This document shows positions 1-64,000 of a stretch of 64,000 nucleotides of DNA, one piece after another. A program made the position numbers and the translations under genes. Origin of the DNA: an uncultured Neokomagataea sp. (GTDB lineage Bacteria > Pseudomonadota > Alphaproteobacteria > Acetobacterales > Acetobacteraceae); the NCBI RefSeq assembly GCF_946476835.1, contig NZ_CAMKWA010000008.1, forward strand, positions 1 to 64,000, read 5' to 3'. Within the stretch, counting starts at the first letter, position 1; each line of letters starts with the position of its first letter. The notes beneath the pieces were generated by a model. The model was not told where the DNA came from. It saw nothing but the letters and a program-made list of their open reading frames with translations, and searched no databases.

Positions 1-1315
1 GAAACGAGCCTCTTTCGGGTACCTGCCACGGAACTTCTACGATGGTGACCTCGGATATGAGCAGTTCAAGCGCTACCAAGGCGCACTCACTTATATTTTC
101 ACACAACGCATTAATGATGCGTGGAGCTTCACATCCCGTGGCCGCTACGACAACGTGCGTACACTATATGAAAGCGTTTACGGCACCGGCACCTATAGCG
201 CACCAGCCTTACTCAGTCGCGGGGCCATCTACTCGCGTGAACGCCTCCAAAACCTCGCATTTGATAACCAATTACACGGCCACCTCGCCACCGGTGCGCT
301 CCATCACGACATCATGACCGGCTTTGACTACCAGCAAAGCCAAGCGACCGAGACCGTAGGTTTTGGCGCTGCACCAGACTTGGATGTCCTGCACCCTAAT
401 TACCACCAAGTTATACCAACCATTACGGCCCGCTATGACTACCTAACCAAACCGCAACAATACGGTGTGTACGGCCAAGACCAAATCACAGTTGGTCGGC
501 ATCTCTTCCTCACCGGCGCCATCCGCAATGACTGGTACCACAGCACAGCCTATGCCTCAGGCACACGCACAGAACAGAGCCCTCAGCAAATCACTTGGCG
601 CGCATCAGCGCTTTATCATTTTGACTTCGGGCTTTCGCCTTACATCTCGTATTCTACATCCTTCGAGCCACAAAGCGGCCTCGTACAATCCGGCAATACA
701 GCCCGACAAGCCGACCCATCGCTCGGCAAACAACTCGAAGGCGGAGCTAAATACCAAATACCCGGCACCCCCGTCTTACTCACAGCCACAGGCTTCCATA
801 TCGAGCAGACCAATGTGCTCGTACCTGTAGGAAACCTCGGCTACAACACACAAAGCGGCAAAGTACATTCCGACGGCTTTGAGCTCGAAGCCCATGCAGA
901 CATGTACAAAGGAATCATGCTGGATGCTTCATTCAGCTCACAACATGTCCATGATGACAGCACTGGCAAACCCCTCGTGCAATCAAGCCGTGGCAATGCC
1001 TCCCTCTTCGCCTTTTATAACATCCCCCAAGGCTATCTCTCCGGGGCAGGCCTTGGCTTTGGTGTACGCCATATGATGGGAACATATGGTGGTGTCTCCA
1101 GCAACTATGGCGACGTCAACGTCCCAAATTATACCGTATTTGACGCCTCCGCCCGTTATGACCTCGGCCGGGCAACACCTACCCTCAAAGGCTGGAACCT
1201 CTCAGCCAGTGTCCGCAACTTGTTTGACAAACACTTTGTCGCAAGCTGCTATTCTGACTGGTGCTGGTATGGTGAGCGCCGCAACGCACAAGCGAGTGTT
1301 GGCTATAGCTGGTAA
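1..1315 (+). CDS. TonB-dependent siderophore receptor, C-terminal part (5' end outside window)
   Basis: Frame open from position 2 into the 155-1315 ORF; beta-barrel-like sequence ending '...NLSASVRNLFDKHFVASCYSDWCWYGERRNAQASVGYSW', typical TonB receptor C-terminus. Confidence 0.9.
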   Translation, partial: KRASFGYLPRNFYDGDLGYEQFKRYQGALTYIFTQRINDAWSFTSRGRYDNVRTLYESVYGTGTYSAPALLSRGAIYSRERLQNLAFDNQLHGHLATGALHHDIMTGFDYQQSQATETVGFGAAPDLDVLHPNYHQVIPTITARYDYLTKPQQYGVYGQDQITVGRHLFLTGAIRNDWYHSTAYASGTRTEQSPQQITWRASALYHFDFGLSPYISYSTSFEPQSGLVQSGNTARQADPSLGKQLEGGAKYQIPGTPVLLTATGFHIEQTNVLVPVGNLGYNTQSGKVHSDGFELEAHADMYKGIMLDASFSSQHVHDDSTGKPLVQSSRGNASLFAFYNIPQGYLSGAGLGFGVRHMMGTYGGVSSNYGDVNVPNYTVFDASARYDLGRATPTLKGWNLSASVRNLFDKHFVASCYSDWCWYGERRNAQASVGYSW

Positions 1316-1586
1316 AGCCACACACCGCCGCATCCCGCACGCTGTTTTGGCTGCCCTCATAGGTTACATGGCAGCAACCGGGATGGCAGCACTCTGCGCA
1401 GCATTACTTCCTCTGGATGGCCCCCAACGCACGCTCGGAGGAATGTTTGCCGGGTTCATCACATGGCCATGCGCCACCATAGCCGGGTTCGGCCTTACAC
1501 GAGATATTCCACAATTGCTAAAACGCGGACTGGCACCCACTAGCCTCCTCCTCATAATCGCATTTCTTTTGGGTTGGCGCTTATAA
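1269..1586 (+). CDS. Small iron-uptake-associated membrane protein
   Basis: Hydrophobic ORF overlapping the receptor end, followed immediately by the PepSY gene; start chosen at ATG 1269. Confidence 0.6.
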   Translation: MVSAATHKRVLAIAGKATHRRIPHAVLAALIGYMAATGMAALCAALLPLDGPQRTLGGMFAGFITWPCATIAGFGLTRDIPQLLKRGLAPTSLLLIIAFLLGWRL

Positions 1587-3055
1587 TGAACGATTTTAGG
1601 TCTGCCATGGCGCGCCTCCATGAATGGGGTGGCTTTCTTGTCGGATGGTTCGTCTTCGCCATTGCCCTTTCAGGATCCCTCGCCGTATTCCGACCGGAAA
1701 TCAGCCAATGGATGCGCCCCGAATTAACCAGCATGACAGCGAACCCACTGCATGCGACAGAAACCGGCATTGCATGGCTTCAAACCCATGCCGCTACTGC
1801 GCCTGCATGGTATTTAACGATCGAAGAAAAGCGTGCCCCTTATATTGAGGCCCTATACTTCAACGGCACACGTTATGTCGAACGTGCCCTCGACCCCACC
1901 ACCGGTTCTCCTGATACTATTCGAGATACAATGGGTGGAGACTTTTTTTACCGCTTTCATTTTGAACTACAATTGCCACACCCTTTCGGCCGCATCATCT
2001 CAGCATCCTGCGGGCTAGCCATTGTATTAGCACTCATAACAGGTGTCATAATCCACAAAAGAATATTTGCAGATTTTTTCACTTTGCGATTTTATAAAGG
2101 CCAAAGAAGCTGGCTCGATGTTCATAATATTACGAGCGTGGTCGCACTACCTTTTCATTTCATTATTGCCTTTTCCGGCGCCGCCACACTCTGGGCTCAG
2201 ATTTTACCTGCTAGCCTTGTGACGACTTACCCTCAAAATATCATGAAATATTATACAGACCTTGATCCAGCAACCAAACCACTCCCCTCCAAACACCAAA
2301 CTACTCCCTTAGCGCCTATCGCCCCCATGTTTCAGGAAGCCGAGAAGCGCTTTGGCGATAACGGTATTGCCCAAATATTTATTTACAATCCCAATGATAA
2401 GTCTAGCGTAGTTATTATCAAAAGCGGCAATGAACATCACATAGGTTATAATACACATACTCTTCGTTTTGATGGAAGCAGTGGTCATCTACTGTTAGAT
2501 TCGCAAGAAAAACGCCCCATTGTTACAGCTTTTTCTGTCTTATATGGTCTTCACATTGCACGATTTTCTAATACGCTAACACGCTGGATGTACTTTTTTT
2601 CTGGCTTATTACTGGCCATCGCTACCGCCAGCGGCCTACATTTATGGGTAATCCGCAAAAAAAGAACCAAGCAAAATCATACTTATTTTAATATTATTGA
2701 ACGCCTCAACACAGCCGTTTTAATCGGCCTACCCATTTCTTTTTCGTTATTTTTCATAACGAACAGACTACTCCCGCTACATTCGAAATTCTACACCACG
2801 ATATCACGATCAAATATGGAAATTTACTCTGTATTTTTTTCTTCCTTAATATTCATTATGATATGCATGTATAATAAAAATATTAAAAATCAAAAAATAT
2901 TATCTAAAATCGGCATTGTAGCATTCCTGTCAATATCCATTCTAGGATACCCATGGAATAATACAATCACATATTCCATATCATTGACGTCACTTATCTT
3001 CCTATCAACCTACATCTTTCTTTATAAAAATGCACGATCATGCTCATTGAAGTAA
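1586..3055 (+). CDS. PepSY-associated TM helix family protein (iron uptake/reductase type)
   Basis: N-terminus 'MNDFRSAMARLHEWGGFLVGWFVFAIALSGSLAVFRPEISQWM' is typical of PepSY_TM proteins next to TonB receptors. Confidence 0.8.
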   Translation: MNDFRSAMARLHEWGGFLVGWFVFAIALSGSLAVFRPEISQWMRPELTSMTANPLHATETGIAWLQTHAATAPAWYLTIEEKRAPYIEALYFNGTRYVERALDPTTGSPDTIRDTMGGDFFYRFHFELQLPHPFGRIISASCGLAIVLALITGVIIHKRIFADFFTLRFYKGQRSWLDVHNITSVVALPFHFIIAFSGAATLWAQILPASLVTTYPQNIMKYYTDLDPATKPLPSKHQTTPLAPIAPMFQEAEKRFGDNGIAQIFIYNPNDKSSVVIIKSGNEHHIGYNTHTLRFDGSSGHLLLDSQEKRPIVTAFSVLYGLHIARFSNTLTRWMYFFSGLLLAIATASGLHLWVIRKKRTKQNHTYFNIIERLNTAVLIGLPISFSLFFITNRLLPLHSKFYTTISRSNMEIYSVFFSSLIFIMICMYNKNIKNQKILSKIGIVAFLSISILGYPWNNTITYSISLTSLIFLSTYIFLYKNARSCSLK

Positions 3056-3327
3056 TTTCCGATACCATAACATCTCTTCTCTTTAGCTGCGCCTCATACC
3101 GTGGTGAGAAAGTCCTACATTTACACCATAAATACTGCCACTTAAGACGATGCCTCGCATGGGTAGCACTCGGCCTAAGCCTCATCTTACATATCGACCA
3201 AAGCAAAACCATTGGCTTTGCCCTCATATGCTGGATGTTTGGCACTGGCATTGCTTTTGCTTGTAACGGCGCTGCATTAGGTTTGATCGAAAGTTTCAGA
3301 GGTCAAAAAACTGTTCGCCGCCAATAA
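3040..3327 (+). CDS. DUF3325-like small membrane protein
   Basis: Short hydrophobic ORF overlapping the PepSY gene end; composition and context fit DUF3325. Confidence 0.55.
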   Translation: MLIEVISDTITSLLFSCASYRGEKVLHLHHKYCHLRRCLAWVALGLSLILHIDQSKTIGFALICWMFGTGIAFACNGAALGLIESFRGQKTVRRQ

Positions 3328-3545
3328 TTTCTCAATAAACACCATTTAAAATCCATCAGGTGTCCTTCCTTCAACGATAGCCTCTCGCCCCCCCCCAGAC
3401 GGCACCGCCCCTCGTATAATGACGACGCCCCATCCTAATGGGTCGATATATTCATTCTCTACACACAACATTTGTTATCAAAATGATCCAAGACACACTT
3501 TTCTTTTGCAAAAAGCCCCCCCGCCCATGCTATGGCTCCCTCACC

Positions 3546-4757
3546 ATGACCACCTTAATCCATCCAGACACCCTGCCGCGCATTAACTCAACCGCAGCAG
3601 ATGCCCTTAATGATGCCGAACGTGACCGCATCCGTGCGAAATCAGCCATGTTCGCCCCCCCTGAAGCGCGCCTTGCTGATGGCCGCCGGGACCTTGTCGG
3701 CCTATCACGCGAAGAACTCGCAGCCGTAATGACCGATATCGGTGAAAAAGCATTCCGGGCAAAGCAAGTCTGGCACTGGATTTATCACCAAGGTGTCACC
3801 GACTTCACGCAAATGAGTACCATCGCCAAACCCTTGCAAGCCAAGTTGGCGGAACATTTCATCGTCGGTCGTCCCACCACCGCGACAGAACAAACCTCTG
3901 TCGATTCAACGCGCAAATTTCTCTTTCGCTTCCGCGATGGGCAAGAGGCCGAAACAGTCTATATTCCAGACCGCAAAGAAGATCGCGGTGCTGTCTGCAT
4001 TTCATCACAGGTTGGTTGCACCCTCTCCTGCACCTTCTGCCACACAGGCACACAAAAACTCGTTCGTAATTTAGGCCCCGCCGAAATTGTCGGCCAGTTC
4101 ATGGCCGCCCGCGATAGCTATAAAGAATGGCCAAGCCCCAGCGCTGATATGCCGCGCCACCTCTCCACCATCGTGCTCATGGGCATGGGCGAGCCACTTT
4201 ATAATTATGACAACATCGCCAAGGCCATGAAAATCATCATGGATGGTGAAGGCATCGCTCTCTCCCGCCGCCGCATTACACTCTCCACATCTGGCGTTGT
4301 CCCCATGATGGATCAGTGCGGCGATGAATTGGGCATTAACCTCGCCATCTCACTACACGCTGTCACCAATGAATTGCGCGACCAAATCGTACCGCTCAAC
4401 CGCAAATATCCCATCGAAGAGCTGATCGCAGCTTGTCGCCGCTACCCAGCGGCCTCCAACTCACGGCGTATCACCTTCGAATACATCATGTTGCGTGACG
4501 TCAACGACAGCGACGCCGATGCGCGCGAACTTGTACGCCTCATCAAAGATTTGCCCGCCAAAGTGAACCTCATACCGTTCAACCCATGGCCCGGATCTGA
4601 ATTCCAACCATCCACCCGCAACCGCCTCAATAGCTTTGCCAAAATTGTGATGGATGCTGGCTTCTCATCCCCCATCCGCACTCCACGCGGGCAAGACATT
4701 CTTGCAGCATGCGGACAACTCAAAACAGAAAGTGAGCGCTTGCGCAGCAATCACTAA
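3546..4757 (+). CDS. rlmN: 23S rRNA (adenine(2503)-C(2))-methyltransferase RlmN
   Basis: Radical SAM motif 'CTLSCTFCHTG' and 'GMGEPLYNYDN'; start at ATG 3546 (ORF opens at 3438). Confidence 0.93.
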   Translation: MTTLIHPDTLPRINSTAADALNDAERDRIRAKSAMFAPPEARLADGRRDLVGLSREELAAVMTDIGEKAFRAKQVWHWIYHQGVTDFTQMSTIAKPLQAKLAEHFIVGRPTTATEQTSVDSTRKFLFRFRDGQEAETVYIPDRKEDRGAVCISSQVGCTLSCTFCHTGTQKLVRNLGPAEIVGQFMAARDSYKEWPSPSADMPRHLSTIVLMGMGEPLYNYDNIAKAMKIIMDGEGIALSRRRITLSTSGVVPMMDQCGDELGINLAISLHAVTNELRDQIVPLNRKYPIEELIAACRRYPAASNSRRITFEYIMLRDVNDSDADARELVRLIKDLPAKVNLIPFNPWPGSEFQPSTRNRLNSFAKIVMDAGFSSPIRTPRGQDILAACGQLKTESERLRSNH

Positions 4758-4795
4758 AAGCCCCCTATACACACTCTGTTTTTTTGAAAATATCA

Positions 4796-4822
4796 GCTCC
4801 CTCAACCAACCGTTGAGGGAGC
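4796..4822. repeat. Perfect 11-bp hairpin (GCTCCCTCAAC-CAACC-GTTGAGGGAGC) in rlmN-argG intergenic region
   Basis: Inverted repeat read directly; no T-tract immediately follows. Confidence 0.7.
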
Positions 4823-5073
4823 ACCAGCCTCACTGCCCCCACTCAAAGAGTGGCGCAGAACATACAAGTAGGGCCTCTTGGGAACCCTATATAGTCCGCC
4901 TTGTCAGGTCGTTACGGCGAGGAGAGTATTACCGTGTCACCGTATGCTCGCCTCCCTCTGCCCCAACAAATGCGCATGCTCCAGCACAATATCCGCAAAG
5001 CAGTTCCCCTATTGGAAAAGCGGTGCTAGAACACAAACCCTGACTTTATAAACACAATAAGGACCACGCCACG

Positions 5074-6306
5074 ATGACTGCCCACCAGGACGTCAAGAAA
5101 GTCGTACTCGCCTATTCCGGCGGACTGGACACCTCCGTCATCCTGCGCTGGTTGCAGAAGACTTATAATTGTGAAGTCGTGACCTTTACGGCCGACCTCG
5201 GCCAAGGCGAAGAGCTGGAACCAGCCCGCAAAAAAGCCGAAATGTTCGGTGTGAAAGAAATCTTCGTCGAAGACCTGCGCGAAACCTTCGTCAAAGACTA
5301 CGTCTTCCCAATGTTCCGCGCCAATACGGTCTATGAAGGCCAGTATCTGCTCGGCACGTCCATCGCACGTCCATTGATCGCACAACGCCAAATCGAGATT
5401 GCTGAAGCCGTTGGTGCAGACGCTGTGGCCCATGGCGCAACTGGCAAGGGCAATGACCAAGTCCGTTTTGAGCTTGGCTATTACGCCCTGAAGCCAGACG
5501 TAAAGGTCATTTCTCCTTGGCGCGAATGGGATCTGACCTCCCGCACTAAGCTGCTGTCTTTCGCCGAAGAAAACCAAATTCCGGTGACGAAAGACAAGCG
5601 CGGCGAAGCACCATTCTCCGTTGATGCTAACCTACTGCACTCCTCTTCCGAAGGTAAACTTCTCGAAGACCCAGCAGTCGCACCGGACGAGATCGTATTC
5701 CAACGCACCATCTCCCCAGAAGCCGCACCAGACAAGCCGACTGAAATCACGATCGACTTCGTTCATGGTGACGCAACCGCCATTAACGGCGTGGAAATGA
5801 CGCCCGCAACCATTCTCACACGCCTGAACGAACTAGGCCGTGACAATGGTATTGGTCGCCTAGACATCGTTGAAAACCGCTTCGTTGGCATGAAGTCACG
5901 CGGTATTTACGAAACACCGGGCGGTACAATCCTTCTGGCAGCTCACCGCGCGATCGAAAGCATCACGCTGGACCGCGAAGCCGCTCACCTTAAAGACAGC
6001 ATCATGCCCCGCTATGCAGAGCTGATCTATAACGGCTTCTGGTTCTCTCCTGAACGCCGCATGCTGCAAGCTCTCATCGACACCAGCCAGCATTCCGTCA
6101 CAGGCCGTGTCCGCATGAAGCTATACAAGGGCAATGTCGTCTGCGTTGGCCGTGAAAGCCCGAACAGCTTGTATGATGCCCGCGTCGTGACATTTGAAGA
6201 CGACGAAGGCGCTTACAACCAGCAAGACGCACTCGGCTTCATTAAGCTTAACGCTCTGCGCCTCCGCCTCGGTGGTCAAATCGGCCGCCGCGGTGGCGCT
6301 CTCTGA
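5074..6306 (+). CDS. argG: Argininosuccinate synthase
   Basis: '[18 protein letters not shown]' PP-loop and full-length ArgG sequence. Confidence 0.96.
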
Positions 6307-6326
6307 GACGCCGCAAGGACCACACC

Positions 6327-6833
6327 ATGATCCGCGCTACACGCTCGCTCTTCGCGCCTCTTCTGCTTGCTCTGGGTGTGTCCGCCCTCGGCGGCTGTGC
6401 CCATCATGATGATGTCGATGAGGGCCCAGCACTAACGCCTGAGCAGTTTATGCAGCAGGTCTACGCTAAACCGGGAGTACAAAAACTCCCGGATGGCCTA
6501 GCCTATAAAGTACTGCGCTCCGGCCCGAAAGACGGCGAGAGTCCGCATCACGGTTCCATGGTAATGGTGATTTATGAGGGCCGCCTGCCTGATGGCGCCA
6601 TTTTTGATAGTTCCGATATGCATAATAACGGTGCTTACTCAGAAATGCCGCTTGATGGTTTAGTCCAAGGCTGGATTGAAGCCTTACCTATGATGCATGT
6701 CGGTGACGAGTGGATGCTGTACTTACCGCCCAAACTGGCTTACGGCCCACGTCATCCCGGCATTATCCCGCCCAATAGTCCGCTCATCTTTAAGATTCGT
6801 CTTCTTGGTGTCGGCGGCGGCGGACAACAATAA
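6327..6833 (+). CDS. FKBP-type peptidyl-prolyl cis-trans isomerase lipoprotein
   Basis: Lipobox 'ALGGCAH'; FKBP core 'VMVIYEGRLPDGAIFDSS...LAYGPRHPGIIPPNSPLIFKIRLL'. Confidence 0.88.
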   Translation: MIRATRSLFAPLLLALGVSALGGCAHHDDVDEGPALTPEQFMQQVYAKPGVQKLPDGLAYKVLRSGPKDGESPHHGSMVMVIYEGRLPDGAIFDSSDMHNNGAYSEMPLDGLVQGWIEALPMMHVGDEWMLYLPPKLAYGPRHPGIIPPNSPLIFKIRLLGVGGGGQQ

Positions 6834-6893
6834 TAAAACTGCGTTTCTGTGCAGGGCACTACGCCCTCTCAGAAACGCATATTCTCCTTCCGT

Positions 6894-7442
6894 TTATTGC
6901 GGCAGATGCCAATGCGCATCACACAACGCCTGATACAATTCGCTATCGCCCGTTTCCAAAAGCTGGCCTGTATCATGTATCTTCGCCGTCCAACTGGCCG
7001 TATCACCACAAACATGGCACCACGCCGTTAAGGCATGTACTTCGTCGGCATACTCAGCCAATGCAGCGACAATCGGAAATGCATCTTTCCGGTAATCCGT
7101 GTTCAAGCCACCAACAATTACCGTCATTCCGCGTGCACGTGCTTCTAGCAGTTCTGCCACAATATCTCCCTCATAATGGGGGGATACCATGAACTGCGCC
7201 TCATCCAACACAATCGCTTCATACGCCTCAGCATCATCCGGCCACATAGCCACAGAGCGGGCTGCCAAAGACAAACCATTACGACTAGCAATTGCCGCGC
7301 CGCTCCGCGTATCAAAAGCAGGCTTCAGGACAAGCACCTTCTCCAACGAGCATGGCGCCGCATGTGCTGCTGCAATCAAATGCGCTGATTTACCTGAAAA
7401 CATGGGGCCCACATAAAGAACCAGCCGTCCCGAACGACACAT
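6894..7442 (-). CDS. tdk: Thymidine kinase
   Basis: 'GRLVLYVGPMFSGKSAHLI' P-loop, 'IVLDEAQF', zinc-ribbon CHVC. Confidence 0.9.
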   Translation of the reverse strand: MCRSGRLVLYVGPMFSGKSAHLIAAAHAAPCSLEKVLVLKPAFDTRSGAAIASRNGLSLAARSVAMWPDDAEAYEAIVLDEAQFMVSPHYEGDIVAELLEARARGMTVIVGGLNTDYRKDAFPIVAALAEYADEVHALTAWCHVCGDTASWTAKIHDTGQLLETGDSELYQALCDAHWHLPQ

Positions 7443-7561
7443 AAGCATTCCTTTCTTAAGCCCCATCAGCCTGATCTTAACAGTTTTGTCACCCCTGCCC
7501 TTGATGAAACCCACCGGAAAATGCGAGAAAAAGCGCCAGAAACACGAAAGGCCTCTTCCCC

Positions 7562-8044
7562 GTGATGCGCACCGGCCCTCTTTTCATCAGCCGCACCCTC
7601 TTATGCAGCCTCGCGTTGCTCACTAGCCTCTCCGCCTGCGGACGAAAAAGCCCCGGCGCTCATATCTACGGACCTCATTGCGGCATCTGTCACCATGGCG
7701 GCAGCGGCATGCCCGGAGAAACCCCCCCATTGGTTGGGCGGCTCGACGTGATTGCACAAACACCAGAAGGCCGTGCTTATTTGGCCAATGTGCTGCTCTA
7801 CGGACTGCAAGGCCCCTTCAAGACGCAAGGCTACAGCTACAATTACTCAATGCCGGGCTTCGCTGCACAACTCAGCGATCATGACATTGCTGAAGTACTC
7901 AACTGGCTGATCGAACGCGGGAGCACAAAGCCCGCCCCACAGATCACTGACGCTGAAATCGCTGCAGCACGGAGCCACCCGGGCACACCAATCAGCAGCT
8001 TCAAACTCCGTACAACCCTTGATCAGACACATCCCATTCCCTGA
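7562..8044 (+). CDS. Monoheme c-type cytochrome lipoprotein
   Basis: Lipobox 'LSACG', heme motif CGICH, possible axial Met in 'SMPGF'. Confidence 0.8.
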   Translation: MMRTGPLFISRTLLCSLALLTSLSACGRKSPGAHIYGPHCGICHHGGSGMPGETPPLVGRLDVIAQTPEGRAYLANVLLYGLQGPFKTQGYSYNYSMPGFAAQLSDHDIAEVLNWLIERGSTKPAPQITDAEIAAARSHPGTPISSFKLRTTLDQTHPIP

Positions 8045-8070
8045 TCCCTTTCACCAAGGCAGCAAACTGC

Positions 8071-9060
8071 ATGAAACGCGTTTTTTCTGGCATCCAGCCA
8101 ACTGGCATCCCTCACCTAGGCAATTACCTCGGCGCAATCCGCAACTGGGCCACTCTCCAAGCGGATCATGACTGTGTATTTTGCCTTGTCGATATGCACT
8201 CCCTCACCATGCCGTGGGAGCCTGAAACACTCCGCCAGCAAACCCTTGGCTCAGCGGCCTGCCTCCTCGCTGCCGGGATCGAGCCAACACGCCTCTACAA
8301 CCAATCGGCTGTCAGCGCCCATGCACGCCTTGGCTGGATCTTTAACTGTGTGTCACGCCTCGGCTGGCTCAACCGCATGACGCAATTTAAGGACAAAGCC
8401 GGTAAAAACCGCGAAAATCACTCTGCTGGCCTTTACGTTTACCCCAACCTCATGGCAGCCGATATTCTCGCGTTCCACGCGACACGCGTTCCAGTCGGAG
8501 ATGACCAGCGCCAGCATATCGAACTCGCGAACGATATCGCTCAGAAATTCAACCATGACATGGGCACAGACTTTTTCCCTGAAATCGAGGCCTTCATTCC
8601 ACCTGCCGCTGCGCGCGTCATGAGCCTGCGGGATGGCACCAAAAAAATGTCCAAGTCTGACCCATCTGAGCAAAGCCGCATCACGCTGACGGACACACCG
8701 GACGAAATCGCACTCAAAATCCGCCGTGCACGTACCGATTCTGAACCTCTACCTTCCGAAGCTGCTGGCTTAGAAGGCCGCGCAGAAGCACGTAACCTTG
8801 TCGCTATCTATGCTGCCATGGCCGATGAAAGCATCGACGCTACGCTCCAACGCTTTGGCGGTGAAGGCTTTGGCCCCTTCAAAACGGCCCTCGCCGATCT
8901 GCTCGTCGAAAGCCTTGGCCCGGTCGCACTCGAAACGCGCCGACTTCTGGAGAGTGAAGATCACCTTCTCAGCGTCCTGCGTCAAGGCGCTGATCGCGCC
9001 CGCAGTATCTCAGAACCCATCGTACAAGAAGCCGAACGTCTCGTCGGTTTCCTGCGCTAA
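8071..9060 (+). CDS. trpS: Tryptophanyl-tRNA synthetase
   Basis: 'FSGIQPTGIPHLGNYLGA' and 'KKMSKSDPS' (KMSKS). Confidence 0.95.
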   Translation: MKRVFSGIQPTGIPHLGNYLGAIRNWATLQADHDCVFCLVDMHSLTMPWEPETLRQQTLGSAACLLAAGIEPTRLYNQSAVSAHARLGWIFNCVSRLGWLNRMTQFKDKAGKNRENHSAGLYVYPNLMAADILAFHATRVPVGDDQRQHIELANDIAQKFNHDMGTDFFPEIEAFIPPAAARVMSLRDGTKKMSKSDPSEQSRITLTDTPDEIALKIRRARTDSEPLPSEAAGLEGRAEARNLVAIYAAMADESIDATLQRFGGEGFGPFKTALADLLVESLGPVALETRRLLESEDHLLSVLRQGADRARSISEPIVQEAERLVGFLR

Positions 9061-9083
9061 AACAGCATATAATTAGCTATAAT

Positions 9084-9118
9084 ACCCCCTTTAGAGTGAT
9101 TGTTTCTCTAGAGGGGGT
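9084..9118 (+). terminator. Hairpin terminator after trpS
   Basis: ACCCCCTTTAGAG...CTCTAGAGGGGGT stem followed by GTTT. Confidence 0.6.
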
Positions 9119-9187
9119 GTTTCCATCAACGGCCGATATACTAACACTTTACATCTGCAACACATTCAAAAGCCGCGCCGTTAATTT

Positions 9188-9231
9188 TAAGATATTTTGT
9201 TTTTTTCCGCAAAAAATACCAAAATATCTTA
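9188..9231. terminator. Long AT-rich inverted repeat downstream of lpxB
   Basis: TAAGATATTTTG...CAAAATATCTTA 12-bp stem with nested T/A stem and CCGC loop, 14 bp beyond the lpxB stop. Confidence 0.5.
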
Positions 9232-9245
9232 ACTCGGCTGCCCCT

Positions 9246-10436
9246 TTAAGGTGCATCCAAAAGATCCAATATCTCCCGTGCAGCCGCTTCTGATGGCGTC
9301 CCCTGAGGCGGGGCCAACCGCGCCAACACATTCGCAAAAGCCTCACGCTGTGCCGCTACGGCCCCTTCATCAGACAACAGCAGCGACACCATCTCTGCCA
9401 ACTTCTCAGGCGTACAATTTTCTTGCAATAATTCTGGTACGACTTCACGCCCCGCTAGCAAATTCACCATCGCGACATACGGCACTTTAATCAAACGACG
9501 AGCAAAAAATGCCGTTATCGGGTTAACCCGATACGTCACAGCCATCGGCACTTTGCCCATCGCCAGTTCTAACGTCGATGTTCCCGATTTCGTCAACGCA
9601 CAAGAAGCCGCCGCAAAAGCATCATGCTTATCATGCACATCCGTCACAATAACCGGTTGCACAGGCCATTTACGGATCATACTCCGCACCACCGGTGCCA
9701 TAACGGGAGCCAGCGGAATCACAGGGCAAACATTCGGATGTTTTTTCCGCAGAATATCCAACATCTTGCGGAACACAGGCAAAAGGCGCGGGACCTCTGA
9801 ACGACGGCTCCCCGGCATCAACACAACAATCGGTGCATCTTCCGGAATCGCATGACGCATCCGAAATCGTTCAGCCACTCCGTCTTTAACACCCGACTGC
9901 AACACAGGGTGTCCGACAAAACGTGCCTCTAACCCACGCGCTGCATACCAATCGGATTCAAACGGCAACAAACACAACATCCGATCCCATAGACCGGGGA
10001 ATTTTTTGACGCGCTTAGCCCGCCATGCCCATGCTTGCGGCGCAACATAATGCACGCGTTTGGTGCCAATATGCTCAATACGCTTCAACAGTCGCAGGGC
10101 AAAACCCGGACTATCAATCGTAATCACCATATCCGGCTTACGCAGTTCAATATCCTGCACCGCTTCCAGCATACGCTGCGATAATTGCCGCATGCGTGGC
10201 AGAACTTCCACGAGCCCCATCACAGCTAAGTCCCGCATCGGGAACAAGCTGCGCAGGCCAAGCGCCTCCATACGGCCCCCGCCGACACCCGCAAACACCA
10301 AATCTGGATCCTGTGCGTGCAGCGCAACCATTAAGCGGGCACCAATCACATCGCCGCTGGCTTCACCCGCCAACAACCATATGACCCGGCCATGCGCCTC
10401 TTCATGGCCGGGTGGATGGAAAAAGCTATCTGGCAT
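9246..10436 (-). CDS. lpxB: Lipid-A-disaccharide synthase
   Basis: 'WLLAGEASGDVIGARLM', 'GVGGGRMEALG', 'GTSTLELAMGKVPMAVTYR'. Confidence 0.93.
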   Translation of the reverse strand: MPDSFFHPPGHEEAHGRVIWLLAGEASGDVIGARLMVALHAQDPDLVFAGVGGGRMEALGLRSLFPMRDLAVMGLVEVLPRMRQLSQRMLEAVQDIELRKPDMVITIDSPGFALRLLKRIEHIGTKRVHYVAPQAWAWRAKRVKKFPGLWDRMLCLLPFESDWYAARGLEARFVGHPVLQSGVKDGVAERFRMRHAIPEDAPIVVLMPGSRRSEVPRLLPVFRKMLDILRKKHPNVCPVIPLAPVMAPVVRSMIRKWPVQPVIVTDVHDKHDAFAAASCALTKSGTSTLELAMGKVPMAVTYRVNPITAFFARRLIKVPYVAMVNLLAGREVVPELLQENCTPEKLAEMVSLLLSDEGAVAAQREAFANVLARLAPPQGTPSEAAAREILDLLDAP

Positions 10437-10479
10437 GTTTCATTCCCCCGGCCTCTCTGAGGCGCTCCCCAATGCGGCA

Positions 10480-12951
10480 TTAACGACGCAACGTTGCGCC
10501 CGTTGCTTTCTCAACAGCAGCTTCCACGGACTGAGATACAGCTTCAATCTGTGTATCTATCAGACTTTCGGTCTGTGGCTGCAGAATCACTTCCACCCCC
10601 AAAGAACGATAGCCCTCTGGCAGCGAACCACCTTCAAACACATCAAACAAGCGAACATCTTGGATAAGCTTCCGCTCCGCATTACGTGCAGCACGCAACA
10701 CAGCCTGCGCTTCAACATCTGGCCCCGCTAAGAAGGCAAAATCACGCCGTACCGGCTGCAACGCTGACAAGACTGGAGCAGCTTTGCGCTTCACTTTTGG
10801 CTGCGGGATTTGATCCAACAGAACCTCAAAAGCCACAACACTACCACTCAGACCCAATGCTTTCACAATGGCCGGATGCAGTTCACCAAAGCGCCCCAAA
10901 ACCAACTTTGGCCCCTGGCGCACCTGCCCCGAACGACCCGGATGGTAATAAGAAGGCGCATCCGCCGTAACCGACAAAGACGCATCCGGCACACCCAAAG
11001 CCGCCAACACAGCAACGAGATCAGCCTTTACATCCCACACACTTGGCTCTTGAGCCTTCTGCCCCGGTGCACGCGCACTCAGACCACCACGAATACCAGC
11101 AAGAACCGTCTGCTGACCTGCCGCATCAAAGACCGGCCCCAGTTCAAACAGAGCCCCATCACCAGAAACCGCAAGGCCACGAGCGACATTACGCCCCAAA
11201 GCACGCCCCAGATTGATCAGCGGCGTTGCACGCAACTGATCCAGATCTGTTGCAATCGGGTTGAGCAAACGCAAAGCTTCAGGCGCATCGCCAAACAAGA
11301 CAGCATCATCATACGCGACAAAGGAGAAGCCAACCGTCTCCATCAACCCGCGTGCGGCACATACGCGGCGGAGCAACGCCTTACGCGCTTGCAAGCCATT
11401 CACAGCAGGCGCCGGTACCATGCTCACCTGCGGCAATGCCTGTGGCTGCACGTTATCCAAACCGTATAAACGCAGCACTTCCTCCAGAAGGTCACATTCC
11501 GGTTCAATGCGCTGTACGCTTTCTGTCAAAGCGGTCTTTTTCGCATCATCCAGACCATCACGGAACGCCAGATTTTCACACGGCATCGCAATATCATTGC
11601 GCCATGATGGAACGCGGAAGGTCACCCGGGCATCATCACGGCTGACAATTTCAAAACCTAGACCAACCAACGACTGCACAGCGGCATCAGGAGCGATCTC
11701 CACCCCACCCAACGCTGCCAAGCGTTCAAAACGCAACGTGGCTTCACGGCCCCAATTCGGCTCCGCACCAGCCTCCACAACGGCACCGGGCGTGCCACCG
11801 CACAACTGCACGATCAGGTTTGTCGCGGCGTCCAAGCCGGGGCGCACCAAGGCTTGGTCCACACCACGCTCAAAACGCTGACGCGCATCCGTATGAATCG
11901 CCAAACGACGCCCCGTCAACGCAATCCGTACAGCATCAAACAATGCAGATTCCACGAACACATCAACGGTGTTCTCATCCACGCCACTGGCTTTGCCGCC
12001 AATCAGCCCCGCCAGAGACTGCACACCGGCATCATCCGCAATGACCATATCCTCGGTCCCAAGGACATACTCACCATCATCCAAGCCCGTGAATGTCTCA
12101 CGCGCGGCATGCGTCACGCTCAGCGTATCGCCTGACAATTTGGCCAGATCAAACACATGCAACGGCCGCCCAATGTCATAGGCGAGATAATTCGTGACAT
12201 CGACCAAAGCCGAAATTGGCTTCACGCCCACAGCTTCCAAACGCTTCCGCAGCCATTCAGGGCTGGGGCCATTCTTCACACCACGGATCACACGACCAGC
12301 AACCTGCGTGCAGCCCGCATGATCAATCTTCCAGCTCAACGGCGCATCATCGCTGGCAGTGATAGGCTCAACAGTCCATGCACGCAGCGTACCAAGTCCA
12401 GCAGCGGCCAAGTCACGCGCAATCCCACGAATACCCAACGCATCACCACGATTCGGCGTAATCGCAATCTCAATGACCGGATCATCCAAATCCGCATAAG
12501 CGGCATAAGCCTGCCCTAAAGGCGCCGTTTCTGGCAGTTCCGCGATTCCATCGGTTTCTTCGCCGATGCCCAGTTCACGCAATGAGCACAGCATGCCGCC
12601 ACTCGCCTGGCCACGAATCTTACCCTTCTTAATGGTAATATCGAGGCCCGGCACATACGTCCCTGGCGGCGCAAAAATAACATTCAGGCCCGTACGCGCA
12701 TTCGGCGCGCCACACACCACCTGAACTTCCTCAAAACCTTCGCCAGCCGCCACGCGACATACCTGCAAACGGTCAGCATCTGGATGGCGCGTAGCCTCCA
12801 AAATCTTTGCTGTACGAAAGCCTCTCAAACGCTGCGCGGGGTTATCCACCCCTTCGACCTCAAGGCCGATTTCGTTCAGACGCTTGCACACATCCTCAAC
12901 AGAGGCCGTAAAGTCCAAATGCTCACGTAGCCAAGAAAGGGAAAACTTCAT
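10480..12951 (-). CDS. pheT: Phenylalanyl-tRNA synthetase beta subunit
   Basis: Full-length PheT, 'MKFSLSWLREHLDF', 'ITPNRGDALGIRGIARDLAAAG'. Confidence 0.95.
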   Translation of the reverse strand: MKFSLSWLREHLDFTASVEDVCKRLNEIGLEVEGVDNPAQRLRGFRTAKILEATRHPDADRLQVCRVAAGEGFEEVQVVCGAPNARTGLNVIFAPPGTYVPGLDITIKKGKIRGQASGGMLCSLRELGIGEETDGIAELPETAPLGQAYAAYADLDDPVIEIAITPNRGDALGIRGIARDLAAAGLGTLRAWTVEPITASDDAPLSWKIDHAGCTQVAGRVIRGVKNGPSPEWLRKRLEAVGVKPISALVDVTNYLAYDIGRPLHVFDLAKLSGDTLSVTHAARETFTGLDDGEYVLGTEDMVIADDAGVQSLAGLIGGKASGVDENTVDVFVESALFDAVRIALTGRRLAIHTDARQRFERGVDQALVRPGLDAATNLIVQLCGGTPGAVVEAGAEPNWGREATLRFERLAALGGVEIAPDAAVQSLVGLGFEIVSRDDARVTFRVPSWRNDIAMPCENLAFRDGLDDAKKTALTESVQRIEPECDLLEEVLRLYGLDNVQPQALPQVSMVPAPAVNGLQARKALLRRVCAARGLMETVGFSFVAYDDAVLFGDAPEALRLLNPIATDLDQLRATPLINLGRALGRNVARGLAVSGDGALFELGPVFDAAGQQTVLAGIRGGLSARAPGQKAQEPSVWDVKADLVAVLAALGVPDASLSVTADAPSYYHPGRSGQVRQGPKLVLGRFGELHPAIVKALGLSGSVVAFEVLLDQIPQPKVKRKAAPVLSALQPVRRDFAFLAGPDVEAQAVLRAARNAERKLIQDVRLFDVFEGGSLPEGYRSLGVEVILQPQTESLIDTQIEAVSQSVEAAVEKATGATLRR

Positions 12952-12952
12952 C

Positions 12953-14026
12953 TCACACACCCTCCGTCAAATTGGCCGGAGCAAAAGCTGAAAAACCATA
13001 GTGACGCAGCCAGCGCAGGTCACTCTCATAGAATGAACGCAGATCCGGGATACCATTCTTCAGCATCGCCAAACGTTCAATCCCCATCCCGAAGGCAAAA
13101 CCCTGCCACTCCGCCGGGTCCAAACCACAATTTGCCAGAACGCGCGGGTGAACCATACCGGCACCCAGCACTTCCAACCAATCGCTCCCGCCACCAATCT
13201 CACCTGTCGCCTTAGACCAGCCGATATCAACTTCCATAGATGGCTCGGTGAACGGGAAATACGATGCACGAAAGCGCACTGGCAGGTTGGGCTTGTCAAA
13301 ATAAACCCGCAAAAACTCAATCAGGCAGCCTTTGAGGTGACCCAACGTAATGTTGCGATCAACAACCAAGCCTTCACATTGATGGAACATTGGCGAATGC
13401 GTTGCGTCATGGTCCGCACGGTAGGTCCGCCCCGGCGCAATAATCCGGATTGGCGGCTTATTGCCGAGCATCGTGCGAATCTGCACACCGGATGTCTGCG
13501 TCCGCAATACGCGCGGTTCTTCCGCCCCATCTTCTGCCGGCAGATAAAACGTATCATGCTCCGTCCGCGCGGGGTGATGGTCCGGCGTATTCAATGCCGA
13601 GAAGTTATGCCACTGGCTTTCAACATCTGGCCCTTCAGCAACCGTAAAGCCCATCGCACCAAAAATAGCCGTCATTTCTTCAACGGTACGGCTAATCGGA
13701 TGGATTCCTCCCAGAACCTCTTCCGGTGCCGGCATCGTGACGTCTATTTTCTCAGAGGCCAAACGCGCGGCAAGAGCTTCCGCCTCTAACGCCTGGCCAC
13801 GGGCTTCAATCGCTGCACCCAACTCATCACGCAGGCGGTTCAACGCTTGGCCACGCGCCTTACGCTCATCCGGCGCCAAACGCCCTAATTGCTTTAAAAG
13901 CCCAGTCAACGCGCCAGACTTACCCAGCGTCCCAACCCGAACAGCATCCCATGCCGTACGATCCTGAGCAGCCTCCAGTGCCGCTAGAGTGTCCTGCTTT
14001 AACGTCTCAAGATCGTCTGCCATCAC
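12953..14026 (-). CDS. pheS: Phenylalanyl-tRNA synthetase alpha subunit
   Basis: 'GFTVAEGPDVESQWHNFSALNTPDHHPAR' and C-terminal motif 'FAFGMGIERLAMLKNGIPDLRSFYESDLRWLRHYG'. Confidence 0.95.
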   Translation of the reverse strand: MMADDLETLKQDTLAALEAAQDRTAWDAVRVGTLGKSGALTGLLKQLGRLAPDERKARGQALNRLRDELGAAIEARGQALEAEALAARLASEKIDVTMPAPEEVLGGIHPISRTVEEMTAIFGAMGFTVAEGPDVESQWHNFSALNTPDHHPARTEHDTFYLPAEDGAEEPRVLRTQTSGVQIRTMLGNKPPIRIIAPGRTYRADHDATHSPMFHQCEGLVVDRNITLGHLKGCLIEFLRVYFDKPNLPVRFRASYFPFTEPSMEVDIGWSKATGEIGGGSDWLEVLGAGMVHPRVLANCGLDPAEWQGFAFGMGIERLAMLKNGIPDLRSFYESDLRWLRHYGFSAFAPANLTEGV

Positions 14027-14086
14027 GCCAATGCCTCAAACATGATACAGGGCCGATCCTTTCAAACCAGAACCGACCGCACAAAT

Positions 14087-14120
14087 AAAAAACGGGCTGC
14101 CCTGATAACAGGACAGCCCG
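14087..14120 (-). terminator. Intrinsic terminator/possible attenuator between rplT and pheS
   Basis: Minus strand CGGGCTGTCCTG-TTAT-CAGGGCAGCCCG-TTTTTT. Confidence 0.8.
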
Positions 14121-14162
14121 CCGGTCGCTACCCCCCGAGAGGGGCAGTTATCCGTTAAAAGC

Positions 14163-14522
14163 TCAAGCAGCCAGAGCAGCTTGTGCCTTCTTAACGATTT
14201 CTGCGAAAGCAGCGGAATCGTCAAAAGCAATAGCAGCAAGAACCTTACGGTCGATCTCGATGCCAGCCTTATCCAGACCGTTGATGAACTTGCTGTACGT
14301 CAGACCGTGTTCACGAACAGCAGCGTTAATACGCTGAATCCAGAGCGCACGGAAATCACGCTTCTTGTTGCGACGGTCACGATACGCATAGCGCAACGCT
14401 TTTTCGACGCGCTCAAGCGCAATCCGGTAGTTCGTGGAGGAACGGCCCCGGTAACCCTTAGCAAGGTCCAGAACTTTCTTATGACGGGCGTGCGTTGTTA
14501 CGCCCCGTTTAACACGTGCCAT
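14163..14522 (-). CDS. rplT: 50S ribosomal protein L20
   Basis: '[27 protein letters not shown]'. Confidence 0.97.
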
Positions 14523-14536
14523 CTTACCTTATCTCC

Positions 14537-14740
14537 TCACGAAAGCCCGTAGGGCGCCCACTGCTTCACGGTCTTCGCATCCATGTCTGTCATGGTTTGC
14601 GGGCCACGATTGGTGCGCTTCATCTTTTGCGAACGGTTGATAAGGCCATGGCGCTTGTTGCCTGGGCCGCACATCACTTTGCCGGTCGCGGTGATTTTGA
14701 ACCGCTTCTTGACCGACGACTTGGTCTTCATCTTGGGCAT
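14537..14740 (-). CDS. rpmI: 50S ribosomal protein L35
   Basis: '[22 protein letters not shown]'. Confidence 0.95.
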
Positions 14741-15084
14741 TTCGGTCTCCCTCGCCGTAAACGTTGGCCCCAAAAGCAGACAAGACATCCACTTATAGAG
14801 GGGCACAGCACGGCCGGGCATGCCACAATATGGCCCGGTCGCGTGCGAGAAGCCGGCTGCTTACCTCATTCTCCTGTTCAAAACAAGATAAATGCACACG
14901 CTTACAAAATAAAACGTAGGGAGCTGTCGTAGCGCAAATTTTCAGCCACGTTTTCTCATATCTGTTTTAGAAATTTCACAACCTCGTGAACAGGATACGC
15001 CAACGAGTGCTTGACCCTGAAAGCAGATCATGTGCTTTCTCCACAATGTGAGTGCTGGACCCAAAACAGCTACCTAGGAAAATC

Positions 15085-17502
15085 ATGAGCACGACATCAA
15101 AACGAGGGCTCTGGACCCTCATAACAGCGGCCGTGTTCGCGCTTTGCGGCGCGTTCTTGGCTATTGGTGGCGCGATTGACGTCGCCCATAACGGCCCACT
15201 GTATTATCTTATTTTCGGCCTCGCCCTTTTGGGGACGGCAATTTTAGCATGGCGCCAAAATCAGGCAGCTTTGTGGCTATACGCCGCAACAGTTCTCGGC
15301 ACATTGATCTGGGCATTGTCCCTCGTCGGCCTCGACCTGTGGGCGCTGATCCCCGCGCTTGACGTTCTGCTGATTCTGGCTGTTTGGCTCCTGCTGCCAT
15401 TCGTATCACGCCAGCTCGGCGCAACACGCGCATCCACAGTCCCCCTCGCAGGCGCAACCGGTCTTGCCGTTTTGGCTCTGCTGGCTTCTCTGTTCACAGA
15501 CCCGCACGATATTAGCGGCAACCTGTCCAAAGAAATTGCCAACGCAGCTCCGAGCGACCCGGAAGGCGTGCCTGACAGCGAGTGGCATGCTTATGGCCGT
15601 ACAGGCGCTGGTGACCGCTGGTCCCCGCTGAAGCAGATCAACTCTGAGAATGTCCACAACCTGAAGGTTGCATGGCACATTCACACAAAAGATCTGATGA
15701 CAGCCAATGACCCGGGTGAAACGGTTAACGAAGCGACACCGCTCGAATTCGATAACACGCTTTACCTCTGCTCAACGCACCAAAAGCTGTTTGCTGTTGA
15801 TGCTGCTACCGGCAACGTCAAATGGGTCTATGACCCGAAGCTGCAAATCAACCCCGGCTTCCAGCACATGGCATGCCGTGGCGTCAGCTTCCACCAAACA
15901 CCTGCCAATGCTGTTGATAGCGATGGCAACCCAGCACCAACCGATTGCGCAAAACGCATCATCCTGCCCGTCAATGACGGCCGCTTGATCGAAGTTGACG
16001 CGCAAACCGGCCAAAAGTGCACAGGCTTTGGCAATAACGGTGAAATTGAACTCCGCACGCCAAACCAGCCTTACACCACACCAGGTCAGTACGAACCAAC
16101 GTCTCCGCCTGTCGTAACCGACCGTATCATCGTCGCGAACAGCGCGGTGACCGATAACGGTTCCGTCAAGCAAGCTTCTGGCGCGACACAAGGTTTTGAC
16201 GTTTACACAGGTAAGCGCGTTTGGGTCTTCGATGCATCGAACCCTGACCCGAACCAGATGCCTGACGCTGACCACCCAACGTTCCACCCGAATTCTCCGA
16301 ATTCTTGGAGCGTTTCGTCCTACGACAAAAACCTGAACCTCGTTTACATCCCAATGGGCGTTGGTACGCCTGACCAATGGGGTGGCGATCGTACTCAGTA
16401 CTCTGAGCGTTATGCGCCAGGCGTCATCGCTCTGAACGCAGACACAGGCAAGCTCGCTTGGTTCTACCAAACCGTGCACCATGACCTGTGGGACATGGAT
16501 CTTCCTTCTCAGATGAGCCTTGTCGATATCACCCAGAAGGACGGAACTCTTGTTCCTGCCATCTACGCGCCAGCAAAGACGGGTGACATCTTCGTTCTGG
16601 ACCGTCGTACGGGTAAGGAAATCGTTCCTGCACCAGAAACAAAGGTTCCAGGCGGCGCGGCACCGGGTGACCACACCAGCCCAACGCAGCCAGAATCCCA
16701 GTTGACCCTACGCCCAAAGAACCCGCTGTCAGATGCTGACATCTGGGGCGGCACTGTGTTCGACCAAATGTTCTGCAGCATTTACTTCCACTCGCTGCGT
16801 TACGAAGGTCCGTTCACGCCTCCATCAACGCAGGGCACACTGGTCTTCCCAGGCGACCTCGGCATGTTCGAATGGGGCGGTCTTTCTGTAGACCCACAAC
16901 GTCAGGTTGCTTTCGCAAACCCGATCTCCCTGCCATTCGTCTCTCGCCTTGTTCCACGTGGCCCAGGCAACCCGCTCTGGCCTGAAAAGGAAGAAAAGGG
17001 CACCGGTGGCGAAACAGGCCTGCAGCACAACTACGGCATCCCGTTCGCTGTTGATCTGCACCCCTTCATGGACCCAGTATTGCTGCCACTCGGCATCAAG
17101 ATGCCTTGCCGTACGCCACCTTGGGGCATGGTTGCTGGTATCGATCTGCGCACCAACAAGGTGGTTTACGAGCACCGCAACGGTACACTGCGTGACTCCA
17201 TGTATGGCAGCTCACTTCCAGTTCCGCTGCCGCCAATCAAGATCGGTGTACCGAGCCTTGGTGGCCCGCTCTCAACCGCTGGTAACGTCGCGTTCCTGAC
17301 AAGCACCATGGACTACTACATCCGCGCCTATAACCTGACGAATGGCCAGGTTCTGTGGCAGGATCGCCTCCCAGCAGGTGGGCAGTCCACACCTATGACC
17401 TATGCCGTCAACGGTAAGCAGTATGTCCTCACCTATGCAGGTGGTCATAACTCCTTCCCAACGCGTATGGGTGACGACCTCATCGCCTACACCTTGCAAT
17501 AA
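15085..17502 (+). CDS. gcd: Membrane-bound PQQ-dependent glucose dehydrogenase
   Basis: Five N-terminal TM segments, then quinoprotein domain ('EWHAYGRTGAGDRWSPLKQINSENVHNLKVAW', 'MACRGVSFH'); AGGA upstream of ATG 15085 (ORF opens at 15052). Confidence 0.93.
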   Translation: MSTTSKRGLWTLITAAVFALCGAFLAIGGAIDVAHNGPLYYLIFGLALLGTAILAWRQNQAALWLYAATVLGTLIWALSLVGLDLWALIPALDVLLILAVWLLLPFVSRQLGATRASTVPLAGATGLAVLALLASLFTDPHDISGNLSKEIANAAPSDPEGVPDSEWHAYGRTGAGDRWSPLKQINSENVHNLKVAWHIHTKDLMTANDPGETVNEATPLEFDNTLYLCSTHQKLFAVDAATGNVKWVYDPKLQINPGFQHMACRGVSFHQTPANAVDSDGNPAPTDCAKRIILPVNDGRLIEVDAQTGQKCTGFGNNGEIELRTPNQPYTTPGQYEPTSPPVVTDRIIVANSAVTDNGSVKQASGATQGFDVYTGKRVWVFDASNPDPNQMPDADHPTFHPNSPNSWSVSSYDKNLNLVYIPMGVGTPDQWGGDRTQYSERYAPGVIALNADTGKLAWFYQTVHHDLWDMDLPSQMSLVDITQKDGTLVPAIYAPAKTGDIFVLDRRTGKEIVPAPETKVPGGAAPGDHTSPTQPESQLTLRPKNPLSDADIWGGTVFDQMFCSIYFHSLRYEGPFTPPSTQGTLVFPGDLGMFEWGGLSVDPQRQVAFANPISLPFVSRLVPRGPGNPLWPEKEEKGTGGETGLQHNYGIPFAVDLHPFMDPVLLPLGIKMPCRTPPWGMVAGIDLRTNKVVYEHRNGTLRDSMYGSSLPVPLPPIKIGVPSLGGPLSTAGNVAFLTSTMDYYIRAYNLTNGQVLWQDRLPAGGQSTPMTYAVNGKQYVLTYAGGHNSFPTRMGDDLIAYTLQ

Positions 17503-17530
17503 TCACTACGATTAATGCTCGGACACGGAA

Positions 17531-17556
17531 AAGGGCACCTTCGGGTGCCCTTTTTT
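17531..17556 (+). terminator. Rho-independent terminator after gcd
   Basis: AAGGGCACC-TTC-GGGTGCCCTTTTTT. Confidence 0.9.
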
Positions 17557-17621
17557 GTTGACCAATGCCTCAAAACGTCCTCGCTTAGTCACATTCCATT
17601 ACGGACGAAATTGAGAGCAAC

Positions 17622-18278
17622 ATGATGAGAAAAAAAGCTTATTTCCTTATCTGCACATTAAGTGCCTGCGCGCTCATGCCGTACCTCTACGCAGATGAGC
17701 CCTCCACAATCAGCAACTTCAAAACACACCTCATAGCGCCCCTATATCCACCATCAGAGCTGCTCCTCCACCGGAACGGTACCGCAGATATCACCTGCCA
17801 TTTACGCGAAAACGGCTTGGCCGAAAGCTGTCAGATTGACCAAGCAACCTCACCGGCATTCGGACAATCATCCCTCTATGCGGCCATAAATTCTATCATG
17901 TTGCCCGATTTTGAGGATAACCACCCCATTCCTACCACACGGCACCAGCATTACGTTTTCCAAAGACACTGGCCTGAAGCCTCCAGCCCTATCATTGATA
18001 CGTCACACCCATACCACCCCTCATACCCACCAGCAGCAGAAGAAGCGCATCTTGGTGGCACAGTAAAAGTGAATTGCACCATTGACCCTATGGGGATCGC
18101 TCATGATTGCGAAGCAACTGGTGGCCCTGAAATTCTACGCCAAACAGCGCTCGGATATTTTACAACAGCGCGGTATATCCCCGCCCTACAAGACGGCAAT
18201 CCAATTACCCACAGCTACTCCGGCTCCATGACGTGGCGCAGCGACAATAATGACGAAGACCCTTTCAAAAACCACTAA
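17622..18278 (+). CDS. Secreted protein with two TonB C-terminal-like domains
   Basis: Signal peptide; 'YPPAAEEAHLGGTVKVNCTIDPMGIAHDCEATGG...YIPALQDGNP' fits TonB_C, and the N-terminal half has a related pattern. Confidence 0.6.
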   Translation: MMRKKAYFLICTLSACALMPYLYADEPSTISNFKTHLIAPLYPPSELLLHRNGTADITCHLRENGLAESCQIDQATSPAFGQSSLYAAINSIMLPDFEDNHPIPTTRHQHYVFQRHWPEASSPIIDTSHPYHPSYPPAAEEAHLGGTVKVNCTIDPMGIAHDCEATGGPEILRQTALGYFTTARYIPALQDGNPITHSYSGSMTWRSDNNDEDPFKNH

Positions 18279-18365
18279 CCTTGTCTCATCCACTCCATCA
18301 CGTCATAATCATGCCGCATCTGAGGGGTACCAATCATGGAACCCCTTGAAGACCGGAGAAAAATA

Positions 18366-18830
18366 ATGATCCGCAAATATACCGTTGCTGCGCTCGCTCT
18401 CCTCGCACTGGGCGGCCAAGTCGCTCATGCCAAGCCATGCCGCGACAAAGCTGGTAAGTTCACGAAATGTGAAACGGTCAAAAAAGCTCCATGCCGCGAT
18501 AAAGCTGGCAAGTTTGCTAAGTGCTCCAGCACAACTGCGAAAGAAGCCGTAAGCAACAGCACAGACGCAGCAAAGTCTTCTGTCTCGGCTCAAGCAGCTT
18601 CAGCTAAGTCCGCTGTTTCTGCACAAGCTGATTCCGCTAAGGCTGCTATCTCAGCACAAGCCGACTCTGCTAAGTCTGCGATCTCCGATAAGGCTTCTGC
18701 TGCGAAAGCCGCTGTTTCCGGAAAGGCTGAGTCCGCTGTTTCTTCTGTGAAAGACGCAGCATCTAACATCAAGGCTCCTTCCATCACGGCGCCTAAGATT
18801 TCTGCACCAAGCATCGGCCTGCCTCACTAA
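18366..18830 (+). CDS. Secreted Ala/Ser/Lys-rich repeat protein
   Basis: Signal peptide, two 'PCRDKAGKFxKC' repeats, then tandem ~11-residue repeats (AKSAVSAQADS-type); start ATG 18366. Confidence 0.65.
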   Translation: MIRKYTVAALALLALGGQVAHAKPCRDKAGKFTKCETVKKAPCRDKAGKFAKCSSTTAKEAVSNSTDAAKSSVSAQAASAKSAVSAQADSAKAAISAQADSAKSAISDKASAAKAAVSGKAESAVSSVKDAASNIKAPSITAPKISAPSIGLPH

Positions 18831-18840
18831 AGGCCAAACA

Positions 18841-18876
18841 AAAAGCCCTGTCGGAACAAACCGACAGGGCTTTTTT
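18841..18876. terminator. Bidirectional intrinsic terminator
   Basis: AAAAGCCCTGTCGG-AACAAA-CCGACAGGGCTTTTTT. Confidence 0.9.
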
Positions 18877-18899
18877 AACAACCATCGTAGGTCTGCACC

Positions 18900-19349
18900 C
18901 TACGCCGCGTTGCGTGCCGCGCGCTGCCGGATGGCTTGAGCCATAGCTTCCACCCCATTCCCACGATTTGTAGACAGCGCTTTCACCAGCCCCAAATCAT
19001 GCAAAAAAACCGGTTCTGTTTGCAAAATATCTGCACTTGTACGGCCGGAATAAACCCGCAGCAACAGCGCAACTAACCCCTGCACAATCGCCGCATCAGA
19101 CGCACCAGCAAAAAATAGAGCGCCCTCTTCTTCCTTGGCCTCTAGCCATACTTGGCTCTGACACCCCGGCACGCGATGCGCATCATCCTGCCAATCCTGC
19201 GGAAACTCCGGCAGCTTACGTCCCATTTCAATGATGTACTGATACCGCTCCATCCAATCATCAAACATATCCAGTTCAGCACGAATTTCTTCAATTGCAT
19301 CTGCTGCACTCTCTTCCGGTGGCCGGTAAAAGACATCACTCACAATCAA
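18900..19349 (-). CDS. sufE: SufE family Fe-S cluster assembly protein
   Basis: 'YQYIIEMGRKLPEFPQDWQDDAHRVPGCQSQVWL' SufE motif. Confidence 0.93.
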   Translation of the reverse strand: MIVSDVFYRPPEESAADAIEEIRAELDMFDDWMERYQYIIEMGRKLPEFPQDWQDDAHRVPGCQSQVWLEAKEEEGALFFAGASDAAIVQGLVALLLRVYSGRTSADILQTEPVFLHDLGLVKALSTNRGNGVEAMAQAIRQRAARNAA

Positions 19350-19458
19350 TACCTCTTCTCTTTGTTCTCAGAGCATTCTGAACTTACATCGCCCTAACAC
19401 CGCATATCTGCAACCATGCGCCGTTTATTTCCTCAGCACAGTACCCCGCAGCAAAGCT

Positions 19459-21354
19459 TTACGCCGCTACCAAAAGCCGCCGCAAAGCACGCTGTAAATC
19501 TTCACGCCCGAAAGGTTTGGGCAATAATGCGGCCCCACCCGGCAAAGCATCTTCATGGCTATACCCACTCACGAACAACACCTTCAAACCCGGCTGTAGC
19601 GCGGATAAAGCGGCTGCACTGCTCACACCATCCTGATCCGGCATACGCATATCAATAACGGCAATATCAAATGCCGCCCGCTTCACATGCTCCACCGCCT
19701 CATTCAACGTCACAGCAACTGCCACCTCACAGCCATCCTGCTTCAGAAAGCCAGACGTCACACGTAAGACCGTAACATCATCATCCAACACCAACGCACG
19801 CAAACCACGCTTCGGCCCGACCTCCAAGTCTACAGCCTCCTGATCGGACCGCATCATAGGCAGCACCAACGTCATCCGCGTTCCTTGACCCGGCGTACTG
19901 TCAATTTCTACATCACCATGACACTGCCGCACAAAACCATAGACACTCGACAGCCCAAGTCCCGTGCCTTTGCCAACTGGCTTCGTTGTAAAGAAAGGAT
20001 CAAACACGCGCGCCACCACGTCTGGTGACATACCCTCACCCTCATCTTGCACATCAATGGCGATTGCTTGTTCTCGCTCACATTCAGGCGGCACCCCATC
20101 CCGGCAACACGCTACAACACGCACAGAAATACGCACCATACCGCCACGCGGCATCGCATCGCGCGCGTTCACGCATAAATTCAACAATGCCATCTCAAGC
20201 TGGCCGGGATCTGTCCATATTACAGGAAAATCCTCAGGCACAGGCACCACATCTAAAGACGAACTAACGCCACCGCTCACCTTCAACCCCTGCGCCAGAA
20301 TGAAGCGCAAGCCATCCAAAAATGAACCAATTGCCACAGCCTCTAACCGCGCCACTTGCGGACGCCCAAACTGTAAAAGCCGCTTCGTGATCACAGCGCC
20401 GCGCTGAACAGAGCCACGCGCATTTTCCAATAGCCCCTGCGCCTCAGGACCAATCTCTACCAAATCCTCTAACAGTTCTAACGAACCAGCAATCGCCCCC
20501 AAAAGATTATTAAAATCATGAGCGATACCACCGGCCAACGTCCCTAGAGCTTGCAGCTTATCCGTCTGCCGCAAACGGTTCTCCATCATGACACGCGAGG
20601 TCACATCACGATCCAAAATCACCTGCCATGCATCCTCCGGCGGCACATCCTGCGGCCACGCCAAAGCGGAGCGTGTAATCTCATGCCAGCGCTGCGCAGC
20701 CTCGCCTTGCCCGGCGGGCAACGGCTCTACAACCAGCCTTTCCTCATACCGTGAATGCCGTACAGCCTCGCGCATTTCCTCCAAATCACGATGCAAAGCT
20801 GGCACAAAATGAGCTGTTTCTTCACGCCCACTCTCCGCAGAGCCATCGCGCCGATTACTCCGAATGCAGTGCCCATCTGCCGTCGTAAACGCCAACCCTA
20901 CGGGAGAAGACTCCATAAGCCCCCGCAGCAACGCCTGTTCTGTTTTTAAAGCACGCTGCGCCAGACTATTTTCAGTGACTTCACGCACCAAAGAGCGCAG
21001 CCCTTCTTCTTCCCATGGCTTATGCGCATAACCCTGTATATGCCCTTGGTTCAAAGCCGAAACCACAGCATCCAAATCCGCATACCCCGTCAACAAAAGG
21101 CTACGCGCATCCGAAATCTGGCTCGCCCGATATAACAACTCATCCCCATTCAAACCCGGCATACGCTGATCTGAAATAATAGTCGCAATATCAGTGCGTT
21201 CCGTAAGAATCTTTAAGGCATATTGCGGGTCTGTTGTGGCGATAATATCGTATTCTTCATCCAGTAAATCCTCCAACGCAACGAGGATTTCCTCTTCATC
21301 ATCCACAAGCAAAACCGTGGGCCGCTCAACCAGCTTAGGCGACCAAATCGTCAT
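19459..21354 (-). CDS. Hybrid histidine kinase with N- and C-terminal receiver domains and PAS-like region
   Basis: Receiver 'VLLVDDEEEILVAL...IISDQRMPGLNG', H-box 'LAGGIAHDFNNLLGAIAGSLEL', HATPase 'GKGTGLGLSSVYGFV', C-terminal receiver 'VIDMRMPDQDG'. Confidence 0.9.
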   Translation of the reverse strand: MTIWSPKLVERPTVLLVDDEEEILVALEDLLDEEYDIIATTDPQYALKILTERTDIATIISDQRMPGLNGDELLYRASQISDARSLLLTGYADLDAVVSALNQGHIQGYAHKPWEEEGLRSLVREVTENSLAQRALKTEQALLRGLMESSPVGLAFTTADGHCIRSNRRDGSAESGREETAHFVPALHRDLEEMREAVRHSRYEERLVVEPLPAGQGEAAQRWHEITRSALAWPQDVPPEDAWQVILDRDVTSRVMMENRLRQTDKLQALGTLAGGIAHDFNNLLGAIAGSLELLEDLVEIGPEAQGLLENARGSVQRGAVITKRLLQFGRPQVARLEAVAIGSFLDGLRFILAQGLKVSGGVSSSLDVVPVPEDFPVIWTDPGQLEMALLNLCVNARDAMPRGGMVRISVRVVACCRDGVPPECEREQAIAIDVQDEGEGMSPDVVARVFDPFFTTKPVGKGTGLGLSSVYGFVRQCHGDVEIDSTPGQGTRMTLVLPMMRSDQEAVDLEVGPKRGLRALVLDDDVTVLRVTSGFLKQDGCEVAVAVTLNEAVEHVKRAAFDIAVIDMRMPDQDGVSSAAALSALQPGLKVLFVSGYSHEDALPGGAALLPKPFGREDLQRALRRLLVAA

Positions 21355-23207
21355 ACCGCACGTCCTTCAGCAGACAGCCCTTCAGGCGTTTCATGCACCG
21401 GCATACTTAGCCGGAAGCATGCACCAAGACCTCGGCCACCCGCCAGATGAGCATCCTCAATATCAATCGTCCCGTTATGCGCCTGCATCACACTGTAAGC
21501 AATCGCCAAGCCTAACCCCGTTCCCGTACCAACGGGCTTGGTCGTAAAGAAGGGATCAAAAACACGCGCCCGAATATCCTCCGGCAAGCCGGGACCATCA
21601 TCCTTGACCCATATTTCATAACGCCCAGCATCCAGACGTGACCCAATCACAATACGCCCCTGCGGCACACCATCCACGGTGCCCTCACGCAAGGCATCAG
21701 CCGCATTAGAGATCACGTTCATCACCCCTTGGTTCAAAAACGCGGGCTGACAAATCAACCGTGACGGAGCCTGTAAGTCTTTCTCTACGACGACATCATG
21801 ACCAATTTTATGCGCCAGAAGATCCAAAGCCGTTTCCAGCGCAACGGGCACATCAATGGACTGAAAAGCCCCCTCATCCAAATGAGAAAAGCGCCGCAAC
21901 CGCTGCACCAAGTTTTGAATACGCTGCAGCCCCACCTTCATGGATTCTAAACGTTTTGTCGCTTTTGCGCGCAAGCGGCTTGCATCATCCGGATCCTGCG
22001 TACGCTCTAACCCCATAATGACCCGCGCCACCGTGTCTGCATGAGCGATAGTAAACGCCAGCGGATTATTAATTTCATGCGCAATACCCGCCACCAACTC
22101 CCCGAGCGATGCCATCTTCGCAGTCTGCACGAGCTTGGCCTGCGTCTGAATCAACTGATCATTTGCCCGCGCCAGCTCCATATTCGCCTGCGCCAAAGCT
22201 TCTGCCATTTCGGCTTTGCCACGCGTTGCCTCTAAAATAAGAGCGCTTTGCTGACGTTCAATTTCTTGCTGCCGGAAGTCATCCTGCGCCATACGACGCT
22301 GCGCCAAGGTCCGAATGCGCATAGCCAAAGCTTCACGCGCAATGTCACTCGGGACGAGATCATCAATCCCCCCCTCAAAAAAACCGACTGCTGATTGATC
22401 GCGAAAGCGCTCCGCAGCAATCACACCCAACGTCCGAAACGGCACGCCACCACCGGCCAACACCGCTTGCCGCCGCACATCCAACAAGCGGCAGAAGTTC
22501 AAGTCCTCGTCATGCCCCTCTAGCTCGAGCACCAAACAGTCAGGACTATCCGCCCCTTGTAACCAACTCCCTTCGATCAAATTATCCGAACGCTCAATTG
22601 TCGTAACTGTATGGCCATCACGCCATAATAATTCACCCAAACTCGGCCCGCTTGGCTCACTCCGCTCTTCGACATCGTCCTCTTCCCCCGTCGGAAGCTG
22701 AACAATGACAATACGCGCCTTACGTAGGCCATCCCCGCGCGGCAGATCAGGCCCTTCACGCAACAAGGCCCGCAGACGCAACACCATAAGATCCGGATGG
22801 GCCGATTTAGAAATATACGCATCCGCCCCACTCTGAAGCCCCTCACGCTCCAGAACAGACGACGCATCCCCCGTCAGCATAAGAATCGGAATAGAACGCG
22901 TATTCGGGTCCAAATGCAGACTGCGCGCAAGCTGACTACTCGTCATACCCACCAGCGCACTCGCCATCACCACCAGATCTGGCCGCACCTCCCCAATAAC
23001 GGAAAGCGCCTCCTCTCCATTCTCAACAATAGTAACGTCAAACTCATGCTGTTTGAGTACATCACCAATATGCTGAGCATCAGCGTGTAAAGGATCAACC
23101 AGTACAACACGCGTCAACGACCCCTCCACAGCAACGGCACCATCTCCCATAGCCCGCGCCACTGCTTGCACTTCTTCACGCATCAATGCTTCAAGCGACG
23201 AATCCAT
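21351..23207 (-). CDS. Histidine kinase with two degenerate N-terminal receiver-like domains
   Basis: H-box '[21 protein letters not shown]', HATPase '[20 protein letters not shown]'; GGAGGGGG upstream of ATG 23207 (ORF opens at 23270). Confidence 0.85.
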
Positions 23208-23366
23208 TATAGCGCCCCCTCCAACACTCTCAGGCGCCCAATACACCTTCACATTACGGAAAATTTGCATTACCCGCCTTCAACCGCTACTTCCGTTGCA
23301 GACGTCCATCCGCATGCGGAAGGGCAGAGCCTAACGTCCATCTTTGGATCAGTGAAAGCCGTACCT

Positions 23367-23786
23367 ATGGACATGACGCCCTCCCAGAACTCCCAAACCA
23401 ACCATGCAGGTGATCGCCTTTCTAGTGCGTCGTTCCATGCAACGGCCTCAAACAGCGCGATGATCCGCACCACAGTTTGGTCAGTCTGCCATTTTGCCTT
23501 CTATCTCGCACAGCAGATTGCAGAACTGCTCGCGCCATTGTTACTGATCATCGGGATCGGATGGTATCTGCTGCCGCATATCGTAGGCGCAATCACCACA
23601 TCAGCCGCCAATGCAGACCCCCAAGCACGTGACATTATGAATCACGTCGCGGGCACCATTCCAAGCCAACTTGTCCTCAATGGGCATGTAATGACGCCTG
23701 GTGGCCTCATCTTTGACGGCATCCTCCTCATGGGCCTCGCTGCGATCGGCGCGACCCTTTCGGCACTGTCTGCCCGCAACATGTGA
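23367..23786 (+). CDS. Hypothetical membrane protein
   Basis: Two hydrophobic segments; start chosen at ATG 23367. Confidence 0.5.
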   Translation: MDMTPSQNSQTNHAGDRLSSASFHATASNSAMIRTTVWSVCHFAFYLAQQIAELLAPLLLIIGIGWYLLPHIVGAITTSAANADPQARDIMNHVAGTIPSQLVLNGHVMTPGGLIFDGILLMGLAAIGATLSALSARNM

Positions 23787-23793
23787 TTCACAC

Positions 23794-23830
23794 CCTGATA
23801 CGGTAGAAACGTTCCGTCTACCGTATCAGG
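23794..23830. terminator. Inverted repeat between convergent genes
   Basis: CCTGATACGGTAG...CTACCGTATCAGG 13-bp perfect stem. Confidence 0.6.
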
Positions 23831-24314
23831 CCTTGTGCCAGACATTATGCATCACATGCTGCACAGGCGTTGCATATTGGTGCCAAGCAATCCCCCCGAG
23901 CCCCAGCACACATAAAAAACTTCCAGCCCACGCTGCCGTCCACAAGCGTTGGCTACCTAAAGTCTTTTTCTCTTCTGGTGCAGGCGCCGCAGAACGCTGC
24001 CATGGGGTTTCCGATGACACATGAAAAGACGGACCGCCCCGGCGTTCTGGCTTAACCTCCGGAGTTAGCGGAGGAGACGGCACATCAAGCGCCTCCGGCA
24101 TAGGCTCAGCCCCTTCCAGAACATCATCAAAACGCTCTTGAGCCTCAGACACATGCGCTGCACTTACACTTAAGTGATCGTCAAAACCCGACACATCACA
24201 CGCAGGCGCCGCCCAAACATGCTGACAAAAGCCACAGCGTACCGTCCGCACAGCTTCCAAGCGCTGTTCAGGCACATCGAAAACAGCGTAACAGCTCAGG
24301 CATTCAATACGCAT
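23826..24314 (-). CDS. MJ0042-type zinc-ribbon protein with single TM segment
   Basis: 'MRIECLSCYAVFDVPEQRLEAVRTVRCGFCQHVW'. Confidence 0.75.
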   Translation of the reverse strand: MRIECLSCYAVFDVPEQRLEAVRTVRCGFCQHVWAAPACDVSGFDDHLSVSAAHVSEAQERFDDVLEGAEPMPEALDVPSPPLTPEVKPERRGGPSFHVSSETPWQRSAAPAPEEKKTLGSQRLWTAAWAGSFLCVLGLGGIAWHQYATPVQHVMHNVWHKA

Positions 24315-24478
24315 TGATCTCTCTTCCCAATCTGCCCGTCCAAAAACCAAACTTTAACCATTCAATCGTCTTATTAATACGCGATGAATGCACGAAGACA
24401 TAGGTTTTACCTATTCAACCTACCATATACTCGTTATTTTAACGTAAACGGCGAGGCAACGACTGTCATGTTCTTTCC

Positions 24479-25150
24479 ATGATCCACCTGCACAACGTGA
24501 CCCTATCACGTCAAGGAACACGCGGCTTCGCCCTCCGTGACCTCAACCTCTCCCTTCCGCGTAGTAGCTTCTCATGGCTCGTCGGCCCTTCGGGAGCGGG
24601 AAAATCCAGCTTGCTTGAATTACTCTCGCTCAATACACGCCCATCGCACGGCCAAATGAGCCTCCTTGAAACACGTGTAGACAACGCATCGCGCTCCACA
24701 TTGCGCCACTTACGGCGGCGCATTGGCTTTATTCCACAAAACTACCGCCTCATCCCGGAATGGAGCATTTTTGACAATATTGCTCTCCCCCTCCGCCTAC
24801 ATAAACACCGCGAAGCTGATATCCGCCGCGAAGTACACGCCATCCTCAACTGGCTTGGCCTAACCCAACATACCGAAGCCTTTCCTCCCCAGCTATCCGG
24901 CGGTGAGCAGCAGCGTGTAGCCATTGCGCGCGCCCTGATCGGTCGTCCCGCATTGCTCATCGCCGATGAGCCAACTCATGCCTTGGGCGAAGACCAAGCA
25001 CACCTCCTGCTTGACGCTATGCAGCAACTCGTATCACTCGGCACCACCGTCATCGTGGCCACCCATAGCAGTACTCTCATGCGCTCTTACCCCGCGCAAA
25101 CACTGGTCTTACAAGACGGCACACTCACACAACGAGAGGGCACGTTATGA
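24479..25150 (+). CDS. ftsE: Cell division ATP-binding protein FtsE
   Basis: Walker A '[16 protein letters not shown]', signature '[28 protein letters not shown]', followed by ftsX. Confidence 0.88.
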
Positions 25151-26046
25151 GCAAACGCCTCGCCCCGAGCTTCCAATCACGAAGCCTGCCTCTCCTCTGT
25201 GCCTTCATGACTATTCTCGCAGGTCTCGCTCTTGCTGGCCTCTCAGGCCTCCAAACCCTCGAAAATATTTGGGCTCAAGAAACGCCAAACACCGCAACGA
25301 TCGAACTACCGCCAGACCTGCCCGATTTAGAACACCAAACACAAGCACTGCTCGAACTGCTGAATAAGACCAGCGGGGTTTTACACGTTCACCAATTTTC
25401 TACCGAAGAAACACAAACGCTCCTGGCCCCATGGCTTGATCAAAGCCCCTCTGGCAATAGTACGCAGCTTCCACCCGCCTCCCTACCGCTCATCATTACA
25501 GCAGAGCATACAGCGGGGACCGCTCTTACCCCTATTATCGCCGCTCATAACGCGAGTGCCGTTGTGGAAGAGAACAGCCACTGGACGGAACGTCTGCATA
25601 CCCTCATCGGTACGTTGACCTCTTGCGCCACACTCATCTTAGCCATAACCCTCGGCACAACATCCCTCACGACGGCTATTGTCATTCGTCGCGCAGTAAC
25701 TACGCAACGTACCAACCTCACTATTTTACATGGCCTCGGGTCATTCCCGCTAACGCTGGCCAATCGTATGGCTCTCCACGCGGCTGCTCTTGCTCTCTTG
25801 GGTAGCTTTATCGGCCTCATACTTCTGGCGCCAACCATCGCAACATTAGCGCATGCGCTCAGCCCATTACTGCTGTCATCCGCGAGCACACCAACCGAGA
25901 GCCCCGCTTTTTTAACACTTGAAAACTACACAAGCCTTTTCTCGCCGCATTTTTGGACTATCTTTACGTTACCCTTCATTTGTAGCGCCATCGCATGGGC
26001 CACGACACAATGCGTGATTCTCATCTGGCTTCGCCGCCTTCCCTGA
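25147..26046 (+). CDS. ftsX: Cell division protein FtsX-like permease
   Basis: Overlaps ftsE by 4 nt; one N-terminal TM, periplasmic domain, three C-terminal TMs. Confidence 0.8.
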   Translation: MSKRLAPSFQSRSLPLLCAFMTILAGLALAGLSGLQTLENIWAQETPNTATIELPPDLPDLEHQTQALLELLNKTSGVLHVHQFSTEETQTLLAPWLDQSPSGNSTQLPPASLPLIITAEHTAGTALTPIIAAHNASAVVEENSHWTERLHTLIGTLTSCATLILAITLGTTSLTTAIVIRRAVTTQRTNLTILHGLGSFPLTLANRMALHAAALALLGSFIGLILLAPTIATLAHALSPLLLSSASTPTESPAFLTLENYTSLFSPHFWTIFTLPFICSAIAWATTQCVILIWLRRLP

Positions 26047-26056
26047 ATAGGCCATA

Positions 26057-26689
26057 ATGAAAACCGCGTTCCGCTTACTATGCTGCCTGTTTCTTTTTTT
26101 AGGGCTGGGGTTCATCCTTTTCGTGGCCGATGCCTGTCGTCCCCCTCCGTCATCCGTACCGCAGGCAGACGCGATTATCGCCCTCACAGGCGGAGAAAAA
26201 CGGGTCAATACCGCTATTGACCTGCTGCGTTCCGGCTATGCACATACACTCTTTATTTCCGGCGTTGCCCCGCACGTCACACTCGCCAAGCTGATTGCAG
26301 CGCCCGGCGTTTATCAGTCAGACTTACCAGCGGAACTCTCCACACATATCATTCTCGGTCGCCGTGCCTACACCACTATCGGCAACGCCCATGAAACCGC
26401 CGAATGGGCACATGCCCAACACGCACAGCACCTCATTCTCGTCACTGCGGGCTACCATATACGGCGCGCCACAATCGAGCTTCACCGCACGGCACCCGAC
26501 CTTATTATAACACCCTACCCCGTCCAGCCCTCAGCCTTACAGAGCCTCTTATCCCGTTCATCTTTTCATTTACTCGCCCGAGAATACCTCAAATTTCTTG
26601 GTGCAGAATGCGGTTTCCTCACCGGCCTTCCTGATGGAAAAGATGGCTTACGCCACTCCTCAACAGACGTACTCACCACACCACAATAA
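26057..26689 (+). CDS. YdcF/DUF218 family protein
   Basis: 'ADAIIALTGGEKRVNTAIDLLRSGYAHTLFISG...TIGNAHETAEWAHAQHAQHLILVTAGYHIRRATIELHR'. Confidence 0.85.
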   Translation: MKTAFRLLCCLFLFLGLGFILFVADACRPPPSSVPQADAIIALTGGEKRVNTAIDLLRSGYAHTLFISGVAPHVTLAKLIAAPGVYQSDLPAELSTHIILGRRAYTTIGNAHETAEWAHAQHAQHLILVTAGYHIRRATIELHRTAPDLIITPYPVQPSALQSLLSRSSFHLLAREYLKFLGAECGFLTGLPDGKDGLRHSSTDVLTTPQ

Positions 26690-26730
26690 TCTCCTTGCCT
26701 CTTATCGTCTTTTCTGGTCAGGACAGTCTT

Positions 26731-27474
26731 ATGTATACGTTTCTGCGCGGCCTCGCTTTTAATCTCTACCTGCTCTGGCTGACCCTCGTCATGGGGATCG
26801 GTGCCGTGCCTATACGTCTTCTCAGACGAGATGACCTCGCCTTATGCTATGCCAAATTATGGTCACGCGCCGTGCTGCGCGGCCTTAGCGTCATCTGTAA
26901 TATCCGTATCGTCATTCACGGCGCAGAACATCTGGAGCACCAAGGCCCGCTCCTCATTGCCTCTCAGCACCAGTCATTTTTTGATGGCTTTATCTGGATG
27001 ACCCTCACGACCAAGCCTGCCTATATTATTAAAAACGAGCTCACCAAAATTCCACTTGTCGGACCAATGCTGCGCCTTAGCGGCATGATCCCCGTTGAGC
27101 GCAGTGCTGGCACCAGCGCCATGCGTTCTATGCTCAAGGCCGTGAACACCGCACATCACAACAACCGCCAAGTCATCATCTTCCCCGAAGGCACCCGCAC
27201 CGACCTTGGCGAACGCCACCCCATTCAACCCGGCATTGTTGCACTTGCACGTCAAAGTACGGCACCTATTATCCCGGTCGCTACAGACTCAGGGCGATGC
27301 TGGCCTAAAAACCCGTGGTATAAAACTTCTGGCACACTGACCGTCGCTATTGGCCCCGCACTCGAAGCAACAACAGACCGTAAAGCCTTCGTCGGATCTT
27401 TGGAAAACGCATGGGATGAGTTGTGCGCAAAACACAATCTTCCGCGCGATTCTGTGTATAACTCTGGGGATTGA
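26731..27474 (+). CDS. plsC: 1-acyl-sn-glycerol-3-phosphate acyltransferase
   Basis: 'ASQHQSFFDGF' (HX4D-like) and 'IIFPEGTRT'; start at ATG 26731. Confidence 0.88.
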   Translation: MYTFLRGLAFNLYLLWLTLVMGIGAVPIRLLRRDDLALCYAKLWSRAVLRGLSVICNIRIVIHGAEHLEHQGPLLIASQHQSFFDGFIWMTLTTKPAYIIKNELTKIPLVGPMLRLSGMIPVERSAGTSAMRSMLKAVNTAHHNNRQVIIFPEGTRTDLGERHPIQPGIVALARQSTAPIIPVATDSGRCWPKNPWYKTSGTLTVAIGPALEATTDRKAFVGSLENAWDELCAKHNLPRDSVYNSGD

Positions 27475-27719
27475 TGCGACGTCAATCCTTTATTTTATAA
27501 ACCGCGAAACATTCCGTTGCTCAAACTCAACACTCACAACACAAAAAGCACACACCACTACTGCGTAAAGTCTTTATTTTTCAAGGCATTAACAGCTTTG
27601 TTGCCATATTAAACTCTACATCACTTCAATCTATCTCTCCACCAGATACACAAGCCGCTTCACTTACCTCATGGGGATAATTCTTATGCATCACACAACA
27701 AAACGCTGCCAATAACCTT

Positions 27720-28781
27720 GTGAAGTACTTTCAAAACACAATACCCAAGCAGAAATTCCGCTGCTTTACTCTCTCTACACTCGCCTCGACCGTTACATTC
27801 CTTATTGTCGTCGATACGCTATGCTGGCTGCTCGCCCAACACGTACTCGCCACGCAAGCCTCACGCCTCATAGAAAACGCCACACAATCTGGCTGGCAGG
27901 TAGAACACGCCTCTCAATATAAAGGCGGCTGGCCCTTTGGCGCGACCCTAACCCTTCCCGCCATTCGCGCTACCTACCAAACACCCGATAAAACCCTCAC
28001 CATCGCATGGCACGGGCAAGCGGTGGCCCTTGGTGCCGATTGGCCATCATTCATGGCACATCCACAGGCCATACACCTCATCGGCAACCATGCCGCACGA
28101 GGCATTTCATCAGACAGCAGCATCACCCTCCTCAGCCATGACGCAACCCTGACGCCCACAGCTTCTGGACACCAAATTTTCTTTTATGCCCCAACACTTT
28201 CTGTCGGGATCAACACACCCAATTTTACACACAAACTCACCAGCACGGCACCGAGGGTCGAACTGCTTCTCCCTAGCACCAGTACCCAAAACACACTTGG
28301 CTTAAAAATTGATGCCCCCTCCGTACTGACCGACAGCACCAGCATCCCAAAATTCACAAATCTTTCTTTCGCCCTCACACAAACTATACCAGCCGACACA
28401 CCGCCCCTTACCGCCCTGCACACAAGTGAACTGCACCTCCCCCTTGCCGCCATGACGATCACCACTCCCATCGGCCCCATCCCATTCACAGCAGCCGGAT
28501 CACTCCAGCTTCCCACCATAAATGGTGCCATTACCCTGACATTTCCACATTGGCACCAAACAGCTCAGCGCCTCGCCACCACCGAACAGCCCTTTCTCAA
28601 CCCGACTCTGCAACAAAACTTACACAAACTCTTTTCTTTATCGAATCAAAACACCACCACCGCAGAAACCCCACTCTCATTCCAGCTCCGCATCCTGAAC
28701 GGTCAGCTAGAACCCAATTTTCCTGAATTTTTCCGCCAAATCAGCACACGAAAAATTGACGCTACCAACGAGGGAGAGTAA
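27720..28781 (+). CDS. DUF2125-like protein
   Basis: N-terminal TM and 'ASRLIENATQSGWQVEHASQYKGGWPFGATLTLPAI' pattern. Confidence 0.65.
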   Translation: MKYFQNTIPKQKFRCFTLSTLASTVTFLIVVDTLCWLLAQHVLATQASRLIENATQSGWQVEHASQYKGGWPFGATLTLPAIRATYQTPDKTLTIAWHGQAVALGADWPSFMAHPQAIHLIGNHAARGISSDSSITLLSHDATLTPTASGHQIFFYAPTLSVGINTPNFTHKLTSTAPRVELLLPSTSTQNTLGLKIDAPSVLTDSTSIPKFTNLSFALTQTIPADTPPLTALHTSELHLPLAAMTITTPIGPIPFTAAGSLQLPTINGAITLTFPHWHQTAQRLATTEQPFLNPTLQQNLHKLFSLSNQNTTTAETPLSFQLRILNGQLEPNFPEFFRQISTRKIDATNEGE

Positions 28782-28797
28782 ACGACCTCTCATAGTT

Positions 28798-28811
28798 TTG
28801 ATTTGGATCAA
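28798..28811. promoter_or_regulatory. FNR/FixK/Anr-type binding site upstream of cydA
   Basis: TTGATTTGGATCAA matches the TTGAT-N4-ATCAA consensus exactly. Confidence 0.8.
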
Positions 28812-29014
28812 ATCTCCTTGATGCTTGGGCCCGCTTCTCCCTTCGGGGTGAGGTTCCCGACTCACCGACCACGCGGGGTCCGCTGTGTGACGTTTTCTTC
28901 TCAGAAAACTTAACATAGCGCGGTGCCGTGACGCCCATGACGCGATCTCGGTATAAACGGGGCCAGACCGCCTCACTATGCCGATCTGCCGACTAACCAG
29001 GAGGCTTACAGGCT

Positions 29015-30439
29015 ATGTTTGGCCTATCCGCTTTGTTCTTGGCGCGATTTCAATTCGCGTTCACAGTCGGGTTTCATATTGTATTCCCGGCCTTTTCCAT
29101 CGGGCTAGCTGCCTACCTCGCCGTTCTCGAAGGCCTCTGGCTGAAGACCGGCCGTAGCGCTTACCTCGACCTCTTTAAATACTGGCTCAAAATCTTCGCC
29201 ATCGTCTTCGCGATGGGCGTGGTGTCCGGGCTGGTCATGTCCTACGAATTCGGCACAAACTGGTCTCAGTTCTCACAAAAAGCAGGCCCGGTCCTTGGCC
29301 CTATGCTTGCTTATGAAGTGATGACCGCCTTCTTCTTGGAAGCAGGCTTCCTTGGTGTCATGATGTTCGGCCTCAACCGCGTGGGTAAAGGGCTGCACTT
29401 CGGCTCCACCTGTATGGTGTCCATCGGTACGCTGATTTCCATGACATGGATTCTGTCATCCAACTCATGGATGCAGACGCCACAAGGGTACATCATCGAT
29501 CAAGCCACCGGTCGCTTCCTCCCGAAGGACTGGCTGCAAATCGTCTTCAACCCATCCTTCCCATACCGCTTGGTTCATATGGGCTTGGCTGCATTCCTCT
29601 GCGTTGCCTTCATCGTCGGCGGCGTTGGTGGTTGGCATCTGCTGAAAGCACGCCGTGAAGGCCGTCAGCCTTCCGAGCAAGTACGCCTGATGTTCTCCAT
29701 GGCCATGTGGATGGCAGCAATCGCCTCCCCCATTCAGGTTCTGGCTGGTGACACGCAAGGTCTGAACACGCTGGAATACCAGCCCGCCAAGATCGCTGCG
29801 ATGGAAGGTGACTGGGAATCCGAAGGCCGCGCACCAGAAATCCTGTTCGGTATCCCAGACATGGAAACCGAAACCACGAAATACCGTGTCGAACTGCCTC
29901 TGGTTGGCTCTTTGATCCTGACGCACAGCCTCGATGGCAAAGTGCCGGGCCTGAAAGACTACCCGAAGGACATTCGCCCTTACTCACCCCTGCTGTTCTT
30001 CTCCTTCCGCATCATGGTTGCGTTGGGCATGCTGATGGTGCTGGTCGGCCTGTGGTCTCTGTGGCTGCGCTGGAAAGGCCGTCTGTACAACACGGCTCTG
30101 CTGCACCGCGTTGCACTGCTGATGTCTCCTGCGGGCTTCATCGCTCTGCTGTGCGGTTGGGTCACCACCGAAGTCGGGCGTCAGCCTTTCACGGTGTACG
30201 GCCTGCTGCGTACGGATGAGAGTGCATCCCCGATCTCTTTGGGCAGCATTGAAACCTCAATGATCGCCTTCGTGATCGTGTACTTCATCGTCTTCGCAGG
30301 TGGCATGGGCATTCTGCTGAATGCATTCCGTCATGAGCCTCATAACAATGAGGAAGGTCCTGACGAGCATCAGCCGCATATGTCTGCCGGCACCACGCAA
30401 GTCTCTCACCACCCCCATGGCCACGGCCTGGCAGAGTAA
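29015..30439 (+). CDS. cydA: Cytochrome bd-type quinol oxidase subunit I (CIO type)
   Basis: 'LSALFLARFQFAFTVGFHIVFPAFSIGLA', short Q-loop region, 'GWVTTEVGRQPFTVYGLLRT'. Confidence 0.95.
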   Translation: MFGLSALFLARFQFAFTVGFHIVFPAFSIGLAAYLAVLEGLWLKTGRSAYLDLFKYWLKIFAIVFAMGVVSGLVMSYEFGTNWSQFSQKAGPVLGPMLAYEVMTAFFLEAGFLGVMMFGLNRVGKGLHFGSTCMVSIGTLISMTWILSSNSWMQTPQGYIIDQATGRFLPKDWLQIVFNPSFPYRLVHMGLAAFLCVAFIVGGVGGWHLLKARREGRQPSEQVRLMFSMAMWMAAIASPIQVLAGDTQGLNTLEYQPAKIAAMEGDWESEGRAPEILFGIPDMETETTKYRVELPLVGSLILTHSLDGKVPGLKDYPKDIRPYSPLLFFSFRIMVALGMLMVLVGLWSLWLRWKGRLYNTALLHRVALLMSPAGFIALLCGWVTTEVGRQPFTVYGLLRTDESASPISLGSIETSMIAFVIVYFIVFAGGMGILLNAFRHEPHNNEEGPDEHQPHMSAGTTQVSHHPHGHGLAE

Positions 30440-30459
30440 GAAGTCAGAGAGAAGTATCG

Positions 30460-31482
30460 ATGTTAGAATCAGCCTACTGGCTTCCCGTGGTGTGGGCCGT
30501 TCTCGCGGCCACCGCCATCTTCCTCTACGTCATTCTTGACGGGTTCGACCTCGGTATCGGCGTCCTGTTCCTTAAGGAACGGGACCACGATCACCGTAAC
30601 GTCATGGTCAACACGGTTGCCCCTGTTTGGGACGGCAACGAAACTTGGATGATCTTCGGCGGCGCGACTCTGTACGGCGTTTTCCCCGTCGCCTATGGCA
30701 CCATCTTGCCAGCTCTGTACCTGCCTATCCTGTTCATGCTTCTGGCATTGATCATGCGTGGCGTAGCATTTGAGTTCCGCTTCAAGATGAAGTCCTCCGC
30801 CAGCCAAATGCTGTGGGACGGCGCTTTTTGTGGTGGTTCCATCGTCGCTTCCTTCATGCAGGGCATCATCCTCGGCACACTGGTCCAAGGGATCCCAACT
30901 AAAAACCATGTTTTTGTTGGCTCATCCTTGGACTGGTTCACGCCATTCGCTCTGTTTTGCGGTCTAGCGGTCACCATCGGTTATACCCTTCTGGGTGCAA
31001 CATGGTTGATTTGGCGCTGTGAAGGCGAACTACAGCAGACCATGCGTCGCGCATCTTACAGCCTGGGCGTGCTCATGCTGCTGTGCATTGTCGCCGTCTC
31101 CGTTTGGACGCTGAACCTGCACACGACCTACATGGACCGTTGGTTGATGTGGCCGCAAATCGCTCTGATTGCACCAGTACCGGTCGCGACGGTTGTCGTT
31201 GCTACTGCTCTCTTCTTGGGCCTGCGTCACAAGCCTTCACAATTGCTGCCCTTCGTAGCAACATTGCTGCTGTTCTTCCTGTGCTTCACAGGTTTGGGGA
31301 TCAATGTTTGGCCGAACATCGTGCCGCCATCCATCTCCATCTGGGAAGCCTCTTCACCGCCGCAGTCACAGGCCTTCCTGCTGGTTGGTGCCATGTTCCT
31401 TCTACCGATCATTCTTGCGTACACGATTTACTCTTACTACGTGTTCCGCGGGAAAGTGACGACAGAACATCACTACCACTAA
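30460..31482 (+). CDS. cydB: Cytochrome bd-type quinol oxidase subunit II
   Basis: 'LDGFDLGIGVLF...VAPVWDGNETWMIFGGATLYGVFPVAYG'. Confidence 0.95.
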   Translation: MLESAYWLPVVWAVLAATAIFLYVILDGFDLGIGVLFLKERDHDHRNVMVNTVAPVWDGNETWMIFGGATLYGVFPVAYGTILPALYLPILFMLLALIMRGVAFEFRFKMKSSASQMLWDGAFCGGSIVASFMQGIILGTLVQGIPTKNHVFVGSSLDWFTPFALFCGLAVTIGYTLLGATWLIWRCEGELQQTMRRASYSLGVLMLLCIVAVSVWTLNLHTTYMDRWLMWPQIALIAPVPVATVVVATALFLGLRHKPSQLLPFVATLLLFFLCFTGLGINVWPNIVPPSISIWEASSPPQSQAFLLVGAMFLLPIILAYTIYSYYVFRGKVTTEHHYH

Positions 31483-31503
31483 GACCACGGAAGAGTACTC
31501 ATC

Positions 31504-31824
31504 ATGCCGATACCTCATCGTCCGCCATCTGAAGAAAAAAGCGTTTTCGTGCACACCAAACACGTCGCGTCTCTTCTTCTTGTCCGGTGCGGCCGTATTG
31601 CGCTGAGTACTCTCCTCGGACTGAAAAGCTTCGCCAAACAACTAAAACAATTTCTGTTCTCCAATTCGATGCAAATCGAATATGGCCGCCCAACAGACAA
31701 CAAAAGCCCTTTCACGTGGTTCAGGCGTGTCGGTTGGCTTTTAGTCTTCTGGCTCGGCGGAGTTGTCGTCGTAAGCTGTACTGCGGAATTGCTGAAGAAG
31801 ATTATCTTCTCGGGCATACACTAA
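31504..31824 (+). CDS. DUF2474-like small cytochrome bd-associated membrane protein with N-terminal extension
   Basis: C-terminus 'FTWFRRVGWLLVFWLGGVVVVSCTAELLKKIIF' fits short DUF2474 proteins after cioAB; GGAAGAG upstream of ATG 31504; alternative start ATG 31669. Confidence 0.65.
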   Translation: MPIPHRPPSEEKSVFVHTKHVASLLLVRCGRIALSTLLGLKSFAKQLKQFLFSNSMQIEYGRPTDNKSPFTWFRRVGWLLVFWLGGVVVVSCTAELLKKIIFSGIH

Positions 31825-31830
31825 AAGAAA

Positions 31831-31860
31831 AACCCCACTCTTTGCGGAGTGGGGTTTTTT
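31831..31860. terminator. Intrinsic terminator after cydAB operon
   Basis: AACCCCACTC-TTTGC-GGAGTGGGGTTTTTT. Confidence 0.9.
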
Positions 31861-31868
31861 GTTGACAT

Positions 31869-32291
31869 CTAATGTCCACCCGGTGTGCTGGCACTACCAC
31901 TCTCCATAGGCCCGGCAATCTCATACGCCGCCCCAAACTGCCCCAGCGACGCCCCCGTTACAGGGTCATGCAAAAGCGGAGTACCATCCGGCAACGACAT
32001 TTCCTTGGTTGCCGCAATTGTACTGTCCTTCCACCACTGCACCACTTTACCGACACCCGTATAATGCAGCGCAGGTGCAGCCTGTACATGTGCCCCCGTC
32101 ACACTCTCGCGCATGGCGAGTTTTGTCCCATCAGTAAAATGCGCCGTCACCATAGGTTCTACAAAAGTATTAATCGCACTACTATGCTTCAAGGCGCTCC
32201 CATGCGCATGCGCCAAAACTGGCCCAATACTCATATATGTTGCTGCGCAAAAAATACTCACATGCCGCACATAATCCCGAAACTGCATCAC
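31869..32291 (-). CDS. Hypothetical secreted protein
   Basis: Signal peptide 'VSIFCAATYMSIGPVLAHAHG'; good RBS (AAGGTGGGAAG); paralogous to the adjacent pseudogene. Confidence 0.6.
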   Translation of the reverse strand: MMQFRDYVRHVSIFCAATYMSIGPVLAHAHGSALKHSSAINTFVEPMVTAHFTDGTKLAMRESVTGAHVQAAPALHYTGVGKVVQWWKDSTIAATKEMSLPDGTPLLHDPVTGASLGQFGAAYEIAGPMESGSASTPGGH

Positions 32292-32436
32292 TTCCCACCT
32301 TTTCTACGAAAAGCATGCTGTCTTCCGCGCAGCATCACTGACTGAGCATTAAACTTAATTTATACTCTTACTTTCTTCACTACCGGAACGTGGAGCCACC
32401 GGCGGCACATAAGGCCGCAACCCTAAAGCGTTTCTT

Positions 32437-32855
32437 TCAATGACCATGCGAAGCAATGCCATCCATCCCCATGGGGCCACTCATAAAATAAGCCGCACCA
32501 AATTGCCCAATCGCACTTCCTGTCACAGGGTCATGCAACATAGGTGTTCCATCCGGAAAGGAATGATCTTCAGTCCGCTCACGTGTCATCGCTTTTCACT
32601 TCTGCACCCCTTGCCCAATGGACGTATAATGCAAAACCGGCCCCTGATCGGCATATGCAGACGTCACGCTATCCTTCAGACGCAGACCTGCCGGTTCGAT
32701 GAAATGGCTATTTATATCAGGGGGCACAAACAGGTTAACGGCCCCCTGTTTTGTCTTCACACTCCGCGCATGTGCCCAAGCCACAGGCGCCATGTGTAGT
32801 AGCCCCCCCCCCCCAGACACACAAAGCAGCCCTTCTGCCTCCCAGACATGCTCAT
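32437..32855 (-). pseudogene. Degenerate tandem paralog of the 31869-32291 secreted protein
   Basis: Frame split at a 12-G tract (32803-32814) and interrupted by TGA at 32596-32598; the downstream frame reads 'PDGTPMLHDPVTGSAIGQFGAAY', matching 'PDGTPLLHDPVTGASLGQFGAAY'. Confidence 0.75.
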
Positions 32856-32932
32856 ATCTTTCCCCTGCGCCCTACCTCCTCACCCTATGCGGCGCTTGTT
32901 TCATAAAGACACTAAAAAGCCTGTCATCTTCT

Positions 32933-33643
32933 TCAACTCACATCTTTCAACCGCCGCAAAACTGAAAATTCCTCCGCCGTTTTAACCCTTAAAAATGGGT
33001 TAACCGCCCGCTCCCCGAGCAAACGTACAGGCAAAGTTGGACGCCCCTCTGCCCTGAGGCGCAGTACTTCTGCTTCGTAAACTTCTAAAGCCTCATTGCG
33101 AGGCTCTACCTGCCGCGCAAAACGGACATTCGATTCCGTATATTCATGCCCGGCACATAACCATGTCTCATCGGGCAACACATCAAACTGGCGAATGCTC
33201 GCAAACAACTCCGCAGCCGTCCCCTCAAGCAAGCGCCCACACCCAGCACTAAACAACACATCACCACAAAACAGCGCGGGCACCTGCGGCATAACGTACG
33301 AAACATGCCCAATAGCATGCCCCGGTGTAGCCAAAACCTGCACGGCCAAACCCGCCAGATCTAACGTCTCTCCACCGCGTATAATGGTATCCAATCTCGG
33401 CATACCCGGCGCTTCAGCGCCAACCACGCAGGCCCCATACCGCTTACGCAGCACATCCGTACCTCCCACATGATCGGCGTGATGATGCGTCAATAAAATC
33501 CAGTCGAGACGACCATCCCTCAAACTCTGTACACACTCTTCCGCAGAGCCGGGATCAATCAAAACCCTTTGCCCATCAGGGCACGTCACCAACCACGCAT
33601 AATTATCATTCAGAACAGGAATTCCCTGCACATTATAAGACAT
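32933..33643 (-). CDS. gloB: Hydroxyacylglutathione hydrolase (glyoxalase II)
   Basis: 'ILLTHHHADHVGGTD', 'LCAGHEYTESNVRFA'. Confidence 0.92.
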   Translation of the reverse strand: MSYNVQGIPVLNDNYAWLVTCPDGQRVLIDPGSAEECVQSLRDGRLDWILLTHHHADHVGGTDVLRKRYGACVVGAEAPGMPRLDTIIRGGETLDLAGLAVQVLATPGHAIGHVSYVMPQVPALFCGDVLFSAGCGRLLEGTAAELFASIRQFDVLPDETWLCAGHEYTESNVRFARQVEPRNEALEVYEAEVLRLRAEGRPTLPVRLLGERAVNPFLRVKTAEEFSVLRRLKDVS

Positions 33644-33684
33644 GATTATTTCCTTTCCCCACCACAAAACGCTACATAAAACAT

Positions 33685-34410
33685 ATGCGGACAAACAGGC
33701 TCCACACCCCGGATATTGCTGCGTTTTATAGAACCCCGATTGGGCAAAGGGTGCAAACCTTGCTCCAACGGCACATCAACACTTTACCTTTACCAGCATG
33801 CCAACACGCCATCGCACTTGGCCACGCCGCGCCTTATACGCGCGGCCTTCCTGACAACACGATTTTTGCCCATCTCACACCCCCATTGCACCAAACCGCA
33901 GGCCAAAAACACTGCATCGTTGATACAACACGCCTTCCTTTCGATGACTGCTCCGTGCCCCTTATTCTTGCGGTACATGCCCTCGAATTTGCACCATCCC
34001 CTTCTGAGTTGCTTCGCGCCTTATGGAAAGTCCTGAGCGATGATGGCCACCTCATCCTCGTCATTCCCAATCGATCAGGACTTTGGGCTCATTCGGACCA
34101 AACACCCTTCGGGCACGGCACCCCCTTTAGCACCGGACAAATACAACGCCTTCTGACGCAAAATCTTTTTAAAACAGACTATAAACGCTCAACCCTCATT
34201 GCTCCCCCGTGCCTGCTCACCCACAGTTCTGGCCGTATGGTCGAGTACCTCGCTTCTTATCTTCCTTCGCCCTTTGCTGGCCTACATCTTCTCGTAGCGC
34301 GCAAGAACCTGTACGCTGGCCTTCCATTGGCCGTATCGCACAAGGCTGTGCCCTCGGCCCGACACATTACCGCCGCAGCATGGAGCCATCAGGATCCTTC
34401 CGCGTCTTGA
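33685..34410 (+). CDS. SAM-dependent methyltransferase-like protein
   Basis: 'LPFDDCSVPLILAVHALEFAPSPSELLRALWKVLSDDGHLILVIPN', divergent from gloB. Confidence 0.78.
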   Translation: MRTNRLHTPDIAAFYRTPIGQRVQTLLQRHINTLPLPACQHAIALGHAAPYTRGLPDNTIFAHLTPPLHQTAGQKHCIVDTTRLPFDDCSVPLILAVHALEFAPSPSELLRALWKVLSDDGHLILVIPNRSGLWAHSDQTPFGHGTPFSTGQIQRLLTQNLFKTDYKRSTLIAPPCLLTHSSGRMVEYLASYLPSPFAGLHLLVARKNLYAGLPLAVSHKAVPSARHITAAAWSHQDPSAS

Positions 34411-34442
34411 CCCACCCGCTCAGCAACGCCAAAGAGTGACCC

Positions 34443-35120
34443 ATGTCTTTGATCCAGTCTTTTAAGCTCGTACTGTCGCCCCCGCACCGCGCCGCGACCC
34501 CCTTCCTCGCAGCGGGTGCTGCCGTTGCGCTTCTAGGCCGCCTGACGCCATGGCGTTGCACACGTGCCCTCGGCAAAGCGGGCCTCGCTTTCTCGGCATT
34601 CTGCCTCTACTTCTTTCGGGACCCTAACCGCTTCCCACCACAAGACGACAACTTGGTCATCGCCCCGGCAGATGGCCGCGTTACCGGTATTTCCCTCGTC
34701 GCACCACCTGCGGCTTTAGAGATGGGAAGCACGCCCGTCTGGCGCGTATCCATTTTCCTCTCCGTGTTGGACGTCCATATTAACCGTATGCCCGCTGCCG
34801 GTAAGGTCACCAAAGTGGCTTATCACGCTGGCAAATTCCTGAATGCCAGCCTCGACAAAGCCTCCGAGCATAACGAACGTAACGAACTACGCCTCACCTT
34901 GGCTGATGGCCGCAATATCGGTGTGGTCCAAATTGCAGGTCTCATCGCACGCCGCATTCTGTGCTTCGTCGATGAGGGCGATGCCGTAGAAGCCGGTGAA
35001 CGCTTCGGCCTCATCCGCTTCGGCTCACGCACCGATGTTTACCTGCCAGCAGGCATCGAGCCCTTGGTCGAAAAAGGCCAAACCATGACCGGCGGTGAAA
35101 CCGTCCTCGCCCGCTTATAA
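34443..35120 (+). CDS. psd: Phosphatidylserine decarboxylase (prokaryotic type)
   Basis: 'FRDPNRFPPQDDNLVIAPADGRVTGI', 'RFGSRTDVYLP' (GS cleavage site). Confidence 0.93.
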   Translation: MSLIQSFKLVLSPPHRAATPFLAAGAAVALLGRLTPWRCTRALGKAGLAFSAFCLYFFRDPNRFPPQDDNLVIAPADGRVTGISLVAPPAALEMGSTPVWRVSIFLSVLDVHINRMPAAGKVTKVAYHAGKFLNASLDKASEHNERNELRLTLADGRNIGVVQIAGLIARRILCFVDEGDAVEAGERFGLIRFGSRTDVYLPAGIEPLVEKGQTMTGGETVLARL

Positions 35121-36013
35121 TGAAACAGGACGCCGCCGCGCCCATGCACGATACACAAACCCCACGCCAGAAACGGCGCATCCGCCGTCGCCTCCGCCGC
35201 ATGGGGCGCCCTGCACGCGTGCGTGTGCGCGGCCCGTCCTTTAACCGCCTCATCCCAAACATTTTAACCATGTTAGGGCTCTGCTCCGGCTTAAGTGGTA
35301 TGCGCTTTGCACTGGAGCATAACTTCCAAAAAGCTGCGATTGCCCTACTGATTGCCGCCTGCATTGACGGACTGGACGGCCGTATTGCCCGTCTTCTCCG
35401 TGGCACCTCACGCTTTGGCGCCGAGTTTGATAGCTTGTCAGACTTTGTGTGCTTCGGCGTAGCGCCTTCTTTTGCACTGCTCATGTGGTCGCTCGAAAAT
35501 GCGGGGCGCTACGCCTTCATTCCCTGCATGATGTTCACCGTCTGTATGGCGCTGCGCTTAGCCCGCTTTAACGCCGCCCTCGATGATGACGATAAACCGG
35601 ACTATTCCGCCAATTTCTTCACTGGCGTTCCCGCACCCGCTGGCGCGGGCATTGTCCTCTTCCCCATTTTTCTCGGCTTAGAAGCAGACCGCCTAAAAAT
35701 ACCAAGCTTGGCGGCCTTCGCACACTCTCCCATTGTTTCAGCATTATGCCTGGCATTCACTGGGATTTTGCTCGTTTCCACCGTGCCCGTATGGTCCTTT
35801 AAAAACTTCAAAGTCCCATCACGCTTTGTCTTACCTCTCCTACTTGGAACAGGCTTGTATACAGGTTTTCTCGTCGCTGACCCTTGGGGAGCACTTGCGG
35901 GCGCAGGCGTGCTCTACATCATCATGATGCCATTTTCACAACGCTCCTACCGCCGCCTACGTCAAGCCGCAGAAGAAATGAGTGAACGTATTGATGATGA
36001 AACACCCGCATAG
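35120..36013 (+). CDS. pssA: CDP-diacylglycerol-serine O-phosphatidyltransferase
   Basis: CDP-alcohol motif 'DGLDGRIARLLRGTSRFGAEFDSLSDFV'. Confidence 0.93.
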   Translation: MKQDAAAPMHDTQTPRQKRRIRRRLRRMGRPARVRVRGPSFNRLIPNILTMLGLCSGLSGMRFALEHNFQKAAIALLIAACIDGLDGRIARLLRGTSRFGAEFDSLSDFVCFGVAPSFALLMWSLENAGRYAFIPCMMFTVCMALRLARFNAALDDDDKPDYSANFFTGVPAPAGAGIVLFPIFLGLEADRLKIPSLAAFAHSPIVSALCLAFTGILLVSTVPVWSFKNFKVPSRFVLPLLLGTGLYTGFLVADPWGALAGAGVLYIIMMPFSQRSYRRLRQAAEEMSERIDDETPA

Positions 36014-36166
36014 TTTACGGGTGTTTGTGGACATAGTGCATGAATATGAAAACAATTGGCCTATATCAGACTCTGACATAACAGCACTATGAGCGTACCT
36101 CTACAGAGCCAAAACTCCGCAGAGATGACGGGGCCATAAAGCCCCGCCATACATATCTTTGACTTC

Positions 36167-37102
36167 TTACTCAGTCACATCCCACAACCACGCTGCGCCA
36201 CGCACGCCAGAGCTATCACCGTGAATATTCTTCACGATAGGCGTTGTGCAGGTTGGGGTAATCACATGCTTCGCCAAAAGCGGCGGCACACGCTCATACA
36301 ATGATTTCAGGTTTGAAATCCCACCACCGACGACAATCACATTCGGATCAAGGAAGTTAATTGCCAGAGCGCAAGCACGTGCAAAACGCTCCATATAACG
36401 GTTCAGGGCAGCAATTGCCGCTTGGTCACCATTCTTCGCGGCATCTTCGATACCGGCCGTATTACGGTTACCTTCACCCAACCAATCTGCCGCCAAAGCA
36501 GGGCCGCATAAATACCGCTCCATACAGCCGGTATTACCACAGAAACAAGTCCGTGCAGGCTGATCTTCAGGCGCAGGCCATGGCAGTGGAATATGTCCCC
36601 ACTCACCCGCGATATGATGTTGCCCCTCCAACACACGCCCACGGTTTACAATACCGGAGCCCATACCTGTGCCGACAATGATACCGAAAACCGTTGTCGC
36701 ACCCTTACCTGCCCCATCAGCAGCTTCGGACAAGGCAAAGCAATTCGCGTCATTTTCTGTCCGCACAGGGCGGGCCAAAGCAGACTCTAAATCCTGACCA
36801 AAAGGCTGATTGTTCAACCAGGTTGCATTCGCATTTTTGATCAAACCAGTTTCCGGAGAAATAGACCCCGGAATACCAATCCCCAAAGTAGATGTATGCT
36901 GCCCAGCCGATACGCGATGGCTCGGAACTGAGCCCAGACGGTGGTCCACACCCGCGACCAAATCACGAATGGCCAGAACCATTTCGGGATAAACACCCGG
37001 ATTAGGAATGCGCTCACGCAGGACCAAATCGCCCTGTCGGTTAAGCGCTGCAATCTCGATCTTCGTTCCACCAAGATCGATGCCAAGACGATAATCAGCC
37101 AT
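36167..37102 (-). CDS. ROK family sugar kinase (fructokinase/glucokinase-like)
   Basis: 'YRLGIDLGGTKIEIAAL', zinc motif 'CFCGNTGCMERYLCGPAL'. Confidence 0.88.
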   Translation of the reverse strand: MADYRLGIDLGGTKIEIAALNRQGDLVLRERIPNPGVYPEMVLAIRDLVAGVDHRLGSVPSHRVSAGQHTSTLGIGIPGSISPETGLIKNANATWLNNQPFGQDLESALARPVRTENDANCFALSEAADGAGKGATTVFGIIVGTGMGSGIVNRGRVLEGQHHIAGEWGHIPLPWPAPEDQPARTCFCGNTGCMERYLCGPALAADWLGEGNRNTAGIEDAAKNGDQAAIAALNRYMERFARACALAINFLDPNVIVVGGGISNLKSLYERVPPLLAKHVITPTCTTPIVKNIHGDSSGVRGAAWLWDVTE

Positions 37103-37224
37103 CGTGTACCCCGTTACCTGAAAGGTCCAAACGTCGGTTGGTAAAAAAACACATGCCGCTTATGCGACGATCTGGTGCACTCTGAAAGGGCTGGAAAGCA
37201 TTTTTGCCGGACAAATTACCGCGA

Positions 37225-37707
37225 CTATGCTGCTTTTCCCTCTCGGAATGCGACCAACGCAGCCAAAATTGCGGCTGGTTCAGGCGGGCACCCTGGCACA
37301 GAACGCTGCACACGCGTCAATCCTGCCAGCCCGCCTAATGTGGCATATCCCCCAGCAAACGGCCCGCCATCGACTGCACACCGACCAATCGCAATTAACG
37401 ACCGTCCTGCCGGCATAGCACGCCACACTTGATCCAACCGCTCTGCACAACGGCGCGATACCGCACCCGTTACTAACAGCCAGTCTGCATCTTCAGGCTG
37501 CAAAACGCGCCGAAAGCCATTCTGTTCCAAAGCATATGCACCACCACACAGAGCCTCCAACTCCATAGCGCAACCTTCACAACTCCCTGTTTCCAAAAAG
37601 TAAAGCCCTATCGGCAATTGTGTACATCCACCCGAAGCGACGGAACGCGCCCGCCAACGTCGCACATCCAAAAAAGCTTCTACTAAACTGATTGTACGGC
37701 TTTTCAT
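37225..37707 (-). CDS. HyfI/NuoB-like small subunit of hydrogenase-related complex
   Basis: 'LETGSCEGCAMELEAL', 'LLVTGAVS', 'AIGRCAVDGGPF', 'VPGCPPEPAAIL' (all four cluster cysteines kept). Confidence 0.85.
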   Translation of the reverse strand: MKSRTISLVEAFLDVRRWRARSVASGGCTQLPIGLYFLETGSCEGCAMELEALCGGAYALEQNGFRRVLQPEDADWLLVTGAVSRRCAERLDQVWRAMPAGRSLIAIGRCAVDGGPFAGGYATLGGLAGLTRVQRSVPGCPPEPAAILAALVAFREGKAA

Positions 37708-39170
37708 TGCGCCACCCCAGCCGTCGACACCCCTAAAGACCGTAAGGCCAGCGGCATCATCGCAACCTCTACATCCTTCATGATACGCCCAAGCCCCGCT
37801 AGTAATGGTACAGCCGGGTCACGCATATGGATGGCGTCAACTCGGCCATCCCTCAGGCGTACCCATGCCCACACATCACCACGTGCAGATTCTGCTGCAC
37901 CTACACCCTCTTGATCCGTAACATTTGGTATCGCGGGATATGCCTCATCGGCTTCCCCAAGTCCGAAACTACCCAAGATACGCTCAATCAAACGCAAAGC
38001 ATCAAAAACTTCTGTCATGCGCACGGCTTGCCGTGCCCGCGCATCCCCTGCACTAGCGCCCGTCGCCCGTAATGCATCCAAGCGCATTCCATTTTCAGCA
38101 CGCCGCAGATCTAAACTACGTCCACTACTGCGACCAACAGGGCCACCAATAGCCAACCCACGCGCCAATTCCACCGGCAAAACGGCCAATCCTGCCAAAC
38201 GTGGCGCATAAACATCGACCAAAAGGGCTAACTTAGAAAGGCGTGGCTTCATCTCACGCAGCACAGCCTGCGCTAACGGAACGATTTCTACACCGCGCCT
38301 ATACCCGTCTTTGCGGATCATATCCGTCAAACGACGCGTAGCCCCATTTTCTACGCAGACGCGTGCCAAGGCCTCGCGCGCATGCGTGCAATGTGCCGCC
38401 AAAACACCCGCATCCATCGCACGCGCTGTTAACATCACATCATGCAAATGCAGCGAAACACGCTCAATTTCGAGCAAAACCATCCAACTATCACGAAGAG
38501 CAGGCTCAATACGCCGCCCCTCAGCCTGCATGAGTGCACGCGCTAACGCCAAAGGATACGCCACATACCCACCAGCAGACATACGCGCGACAAGCCCCAT
38601 CGCTTCCTCCGGCGTGCGCCCTAAAAGCTGAGCAGTCACCCCACGATGCCCCAGCCCAGCCTCACACTGTTCCGCCCGAATACCGCCTTGCTGCATATCA
38701 GGCACCAGCCCAAAAACGCCCGTTACCCCGTTACCATCAATCCATAACGGAGCCTTTGAGACTTTAGGTGCCCCACCATGATTACCGCCCGGCCCGGGAC
38801 GCTGCGACAACGGCCATGTAATATCCCACGCCCCTCCATCCAGCGCAGAACGGCCGTCACCCGGCACCTCCATGGCCTCCACACCGTACAGATCGAAGGC
38901 GACGCGCTCTCCCCATTCCGCTACGGGATAACGCTGTGAAGGGCCGACATAACGCTTGTCATCAATGGCTGTACTCACCAAAAGCGGCTGGTCTCCCTCT
39001 AGAAAAAGCCCATAAGCCCGCCGTTCATCTGCCCAAAAAGAGAGCATCGGCAACGCAACTTCAGACGTGTGCCACAATGCCTGCCACGTTGGCGCATCCA
39101 CCGCATAATGCCCATAAGACAGCCGCTCACCACCGCGCACCAAACGCCCCATGTAAGAGAGTGGAATCAT
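37704..39170 (-). CDS. HyfG-like fused NuoC/NuoD-type large subunit without NiFe cysteine motifs
   Basis: NuoC-like 'YPVAEWGERVAFDLYGVEAM'; NuoD-like 'GLGHRGVTAQLLGRTPEEAMGLVARMSAGGYVAYPLALARAL'; ATGA overlap with upstream gene. Confidence 0.82.
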   Translation of the reverse strand: MIPLSYMGRLVRGGERLSYGHYAVDAPTWQALWHTSEVALPMLSFWADERRAYGLFLEGDQPLLVSTAIDDKRYVGPSQRYPVAEWGERVAFDLYGVEAMEVPGDGRSALDGGAWDITWPLSQRPGPGGNHGGAPKVSKAPLWIDGNGVTGVFGLVPDMQQGGIRAEQCEAGLGHRGVTAQLLGRTPEEAMGLVARMSAGGYVAYPLALARALMQAEGRRIEPALRDSWMVLLEIERVSLHLHDVMLTARAMDAGVLAAHCTHAREALARVCVENGATRRLTDMIRKDGYRRGVEIVPLAQAVLREMKPRLSKLALLVDVYAPRLAGLAVLPVELARGLAIGGPVGRSSGRSLDLRRAENGMRLDALRATGASAGDARARQAVRMTEVFDALRLIERILGSFGLGEADEAYPAIPNVTDQEGVGAAESARGDVWAWVRLRDGRVDAIHMRDPAVPLLAGLGRIMKDVEVAMMPLALRSLGVSTAGVAQ

Positions 39171-40297
39171 GGTCTCCACACCGGTGCAGGATGCCATTGC
39201 AACAAACACAACCCCGCAACCCCTATGAGGATGAGCCCCAACTCAAAACGGTTCATCCATGCCCCCACAGCATAATGCTCTTTTCCTACGCGCCATAACG
39301 CGGGCAGCCACAACACCATCACCACCACAAACCACGTTACAGGCAGCGCCAGTCCCATTGCTAACAACGCCACAAAAACAGGAGACGGTGGCACACCAGC
39401 CCCCAATTGCAACAGGCGTTCTACCCTGACCCAACGCAGCCCAACAGCCAAACCCAAAGCCGCCAAACACAACAATACAACAGCATTTCCCGCACCAAAC
39501 GCTGCCGCCACAGCCGCCAGTCCGATCACGCCACTCAAAAGCCCCACAATGCTCTGTGCTCGGCGTATTCCCATCATCAATAACGTGACAAACCCCGCAG
39601 CAAGCACAATATCCCGCACGACAGATACCGCATTAAGCCGCCAAATCAGTGCAATCGCCGCAAAGCGAAGAGCAATTTCCAGCAGGTTTTCTGCCATATC
39701 ATCATGCTCTTCTGGCACAGGAGCGGGGCCAAGACCTGCCATCATTCCCAGCCCAGCCGCCAGAAAAACACTGCCCAACATTCCCCCATTACCTGAGAGA
39801 ATATCACCCCCAACTTGCCGCCCCAAGGTCAACCACGCAGCTCCTAAAGCTGCCACAACCACCCCGGCCAAACGGCTACGTGTCATATCCCATACAAAAG
39901 ATGCACGCTGCGCTCGGCGTGCCGCTCTCCATGCCGAGAGCACAAACCCCACCCCGCACAGCGCCGTAACAGCAAAAACATCGCGCACATTCAACGCCTG
40001 CAGCGCACACCCCGTCACAGCAAAAGACAAAACCATACCGCTTTGTCTCTTTCTCTCCTCACCACCATGCAAAAGCAACGCAGGAACCAGCGCAACCAAA
40101 CACGAGCACGCCGCAGAGAGCGGGTCACTACCCGGCAACAACCACACGGCAAAAGGCGTTAACACACCTCCTGCGAGTGCAAACGTCATCCCCGCAGGGA
40201 ACCGACGGTCAGACGGCGTTAAATATAGCAAAAGAGCAGCTAACCACGGCCACAACGTGACCGCGAATAACACACTTGCTTGCCCAGGATGGATCAC
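39167..40297 (-). CDS. HyfF/NuoN-like membrane subunit (divergent, 376 aa)
   Basis: Polytopic; 'GLGMMAGLGPAPVPEEHDDMAENLLEIALR' and 'GVPPSPVFVAL' align with HyfF-type motifs; operon position. Confidence 0.65.
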   Translation of the reverse strand: MIHPGQASVLFAVTLWPWLAALLLYLTPSDRRFPAGMTFALAGGVLTPFAVWLLPGSDPLSAACSCLVALVPALLLHGGEERKRQSGMVLSFAVTGCALQALNVRDVFAVTALCGVGFVLSAWRAARRAQRASFVWDMTRSRLAGVVVAALGAAWLTLGRQVGGDILSGNGGMLGSVFLAAGLGMMAGLGPAPVPEEHDDMAENLLEIALRFAAIALIWRLNAVSVVRDIVLAAGFVTLLMMGIRRAQSIVGLLSGVIGLAAVAAAFGAGNAVVLLCLAALGLAVGLRWVRVERLLQLGAGVPPSPVFVALLAMGLALPVTWFVVVMVLWLPALWRVGKEHYAVGAWMNRFELGLILIGVAGLCLLQWHPAPVWRP

Positions 40298-40821
40298 GCC
40301 ACATCCCCCTCAACGCGGCGCCATGCTAAACGCGGTAACAGTACCAAACCAAACACAACAAACACGCCGGATAACGCTATAGCCGCCCCTAAAAACACCC
40401 ATGAATGCAACACACAAGCCAATACCAGTAACCCAGATACCGCACGAATACAGCCAGAAAACTGCACCAAAACAGGACCACTTACCGCGCCGCACAACCC
40501 CGCCAGCACCACACCCGTTGCCAATGTCGCAGCCAACCCTGCCGAAGCACCGCTTAATCCCAAAGCCAGCAATAAAAACATTGCACCAACGACAGGCCAC
40601 ACAGCTTCACGCCCTGGACGATGCGGCGCAAATTGTTGCAGCCACCGCCACATCCCCACCGTCAGAGCCAGAATGGCCACAGAGGCAGACAACCACAAAA
40701 CACCCGTACTCACCGTACCACCAGCCAAAGCACAGATCACACCATAAAGAGGCAGGCTCCGCCCATCTCGCCCAATACTCGCCAAGGCCACCAAAAGGAG
40801 AAAACCAAAACACAAAATCAC
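40294..40821 (-). CDS. HyfE-like membrane subunit
   Basis: Short polytopic ORF between HyfC- and HyfF-like genes; GTG start overlaps the preceding stop (GTGA). Confidence 0.6.
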   Translation of the reverse strand: MILCFGFLLLVALASIGRDGRSLPLYGVICALAGGTVSTGVLWLSASVAILALTVGMWRWLQQFAPHRPGREAVWPVVGAMFLLLALGLSGASAGLAATLATGVVLAGLCGAVSGPVLVQFSGCIRAVSGLLVLACVLHSWVFLGAAIALSGVFVVFGLVLLPRLAWRRVEGDVA

Positions 40822-41714
40822 GTTGCCGCCCTCCCCGAAAGCGCCAACAACAACGCCATCCCAATAAACAAAATAGCAATGCGGCCCGAACGTTCCTGCT
40901 GGGTTAAACGCAATACGGCAAATACCCCCAAGCCGAGGCCCAATCGCACAGCAGCGCCCAAGAGAGCTGCCCCCCAAGACCACACATTGCCATCAGGCTG
41001 CCCAATCAGTCCCGGCAACCCCAGATCCACCAACAATAACAACCATGCACCATCCAACAGTACCGCCACATGCCGCGCCATATCAGCCTCTAAACGCAAC
41101 ATTGACGCCCCCTCTAAAAGGCCACGCCCCGGCGACATCGCTCGCAACGGCGGACATACAACGGCCAGTGCCATGGCGGCACAGGCTAGCGCTCCCTCAA
41201 GCCCCGGCACAGGTTCTACCTGCAAATTGGCACACAATCCGGCCAACCCATCACTGCCCGGCGCAGTCAACGCAATCAGCGCCTCAATTACCCCTAAAAT
41301 AATCAAGCCTAACCCAGCACCGCGCCATTCACGCCGCAGCGCCACTGCACTCACCTGTGGCGCACCAAACCAAACGCCCCATACCCCCAGTGCCAAACGC
41401 CCCGCCAAGAGAAAACTCCCCAAAAACAGCGGATCGGCCATACCAGAAAAGCCATGTACACTGCTCAGCATCGGTAATGATAAGAACGACACACAAGCCG
41501 CAGCCAGCGCAAAAGCATGCATGATGGACAAGCGCTTACGCCACACCATCCGCCAACTGCGCCAAAATGCACCCCATTGTGGCCCAGCCACCGCTTCCCC
41601 CGCCACCCAACGCGGCGCATCACGCAAACACCATTGCAACCACGGCAAACACACCACAAAAACAACGCATTGCATGACAGAATATATAATCGGAAGCACA
41701 TATGCGCTGATCAT
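40818..41714 (-). CDS. HyfC/NuoH-like membrane subunit
   Basis: 'GPQWGAFWRSWRMVWRKRL' resembles the NuoH/HyfC 'GP..QPYRDL.KL' region; ATGA start overlap. Confidence 0.65.
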   Translation of the reverse strand: MISAYVLPIIYSVMQCVVFVVCLPWLQWCLRDAPRWVAGEAVAGPQWGAFWRSWRMVWRKRLSIMHAFALAAACVSFLSLPMLSSVHGFSGMADPLFLGSFLLAGRLALGVWGVWFGAPQVSAVALRREWRGAGLGLIILGVIEALIALTAPGSDGLAGLCANLQVEPVPGLEGALACAAMALAVVCPPLRAMSPGRGLLEGASMLRLEADMARHVAVLLDGAWLLLLVDLGLPGLIGQPDGNVWSWGAALLGAAVRLGLGLGVFAVLRLTQQERSGRIAILFIGMALLLALSGRAAT

Positions 41715-43006
41715 GACTGCGCTCCCAGCACCGCGAGAATAGTTGCCAAGACCACCAGCCACCAACCAAGAGACGCACCACCCTCCCGCAGTGCAGGTCC
41801 GACGGAGGACAGACGCGCACCACCACGCCCACCCAGCAATGCAACATCACGAACCACCTTGCGCATCACCACAATATACCGCCGCCAAGCCCATGGCACC
41901 GTGTAACGCCGCAGAGAAAAAATCGTACCCCGCGGAAATACCAAGCCATGCCCCAAAAAGGTCTGTCCGCCCCCTCGACGCACAATCACCCAATAAAAGA
42001 GACATAAAAACAGTGCGATAGATCCAAGCCGCAAAAATGCGCCATCACCGCCCCCAAAAGAAGCAAACGGCACCCCATTGCCCCCTAGGACATATTTTTG
42101 GATTAAGACTAGCGCAGCCGTCAGCCCTATTAATAACCCTGCCGCTTTACCCACCTCCACCATAGAGACAGCATCGCTCTGGCGAGGCGTACGACACACA
42201 TGCCACAACTCCAGCACAGCCAGAGCCCCCAAAATCAACGCACAAAACACGGCTGGTACCGCCCAGCCTGAGGCTGCTGCGGCTAAATTCAACGCGGCAT
42301 GCACGCCCACCCACAACACAATAAATCCCGGCATGGGCGGAAAAGGAGCCGACAACGCATACGCAACCGATAACGATTGCACTGGCCATGAACGCAGCCA
42401 TTGAACCGCCAAATCCAGCACAGCGGCAATGATGGCCCCTTGCCCTGCCGTATCCAGCCCCTCATGCTGAGCCGCCGCAGCCAAAGCGACCAAAAGCGCG
42501 GGACGCACCATGCCCGCCGCCGCAAAATCGGTCACCACGCCCTGCACCGTACGTAGAACCAACAAAACCGCCATTGCACAACACAGCAACACAGCACAGA
42601 GCGGCGCAGAAGCTGCCCCATGCCACACCACAAGCGCCGCTAACGCCGCCATACACGGCGCAACACTGCCTTCACGTGATAACGCCGCACGCGTGGTGGC
42701 TTTCTCACCCACCAGCCAAGGCCAGAATAAAACTGGCAAAACCGCCACACAGCCCCATACCTGACCGGGCAGCAACACCAACAACACTAACGCAATAACT
42801 TGCCACCATGGTGGCGCACCAGATGCCCCAAATGCGGTCACAATACCCAGCAATAACGCAGCCAAAAGGGGCGAAGTAAGTAAACCTACCCCCACCACGC
42901 ACAGAAGCAACAATACTCCACGAGCACGCCGAACATCACCCAATGCCGCACACACGCCAGGCACTGCTAAGCAATAAGACACCGCATCGCGAGTTATAAA
43001 ATCCAT
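41711..43006 (-). CDS. HyfB/NuoL-M-like membrane subunit (compact, divergent)
   Basis: Polytopic; 'SAPFPPMPGFIVLWVGVHAALN' resembles the late-TM 'G.PP..GF..K' motif of antiporter-like subunits; first gene of the operon. Confidence 0.6.
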   Translation of the reverse strand: MDFITRDAVSYCLAVPGVCAALGDVRRARGVLLLLCVVGVGLLTSPLLAALLLGIVTAFGASGAPPWWQVIALVLLVLLPGQVWGCVAVLPVLFWPWLVGEKATTRAALSREGSVAPCMAALAALVVWHGAASAPLCAVLLCCAMAVLLVLRTVQGVVTDFAAAGMVRPALLVALAAAAQHEGLDTAGQGAIIAAVLDLAVQWLRSWPVQSLSVAYALSAPFPPMPGFIVLWVGVHAALNLAAAASGWAVPAVFCALILGALAVLELWHVCRTPRQSDAVSMVEVGKAAGLLIGLTAALVLIQKYVLGGNGVPFASFGGGDGAFLRLGSIALFLCLFYWVIVRRGGGQTFLGHGLVFPRGTIFSLRRYTVPWAWRRYIVVMRKVVRDVALLGGRGGARLSSVGPALREGGASLGWWLVVLATILAVLGAQS

Positions 43007-43066
43007 GAAAGCCGTCAGAACGCCACCCGTACCCAGTCTGTTACAGCCGGCTTCATGCCAAGCTTG

Positions 43067-43912
43067 TCAAATCATTGCGAGAGATAACTTGCGACGCGGC
43101 GCAGGGAAAGCACGTTCCAACACGGCAAGGTCCTCTGCCTGCAAAACAATCTCCTGCGCAGCCAAGTTCAGTTGCACATGTCCAACCTTACTCGCCTTCG
43201 GAATAGCTAGGACATTGTCTCTGTTCAAAACAAAGGCCAAAGCAATTTGTGCCGCCGTCGCTGGCCCAAGGGATGTTTCATGCCGCGCCGCCACCTGAGC
43301 CAATGCAGGATGCCGCAGCAAAGCTCCCCCTTGCCCCAACGGAGAATAGGCCATGGTCACCACACCTTCTTGCCGATCATGCGGCAATAGATCGAACTCT
43401 ACCCCCCGATGCTCCAAACTATATAAAATCTGATTGGCCACACAGTGCTCAGACACAGCATGAACCTCTTCCATGTCATCAACATCGAAGTTGGACACAC
43501 CCCATGCACCAATCAAACCGTCTTGCTTCAACGTTTCAAAAGCACGGATCGTTTCGTCCAGAGGTTCACCACCAACCCAATGCAATAAATACAAATCTAA
43601 GTGTTCCACCCCGAGATGACGCAACGAACGCTGACACGCCTTCAGCGTCCCTTCATAAGAAGCATTTGATGGTAGAACTTTACTGACCAGAAAGACATCA
43701 TCGCGGCAATCCGCCACAGCTTCTCCAACCAATGCTTCCGACCGGCCAGAACCATACATTTCCGCCGTATCAATGACCCGCAAACCGGCTTCAAGACCCG
43801 CTCGCAAACTCTCAATTTCATTATGTCGTTGTGCGCGCGTATCGCCGACATTCCACGTCCCCATTCCAAGAGCAGGAACCGTGACGCCATTGCGAAATGT
43901 TACGGTCTTCAT
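43067..43912 (-). CDS. Aldo/keto reductase
   Basis: 'MKTVTFRNGVTVPALGMGTWNVGD...VIDTAEMYGSGRSEALVGEAV', 'LDLYLLHW'. Confidence 0.93.
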   Translation of the reverse strand: MKTVTFRNGVTVPALGMGTWNVGDTRAQRHNEIESLRAGLEAGLRVIDTAEMYGSGRSEALVGEAVADCRDDVFLVSKVLPSNASYEGTLKACQRSLRHLGVEHLDLYLLHWVGGEPLDETIRAFETLKQDGLIGAWGVSNFDVDDMEEVHAVSEHCVANQILYSLEHRGVEFDLLPHDRQEGVVTMAYSPLGQGGALLRHPALAQVAARHETSLGPATAAQIALAFVLNRDNVLAIPKASKVGHVQLNLAAQEIVLQAEDLAVLERAFPAPRRKLSLAMI

Positions 43913-43983
43913 TGGGCATTCCTCTACGCATACCAGAGTATGCCAAATGCTACGCCCGTTCCTCACAGGACAAAAGCAGCATC

Positions 43984-44439
43984 TTAGCCTGCCTTAGTCC
44001 ACCCTCGCTCACCCTGCTTCCAATACACGAGACGATGACCCGAGTTTTTAAGGCTTTTCCAACGCTGACGAGCACGCTGCACTTGTGATTCATCATGCCC
44101 ATCAAACACATCAAAAACACGTGTAAAAGGCTCTAAGACCTCCGGCCCAGCGCCATCAATGCGGAACAAGAACTTTGCCCCATTCGGCACATCCACACCT
44201 GCCGTTAACCAGATAGGCTGCCAAGCCGCATGACCCATTTTTTCTGTGCCATGCGGCAGCCATACAGGCTCTTTTACCGCCCATAAAGCAGCATCCAGCG
44301 CCGAGACCTGTTCTGCGCTCGAACAACACACAACAGCACGTTCCCCCGCATCTAAGGTCTTACCGAGCAATGTCGGCAAGACCTGATCCAGCGTCGTACG
44401 CGTGAGGTGATAAAACCCAATCTCAACAGCTGAAGACAT
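43984..44439 (-). CDS. holC: DNA polymerase III subunit chi
   Basis: 'VEIGFYHLTRTTLDQVLPTLLGKTLDAGERAVV', adjacent to pepA. Confidence 0.9.
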   Translation of the reverse strand: MSSAVEIGFYHLTRTTLDQVLPTLLGKTLDAGERAVVCCSSAEQVSALDAALWAVKEPVWLPHGTEKMGHAAWQPIWLTAGVDVPNGAKFLFRIDGAGPEVLEPFTRVFDVFDGHDESQVQRARQRWKSLKNSGHRLVYWKQGERGWTKAG

Positions 44440-44441
44440 CG

Positions 44442-45905
44442 TTAGCCTTGTGCTTCAATGTCCCGCACATAGCGGTCCAACAAACGCACGCCAAAGCCGG
44501 TTGCACCCTTCGGCGTGACGGCTTCAGCTTTGCTCTTATATGCCGTACCCGCAATGTCTAAATGCGCCCACGCCGTCTTACCCACGAAACGCTGCAAGAA
44601 GCATGCGGCCAAAATAGCACTCCCCGGGCGGCCACCAATATTCTTCATATCCGCAATATCGGTATCAATCTGCTTATCGTAAGCAGCGCCCATCGGCATA
44701 CGCCACAGCTTTTCATCCACGCTTGTTCCTGCCCCTGAAAGGGCAGACGCCAAACCATCATTATTGCTGAACAGGCCAGCATGTTCTGTCCCAAGGCTCA
44801 CAACAATCGCCCCGGTCAGCGTAGCAAGGTTTACGATAACACGCGGGTCAAAACGCTCCTTCGTGTAGGACAACGCATCCGCCAGGACCAAGCGGCCTTC
44901 CGCATCCGTGTTCAACACTTCAATGGTCTGACCACTATGGCTCATGACCACATCACCCGGGCGCTGCGCCGTGCTGGAAACCATGTTCTCCACAAGCCCA
45001 ACAACACCGATGGCATTCACCTTTGCCTTACGCTGCGCCAGCGTTGAAAGCAGGCCAACCACCGCAGCAGCGCCGCCCATATCAGCCTTCATTTCATCCA
45101 TGCCAGCCGCTGGCTTGATCGAAATCCCGCCGCTATCGAAGGTGACGCCCTTACCCACGAACGCCAGCGGCGCTTCATCACCACCGCCGTCATGACGCAT
45201 GATGACCAGACGCGGCGGCGTTGCACTGCCTTGCGCCACGCCCAACAGAGCGCCAAAACCCAACTCGGCCATGGCTTGTTCGTCCAGCACTTCAACCTTC
45301 AGGCCGTGTTCTTCCAGCTCAACAATACGGTCAGCAAACGTCACTGGGTTCAAAACATTCGCTGGTTCATTCACCAGATCACGCGCCAAAGACACACCGC
45401 TGCCTACGGCACTCAGGTCAGCCCAGCGTGCTGCTGCCGCATCATCAGCCACAACGTCAACGCGCGTCAGAACCTTCTTTGGCACATTCTTCGTACGATA
45501 TGCTGTGAAGCTATATGCCCCCAACACCGCACCAAGCGCTGCTTCTGGAGCAAACTTCTCAAGCCCCGGCGCCAGCATCAACACGGCATCTTCAACGCCT
45601 TCCAGCGCACGTACAGCCGCTGCACCCGCTTGTTCCATACCCGTGGGAGCAACCTTAGACGCGCCCTTCTCTGCCGCACCAACCAGCACCAACTGCGTAA
45701 ACGCCGGAGACGGTGCCACTAACGACAACACCTGCCCCACATCCCCACAGAACTCTTTTTGCGCAACCGCACGCAGAACTGCACCGCCACACAGCGCATC
45801 CAGACTCTTCAAATCTTCTGGGGATGCCGATGCACACAAGAACGCAACCGCACGTGGCGTCGCATCATCAAGAGCTAATGAGGGAACAAAAGATACGTCG
45901 AGCAT
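44442..45905 (-). CDS. pepA: Leucyl aminopeptidase
   Basis: 'NTDAEGRLVLADAL', 'VGKGVTFDSGGISIKPAAGMDEMKADMGGAAAV'. Confidence 0.95.
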   Translation of the reverse strand: MLDVSFVPSLALDDATPRAVAFLCASASPEDLKSLDALCGGAVLRAVAQKEFCGDVGQVLSLVAPSPAFTQLVLVGAAEKGASKVAPTGMEQAGAAAVRALEGVEDAVLMLAPGLEKFAPEAALGAVLGAYSFTAYRTKNVPKKVLTRVDVVADDAAAARWADLSAVGSGVSLARDLVNEPANVLNPVTFADRIVELEEHGLKVEVLDEQAMAELGFGALLGVAQGSATPPRLVIMRHDGGGDEAPLAFVGKGVTFDSGGISIKPAAGMDEMKADMGGAAAVVGLLSTLAQRKAKVNAIGVVGLVENMVSSTAQRPGDVVMSHSGQTIEVLNTDAEGRLVLADALSYTKERFDPRVIVNLATLTGAIVVSLGTEHAGLFSNNDGLASALSGAGTSVDEKLWRMPMGAAYDKQIDTDIADMKNIGGRPGSAILAACFLQRFVGKTAWAHLDIAGTAYKSKAEAVTPKGATGFGVRLLDRYVRDIEAQG

Positions 45906-46065
45906 AATGACCAATCTCCAAAACGTTTGTCTTCAATAATCCTGCCCGTTATCGGAGAGCGCCCCTCCGCGCACAAGAGGCAAGTCACAAAGAAAGATCA
46001 CCTTTCTGCGTCCGCCTCCCCGTTTCCCCCATGACGGAGTGCCTCTCATGCGCTAGCGTAACACC

Positions 46066-46854
46066 ATGACAACACCTCGGATTGCCCCTGACGACGACCG
46101 TTCTTTGCTGAACCTCGCTGCACGCTTGGCTCAGGAAGCCGGAGACATTATCAATACTATTCGTGCGCGCGGATTTCATACTGAGCTTAAAGCAGACCGA
46201 TCCGTTGTTACCGAAGCGGATACCGCCGCAGAGCGCCACATTCTCGCTCATTTACGCGCAGCATGCCCTGACATTGCAGCCATCAGTGAAGAAGAATTCG
46301 CAGCAGGCACACAACCCGAGGCCACACAAAGCTATTGGCTCATCGACCCACTGGACGGCACGCGCGGCTTCGCCAGTGGCGGCAAAGACTTCACCGTCAA
46401 TATTGGCCTTATCCGCGGAGACAGCCCAGCACTCGGCGCCGTAGCGCTGCCCGGTTATGGGACACTCTATACTGGCGGCAAAAATCTTGGCGCATTCCGT
46501 ACTGAACACGGAGAGACAACCCCTATTCAAGCCGCCATTGCCTCCCCTGATGGATTGCGCGTCCTCGCATCCAGCCATCATGGAGACCCCGCTCTTTTAG
46601 AACGCTGGCTTAATGGCCGCAGCGTTCTTTCTCTCACCAAAATGGCATCATCCGTTAAATTCATGCGTGTTGCTGAAGGCGAAGCGGACTTTTATCCGCG
46701 CTTCGGCCCCACCATGGAATGGGATACTGCTGCACCACAAGCCATCCTTGAAGCCGCTGGCGGCCAACTCCTAGAGGCCAATAATATGCCCCTACGTTAT
46801 GGTAAGCCCGGCCGATGCAACCCCGCTTTTTACTGCTTGGGCCGCACCGCATGA
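46066..46854 (+). CDS. cysQ: 3'(2'),5'-bisphosphate nucleotidase CysQ (inositol monophosphatase family)
   Basis: 'WLIDPLDGTRGFASGGKDFTVNIGLI'; 'VVTEADTAAERHI'. Confidence 0.88.
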   Translation: MTTPRIAPDDDRSLLNLAARLAQEAGDIINTIRARGFHTELKADRSVVTEADTAAERHILAHLRAACPDIAAISEEEFAAGTQPEATQSYWLIDPLDGTRGFASGGKDFTVNIGLIRGDSPALGAVALPGYGTLYTGGKNLGAFRTEHGETTPIQAAIASPDGLRVLASSHHGDPALLERWLNGRSVLSLTKMASSVKFMRVAEGEADFYPRFGPTMEWDTAAPQAILEAAGGQLLEANNMPLRYGKPGRCNPAFYCLGRTA

Positions 46855-47840
46855 CACTGCATACAGAACATCTCTACGCCACACCTGCTGGTATCGAACA
46901 TGCCGCCTCCCTGATCCGTGAAGGGCGCCTCGTCGCCTTCGGAACGGAAACCGTTTACGGTCTGGGCGCTCTTGCATCCTCGGACCAAGCCGTCGCCCGT
47001 ATCTTTGCCGCCAAAGGCCGACCAAAGTTCAACCCGCTGATCAGCCATTTCGCCGATGCAGACAGCGCCTTGGCCCAAGCGGACCTCCAAGGCCCAATCC
47101 AAGAGCTGGCTCACAAACTCGCCGATGCCTTCTGGCCGGGCCCGCTTACCCTCGTGCTTCCCCGCGCCAGTTCCTCCAGCATTTCCGACCTAACGGCTGC
47201 CGGCCTTGACAGTATCGCCCTGCGCGTTCCTCGTGGACAAACCGCTCGTGCCTTGCTGCGTGCTGTGAATGCACCTGTCGCAGCTCCCTCCGCCAACCTG
47301 TCCGGCACCGTCAGCCCTTCAGACGCATTCCATGTGCTACGTTCACTTGGGGGACGCATTGATGCGGTTTTGGATTCAGGTCCATGCTCCGTTGGCGTTG
47401 AAAGCACTGTCTTGGATCTCACGCGTGAGACACCTACGTTACTTCGTCCCGGTGGCATTACCCTTGAAGAACTGACCGCAATCTGCGGCAAGGTCGCCCA
47501 CCCAGATGACTTTGCCGACCTCCTGCCAAATTCTCCCGGTCGCCTCGCCTCACATTACGCACCAGAACTCTCTGTAAGGCTTGACGCAACCACCGTTGAA
47601 CCACGTGAAGCCTTACTTGCCTTCGGACCAAACGCCCCCGCCGCTGCGTTAACATGGAACCTCAGTGAACAAGGCGACCTGGAAGAGGCCGCAGCGCGCC
47701 TTTTCGCAGGGTTACGCTTTCTTGACGCTGAAGGAGCCCGCCGCGGCCTCACACGCATTGCCGCTCAGACGATACCCCGACACGGCCTTGGCCTTGCCAT
47801 TCGTGACCGTCTACGCCGCGCAGCCGAACCACGTTCATAA
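46851..47840 (+). CDS. tsaC: L-threonylcarbamoyladenylate synthase (Sua5/YwlC type)
   Basis: 'GRLVAFGTETVYGLGALASSDQAVARIFAAKGRPKFNPLI' plus C-terminal Sua5 domain. Confidence 0.92.
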   Translation: MTLHTEHLYATPAGIEHAASLIREGRLVAFGTETVYGLGALASSDQAVARIFAAKGRPKFNPLISHFADADSALAQADLQGPIQELAHKLADAFWPGPLTLVLPRASSSSISDLTAAGLDSIALRVPRGQTARALLRAVNAPVAAPSANLSGTVSPSDAFHVLRSLGGRIDAVLDSGPCSVGVESTVLDLTRETPTLLRPGGITLEELTAICGKVAHPDDFADLLPNSPGRLASHYAPELSVRLDATTVEPREALLAFGPNAPAAALTWNLSEQGDLEEAAARLFAGLRFLDAEGARRGLTRIAAQTIPRHGLGLAIRDRLRRAAEPRS

Positions 47841-47867
47841 TCATCATAACGGGAGCTCGTCAGAGCC

Positions 47868-48362
47868 ATGTCCACACATCGCCCCGATTCGGGCTCCCCA
47901 CAACTGGACCCACGCGAAACAAAAATCCTCTCTGACATCCTCGCACTAGTTTTAGATGAACAAAGCGGCACATCCGAAAATGCCCTCAACGCGCTCAAAC
48001 TGCGTGCAGCACGAAGCAGCATAACCGGCGGCGCACTCAAAAACCTTTTTACGCACCTTATCCACACCAACGGCGACCAACACCAGATCACTCAACTCAC
48101 ACAGCGCCTGCAAAAAGCAGATGAAAGCGTGTACCGAGCCGCACGCCAAATTGAATCCCTCCGCACAGCGCTGCACAATGCCCAGCAAGAGCACGCACAT
48201 CTCCGCCATGCCCTCTCTGACAAATCATCCCCCTTCGCATGGCCCAAAACCACCTTAATCGTCACTGCATTATTTGGACTCTTGCTCGGAATCGCCGGAG
48301 CAGAAATCATTCACACCCTCACAGCAACCCCAATACATCCACGCCCGCTCTATTTCCGCTAA
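47868..48362 (+). CDS. Hypothetical protein with C-terminal TM segment
   Basis: ORF between tsaC and lptF; coiled-coil-like middle and one TM near the C-terminus. Confidence 0.55.
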   Translation: MSTHRPDSGSPQLDPRETKILSDILALVLDEQSGTSENALNALKLRAARSSITGGALKNLFTHLIHTNGDQHQITQLTQRLQKADESVYRAARQIESLRTALHNAQQEHAHLRHALSDKSSPFAWPKTTLIVTALFGLLLGIAGAEIIHTLTATPIHPRPLYFR

Positions 48363-48415
48363 GGCACAACGCGTTTTGGGCTTCCCCCAAACGCCCCTGA
48401 CCGCTAGACGGAAGC

Positions 48416-49561
48416 ATGGCCATTTCCAAGGGTTCATCCCTGCGCTACAGCCCCCCGCTCCTTGACCGCTATGTTCTGCGGCAACTCACCGTTGCGCTTT
48501 GTGCGCTCTCTGGTGGTGCCGTTGCCTTGATATGGCTGATCCAATCCCTGCACTTTATCCCTGTTATTGTGCAGCACGGCCTATCACTGACGGTCTTTAT
48601 TGAACTAACGGGCCTTTTGCTGCCCAATCTGCTCACCGTTATCCTGCCGATATCAACGTTTTTAGTTATTTTATTTGCGTATCAGCGCATGGCACAGGAC
48701 CGCGAATTGACGGTCATGAAAGCCGCTGGCCGCTCCCCCTTAGAACTAGCACGCCCCGGCATTCTCTGTGCCAGCGCCGTTGTCCTGATAAGTTTTGTAC
48801 TGACGCTATGGCTCGTTCCCGCCTCTGACTATGCGTTCCGCAAAAAACAAATGGCGATTACAAACCGCGTCGCCGCATTGCTGATTGAAGAAGGCGTTTT
48901 CACATCCGTCGGCAATAATCTTACAGTCTATGTCCGCTCACGCGATGCCAGCGGTCAATTAGAGGGCATCCTCATTGAGGATGACCGTGACCCCAAAACA
49001 CACGCCACAGTTCTCGCAGAACGCGGCGCAGTCATCATGGTCAATGATCTGCCGCGAGTTGTGTTGTACAATGGATCACGCCAACAAATTGACCACAAAA
49101 CAGGCCGCCTCAACGTTTTAACCTTCGGACGCAACACGATCGAACTCGCTTCGGCCAAGAAGAGCACACATCTTGACCGCACTGCGGAAGAGCTCTCTCT
49201 CTCCCAATTACTGCATTCCGATGGCCGCCCCGAACATACAAAATTCTTAGCAGAAGCAACCCACCGCCTCACCACACCCTTCAGCGTGTTTTCTTACGCG
49301 ATGATCGCCTTAGTTGCAGTCTTACGCGGCGCCTTCTCACGCCATGGGAACATCACACGCCCCCTCACTGCAATCTTTACCGTCGTAGGCCTCCTCGCAC
49401 TCTCCTTAATTGTGCAAAATCTTGCCAATCGTACACCGGGCCTAACACCGCTCATTTGGCTACAAAGCTTACTCCCCGGCCTGATCGGTTTCGCACTACT
49501 CGCACGCTCCGGCGATAATATTGGCTTTTCATTCCGTCGCTCCGGGAACCGGCCTTCATGA
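48416..49561 (+). CDS. lptF: LPS export permease LptF
   Basis: 'LDRYVLRQLTVAL...LLLPNLLTVILPISTFLVILFAYQRMAQDRELTVMKAAG'. Confidence 0.93.
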   Translation: MAISKGSSLRYSPPLLDRYVLRQLTVALCALSGGAVALIWLIQSLHFIPVIVQHGLSLTVFIELTGLLLPNLLTVILPISTFLVILFAYQRMAQDRELTVMKAAGRSPLELARPGILCASAVVLISFVLTLWLVPASDYAFRKKQMAITNRVAALLIEEGVFTSVGNNLTVYVRSRDASGQLEGILIEDDRDPKTHATVLAERGAVIMVNDLPRVVLYNGSRQQIDHKTGRLNVLTFGRNTIELASAKKSTHLDRTAEELSLSQLLHSDGRPEHTKFLAEATHRLTTPFSVFSYAMIALVAVLRGAFSRHGNITRPLTAIFTVVGLLALSLIVQNLANRTPGLTPLIWLQSLLPGLIGFALLARSGDNIGFSFRRSGNRPS

Positions 49562-50745
49562 CATCTCTCGCCCGCACGACACGCCATCTATTGGAAGCCG
49601 CCCGCAACCTCATCACTGGAGAAGAAGGGCAGTCCGGATTTTCAACAACACTCGCCATTTATATTGCGCGGGTGTTCACTTTCAGCACGGTGGGCACCAT
49701 TCTCGCCCTCACGGGGCTTGTCTCCCTGTTTGACTTTATTGACCTACTACGCCGCGTTGCCGCACACCCGGCTTCCCCAAGCGCACTCGCTCTCGAAATC
49801 GCCGCGCTGCATATTCCTTTTTACCTTATTTACGTCTTACCTTTCGGCATTCTTCTAGGCGGTATTATTTGCTTTTTCCGGCTGACGCGCTCATCCGAAC
49901 TCATCGTTGCGCGTGCCGCAGGGATCTCCGCGTGGCAGTTCCTCGCCAGTCCTCTGGCTTGTGCGCTCTTCATGGGGATTGTGACCACCACAGGTGTATC
50001 ATCACTATCCTCAACATTTTATCGTAAAGCAGAACAACTCGATCAGACTTATCTCCGCACCGGCGGTAGCTCCCTAACCCTCAAGAGTGGCTCACTCTGG
50101 CTGCGACAAGCCGATGACACCCTCACGGAGCACGGCGTTGCCATCTTGCATGGTCAAGATGTTGAATTGTCGCACGAAAAACTCGTCCTGCACGGCGTCA
50201 CACTGTTTCGCCTCGATACACATGATGCACTCATTGTACGCGTTGAAGCCCCAGAGGCGACCCTTCTCAACAATGAATGGCGTTTCCAAAATGCAGTCTC
50301 GTTACGGCCAGACCACCTCCCAACGTCTGTTGGCACATTATCGCTTGCGTCAGACCTGACCATATCGCGCATTCAAGAGAGCTTTGCTTCGCCTGATACA
50401 CTTTCGGTTTTCGCGCTTCCTAGCTTCATTCACCTTATGGAGCGCTCAGGTTTTCCTTCGATACGCCACAGACTGCATTTACAGTCCCTACTAGCTCTTC
50501 CTATTCTAGCCGGAACCATGGCATTGGTATCAGCAGGGTTCTCCATGCGCCCAACACGTCGAGGCGGTGTCGCACGAATGTTGGGGTCAGGGGTTGCAGC
50601 GGGCTTTGCTTTGTTTACGATTTCAAAGGTCGCAGAAAAATTCGGTGAATCCGGCGCACTACCGCCGGTACTCGCAGCATGGGCACCAACGGGCGCAGGT
50701 CTTTGCCTCGCTCTTGCACTCTTGCTGTACATGGAGGATGGTTAA
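49558..50745 (+). CDS. lptG: LPS export permease LptG
   Basis: Overlaps lptF by 4 nt; 'LRRVAAHPAS...GGIICFFRLTRSSELIVARAAGISAWQFLASPL'. Confidence 0.93.
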   Translation: MTSLARTTRHLLEAARNLITGEEGQSGFSTTLAIYIARVFTFSTVGTILALTGLVSLFDFIDLLRRVAAHPASPSALALEIAALHIPFYLIYVLPFGILLGGIICFFRLTRSSELIVARAAGISAWQFLASPLACALFMGIVTTTGVSSLSSTFYRKAEQLDQTYLRTGGSSLTLKSGSLWLRQADDTLTEHGVAILHGQDVELSHEKLVLHGVTLFRLDTHDALIVRVEAPEATLLNNEWRFQNAVSLRPDHLPTSVGTLSLASDLTISRIQESFASPDTLSVFALPSFIHLMERSGFPSIRHRLHLQSLLALPILAGTMALVSAGFSMRPTRRGGVARMLGSGVAAGFALFTISKVAEKFGESGALPPVLAAWAPTGAGLCLALALLLYMEDG

Positions 50746-50831
50746 TGGCGTCGCCCCGCGGGCAAGACAAGAAGCAGGATTTCGTGCGCAATACACACAC
50801 TCACACCTGCACAAGCAAAAAGCAGTCTAGC

Positions 50832-53138
50832 ATGAAGCAACGGTCTCCCCGCCGGTACCGTGCATCCCTTGCCGCAGCGGCGTTAACCGGGACTGCACTT
50901 GCCTCTCCCTTCCAAGCGGACGCCAGTTCCATGCGCCGCGACAATAGCCATGTCGTCATAGTCGGCCGCCCTTCCTCAGAAGGTGACCCGCTGACCTATC
51001 TGACGGACCATGAAGAATACGATAAAAACGGCATCATTACTTGGAGCGGTAATGTCCGTGTCTGGCAAGGAGATCACGCTCTCCGCGCCGATATGATCCG
51101 TTATGACCGCAATACCGGCACCCTCACGGCTCAAGGTCATGTCGCCCTCATGGAGCCAGATGGCAGCACAACCTATGCTGATACGCTAGAGTTCAGCCAC
51201 GGCATGCATGACGGTATCGGCACCGCGCTTTATCTCCGCATGGAAGATAATGCCAAGCTCGCCGGGAACGGCCTACGGCGTACACATGGCGTCATCAACG
51301 ACCTGTCCAAAGCCGTATACACAGCGTGCGAAGTCTGCAGCAAAGACCCAAACGCCCTGCCCTTCTGGCAATTCAAAGCCTATAACGCGACACAAGACAC
51401 GCAGCATAAGCGCATTGAATTTGACCATGCTTGGCTCCAGATGCTCGGAGTTCCCGTCTTTTACTTCCCGCTCTTTTCCATGTCGGACCCATCCGTCAAA
51501 CGCCAAAGCGGCTTCCTCATGCCCGGCATCAGTCCACATGACCGCTTCTTGGGCACCTATTTCACTATCCCCTATTTCTGGGCCATTGATCAGCACCAAG
51601 ACGCCACCATTCGTCTGCTCGCATCATCACGCACAGGCCCAGAAATCACAGGCCAATACCGAAACCGCCTCAATTTTGGCACCATTAATATCTCTGCCGG
51701 CACAGCGTTCGACACCCATAGAGCCAACCAATACGTCAATGTTTTTGGCAATAGCGTCGGGTCCTCGAACGAATATGGGTTACAGGGGTATTTCTTCGGC
51801 CGCGCCAATTTTGCCATTAATCAACACTGGCAAGCGGGGGCAAATATCAACCTCGCCTCTTCCGCCAACTATATGCGCGATTACCGCGTCTCTGGTTACG
51901 GGCAAGAAACTCTAAACTCAAACGTCTATGCTGAAGGCTACGGTGTCGGAGCCTATACGCGGATTGATGCCCAAGCCTATCAAGGCTTGAACCAAGGCGT
52001 TATTCAAAATTCCCAACTCCCATGGGTTTTGCCCCGCTTTACCTATGCCTTCCAAGGACGTCCTGACGCCCTTGGTGGCCGCCTCAGCGTCAAAACAACA
52101 GACTTCAACGTCTTCCGTTCCGTCGGCACGTCAGACCAACGTGCACAACTCGCACTGCAATGGGACCGCCCCTTCCAAAACCGTTTGGGGCAACAATGGC
52201 TGTTCACAGCACGCGTTGACTCCAACGTGTACCGCGCCACAAACCTCTATATGCAGCCGATCTACGCCGCCCGAACGGACCATGCCGTCACAGGCCAAGC
52301 ACTGCCCACCATTGCGTTGCGTATGAACTGGCCCTTCTTACGCAGCTTCGCACATGGCAATGGCGCACAAATCTTTGAACCCATGGCACAAGTCATTGCT
52401 GCCCCGAATAGTGGCAACTCCTCCACACGCAACCGCCCTAACGAAGATAGCCTGGCCTACGAATTCAGCGACACCACGCTGTTTTCTCTCAATCGTTACA
52501 TGGGGACGGACCGCTTAGACGGCGGGTTGCGTGCGAATTTCGGTATCCACCAAAGCTGGAATTGGCGTGGTCACGAAGTGGATATGCTCGCAGGTGAAAG
52601 CATCCAAGAACATATCGACCATAACCGCATCCCTTATTCTGGATTAGACCACCACCTTTCCGATCCCGTTGCCCGGATTCGAATTACCCCCAATAACGCG
52701 TTCGATATGACAGCGCGCGGACGCTACAACCCTTGGACGCACCAATTTGACTACGGCGAAGGCCTTATCAGCGCTGGTGCCCCCATCCTACGCCTCACGG
52801 CAGGGTATGTGTATGCGCCTGTAACACCATATTATTATTACGCGACAGATTACGTCACACAGTCTCCAAACGCGCCTTACCTCCAGAAGACGAATGAAAT
52901 TACTGGTGGTTTTTCAACACGTTGGCGCAATTATCACGCGTCGGGCTTCTTTCGCCGCTCCCTCTCGCGCAAACAATTCGTCGCCAATGGCGGTACCATT
53001 GGGTACAGCAATGACTGCTTTGGGCTAGATGTAATGTACATCAAACAATATACCCGTATCGGCGGCATTCAGCGCAATACGACCATCCTCTTCAATTTTA
53101 CGTTCAAGACGATCGGCACCTTCGGAATTAACGGTTGA
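50832..53138 (+). CDS. lptD: LPS-assembly protein LptD
   Basis: Signal peptide from ATG 50832; OstA domain and 'YLPLF' analogue 'VFYFPLFSMSDPSVKRQSGFLMP'; ATG 50745 overlapping the lptG stop is an alternative start. Confidence 0.93.
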   Translation: MKQRSPRRYRASLAAAALTGTALASPFQADASSMRRDNSHVVIVGRPSSEGDPLTYLTDHEEYDKNGIITWSGNVRVWQGDHALRADMIRYDRNTGTLTAQGHVALMEPDGSTTYADTLEFSHGMHDGIGTALYLRMEDNAKLAGNGLRRTHGVINDLSKAVYTACEVCSKDPNALPFWQFKAYNATQDTQHKRIEFDHAWLQMLGVPVFYFPLFSMSDPSVKRQSGFLMPGISPHDRFLGTYFTIPYFWAIDQHQDATIRLLASSRTGPEITGQYRNRLNFGTINISAGTAFDTHRANQYVNVFGNSVGSSNEYGLQGYFFGRANFAINQHWQAGANINLASSANYMRDYRVSGYGQETLNSNVYAEGYGVGAYTRIDAQAYQGLNQGVIQNSQLPWVLPRFTYAFQGRPDALGGRLSVKTTDFNVFRSVGTSDQRAQLALQWDRPFQNRLGQQWLFTARVDSNVYRATNLYMQPIYAARTDHAVTGQALPTIALRMNWPFLRSFAHGNGAQIFEPMAQVIAAPNSGNSSTRNRPNEDSLAYEFSDTTLFSLNRYMGTDRLDGGLRANFGIHQSWNWRGHEVDMLAGESIQEHIDHNRIPYSGLDHHLSDPVARIRITPNNAFDMTARGRYNPWTHQFDYGEGLISAGAPILRLTAGYVYAPVTPYYYYATDYVTQSPNAPYLQKTNEITGGFSTRWRNYHASGFFRRSLSRKQFVANGGTIGYSNDCFGLDVMYIKQYTRIGGIQRNTTILFNFTFKTIGTFGING

Positions 53139-54526
53139 GCATGTTCATGACTTCACGCACCCTTTTCCCGCGCGTAACGACAGCTGTTTGCGCAGCTCTC
53201 TCTCTGAGCGTGTCCTTGGCCATGGCCTCAACTGCGCTGGCGGCTCATCGGCCCCATCTGGCTCCAACAAAGGCCACAAGCGCACCTGACGCCTCCCCCA
53301 CAACACCGCCAGATGATCAAATCCTTGCCGTCATCAATGGCCAAGTCCTGACGCAGCGTGATGTCGATAACCGTGAGCGCCTGTTCGTTCTCTCGACCGG
53401 CCTGCCCGTTAGCCCTGACGTGCTCAAGCGCATGCGCGGCCCGATCGTGCATCAACTCATCGATGAACGTTTGAAAACGCAAGAGATCCTCAAGCGCCAC
53501 ATCAATGTTGAGCCTGAACAAATTGCAGAAACCATTTCTGGTATCGAATCACGTAACGGCATGCCCAAAAATGCCCTACGGGATCGTCTGGCCAAAGACA
53601 GCGTTTCCCTCACCACGCTGATTGACCAGATCCGCGTACAAATTGGCTGGATGCAAGTCCTGCGCGAGCAACTTGGTGAAGGTGGGCGCATCACAGCCGT
53701 GCAAATCGCACAGCGTGAACAGGCCCTCCAAGCGGAACAAGGTCGCCCGCAATACATGATGAGCGAAATCTTCGTTCCCGTGCCGGACCCACGCCACGAC
53801 GAAAGCGAGCTTGCCTTCACACGCACGATCATTTCTCAACTGCGTGAAGGAGCACCATTCCCCATCGTAGCCGCACAATTCTCACAAGATCAGTCTGCAC
53901 TGGATGGCGGCTCCAAAGGCTGGGTACAAGAAGATAGCCTTGATCCGCAGGTCGTGGACATCGTGCGCCAAATGCCAATCGGTGCTGTCTCAAACCCCAT
54001 TCAAGTAGCGGGTGGTTTTGTTATTGCAACAGTTCAAGCCAAACGTACGGTTGGCAAGCAAATGGGAACCCTCGTTTCCATGCGCCAAGCCTTCTTCCCG
54101 TTTGATGCCCCTCTGAACCCGCAAGCACCAAGCCCCCAACAACGCGGCATGCTCGAACGCGCGACCAAAGCTGCACAAAGCCTACATAGCTGTGATGCAA
54201 TGGAAGCCCTCAACAAGTCTCTCGGTGAAAAGCGCCCAAGCAACCCCGGCACGCAGATTCTTGAGCGCCTGATGCCACAAATGCGCTCAATTCTTGAGCC
54301 CCTTCCCCTCAACAAAGCCAGCCATCCACTCATCTCCGTGGACGGTATCGCTCTCTTGATGGTCTGCCAACGCCAGCAGAAAAATCTGGCTCAACAATCC
54401 CCCAGCGAAATTGCTGATCAACTCATGAACGAGCGCGTAGAACAGGCATCGCGTCAGTTGCAGCGTGACCTGCAACGCCGTGCCGTGATTGATATGCGCC
54501 CCGCAGCACGCTCAATCCTGAACTAA
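53135..54526 (+). CDS. surA: Periplasmic peptidyl-prolyl isomerase SurA
   Basis: 'DQILAVINGQVLTQRDVDNR' and parvulin domain 'FSQDQSALDGGSKGWV'. Confidence 0.92.
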   Translation: MSMFMTSRTLFPRVTTAVCAALSLSVSLAMASTALAAHRPHLAPTKATSAPDASPTTPPDDQILAVINGQVLTQRDVDNRERLFVLSTGLPVSPDVLKRMRGPIVHQLIDERLKTQEILKRHINVEPEQIAETISGIESRNGMPKNALRDRLAKDSVSLTTLIDQIRVQIGWMQVLREQLGEGGRITAVQIAQREQALQAEQGRPQYMMSEIFVPVPDPRHDESELAFTRTIISQLREGAPFPIVAAQFSQDQSALDGGSKGWVQEDSLDPQVVDIVRQMPIGAVSNPIQVAGGFVIATVQAKRTVGKQMGTLVSMRQAFFPFDAPLNPQAPSPQQRGMLERATKAAQSLHSCDAMEALNKSLGEKRPSNPGTQILERLMPQMRSILEPLPLNKASHPLISVDGIALLMVCQRQQKNLAQQSPSEIADQLMNERVEQASRQLQRDLQRRAVIDMRPAARSILN

Positions 54527-54542
54527 CAGGCCCCTATATATC

Positions 54543-55364
54543 GTGACCCTTCCTTCCCTTAAGGACAGCATCCAACAACACGGGCTTGATGCCAAAAAAG
54601 CCCTTGGACAGCACTTCCTTCTTGATCCGGGCCTCTGCGCCCGGATTGCGGCCCTCGGCGGTGACCTCACAGGCCGCAGCGTAGTGGAAATTGGCCCCGG
54701 GCCCGGTGGCCTCACCCGCGCCCTGATCAACACGCCCGCAGACCGTATCGACGCCGTTGAAATTGACGAACGCGCATGGCCATTGCTGGAAGAACTCGCT
54801 GACTATGCCGATGGCCGCCTCCACATCGTACGGCAGGATGCCCTCACGCTTGATGCCGCCACCCTCGGCCCCGCTCCACGCCAAATCGTGGCCAATCTAC
54901 CCTATAACGTCGCGACCCCTCTCTTAGTCGGCTGGCTTCGCCAAGCGGCTTCGTGGGAGCGTATGGCACTCATGTTCCAACTGGAAGTCGCAGAACGCAT
55001 TTGCGCAGCCCCCGGAACATCCGCTTATGGGCGCCTTGCTGTTCTCGCGCAGTGGTGTGCTCAATGCAGCGTCGCACTCAAAATTCCACCAGGCGCTTTT
55101 TCTCCGCCTCCAAAAGTGCACTCGGCTGTTGCTGTCATTATTCCACATGCTGAACAGCCCGCTCCTGCACTCTTCAAAGCGATGGAACGTGTCACCGCTG
55201 CCGCCTTTGGACAACGCCGTAAAATGCTGCGTTCTTCCTTAAAGTCCATCGGCGGTGAAACCCTCCTTGCACGTGCAGAGATCAAGCCAACACGCCGCGC
55301 AGAAACCCTCTCTGTGGACGAATTCGCACGCCTGGCTGCACTGCATCACGCCGATCGGTCGTGA
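54543..55364 (+). CDS. rsmA: 16S rRNA dimethyladenosine transferase
   Basis: 'KKALGQHFLLDPGLCARI', 'VVEIGPGPGGLTRAL', 'ANLPYNVATPLL'. Confidence 0.95.
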   Translation: MTLPSLKDSIQQHGLDAKKALGQHFLLDPGLCARIAALGGDLTGRSVVEIGPGPGGLTRALINTPADRIDAVEIDERAWPLLEELADYADGRLHIVRQDALTLDAATLGPAPRQIVANLPYNVATPLLVGWLRQAASWERMALMFQLEVAERICAAPGTSAYGRLAVLAQWCAQCSVALKIPPGAFSPPPKVHSAVAVIIPHAEQPAPALFKAMERVTAAAFGQRRKMLRSSLKSIGGETLLARAEIKPTRRAETLSVDEFARLAALHHADRS

Positions 55365-55942
55365 TCTCACGCCCACGCTGTACATGGGCTGAGGCTACCC
55401 CACTTCTTCAACGCTACCATGATGAAGAGTGGGGAAACCCCATCACTGAAGACCGAGCACTCTGGGAAAGCCTCATATTAGAAGGCTTTCAGGCAGGCCT
55501 CTCATGGCGCATTATTCTCGAACGACGTACGGCGCTCCGAACAGCCTTCGCACATTTTATTCCTGAAAAACTGATCCATTTCACGCCACATGATGTCGAA
55601 CGCCTCATGCAAGATAAAACAATCATCCGCTCCCGCGCCAAAATCACCAGCGTCATCTCTAACGCACATGCATATTTAAAAATGCGGATACAGGGGGAAA
55701 GCCTAAACAGCCTCCTCAACCACTACATTCCCCAATACCCAATCACCAACCACTCAGAGGCCCCTCTAACGCAATCCCCACTTTCCCAAGAGATCGCACA
55801 AGCACTTAAAAAGCGTGGATTTAAATTCGTCGGCCCAACGATTATCTACTCTTGGCTACAAGCGATCGGCAGAGTGGATGACCATGAACCGCAATGTTAC
55901 GCTCGGCGCGATCACGCACTCGCCTCACAGCATGACAAATAA
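55361..55942 (+). CDS. tag: DNA-3-methyladenine glycosylase I
   Basis: 'RYHDEEWGNPITEDRALWESLILEGFQAGLSWRIILERR'. Confidence 0.93.
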   Translation: MISRPRCTWAEATPLLQRYHDEEWGNPITEDRALWESLILEGFQAGLSWRIILERRTALRTAFAHFIPEKLIHFTPHDVERLMQDKTIIRSRAKITSVISNAHAYLKMRIQGESLNSLLNHYIPQYPITNHSEAPLTQSPLSQEIAQALKKRGFKFVGPTIIYSWLQAIGRVDDHEPQCYARRDHALASQHDK

Positions 55943-55946
55943 CGCT

Positions 55947-56273
55947 ATGCTCTTCATCCTCACCTATGCTGCCGCCGCATTATGCGAGATTTTTGGTTGT
56001 TTTACCTTCTGGATGTGGCTTCGCCTCTCCAAATCAGCCTTGTGGCTTCTCCCGGGCTGCGTGTCTCTCATCGCTTTTGCCGCCCTCTTAACGCTGATTG
56101 ATACCGCTGAAGCCGGACGCGCCTATGCCGCCTATGCGGGCATCTACATCGCTGCCTCTATCATCTGGCTTTGGCTCGTTGAAGACACGCAACCCGATTT
56201 ATGGGATATGAGCGGCACAGCCTTTTGCCTCATCGGCGCAGGTATCATCTTTTTCGCGCCACACCGCAGCTAA
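55947..56273 (+). CDS. YnfA/UPF0060 family membrane protein
   Basis: 'AAALCEIFGCFTFWMWLRLSKSALWLLPG', 'GRAYAAYAGIYIAASIIWLW'. Confidence 0.9.
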   Translation: MLFILTYAAAALCEIFGCFTFWMWLRLSKSALWLLPGCVSLIAFAALLTLIDTAEAGRAYAAYAGIYIAASIIWLWLVEDTQPDLWDMSGTAFCLIGAGIIFFAPHRS

Positions 56274-56824
56274 GCACCACGCTCCGGACATACAAAGACA
56301 GTAAAATCATTTGAAGGCCAGTCATACGGAATCTGCTTCAACATATCCCCAACAAAACCGCGATGATAAGTGGCATGATTAACAATATGCAGCACAATAT
56401 CTTCCCGCGTCATCGCAGCCTGACGACCATTTAAAAATTCAAAATGCACGAGCACATCTAGGTCATCATCTCTCCATGACCCGACATGCTCAAGATACCA
56501 GTCATTCATACGCTCCACAAAGACTACAAGCTCATCAACGCTTGGCGTATGCTCCGTATTTCGCGTTTGGTACGTGTGCGGCAATCCTAAAAGATGGTGC
56601 TTAAAAATATCATCGACAACACAGCTATGATTCATCGTCCGCACGATATTATCAAATGTTGTCTTACGAACTCTAAAAGCCTCCTCCTGCGGGATAGACT
56701 TCACAGCATGGCACGCCAAATCATCTGCCCATTTCTTATATTCTAGCAGCTTCATCAGCGTATTAACGCGAATATGGGATGCTAAAGACACCGTATCTTG
56801 CATATCCTGCGTCATAAGAGTCAT
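56270..56824 (-). CDS. DinB family protein
   Basis: 'LLEYKKWADD', 'HIVNHATYHRGFVGDMLKQI' metal-binding motif. Confidence 0.88.
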   Translation of the reverse strand: MTLMTQDMQDTVSLASHIRVNTLMKLLEYKKWADDLACHAVKSIPQEEAFRVRKTTFDNIVRTMNHSCVVDDIFKHHLLGLPHTYQTRNTEHTPSVDELVVFVERMNDWYLEHVGSWRDDDLDVLVHFEFLNGRQAAMTREDIVLHIVNHATYHRGFVGDMLKQIPYDWPSNDFTVFVCPERGA

Positions 56825-56854
56825 TCCTCAGCATTTTTATAGAGCCATAAATAC

Positions 56855-56892
56855 AAAAAACCCGGGGCAGGAAAACCTGCCACCGGGCTTTT
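56855..56892 (-). terminator. Intrinsic terminator after rplI
   Basis: Minus strand CCCGGTGGCAGG-TTTT-CCTGCCCCGGG-TTTTTT. Confidence 0.85.
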
Positions 56893-56929
56893 CATTCTAC
56901 ACAATAAAGCATGCCCGAAGGCAAACACC

Positions 56930-57523
56930 TTATTCTGCAGCAGCGTCTTCTACAGCGGCTTCAGCTGCAGCTTCTTCAGCTGCATTTTCAGCCTGCAGGT
57001 CACCAAGGATGTTTTCATCCTCTTCCTGCACGCCTACTTCTTCACCACGTGCCTGACGTTCAGCTTCTTCTTCTGAACGTGCGACGTTAACCGTCAGCGA
57101 GATAGACACTTCTGGGTGCAGAACAACCTTAGCGATCGTCAGGCCAAGAGCCTTGATCGGGTGTTCCAGAACAACCTGCTGACGAGAAATCGTCAGGCCA
57201 GCATCCGTTGCTGCAACCGCGATGTCACGGGTGCTAACGGAGCCGTACAAGCTGCCGCTGTCGCTTGCTTGACGAATGACAACGACGGAAAGGTCGTGCA
57301 TACGCTCTGCAAGGCGCTCAGCTTCTTCACGCTTCTTCAGGTTCAGAGCTTCGAGCTGAACGCGTTCAGTTTCAAAGCGCTTCTGGTTAGCAGCGGTTGC
57401 ACGAAGTGCCTTGCCTTGCGGCAAAAGGAAGTTACGTGCGTAGCCCGGCTTCACGTGGACGAGATCGCCCATCTGGCCGAGATGCTCAACCCGCTGCAGC
57501 AGGATCAATGCGGTCTGGGACAT
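56930..57523 (-). CDS. rplI: 50S ribosomal protein L9
   Basis: '[34 protein letters not shown]' with acidic C-terminal extension. Confidence 0.95.
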
Positions 57524-57533
57524 GATGCTCTCC

Positions 57534-57815
57534 TCAGTTCACAACATAAGGAAGCAGAGCGAGGAAGCGCGCACGCTTAATCGCTTGAGCCAGCTCACGC
57601 TGCTTCTTAGCCGAAACGGCCGTGATACGGCTCGGTACAATCTTACCACGTTCCGACAGGAAGCGGCTCAGCAGACGTACGTCTTTGTAATCGATCTTCG
57701 GCGCATTCGGGCCGGAGAACGGGCAAGACTTACGACGACGGTAGAACGGACGACGTGCGCCAACAGCTGTACGACGAGCGGCTGGGTTCACTTCAGTGGT
57801 GTTGATGTCAGACAT
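57534..57815 (-). CDS. rpsR: 30S ribosomal protein S18
   Basis: '[67 protein letters not shown]'. Confidence 0.96.
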
Positions 57816-57820
57816 TCTTC

Positions 57821-58294
57821 TTACTCAGCTCCTGCCTCAGCCTCGGCGCGTGCGCGATATTCTTCGCGATCTTCGCTACCACGACGTCCACCACGACCGC
57901 TTTCAAAGCGACCGGACGGCTTGGAGCCACCACGGAAAGAACCGCGCTCACCACGGTCACCACGGTCATCGCCCTTACGAGCCAGAACCGGAGACGGGGT
58001 TTCGTCGATTTCGTCAATACGCAGCGTCAGAACGCGCAGAACGTCTTCGTTCAGACCAAGCTGACGCTCAACTTCGCGCAGAACGTCGGACGCACACTCG
58101 ATACCGAGCAGGACGTAATGGCCCTTACGGTTCTTCTTGATGCGATAAGCCAGCGAACGCAGGCCCCAGAATTCACGCTTCTTGATCGAGCCGCCGTTTT
58201 CAGTCAGCAGGGTTTCGATCGTTTCAACAATGCTCTCGACCTGAGCCTGAGACACATCGTTACGTGCGATAAGCACGCTTTCATACAATGGCAT
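57821..58294 (-). CDS. rpsF: 30S ribosomal protein S6
   Basis: '[30 protein letters not shown]' with Arg/Gly-rich C-terminal tail. Confidence 0.95.
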
Positions 58295-58491
58295 GTGCTC
58301 TCCCTTCGGATAAGTTCAACCCAACTGTTCTGACCCATGCCAAAACAGTGCCCTGTCATACAGGCATAATCGCTTGATGAATGGAGCACGGGTATAGCTG
58401 GTGCGATGCCACATCGCCCAGCAGGGAAGAACGGCAGAAACCACATTTTACTACAAAAAACAAGAAAGAATCGACATAGCCGCCATCGGCC

Positions 58492-59064
58492 TTATTGCCC
58501 AGACGCAGGCCAGTACTCCTGCGGCACATCCCACCGCTCACGGATCACACGCGTCACCTGAAAACCGACCTTCTTATAATTTGGCAGCGCACGTGGGTGA
58601 TCGAGCGTACACGTATTCACCTCAAGCTTTGATACGCCCATATAAAAGGCATGCGCCACGGCTCGCTCCAACAAAAAGCGTCCCAAACCATGCCCAATGG
58701 CGCACGGCAACAACCCAAAATATGCAAGCTCTGACACCATCGGGGACACACGATGAAGTTCATAAAACCCCAATGGCGCTCCCTGCTGATCATGCAGAAC
58801 CATAATGAAACGCTCAGGATCACGTAATAACGCGGCAAGAGCATCTTCAGGCATTTTTCGGCGCATCCACCAGCAATATGCCGCGCCCACATCCCTATAA
58901 AGCCGCCTGTATAACCCGACAGCAGAAGGGGCCAGCCTTGTTAAGGCTAGCCCCTCCGGTAGAGGCGGCACATCCGTGCTACCTCTCACCATTTCGAGAA
59001 ACGTAACATCTACATCCAAGCGGGTTGTTGGCCCACAAGCACGCAGCCAATACTCCACGATCAA
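58492..59064 (-). CDS. GNAT family N-acetyltransferase
   Basis: '[50 protein letters not shown]'; exact start uncertain (TTG 59064 overlaps rpoD stop). Confidence 0.85.
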
Positions 59065-61010
59065 TTATCGTCGAGGAAGGAGCGCAGCTTACGGCTACGG
59101 CTCGGATGCTTCAGCTTACGAAGCGCCTTTGCCTCAATCTGACGAATACGCTCACGGGTCACGTTAAACTGCTGGCCAACTTCTTCCAGCGTGTGATCCG
59201 TGTTCATGCCAATACCAAAGCGCATACGCAGCACACGCTCTTCACGCGGCGTCAATGATGCCAGAACACGCGTCGTCGCTTCACGTAGATTGGTCTGAAT
59301 CGCGGCATCCAACGGAATAACAGCCGTCTTATCCTCAATGAAGTCACCAAGATGGCTATCTTCCTCGTCACCAATCGGCGTTTCGAGAGAAATTGGCTCC
59401 TTGGCAATCTTGAGAACCTTACGGACCTTCTCAAGCGGCATCCCCAGCTTTTCAGCCAGTTCTTCCGGAGCAGGTTCGCGCCCGATCTCATGCAGCATCT
59501 GACGTGACGTACGAACCAGCTTATTGATCGTTTCGATCATGTGCACCGGAATACGGATCGTCTTCGCCTGATCAGCAATAGAACGTGTAATGGCCTGACG
59601 GATCCACCACGTCGCATAGGTAGAGAACTTATAACCGCGGCGATACTCGAACTTATCAACAGCTTTCATCAAGCCGATATTACCTTCTTGGATCAGATCC
59701 AAGAATTGCAAACCACGGTTCGTGTACTTCTTCGCAATCGAAATAACGAGACGCAGATTGGCCTCAATCATTTCCTTCTTAGCGCGCGTGGAATCACGCT
59801 CACCACGTGAAATCGTGGCATAAACACGACGGAACTCACCAACCGGCAAACCCGTCTCATGCAGCAAAGTCGCCAGTTCGTTCCGCAGATGCTCCAGAGA
59901 CGCAACATGCTTCGTCGTCAGCGTTTTCCAGCCCTTGCCAGGCAGCTTGCTGATGAACTCAATCCATGTTGGGTCCATTTCACGGTTACGGTACTTTAAC
60001 AAGAAATCATCACGTGAAATCTTGCAGCTTTCCGCAAGACGCAGCATCCGGCCTTCAATATTATTCAGGCGCTGAACATGCAGCTTGATCTGTGCAACCA
60101 GTTCTTCAATACGATTGTTGTGCAGATGAACCTGCTCAACAATACTCACCAGTTCACTCCGCAGCGCTTCATAGCTTTGCTCGGCATCAACAGACTGCTC
60201 TGCTCCAGCTTCCAAAGCTTCTAGGCGGCGAACCTGAATGGTGCGCAACTTCTCATAAAGCGGCCCGATTGATTCAAAGCGCTCCAGAATTTCAGGACGA
60301 AGCTTTTCTTCAAGCGCGGACAAAGACAGACCACTGCCTTCCTGCTGCTCGCCTTCTTCACCTTCATTTTCTGGCGCTTCGTCCTCTGCGGATTCTTCGC
60401 CTTCTTCACCCTCTTCTACTTCAGGGCCGGGACCACCAGCCTGACTGGCTTCAAGGTCCACAATATCGCGCAGAAGCATCTCGCCATTTTTTAGGCAATC
60501 ATGCCATGAAATGATCGCACGAATGGTCAATGGGCTTTCGCACAGCCCGCCAATCATTTCATCACGGCCAGCTTCAATGCGCTTCGCAATCGCGATTTCG
60601 CCTTCGCGAGAGAGCAGCTCCACCGTGCCCATCTCACGCAAGTACATACGCACTGGGTCATCGGTACGGCTAGCTGCTTCCGCATCGACGTTACCGCCTT
60701 GCGGCTCATCAGATGTTTCTTCTTCTGATTCAGCTGCTTCCGTACGTGCCGTTTCGTTCTCTTCCTGCTCTTCAGCATCAAGAACCTGAATACCCAGTTC
60801 TGAAAGCGCAGCCATAACATCTTCAATTTGCTCTGAAGACATCTGGTCCTGCGGCAGAACCGCATTCAGTTCATCAAAAGTAATATGCCCGCGTTCACGC
60901 CCTTTGGCGATCAGCCGCTTAACGGCTGCGGACTGCGTATCCAGAAGCGTAGCATCGCCTTCCTGCTCCTGCGCGTTCCGTTCCGTATTCGAGGCTGTTT
61001 TCGTCGCCAT
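59061..61010 (-). CDS. rpoD: RNA polymerase primary sigma factor RpoD
   Basis: '[32 protein letters not shown]', '[33 protein letters not shown]'. Confidence 0.97.
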
Positions 61011-61118
61011 GCGTCTCTCCGTCAAACCCACCGCCTGCAAGCAATTCGGCAGCGTGCAGGTGGTCGATCACGCGCCTAAAGTCAAGATTAACTTACAAAA
61101 GAAAAACTAAATCACATC

Positions 61119-62948
61119 TCAATCATGAGCCTCAGGGACCTCTCCACGGCGCAATGCATCCAAAATTCGCATTCTCGCCAGTAACTTCGCAGGGAAAGTC
61201 CCGCCGGTTTCACTATTTTCAGCGTATGCTGAACGAATCGCAGCCTCAATGTCATGCGTGACAGCTTTTTCAAAGGCCTCAAAGTTCAAAAAACCATAAA
61301 AATGCCACCACCGCTCAAGAATTTCTTCATGCACGAGGTCTTCCCCCTCTGCACCCGGCCGCATTTTTTGTCGAGAACGTACTCCACTCTGTGCCAAAAT
61401 CTCAGCTGCAGAATGCTCTAAACCATGCTGCTTCAGCCATTGCAAACAGCGCTCATGCGTTAACGCACCATCATCCTGCGAGATCCAGTCAAACAACGCA
61501 GCACGCAGCACATCTAAGTCTGCAGGCAGTTCAAGCCCACTATAGGCTTGCTCAATCTCTGGCAAAATACGCGGGTGCCGCAGCACAAGCGCCGTCAACA
61601 AACGTAAACGCTGATCCCCACCGGAAACAACATGCTGCCCCGCTAAAGAGATGCCCCCTTTTTGAACGGGCGCCGCAGATTTGCCCCCTCGCCGCCTAAA
61701 CTGCGTAAAGAACATATCCAGCAACGTACTGCGATACTCACTCGCAAGATTTCGGTCTGGAATAAGCTGAGATAACGCAACCAAGCGCTCCCTCAATGCG
61801 GCACGTTCATCCGGTCCGGGCGACTTCATCCCGCCAATCAACAGATTAAACAGCTCTTCCGCTAAAGACGTCGAACTCTCTAAAGCCTGCTGCATCGCAG
61901 CAGGACCGGAGCGGCGAATTAAACTGTCAGGGTCATCTTTCGCATCCAAACGACAAAAGCGCACCCGCCGCTCGGGCGTCAATAACGGCAGAGCCACCTC
62001 GCAAGAACGTAGAGCAGCACGCGCACCAGCCGCGTCACCGTCCAAACACAAGATTGGAGACGCTGCCATGCGCCACAAGAGCATAAACTGCTCATCACCC
62101 AGCGCCGTTCCCAGTGGCGCCACCCCGCCATGAAAACCAGCCTGATCTAGGGCGATGACATCCATATACCCTTCCACAACGATCAACTCTTCACCGCGAT
62201 GCACCGCCTCGCGCGCATAATCGACATTGTAAAGCGTTCGCCGCTTTGAAAAGAGTGCCGTTTCTGGCCCGTTGAGATATTTTGGCTGCCCATCTCCCAG
62301 TGTACGACCACCAAAAGAGATCAACCGCCCACGCCGATCCCGAATGGGAAATGTAACGCGGTTAAAAAACAGTTCCCCCTGCGGCCGCCCCTGCTCATCA
62401 CTCCGCATGACCCCGGCCCGCACAAGCATATCCGCTGTCACATTATGCGGGCGCAATTCCTCAACCAGACTGCGCCCATCGCCAGACCAGCCAAGTCCAA
62501 AACGCTCAATCGTCGCTTCCGTCAGCCCACGCTGGCGCAAATATTCCAGACCTCGCCGCCCTTCGGCCTGATACAAGCGACGACGGTAAGACGCCTGAAC
62601 CAAATCCAACACTTCCGTGAGAGATTTTACTTCCTGAGCACGCTGCTGCTGTTGGATATCCTGTTTTGGCACCTCCAACCCAGCTTCAGCGGCCAATTGC
62701 TCCACAGCTTCAGGAAAACTCCGCCCCTCACTTTGCATCACAAACGTAATGGCATCCCCATGCGCACCGCACCCAAAACAATGGAAGTGGTCATCATACA
62801 CATAGAAAGATGGCGTTTTCTCACCATGAAACGGGCAGCAAATTTTCCAATTCCGCCCAGAACGTACCAGCTTATGACGGCGACCAATAAGAGACGAAAG
62901 GGGCGTACGATTTCGGACTTCGTCGAGGAAGGCTGTATCAAACGCCAT
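61119..62948 (-). CDS. dnaG: DNA primase
   Basis: Zinc finger 'CCPFHGEKTPSFYVYDDHFHCFGCG'; TOPRIM 'IVVEGYMDVIAL'. Confidence 0.96.
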   Translation of the reverse strand: MAFDTAFLDEVRNRTPLSSLIGRRHKLVRSGRNWKICCPFHGEKTPSFYVYDDHFHCFGCGAHGDAITFVMQSEGRSFPEAVEQLAAEAGLEVPKQDIQQQQRAQEVKSLTEVLDLVQASYRRRLYQAEGRRGLEYLRQRGLTEATIERFGLGWSGDGRSLVEELRPHNVTADMLVRAGVMRSDEQGRPQGELFFNRVTFPIRDRRGRLISFGGRTLGDGQPKYLNGPETALFSKRRTLYNVDYAREAVHRGEELIVVEGYMDVIALDQAGFHGGVAPLGTALGDEQFMLLWRMAASPILCLDGDAAGARAALRSCEVALPLLTPERRVRFCRLDAKDDPDSLIRRSGPAAMQQALESSTSLAEELFNLLIGGMKSPGPDERAALRERLVALSQLIPDRNLASEYRSTLLDMFFTQFRRRGGKSAAPVQKGGISLAGQHVVSGGDQRLRLLTALVLRHPRILPEIEQAYSGLELPADLDVLRAALFDWISQDDGALTHERCLQWLKQHGLEHSAAEILAQSGVRSRQKMRPGAEGEDLVHEEILERWWHFYGFLNFEAFEKAVTHDIEAAIRSAYAENSETGGTFPAKLLARMRILDALRRGEVPEAHD

Positions 62949-63043
62949 AATTTATACCACCATTCCTCAACACCCTGCTGCGCCCCCTTACCTTTAACCC
63001 TCTAAATGTTAGAGGTTCTGAGTATTTTTCAATACCCCACCCC

Positions 63044-64000
63044 CTAGCGCACCCGCGCAAAATCCTCCCAACCGTCATCTGGCGTCGTAATATCACGCGT
63101 CAGACGACGATACGTCTCATCCTCCTCTTCTTTTCGGCGATTAATGTGAGGGTAGTCATCATCATCAAATTTGAAACGACCTGTCTCCACATTCAAATCG
63201 GCAGCTTCCTGCTTCAAATTACGGCATGCCGTCGTAACTTCTTCAACCATCGCTGCATTATGCTGAGTCATTTGGTCCATATCGCGAATAACGATATTAA
63301 TATTCCCCAAGCTTTCAGCCTCACTCGCCGTTGCTTTAGAAATTTCATCCAGCACAGACGAGATACCATCTACATGACGATTAATAATATGCATCGCCCC
63401 ATCAGCCTGGCCGACGAGATTGACCCCTTCCTCCATCTGCCGCACAGATGCGCCAATAATCTCTTGTATCTCCCGCGCAGACTGGGTCGAACGTTGAGCG
63501 AGCGCTCTAATCTCCACCGCAACCACATTAAAACCACGACCAGCTTCACCAGCACGCGCCGCTTCAATCCCGGCATTCAACGCGAGCAAATTAGTCTGAA
63601 ACGCCATTTCTTCAATTAGGCCAATAATCGACTCAATCTGCCGTGATGACGCGCGCAATTCTCCCATGGCTTGATTAGCCGTCCGCATGGTTTGGGAAAC
63701 ATCCGAAACCTTCGTATTCGCTTCCAAGGCCACCTGTCGCGCATCAAAAGAAGCTGTAGCCGTTTGCCGCACCGTCGCGGTGATCTCGTTAATCGTCGAT
63801 GACGCCTCAGCCAAGCTCTGCGCCTGCTTCGCCGTCCGCACAGCCAAATCATCAGATGCCACTGAAATTTGCGTCGTACCACTCGCCATCATGGCACTAC
63901 CGGACGAAATATTATGCACCGCCCTGGAAAGGGACTTAACCATTTGATTAAAGCTCAAACGAAAACCCTCAAAGCGGTCATGAAATGGCTTTTCAAAAGA
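63044..64000 (-). CDS. Methyl-accepting chemotaxis protein, C-terminal signalling domain (N-terminus beyond window)
   Basis: 'IEEMAFQTNLLALNAGIEAARAGEAGRGFNVVAVEIRALAQRSTQSAREI'; frame open to 64000. Confidence 0.93.
   Translation of the reverse strand, partial: SFEKPFHDRFEGFRLSFNQMVKSLSRAVHNISSGSAMMASGTTQISVASDDLAVRTAKQAQSLAEASSTINEITATVRQTATASFDARQVALEANTKVSDVSQTMRTANQAMGELRASSRQIESIIGLIEEMAFQTNLLALNAGIEAARAGEAGRGFNVVAVEIRALAQRSTQSAREIQEIIGASVRQMEEGVNLVGQADGAMHIINRHVDGISSVLDEISKATASEAESLGNINIVIRDMDQMTQHNAAMVEEVTTACRNLKQEAADLNVETGRFKFDDDDYPHINRRKEEEDETYRRLTRDITTPDDGWEDFARVR

Follow-up and report, generated by a model that had tools for sequence, protein, structure and literature searches.

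The Neokomagataea (Acetobacteraceae) DNA analysed here (64,000 nucleotides, hereafter the window) carries a six-gene operon that probably encodes a vertically inherited, reduced HyfBCEFGI complex of the Ehr kind, lacking NiFe ligands, in which electrons would be moved or sensed at the membrane without proton pumping or H2. The operon runs from 43006 to 37225 on the minus strand, and all six open reading frames are intact at the following coordinates (lengths after start refinement, with the basis of each assignment in brackets):

43067..43966, minus strand: neighbouring aldo/keto reductase, not assigned to the complex (Pfam Aldo_ket_red)
41711..43006, minus strand: B, HyfB-derived antiporter-like membrane subunit, 431 aa, truncated (hhalign via intermediates)
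40818..41714, minus strand: C, HyfC/HycD (NuoH-like) membrane subunit, 298 aa, PFDxAEAExEL loop lost (hhalign)
40294..40821, minus strand: E, HyfE-derived small membrane subunit, 175 aa, GTG start (hhalign)
39167..40297, minus strand: F, HyfF-derived antiporter-like membrane subunit, 376 aa, GTG start (hhalign via intermediates)
37704..39170, minus strand: G, HyfG/HycE/NuoCD-like large subunit, 488 aa (Pfam Complex1_49kDa and hhalign)
37225..37707, minus strand: I, HyfI/HycG/NuoB-like small subunit, 160 aa (Pfam Oxidored_q6)

The compact minus-strand order B-C-E-F-G-I, as given in the original prediction, was borne out by these intact frames, by profile comparisons and by 4-nucleotide stop/start overlaps (ATGA or GTGA) at all five junctions. 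Its caveat that several subunits might be pseudogenes fell away: the genes are intact, the aligned frames contain no stops in the congener comparison, and dN/dS against two congeners is 0.05–0.14 (B, 0.07–0.11; C, 0.10–0.14; E, 0.05–0.08; F, 0.07–0.08; G, 0.06–0.08; I, 0.08–0.12). All six genes are under strong purifying selection and, because the operon is kept in congeners and many other genera and shows these dN/dS values, it reflects more than chance. Promoter and terminator scans gave about what shuffled sequences would lead one to expect. The aldo/keto reductase gene, at the downstream end of a pepA-holC-AKR string, is oriented like B and lies 60 bp upstream of it; it adjoins the operon in many relatives but is not beside it in several genera, and was rejected as an obligatory partner.

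C, G and I, identified directly by profile comparison, are by sequence clear homologues of HyfC/HycD, HyfG/HycE and HyfI/HycG, respectively (hhalign: C versus HyfC, 97%, and versus the full-length-form profile, 99.8%, E 1.2e-30; G versus HycE, 99.8%, 4e-29). B, E and F could not be linked to the E. coli subunits by direct comparison, and these three were identified only through intermediate relatives: the reduced B family matched intermediate HyfB relatives over residues 131–286 (80%, E 1.4e-5) and B matched the full-length-form profile weakly (7%, E 0.005); E matched HyfE profiles of intermediates (69%, 4.4e-5) and of full-length forms (92%, 6.9e-7); and F matched intermediate HyfF relatives over residues 9–255 (97%, 2.9e-11); reversed and cross-subunit controls did not rise above background. 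The homology of B to HyfB, dependent on intermediates, is the weakest among the subunits. Recognisable Pfam domains were confined to G (Complex1_49kDa, 8e-12) and I (Oxidored_q6, 3e-23), so that the Pfam search proposed at the outset succeeded for these two and returned no significant match, in Pfam or NCBIfam, for B, C, E or F; for none of the six subunits did an NCBIfam model reach its threshold. The expected automatic label 'hydrogenase 4' is thus unlikely for the membrane subunits, and the operon illustrates how the membrane subunits of such operons elude automatic annotation.

The same HyfBCEFGI order, in full-length form and with NiFe ligands already absent, was found in some two dozen further genomes of Alphaproteobacteria, and such full-length operons occur in other alphaproteobacterial families. 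These share with the Neokomagataea operon its six genes, their order and the NiFe-less signature of G; they differ in having longer B and F subunits, intact proton-path residues and a HyfC with an E-rich loop. The unusual shortness of B and F (431 and 376 aa) that had been remarked on is real, since both are clearly longer in the full-length relatives from other families. HyfA and HyfH are indeed missing, as had been observed, but their absence is ancestral and no peculiarity of the Neokomagataea operon, because the same six-gene set is found across other Alphaproteobacteria. In a phylogeny of G, the family stood apart from E. coli HycE/HyfG and from NuoD (100% SH-aLRT), and 19 Acetobacteraceae sequences, including the G of the window, grouped together at 99%. 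The operon is predicted to descend from a complex I relative that was already not a hydrogenase. The unusual features are derived: the Acetobacteraceae forms have a truncated membrane arm and replacements of ionisable residues in its proton path, with the HyfI cysteines kept. No paper dealing with this operon in acetic acid bacteria came up in literature searches.

The large subunit G has RMSAGGYVAY at the place of RVCGICGFAH in HycE and is without the C-terminal ligand motif, and no NiFe ligand cysteine was found in G or in any relative examined, in keeping with the kinship to the Ehr class put forward in the original prediction. Nearly all members of the G family have alanine or glycine at a column that is tyrosine in most NuoD rows, a residue that we take to be the quinone-head-group tyrosine of NuoD. 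The small subunit I keeps the four cysteines (C43, C46, C110 and C140) for one [4Fe-4S] cluster, as in the NuoB/HyfI small subunits of the complex I superfamily, and these are kept in 19 of the 20 aligned HyfI sequences. The exception (L050) has lost three of the four and retains the operon, so not every form of the complex depends on the cluster. HyfI is present in the searched operon-bearing genomes, also where it lies outside the operon; loss of HyfI in genera without it beside G was rejected, the gene being elsewhere in those genomes. The L050 sequence, together with a G that has neither NiFe cysteines nor the NuoD tyrosine and an operon without an electron-input subunit, would suit a complex that performs no turnover electron transfer and serves as a scaffold in the membrane with a structural, assembly or redox-sensing role, for instance towards respiratory dehydrogenases or oxidases. 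We regard this as unlikely, given the retention of the cluster cysteines in all other HyfI examined and of relocated HyfI genes.

In the membrane arm, B has about 10 predicted transmembrane (TM) segments by simple hydropathy versus 16 in E. coli HyfB. In F, HyfF E143 (TM5 Glu) aligns to G115 and K232 (TM7 Lys) to M186, and K232 is replaced by M or L across the reduced forms. The B motif PPMPGFIVLW corresponds to PPLNGFISEW of HyfB, with E407 (TM12 Glu) replaced by L231, and the TM5, TM7 and TM8 residues of HyfB fall outside the aligned part of B; we infer their loss from its truncation. In C, HyfC E210 and E213 are not alignable and the E-rich loop is lost. All of these positions (HyfF E143 and K232, HyfB E407, and HyfC E210 and E213) hardly vary, if at all, among full-length forms; in the reduced clade, gaps or other residues, chiefly hydrophobic ones or glycine, take their place. 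Conserved ionisable residues that would mark charge translocation are thus replaced in F, in B (TM12) and in C. The most informative point, that proton-path residues and the E-rich loop of HyfC have been lost, was not mentioned in the original prediction. AlphaFold2 runs on B and F from three-sequence alignments gave pLDDT values of 37 and 40 and no usable model, and the non-pumping reading is therefore drawn from the aligned residues.

An Ehr complex that still pumps ions, by a proton route through other, non-canonical residues, would accord with the strong purifying selection on the membrane subunits and with the survival of ionisable positions equivalent to HyfF D73 and R271 and to HyfC D104 and K270 (as R). 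It seems rather improbable, in view of the replacement of the F TM5 Glu and TM7 Lys, the B TM12 Glu and the HyfC E-rich loop across the reduced clade and of the scarcity of lysines in B, C, E and F (4, 1, 0 and 2, versus 14, 6, 7 and 10 in E. coli HyfB, HyfC, HyfE and HyfF). Other ionisable residues could have taken the place of the lost ones. The loss of proton-path residues under strong selection points to a probably non-pumping redox job, and the complex is most likely a non-pumping, membrane-anchored Fe-S module. Compared with full-length forms, much length and many conserved residues have gone, and some Acetobacteraceae lack the operon; this might also suggest a decaying, functionless remnant. 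Such a remnant is highly improbable: it is contradicted for Neokomagataea by the dN/dS values of all six genes, the stop-free frames and the preserved overlaps, and small genomes (about 2 Mb) retain the operon.

The reported lack of hydrogenase, formate dehydrogenase and maturation partners extends beyond the window to the whole genome, which is 100% complete: it encodes no NiFe hydrogenase (PF00374), no HypD and no formate-dehydrogenase-type molybdopterin oxidoreductase (best PF00384 score 11.6 bits, below the cut-off), so that the proposed scan for hyp and fdh genes came back empty. That HycE of formate hydrogenlyase is the solved structure closest to G by sequence would suggest a true group 4 NiFe hydrogenase or formate hydrogenlyase whose partners are encoded elsewhere, but these absences, and that of every NiFe ligand cysteine from G and the relatives examined, make this barely credible. 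E. coli Hyf and Hyc have homologous B, C, E, F, G and I subunits but carry NiFe ligands, HyfA/HyfH or HycB/HycF Fe-S subunits and, in Hyf, HyfD, none of which is found here.

G and I are likewise homologous to NuoCD and NuoB of complex I, and C is NuoH-like through HyfC; the differences are the position of G apart from NuoD, its lack of the NuoD tyrosine and the absence of an NADH-oxidising module (NuoEFG), neither NuoF nor a PF00384 match above the cut-off being found in the whole genome. Nor does the genome encode a Proton_antipo_M (PF00361) protein above the cut-off; it does encode a COX1-type (haem-copper) oxidase, and the window encodes cytochrome bd. That the reduced complex stands in for complex I was considered and rejected, as the reduced form also occurs in genera with NuoF. 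Ehr complexes are relatives of group 4 hydrogenases without Ni–Fe coordinating residues (PMC6349859), and a NiFe-less HyfBCEFGI set belongs by definition to this known class. The operon shares with it large and small subunits that resemble those of hydrogenases but carry no NiFe ligands, complex I/Mrp antiporter-like and NuoH-like membrane subunits (clear for C, via intermediates for F and B) and an uncertain electron donor; however, published Ehr complexes are suspected of charge translocation, a property outside the definition of the class, via their Mrp-like subunits, which here are truncated and without the key ionisable residues. A six-gene Hyc/Hyf-like operon of Mycobacterium tuberculosis, Rv0082-Rv0087 (two 'probable oxidoreductase' genes plus hycD, hycP, hycQ and hycE), which is regulated by Rv0081 (PMC6901956), looks equivalent by its annotation names and is a lead to a possible counterpart.

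We propose that the complex would assemble at the cytoplasmic face of the membrane, where HyfI, carrying one [4Fe-4S] cluster, would be bound to HyfG and anchored by HyfC, and would there move or sense electrons, neither pumping protons nor making or using H2, in cells that, without complex I, retain a haem-copper oxidase and cytochrome bd. Such a putative electron-handling complex may be a catalyst or a redox sensor/scaffold.

The usual definition of complex I and its relatives is that they couple electron transfer to ion pumping. With pump residues lost and the Fe-S subunit and whole operon under strong selection, the reduced complex offers a natural experiment on the core of this superfamily without pumping, and a small, tractable form of the poorly understood Ehr class in aerobes without a confounding complex I or hydrogenase. 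More tentatively, acetic acid bacteria might keep a superfamily assembly stripped of every known activity (NADH oxidation, H2 chemistry, the canonical quinone site and proton pumping) and put to a new redox or regulatory use at the membrane, the stages of loss being preserved in living relatives.

The operon spans positions 43006 to 37225 of the window (minus strand), in an acetic acid bacterium (Acetobacteraceae) with a 2.44 Mb, 100% complete genome; its HyfG-like subunit is 89% identical to that of Neokomagataea thailandica and 93% to that of N. anthophila, the closest named records, which makes the organism a member of Neokomagataea. The six-gene, hydrogenase-4/complex-I-like operon of the original prediction was confirmed: the start of each gene overlaps the stop of the preceding one (as ATGA or GTGA), and relative to two congeners all six genes have dN/dS values of 0.045-0.144, with no stops within the aligned frames. 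With corrected starts, the HyfB-, HyfC-, HyfE-, HyfF-, HyfG- and HyfI-like subunits (hereafter B, C, E, F, G and I) have the following lengths:

B, 431 aa
C, 298 aa
E, 175 aa
F, 376 aa
G, 488 aa
I, 160 aa

The extreme plus-strand AT skew at 40001-42000 (0.475) is expected from the T-rich codons of hydrophobic membrane subunits encoded on the minus strand. Two further loci lie nearby, the respiratory one about 6 kb from the operon:

43067-45914, minus strand: pepA, holC and aldo/keto reductase (AKR) genes directly upstream, in an order next to the operon common to many genera
29015-31482, plus strand: genes for subunit I and subunit II of cytochrome bd oxidase, with Pfam matches at 4e-161 and 2.5e-95

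Subunit identities varied in strength. Pfam domains were recognised in just two subunits, I (Oxidored_q6) and G (Complex1_49kDa). The other four had no significant match in Pfam or NCBIfam, and no NCBIfam model reached cut-off for any subunit. Profiles built from Acetobacteraceae relatives aligned C with E. coli HyfC (97%, 3e-11), G with HycE (99.8%, 4e-29) and I with HycG (99.9%, 3e-33); B, E and F aligned directly with no E. coli subunit in this comparison and were linked through less-derived Acetobacteraceae intermediates to the HyfB set (80%, 1.4e-5), HyfE (69%, 4.4e-5) and HyfF (97%, 2.9e-11), with wrong-subunit and reversed controls at background level. Against full-length forms from other Alphaproteobacteria, E and C alignments improved, F reached 56% (1.1e-4) and B 7% (E 0.005), making B, as judged from these alignments, the weakest assignment.

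The proposed lack of a hydrogenase partner holds genome-wide. In G, the HycE segment RVCGICGFAH reads RMSAGGYVAY and the C-terminal NiFe ligand motif is missing, as are NiFe ligands from all G relatives examined (Acetobacteraceae and Alphaproteobacteria); at an alignment column where most NuoD rows have tyrosine, nearly every member of the G family has A or G. The host genome had no match to NiFe hydrogenase (PF00374), the maturation protein HypD, Proton_antipo_M (PF00361) or NuoF, and none above cut-off to molybdopterin oxidoreductase (PF00384). It encodes a haem-copper oxidase and, away from the operon, one ferredoxin-type domain above cut-off. In a quick, midpoint-rooted tree with just two hydrogenases and four Nuo sequences for comparison, the G family stood apart from E. 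coli HycE/HyfG and NuoD (100% SH-aLRT), and 19 Acetobacteraceae sequences including the window's formed one group (99%).

G matched 180 of 200 Acetobacteraceae genomes, although the weakest of these matches may be NuoD. Genomes of the family with no HyfG match include G066, G029 and G116; G066 also lacked HyfI and NuoF, and G029 had two NuoB/HyfI-type matches, one unexplained. Many relatives share a pepA-holC-(AKR)-operon-pss/psd neighbourhood, which points to vertical inheritance. A set of 289 Alphaproteobacteria yielded strong G matches (E below 1e-110) sharing the NiFe-less signature in about two dozen non-Acetobacteraceae genomes; the many weaker matches look like NuoD. Nine of the ten strong-match loci compared for gene content carry the identical six genes in identical order (the tenth is interrupted by a contig end), with B and F (stop-to-stop ORFs of 676-771 aa and at least 490 aa, respectively) much longer than the window's. 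Thus, HyfA/HyfH are absent as originally reported, but their absence, like that of HyfD, is not peculiar to this operon.

What distinguishes the reduced family (Acetobacteraceae operons with a truncated membrane arm, including the window's) is its proton path, the residues of which are invariant or nearly so in full-length forms. HyfF E143 and K232 are G115 and M186 in F (mostly G and M/L, respectively, across the family), HyfB E407 (PPLNGFISEW) is L231 in B (PPMPGFIVLW), and the HyfC loop bearing E196, D203, E210, E213 and E218 is not preserved in C. HyfB E142, K221 and K252 fall outside the alignable part of B, and we infer their loss from the truncation. B, C, E and F together contain 7 lysines, versus 37 in their E. 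coli counterparts. Partial loss of proton-path residues already occurs in members outside the reduced clade.

The predicted Fe-S site is retained. Of 20 aligned HyfI sequences, 19 have all four cluster cysteines (C43, C46, C110 and C140), and HyfI occurs in 100% of searched operon-bearing genomes; where it is not beside G, in several genera, it lies elsewhere in the genome, for example:

G022:C1:2051403-2051909, relocated hyfI
G008:C6:166987-167493, relocated hyfI
G149:C1:873730-874239, relocated hyfI

One operon-bearing locus (L050, genome G100) encodes, at 8075-8701 on the plus strand, a HyfI without three of the four cysteines (GGGSACLL, GDGA and GSPP at these sites), a putative natural variant lacking the normal Fe-S site.

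Neokomagataea and several small-genome genera lack NuoF and keep the operon. We rejected a simple complex I substitute, since genera that have NuoF can carry the reduced form too. Electron transfer, from a putative donor to a putative acceptor, is inferred, and a function as scaffold or sensor competes seriously with it. We found nothing relevant on the operon in acetic acid bacteria, including expression or phenotype, in a literature search with subscription journals mostly outside its reach; M. tuberculosis Rv0082-Rv0087 (PMC6901956) looks equivalent, judged by gene names alone. Energy-converting hydrogenase-related (Ehr) complexes are defined as group 4-related complexes without Ni-Fe coordinating residues (PMC6349859), which are missing from G; on sequence grounds the operon encodes an Ehr complex by this definition, bearing out the suggested kinship. 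Whereas Ehr complexes are suspected of charge translocation through antiporter-like subunits, this capacity has probably been lost here, and the operon is best read as encoding a membrane-anchored Fe-S module with one cluster, which would neither pump nor handle H2.

Follow-up and report, generated by a model that had tools for sequence, protein, structure and literature searches.

A putative derived and uncoupled Ehr complex, lacking NiFe ligands, pocket signature and channel lysines, in acetic acid bacteria

Redox-driven ion pumping is the accepted role of complex I and its relatives. Among them, MBS retains some of the cysteines that ligate the metal in NiFe hydrogenases, and HypD is needed to build any NiFe centre. 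The energy-converting-hydrogenase-related (Ehr) complexes of Geobacter, Methylacidiphilum and Methanospirillum, encoded by ehrABCDLS, were reportedly treated by Coppi in 2005 and by Marreiros et al. in 2013; by name, their subunits follow one another as NuoL-like, NuoH-like, HyfE-like, NuoM-like, large and small. Published accounts describe Ehr as six-subunit complexes of Geobacter and other organisms (PMC7894505, PMC6688271, PMC4704411), give names to some of the subunits (PMC7894505), and report a large subunit without Ni/Fe-binding residues (PMC6349859). Our literature search found no paper on the hyf operon, and no published role for it, in acetic acid bacteria. Judged from gene order and aligned residues, the hyf locus described here is a six-subunit Ehr operon (ehrABCDLS). 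An earlier, sequence-only reading correctly recognized that it should form no NiFe centre and that its small subunit keeps four cluster cysteines under selection, but overlooked both the Ehr identity and the additional loss of membrane-arm channel residues and of the Ehr pocket.

The window, that is, the whole stretch of 64,000 nucleotides that was analyzed, derives from a 2.44-Mb genome of an acetic acid bacterium. Its six genes hyfB-C-E-F-G-I lie on the minus strand, running from 43006 down to 37225, with the following features:

41711 to 43006, minus strand: hyfB/ehrA-like, a strongly diverged antiporter-like membrane subunit of 431 residues, assigned from operon position and synteny with the recognizable HyfB of relatives
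40818 to 41714, minus strand: hyfC/ehrB-like (NuoH/ND1-type), a membrane subunit of 298 residues, assigned from a profile-profile match to canonical HyfC
40294 to 40821, minus strand: hyfE/ehrC-like, a membrane subunit with a GTG start inferred at 40821
39167 to 40297, minus strand: hyfF/ehrD-like, an antiporter-like membrane subunit of 376 residues, assigned from an AlphaFold model and Foldseek
37704 to 39170, minus strand: hyfG/ehrL, the large subunit of 488 residues, with a NuoC-like N terminus, a NuoD/HycE-like body and no NiFe ligands
38568 to 38579, minus strand: codons of HyfG S198 to G201, at the site of the N-terminal CxxC (HycE C241/C244)
37716 to 37733, minus strand: codons of HyfG G480 to G485, at the site of the C-terminal DPCxxC (HycE D529/C531/C534)
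37225 to 37707, minus strand: hyfI/ehrS, the small subunit of 160 residues, with ligands for one [4Fe-4S] cluster
37570 to 37581, minus strand: codons of HyfI C43-x-x-C46, a hydrogenase-type CxxC, unlike the CC of complex I NuoB
37378 to 37380, minus strand: codon of HyfI C110, the third cluster ligand
37288 to 37290, minus strand: codon of HyfI C140, the fourth cluster ligand

The plus strand across 37704 to 39170 is rich in stop codons, hyfG being a minus-strand gene. Read directly from the sequence, all five hyf junctions are 4-base stop/start overlaps (NTGA; ATGA for hyfB/hyfC), so the six genes look cotranslated. Their order is kept across the genus and in most of the relatives sampled, the nearest named ones by HyfG identity being Neokomagataea anthophila (93%) and N. 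thailandica (89%). A scan of the locus for promoters and terminators gave nothing above chance, and the operon itself encodes neither an electron donor, a ferredoxin subunit nor an acceptor, nor does it contain an NADH module (NuoEFG). Elsewhere in the window, at 29015 to 31482 on the plus strand, stand two adjacent genes that we take, by their look, to be subunits I and II of a cytochrome bd-type quinol oxidase. Just upstream of hyfB and on the same strand lies an aldo/keto reductase gene (PF00248; 43067 to 43915, minus strand), as is the case in about 30 loci. Three loci outside the window's subclade also have such a gene near hyfB, two of them canonical, with an 8-base gap and a distance of about 2 kb, respectively, so that the link may predate loss of the pump. 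The reductase is a possible partner of the hyf products, or its proximity may be only synteny.

The large subunit HyfG, which begins with MIPLSYMGRL, was claimed to lack every NiFe-ligating CxxC motif, and this is borne out. Both stretches quoted for it are exact, VARMSAGGYVAYPLALARAL around residues 194 to 213 and IMKDVEVAMMPLALRSLGVSTAGVAQ at the C terminus. The protein contains only three cysteines (C169, C261, and C272), none paired as CxxC, as had also been stated, and alignment with E. coli HycE and P. furiosus MbhL places S198, G201, S482 and G485 at the positions of HycE C241, C244, C531 and C534. Realignment with HycE, MbhL and Nqo4, as a check on recovery of the structural ligands, restored no NiFe cysteine. 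In the 48-member Acetobacteraceae clade that contains the window, the only HyfG columns with cysteine in at least 30% of the members are 47, 261 and 272, none of which is a NiFe position, and all 16 Ehr loci examined from other alphaproteobacterial families also lack cysteine at the four positions, so neither chance nor an assembly error accounts for the loss. A search for HypD came up empty for the window's genome and, overall, for 28 of 31 genomes, and no second 49-kDa protein of the NuoD/hydrogenase-large type is present in the window's genome. The proposal of a protein without a NiFe centre is thus strongly supported by the absent ligands, the failure to find HypD and the sharing of the loss among the alphaproteobacterial Ehr loci examined; on the aligned residues, such a centre can be excluded.

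What remains of the surrounding site is mixed. The HycE residues H284, R395 and E437 lie on its proton path (PMC9474812), and their counterparts in HyfG, H241, R347 and E387, are 94 to 98% conserved in the clade; R430, the counterpart of the HycE canopy Arg478, is kept in 34 of the 48 members. In the joint alignment the HycE canopy Asp529 has become G480, Ser283 has become L240, and the acidic pair of the beta1-beta2 loop reads T150/G151. The sequence-only reading had also suggested looking for a quinone- or sulfur-type pocket. At the aligned positions we find neither the quinone-site His and Tyr of Nqo4 nor any residual ligand Cys: the His of the Nqo4 beta1-beta2 loop corresponds to T150 and the RMDY motif reads RMSA. 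The only Pfam match of HyfG above the curated cutoff is to the complex I 49-kDa family (Complex1_49kDa, 8e-12). A HyfG profile searched against the PDB matched HycE (7z0s; 2.5e-58) and MbhL (9e-52) ahead of any complex I subunit, and P. furiosus MbxL more weakly (1.4e-30).

The claim that the partner small subunit retains all its cluster ligands likewise holds, C43, C46, C110 and C140 being invariant in all 24 aligned HyfI sequences, consistent with their maintenance under selection. HyfI matches PF01058 (20-kDa family; 3.4e-23), and its best PDB match is HycG (2.1e-36). Seven loci have no hyfI beside hyfG, and we considered whether these might represent complexes without any cofactor. This idea was dropped because a whole-genome search located hyfI elsewhere in every such genome; in total, HyfI was present in 18 of 18 genomes tested, relocated cases included. 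Retention of the cysteines plausibly means that HyfI takes part in electron transfer. As to gene context, in seven loci of a single subclade the relocated hyfI directly precedes an nrtR-like gene and nadA-nadB-nadC, for NAD synthesis; in three further loci nrtR-nadABC lies a few kilobases away from the hyf operon; and in three loci of one small-genome group (g56) hyfG and hyfI are several kilobases apart, with the orientation of hyfI unchanged.

To place the locus, 58 loci were compared (one genome per species, nearly all from Acetobacteraceae), of which 10 have canonical antiporter-like subunits; the remaining 48, one of them the window, lack these. The 48 lysine-less loci fall on one side of a branch in the HyfG tree and, upon rooting on HycE/MbhL, form one clade (SH-aLRT, 98), consistent with a single origin. 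Two genomes each carry a canonical Ehr locus together with a member of the lysine-less clade, which makes them suited to comparing both types inside one cell. A class-wide search returned full-length relatives from other alphaproteobacterial families, and in the 16 Ehr loci from these families the four NiFe positions read S, S/A/T, S/T and G. Since the same loss occurs in these loci, the disappearance of the NiFe cysteines is best read as ancestral to the family; it has been described for Ehr before and is not new in kind. Fifteen of the 16 loci have CNKSFNC[ST]Y[AS]G as their C-terminal signature. In this group the motif RxSGDS...CNKSFNCSYSG stands where NiFe ligands would be, marking a candidate Ehr active site. 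The same canonical signature is largely lost in the 48-member clade, the window reading RMSAGG and ALRSLGVSTAG; across the clade, D is changed to G, A or S, the first N to L, K mostly to A or R, the second N to G, and Y to P or A. What is new, then, is the loss of membrane-arm and pocket residues in one clade of Acetobacteraceae.

The membrane arm has diverged too. HyfB, HyfC, HyfE and HyfF of the window gave no convincing match in Pfam or NCBIfam, HyfB having no Pfam match at all, and the antiporter-like subunits are shrunken, with 431 (HyfB) and 376 (HyfF) residues, where their canonical counterparts have about 660 and 490. In the 10 canonical loci, lysines of the TM7 and TM12 types are conserved in the alignment. 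The motif K-x-G-L-x-P-L-H-x-W-L-P, in contrast, is absent from every readable HyfB and HyfF of the 48 clade loci, a few of which are truncated at a contig edge or leave one of this pair of subunits unrecognized. Fifteen clade HyfB sequences can be aligned to canonical HyfB (E values down to 1e-138); in all 15 the four Lys columns that are invariant in canonical HyfB are replaced, and no more than 5 of 16 ionizable columns are kept. Likewise, all five canonical Lys columns are replaced in the three alignable clade HyfF sequences. The window belongs to the most diverged subclade, where Lys stays below 70% in every column of HyfB and HyfF; the predicted membrane helices of the window's HyfE contain no charged residue. 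The acidic columns of canonical HyfC are mostly lost. Some D, E, R and H residues are still conserved in the diverged subclade, for instance H236 and D321 of HyfB and D230 of HyfC.

How certain is it that these proteins are the subunits that their position suggests? For HyfC, a profile-profile comparison with canonical HyfC gave a probability of 97.7% (E value, 2.5e-12), whereas the same search from the most diverged set gave no direct proof of homology for HyfB, HyfE or HyfF. The AlphaFold model of HyfF (pLDDT, 86; pTM, 0.88) matched NuoN in Foldseek with an E value of 2.6e-5, and NuoN, NuoM and NuoL were all matched at a probability of 1.00 with query-length TM-scores of about 0.6 to 0.75. 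As modeled, HyfF thus retains the NuoN/NuoM/NuoL fold while its channel lysines are lost. Confidence is lower for the HyfB model (pLDDT, 76), none of whose fold matches is significant (best E value, 1.0), although NuoL, MrpD and HycC are its top three, so the case for HyfB homology is built on synteny and linked intermediates. Across many genera the gene order pepA-holC-(aldo/keto reductase)-hyf-pssA is conserved, and recognizable HyfB (six loci) and unrecognizable HyfB occupy the same slot in it. Given this shared place, the two are very probably orthologues.

Despite this divergence, all six hyf genes are under purifying selection. Comparison of the window with N. anthophila and N. thailandica gave pairwise Nei-Gojobori dN/dS values of 0.05 to 0.14 across the six genes, against 0.005 to 0.10 for neighboring genes in the same comparison, and four other pairs gave hyf values of 0.008 to 0.27; close to the window, hyf values span about 0.05 to 0.16. 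hyfG is open in 48 of 48 clade loci, and HyfG matches were obtained from 25 of 25 genomes of the genus and from 85 of the family's 91 genera, the weakest of these 85 being NuoD. The window's genome lacks complex I, with no NuoD or NuoB relatives, and NuoD is also missing from most of the Gluconobacter-group genomes tested and from all tested small genomes that we presume, from inferred genus names, to be Bombella-like (four genera). A role accessory to complex I was considered and rejected: as the hyf operon is retained in genomes where NuoD is absent, it is not an appendage of complex I.

Comparison with described systems brings out what is shared and what has gone. With Ehr the locus has in common six subunits in the same order, a large subunit without NiFe ligands, and a small subunit with the ligands of the proximal [4Fe-4S] cluster. 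It differs in its shrunken antiporter-like subunits, in the loss of the channel lysines and of most ionizable residues found in canonical Mrp/complex-I antiporter-like subunits (the fold being present for HyfF and its match insignificant for HyfB), and in the missing alphaproteobacterial pocket signature; because the loss of channel lysines is clade wide, we call it a derived variant and not a plain Ehr. E. coli Hyd-3 and Hyd-4 (HycE/HycG and HyfG/HyfI) resemble it in providing the best PDB matches, in the NuoC-like N-terminal fusion and in the H-R-E proton-path residues. However, the four Cys ligands and the Hyp maturation (HypD) typical of Group 4 NiFe hydrogenases (Hyf/Hyc/Mbh) were not found, nor was the canopy Asp, and the ferredoxin subunits (HycB/HycF/HyfH) and formate dehydrogenase are missing from the window's hyf operon. 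P. furiosus Mbx/MBS is, similarly, a complex-I-superfamily complex without a NiFe centre, but the HyfG pocket has no residual Cys at any ligand position and the pumping residues are not conserved. Complex I itself (NuoB/NuoD) shares the superfamily, the fold of NuoN/M/L with HyfF, and the Pfam assignment of HyfG, whereas HyfI has CxxC in place of the tandem CC of NuoB, HyfG lacks the quinone-site His and Tyr of NuoD/Nqo4, and the operon has no NADH module.

Because the channel residues and the Ehr pocket have been lost as well, the likely function, judged from residues, shifts from a pump with a different chemistry to an uncoupled complex, one whose present role is probably neither hydrogen production nor proton pumping. 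Our main reading, to which we give a probability of roughly 0.55, is that the locus encodes a derived, uncoupled Ehr: a membrane-anchored, one-cluster Fe-S complex without H2 chemistry or proton pumping, acting as an electron relay or as a sensor/scaffold. HyfG and HyfI would be carried by a reduced membrane base of complex I type (HyfB, HyfC, HyfE, and HyfF) that would serve as anchor and structural support. HyfI would bind a single [4Fe-4S] cluster and exchange single electrons with a cytosolic partner, and the acceptor might be another protein or a quinone docking at the HyfG/HyfC face, the exchange proceeding without H2 chemistry and without proton translocation. Of the two modes, we favor the relay, that is, catalytic electron exchange, over an informational role as redox sensor or scaffold. 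We see roughly even odds that the complex is a pseudo-enzyme on all counts, with no metal, quinone site or ion channel, kept in much of the family as a membrane-anchored single-cluster redox sensor, scaffold or noncoupled relay, and forming the sole complex-I-superfamily large subunit of the window's genome, most of the tested Gluconobacter-group genomes and the Bombella-like genomes.

The main rival to the relay is a pseudo-enzyme role without turnover, in which the state of the cluster or a docking surface would regulate or anchor a partner, making the complex a scaffold or a redox/Fe-S sensor. That the NiFe site, the Ehr pocket and the channel have all been lost, yet the fold and a conserved core persist, is what might be expected of such a protein, as is an operon that encodes no substrate or electron-donor subunit. 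The still largely conserved His-Arg-Glu network and R430 of HyfG, counterparts of the catalytic proton path of HycE, fit it less well, and neither a regulatory domain nor a gene for a regulator accompanies the operon consistently. We hold this role to be a tentative alternative. Continued ion translocation by a rearranged path that dispenses with the usual lysines seems doubtful to us: the retained antiporter-like fold of HyfF and the conserved D321, H236 (HyfB) and D230 (HyfC) columns would suit it, but every Lys column is gone from the alignable members, the predicted helices of HyfE are uncharged and most canonical HyfC acidic columns have disappeared. That HyfB and HyfF have diverged very rapidly, and that Pfam fails to recognize the membrane subunits, could also suggest a decaying pseudo-operon, a functionless Ehr relic. 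This is very unlikely, as pseudogene decay is rejected by dN/dS values far below 1 for every gene in every pair tested, and the intact hyfG reading frames, the invariant cluster cysteines, the maintenance of HyfI after relocation and the wide distribution of HyfG speak against it too. Finally, a working NiFe hydrogenase or MBS-type sulfur reductase with unusual ligands, for which one could cite only the homology of HyfG to HycE and MbhL, can be set aside as extremely improbable with none of the four ligand cysteines present, HypD not found and the canopy Asp lost.

The family holds a natural series that leads from canonical Ehr via alignable lysine-less members to membrane subunits beyond the reach of public family models; each pair tested shows purifying selection, and the Fe-S small subunit is intact. 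Since this series exists, the usefulness of complex-I-like parts without pumping becomes directly testable, and the series provides a control set for the residues truly needed in coupling. The genes concerned are, moreover, those of industrially used acetic acid bacteria.
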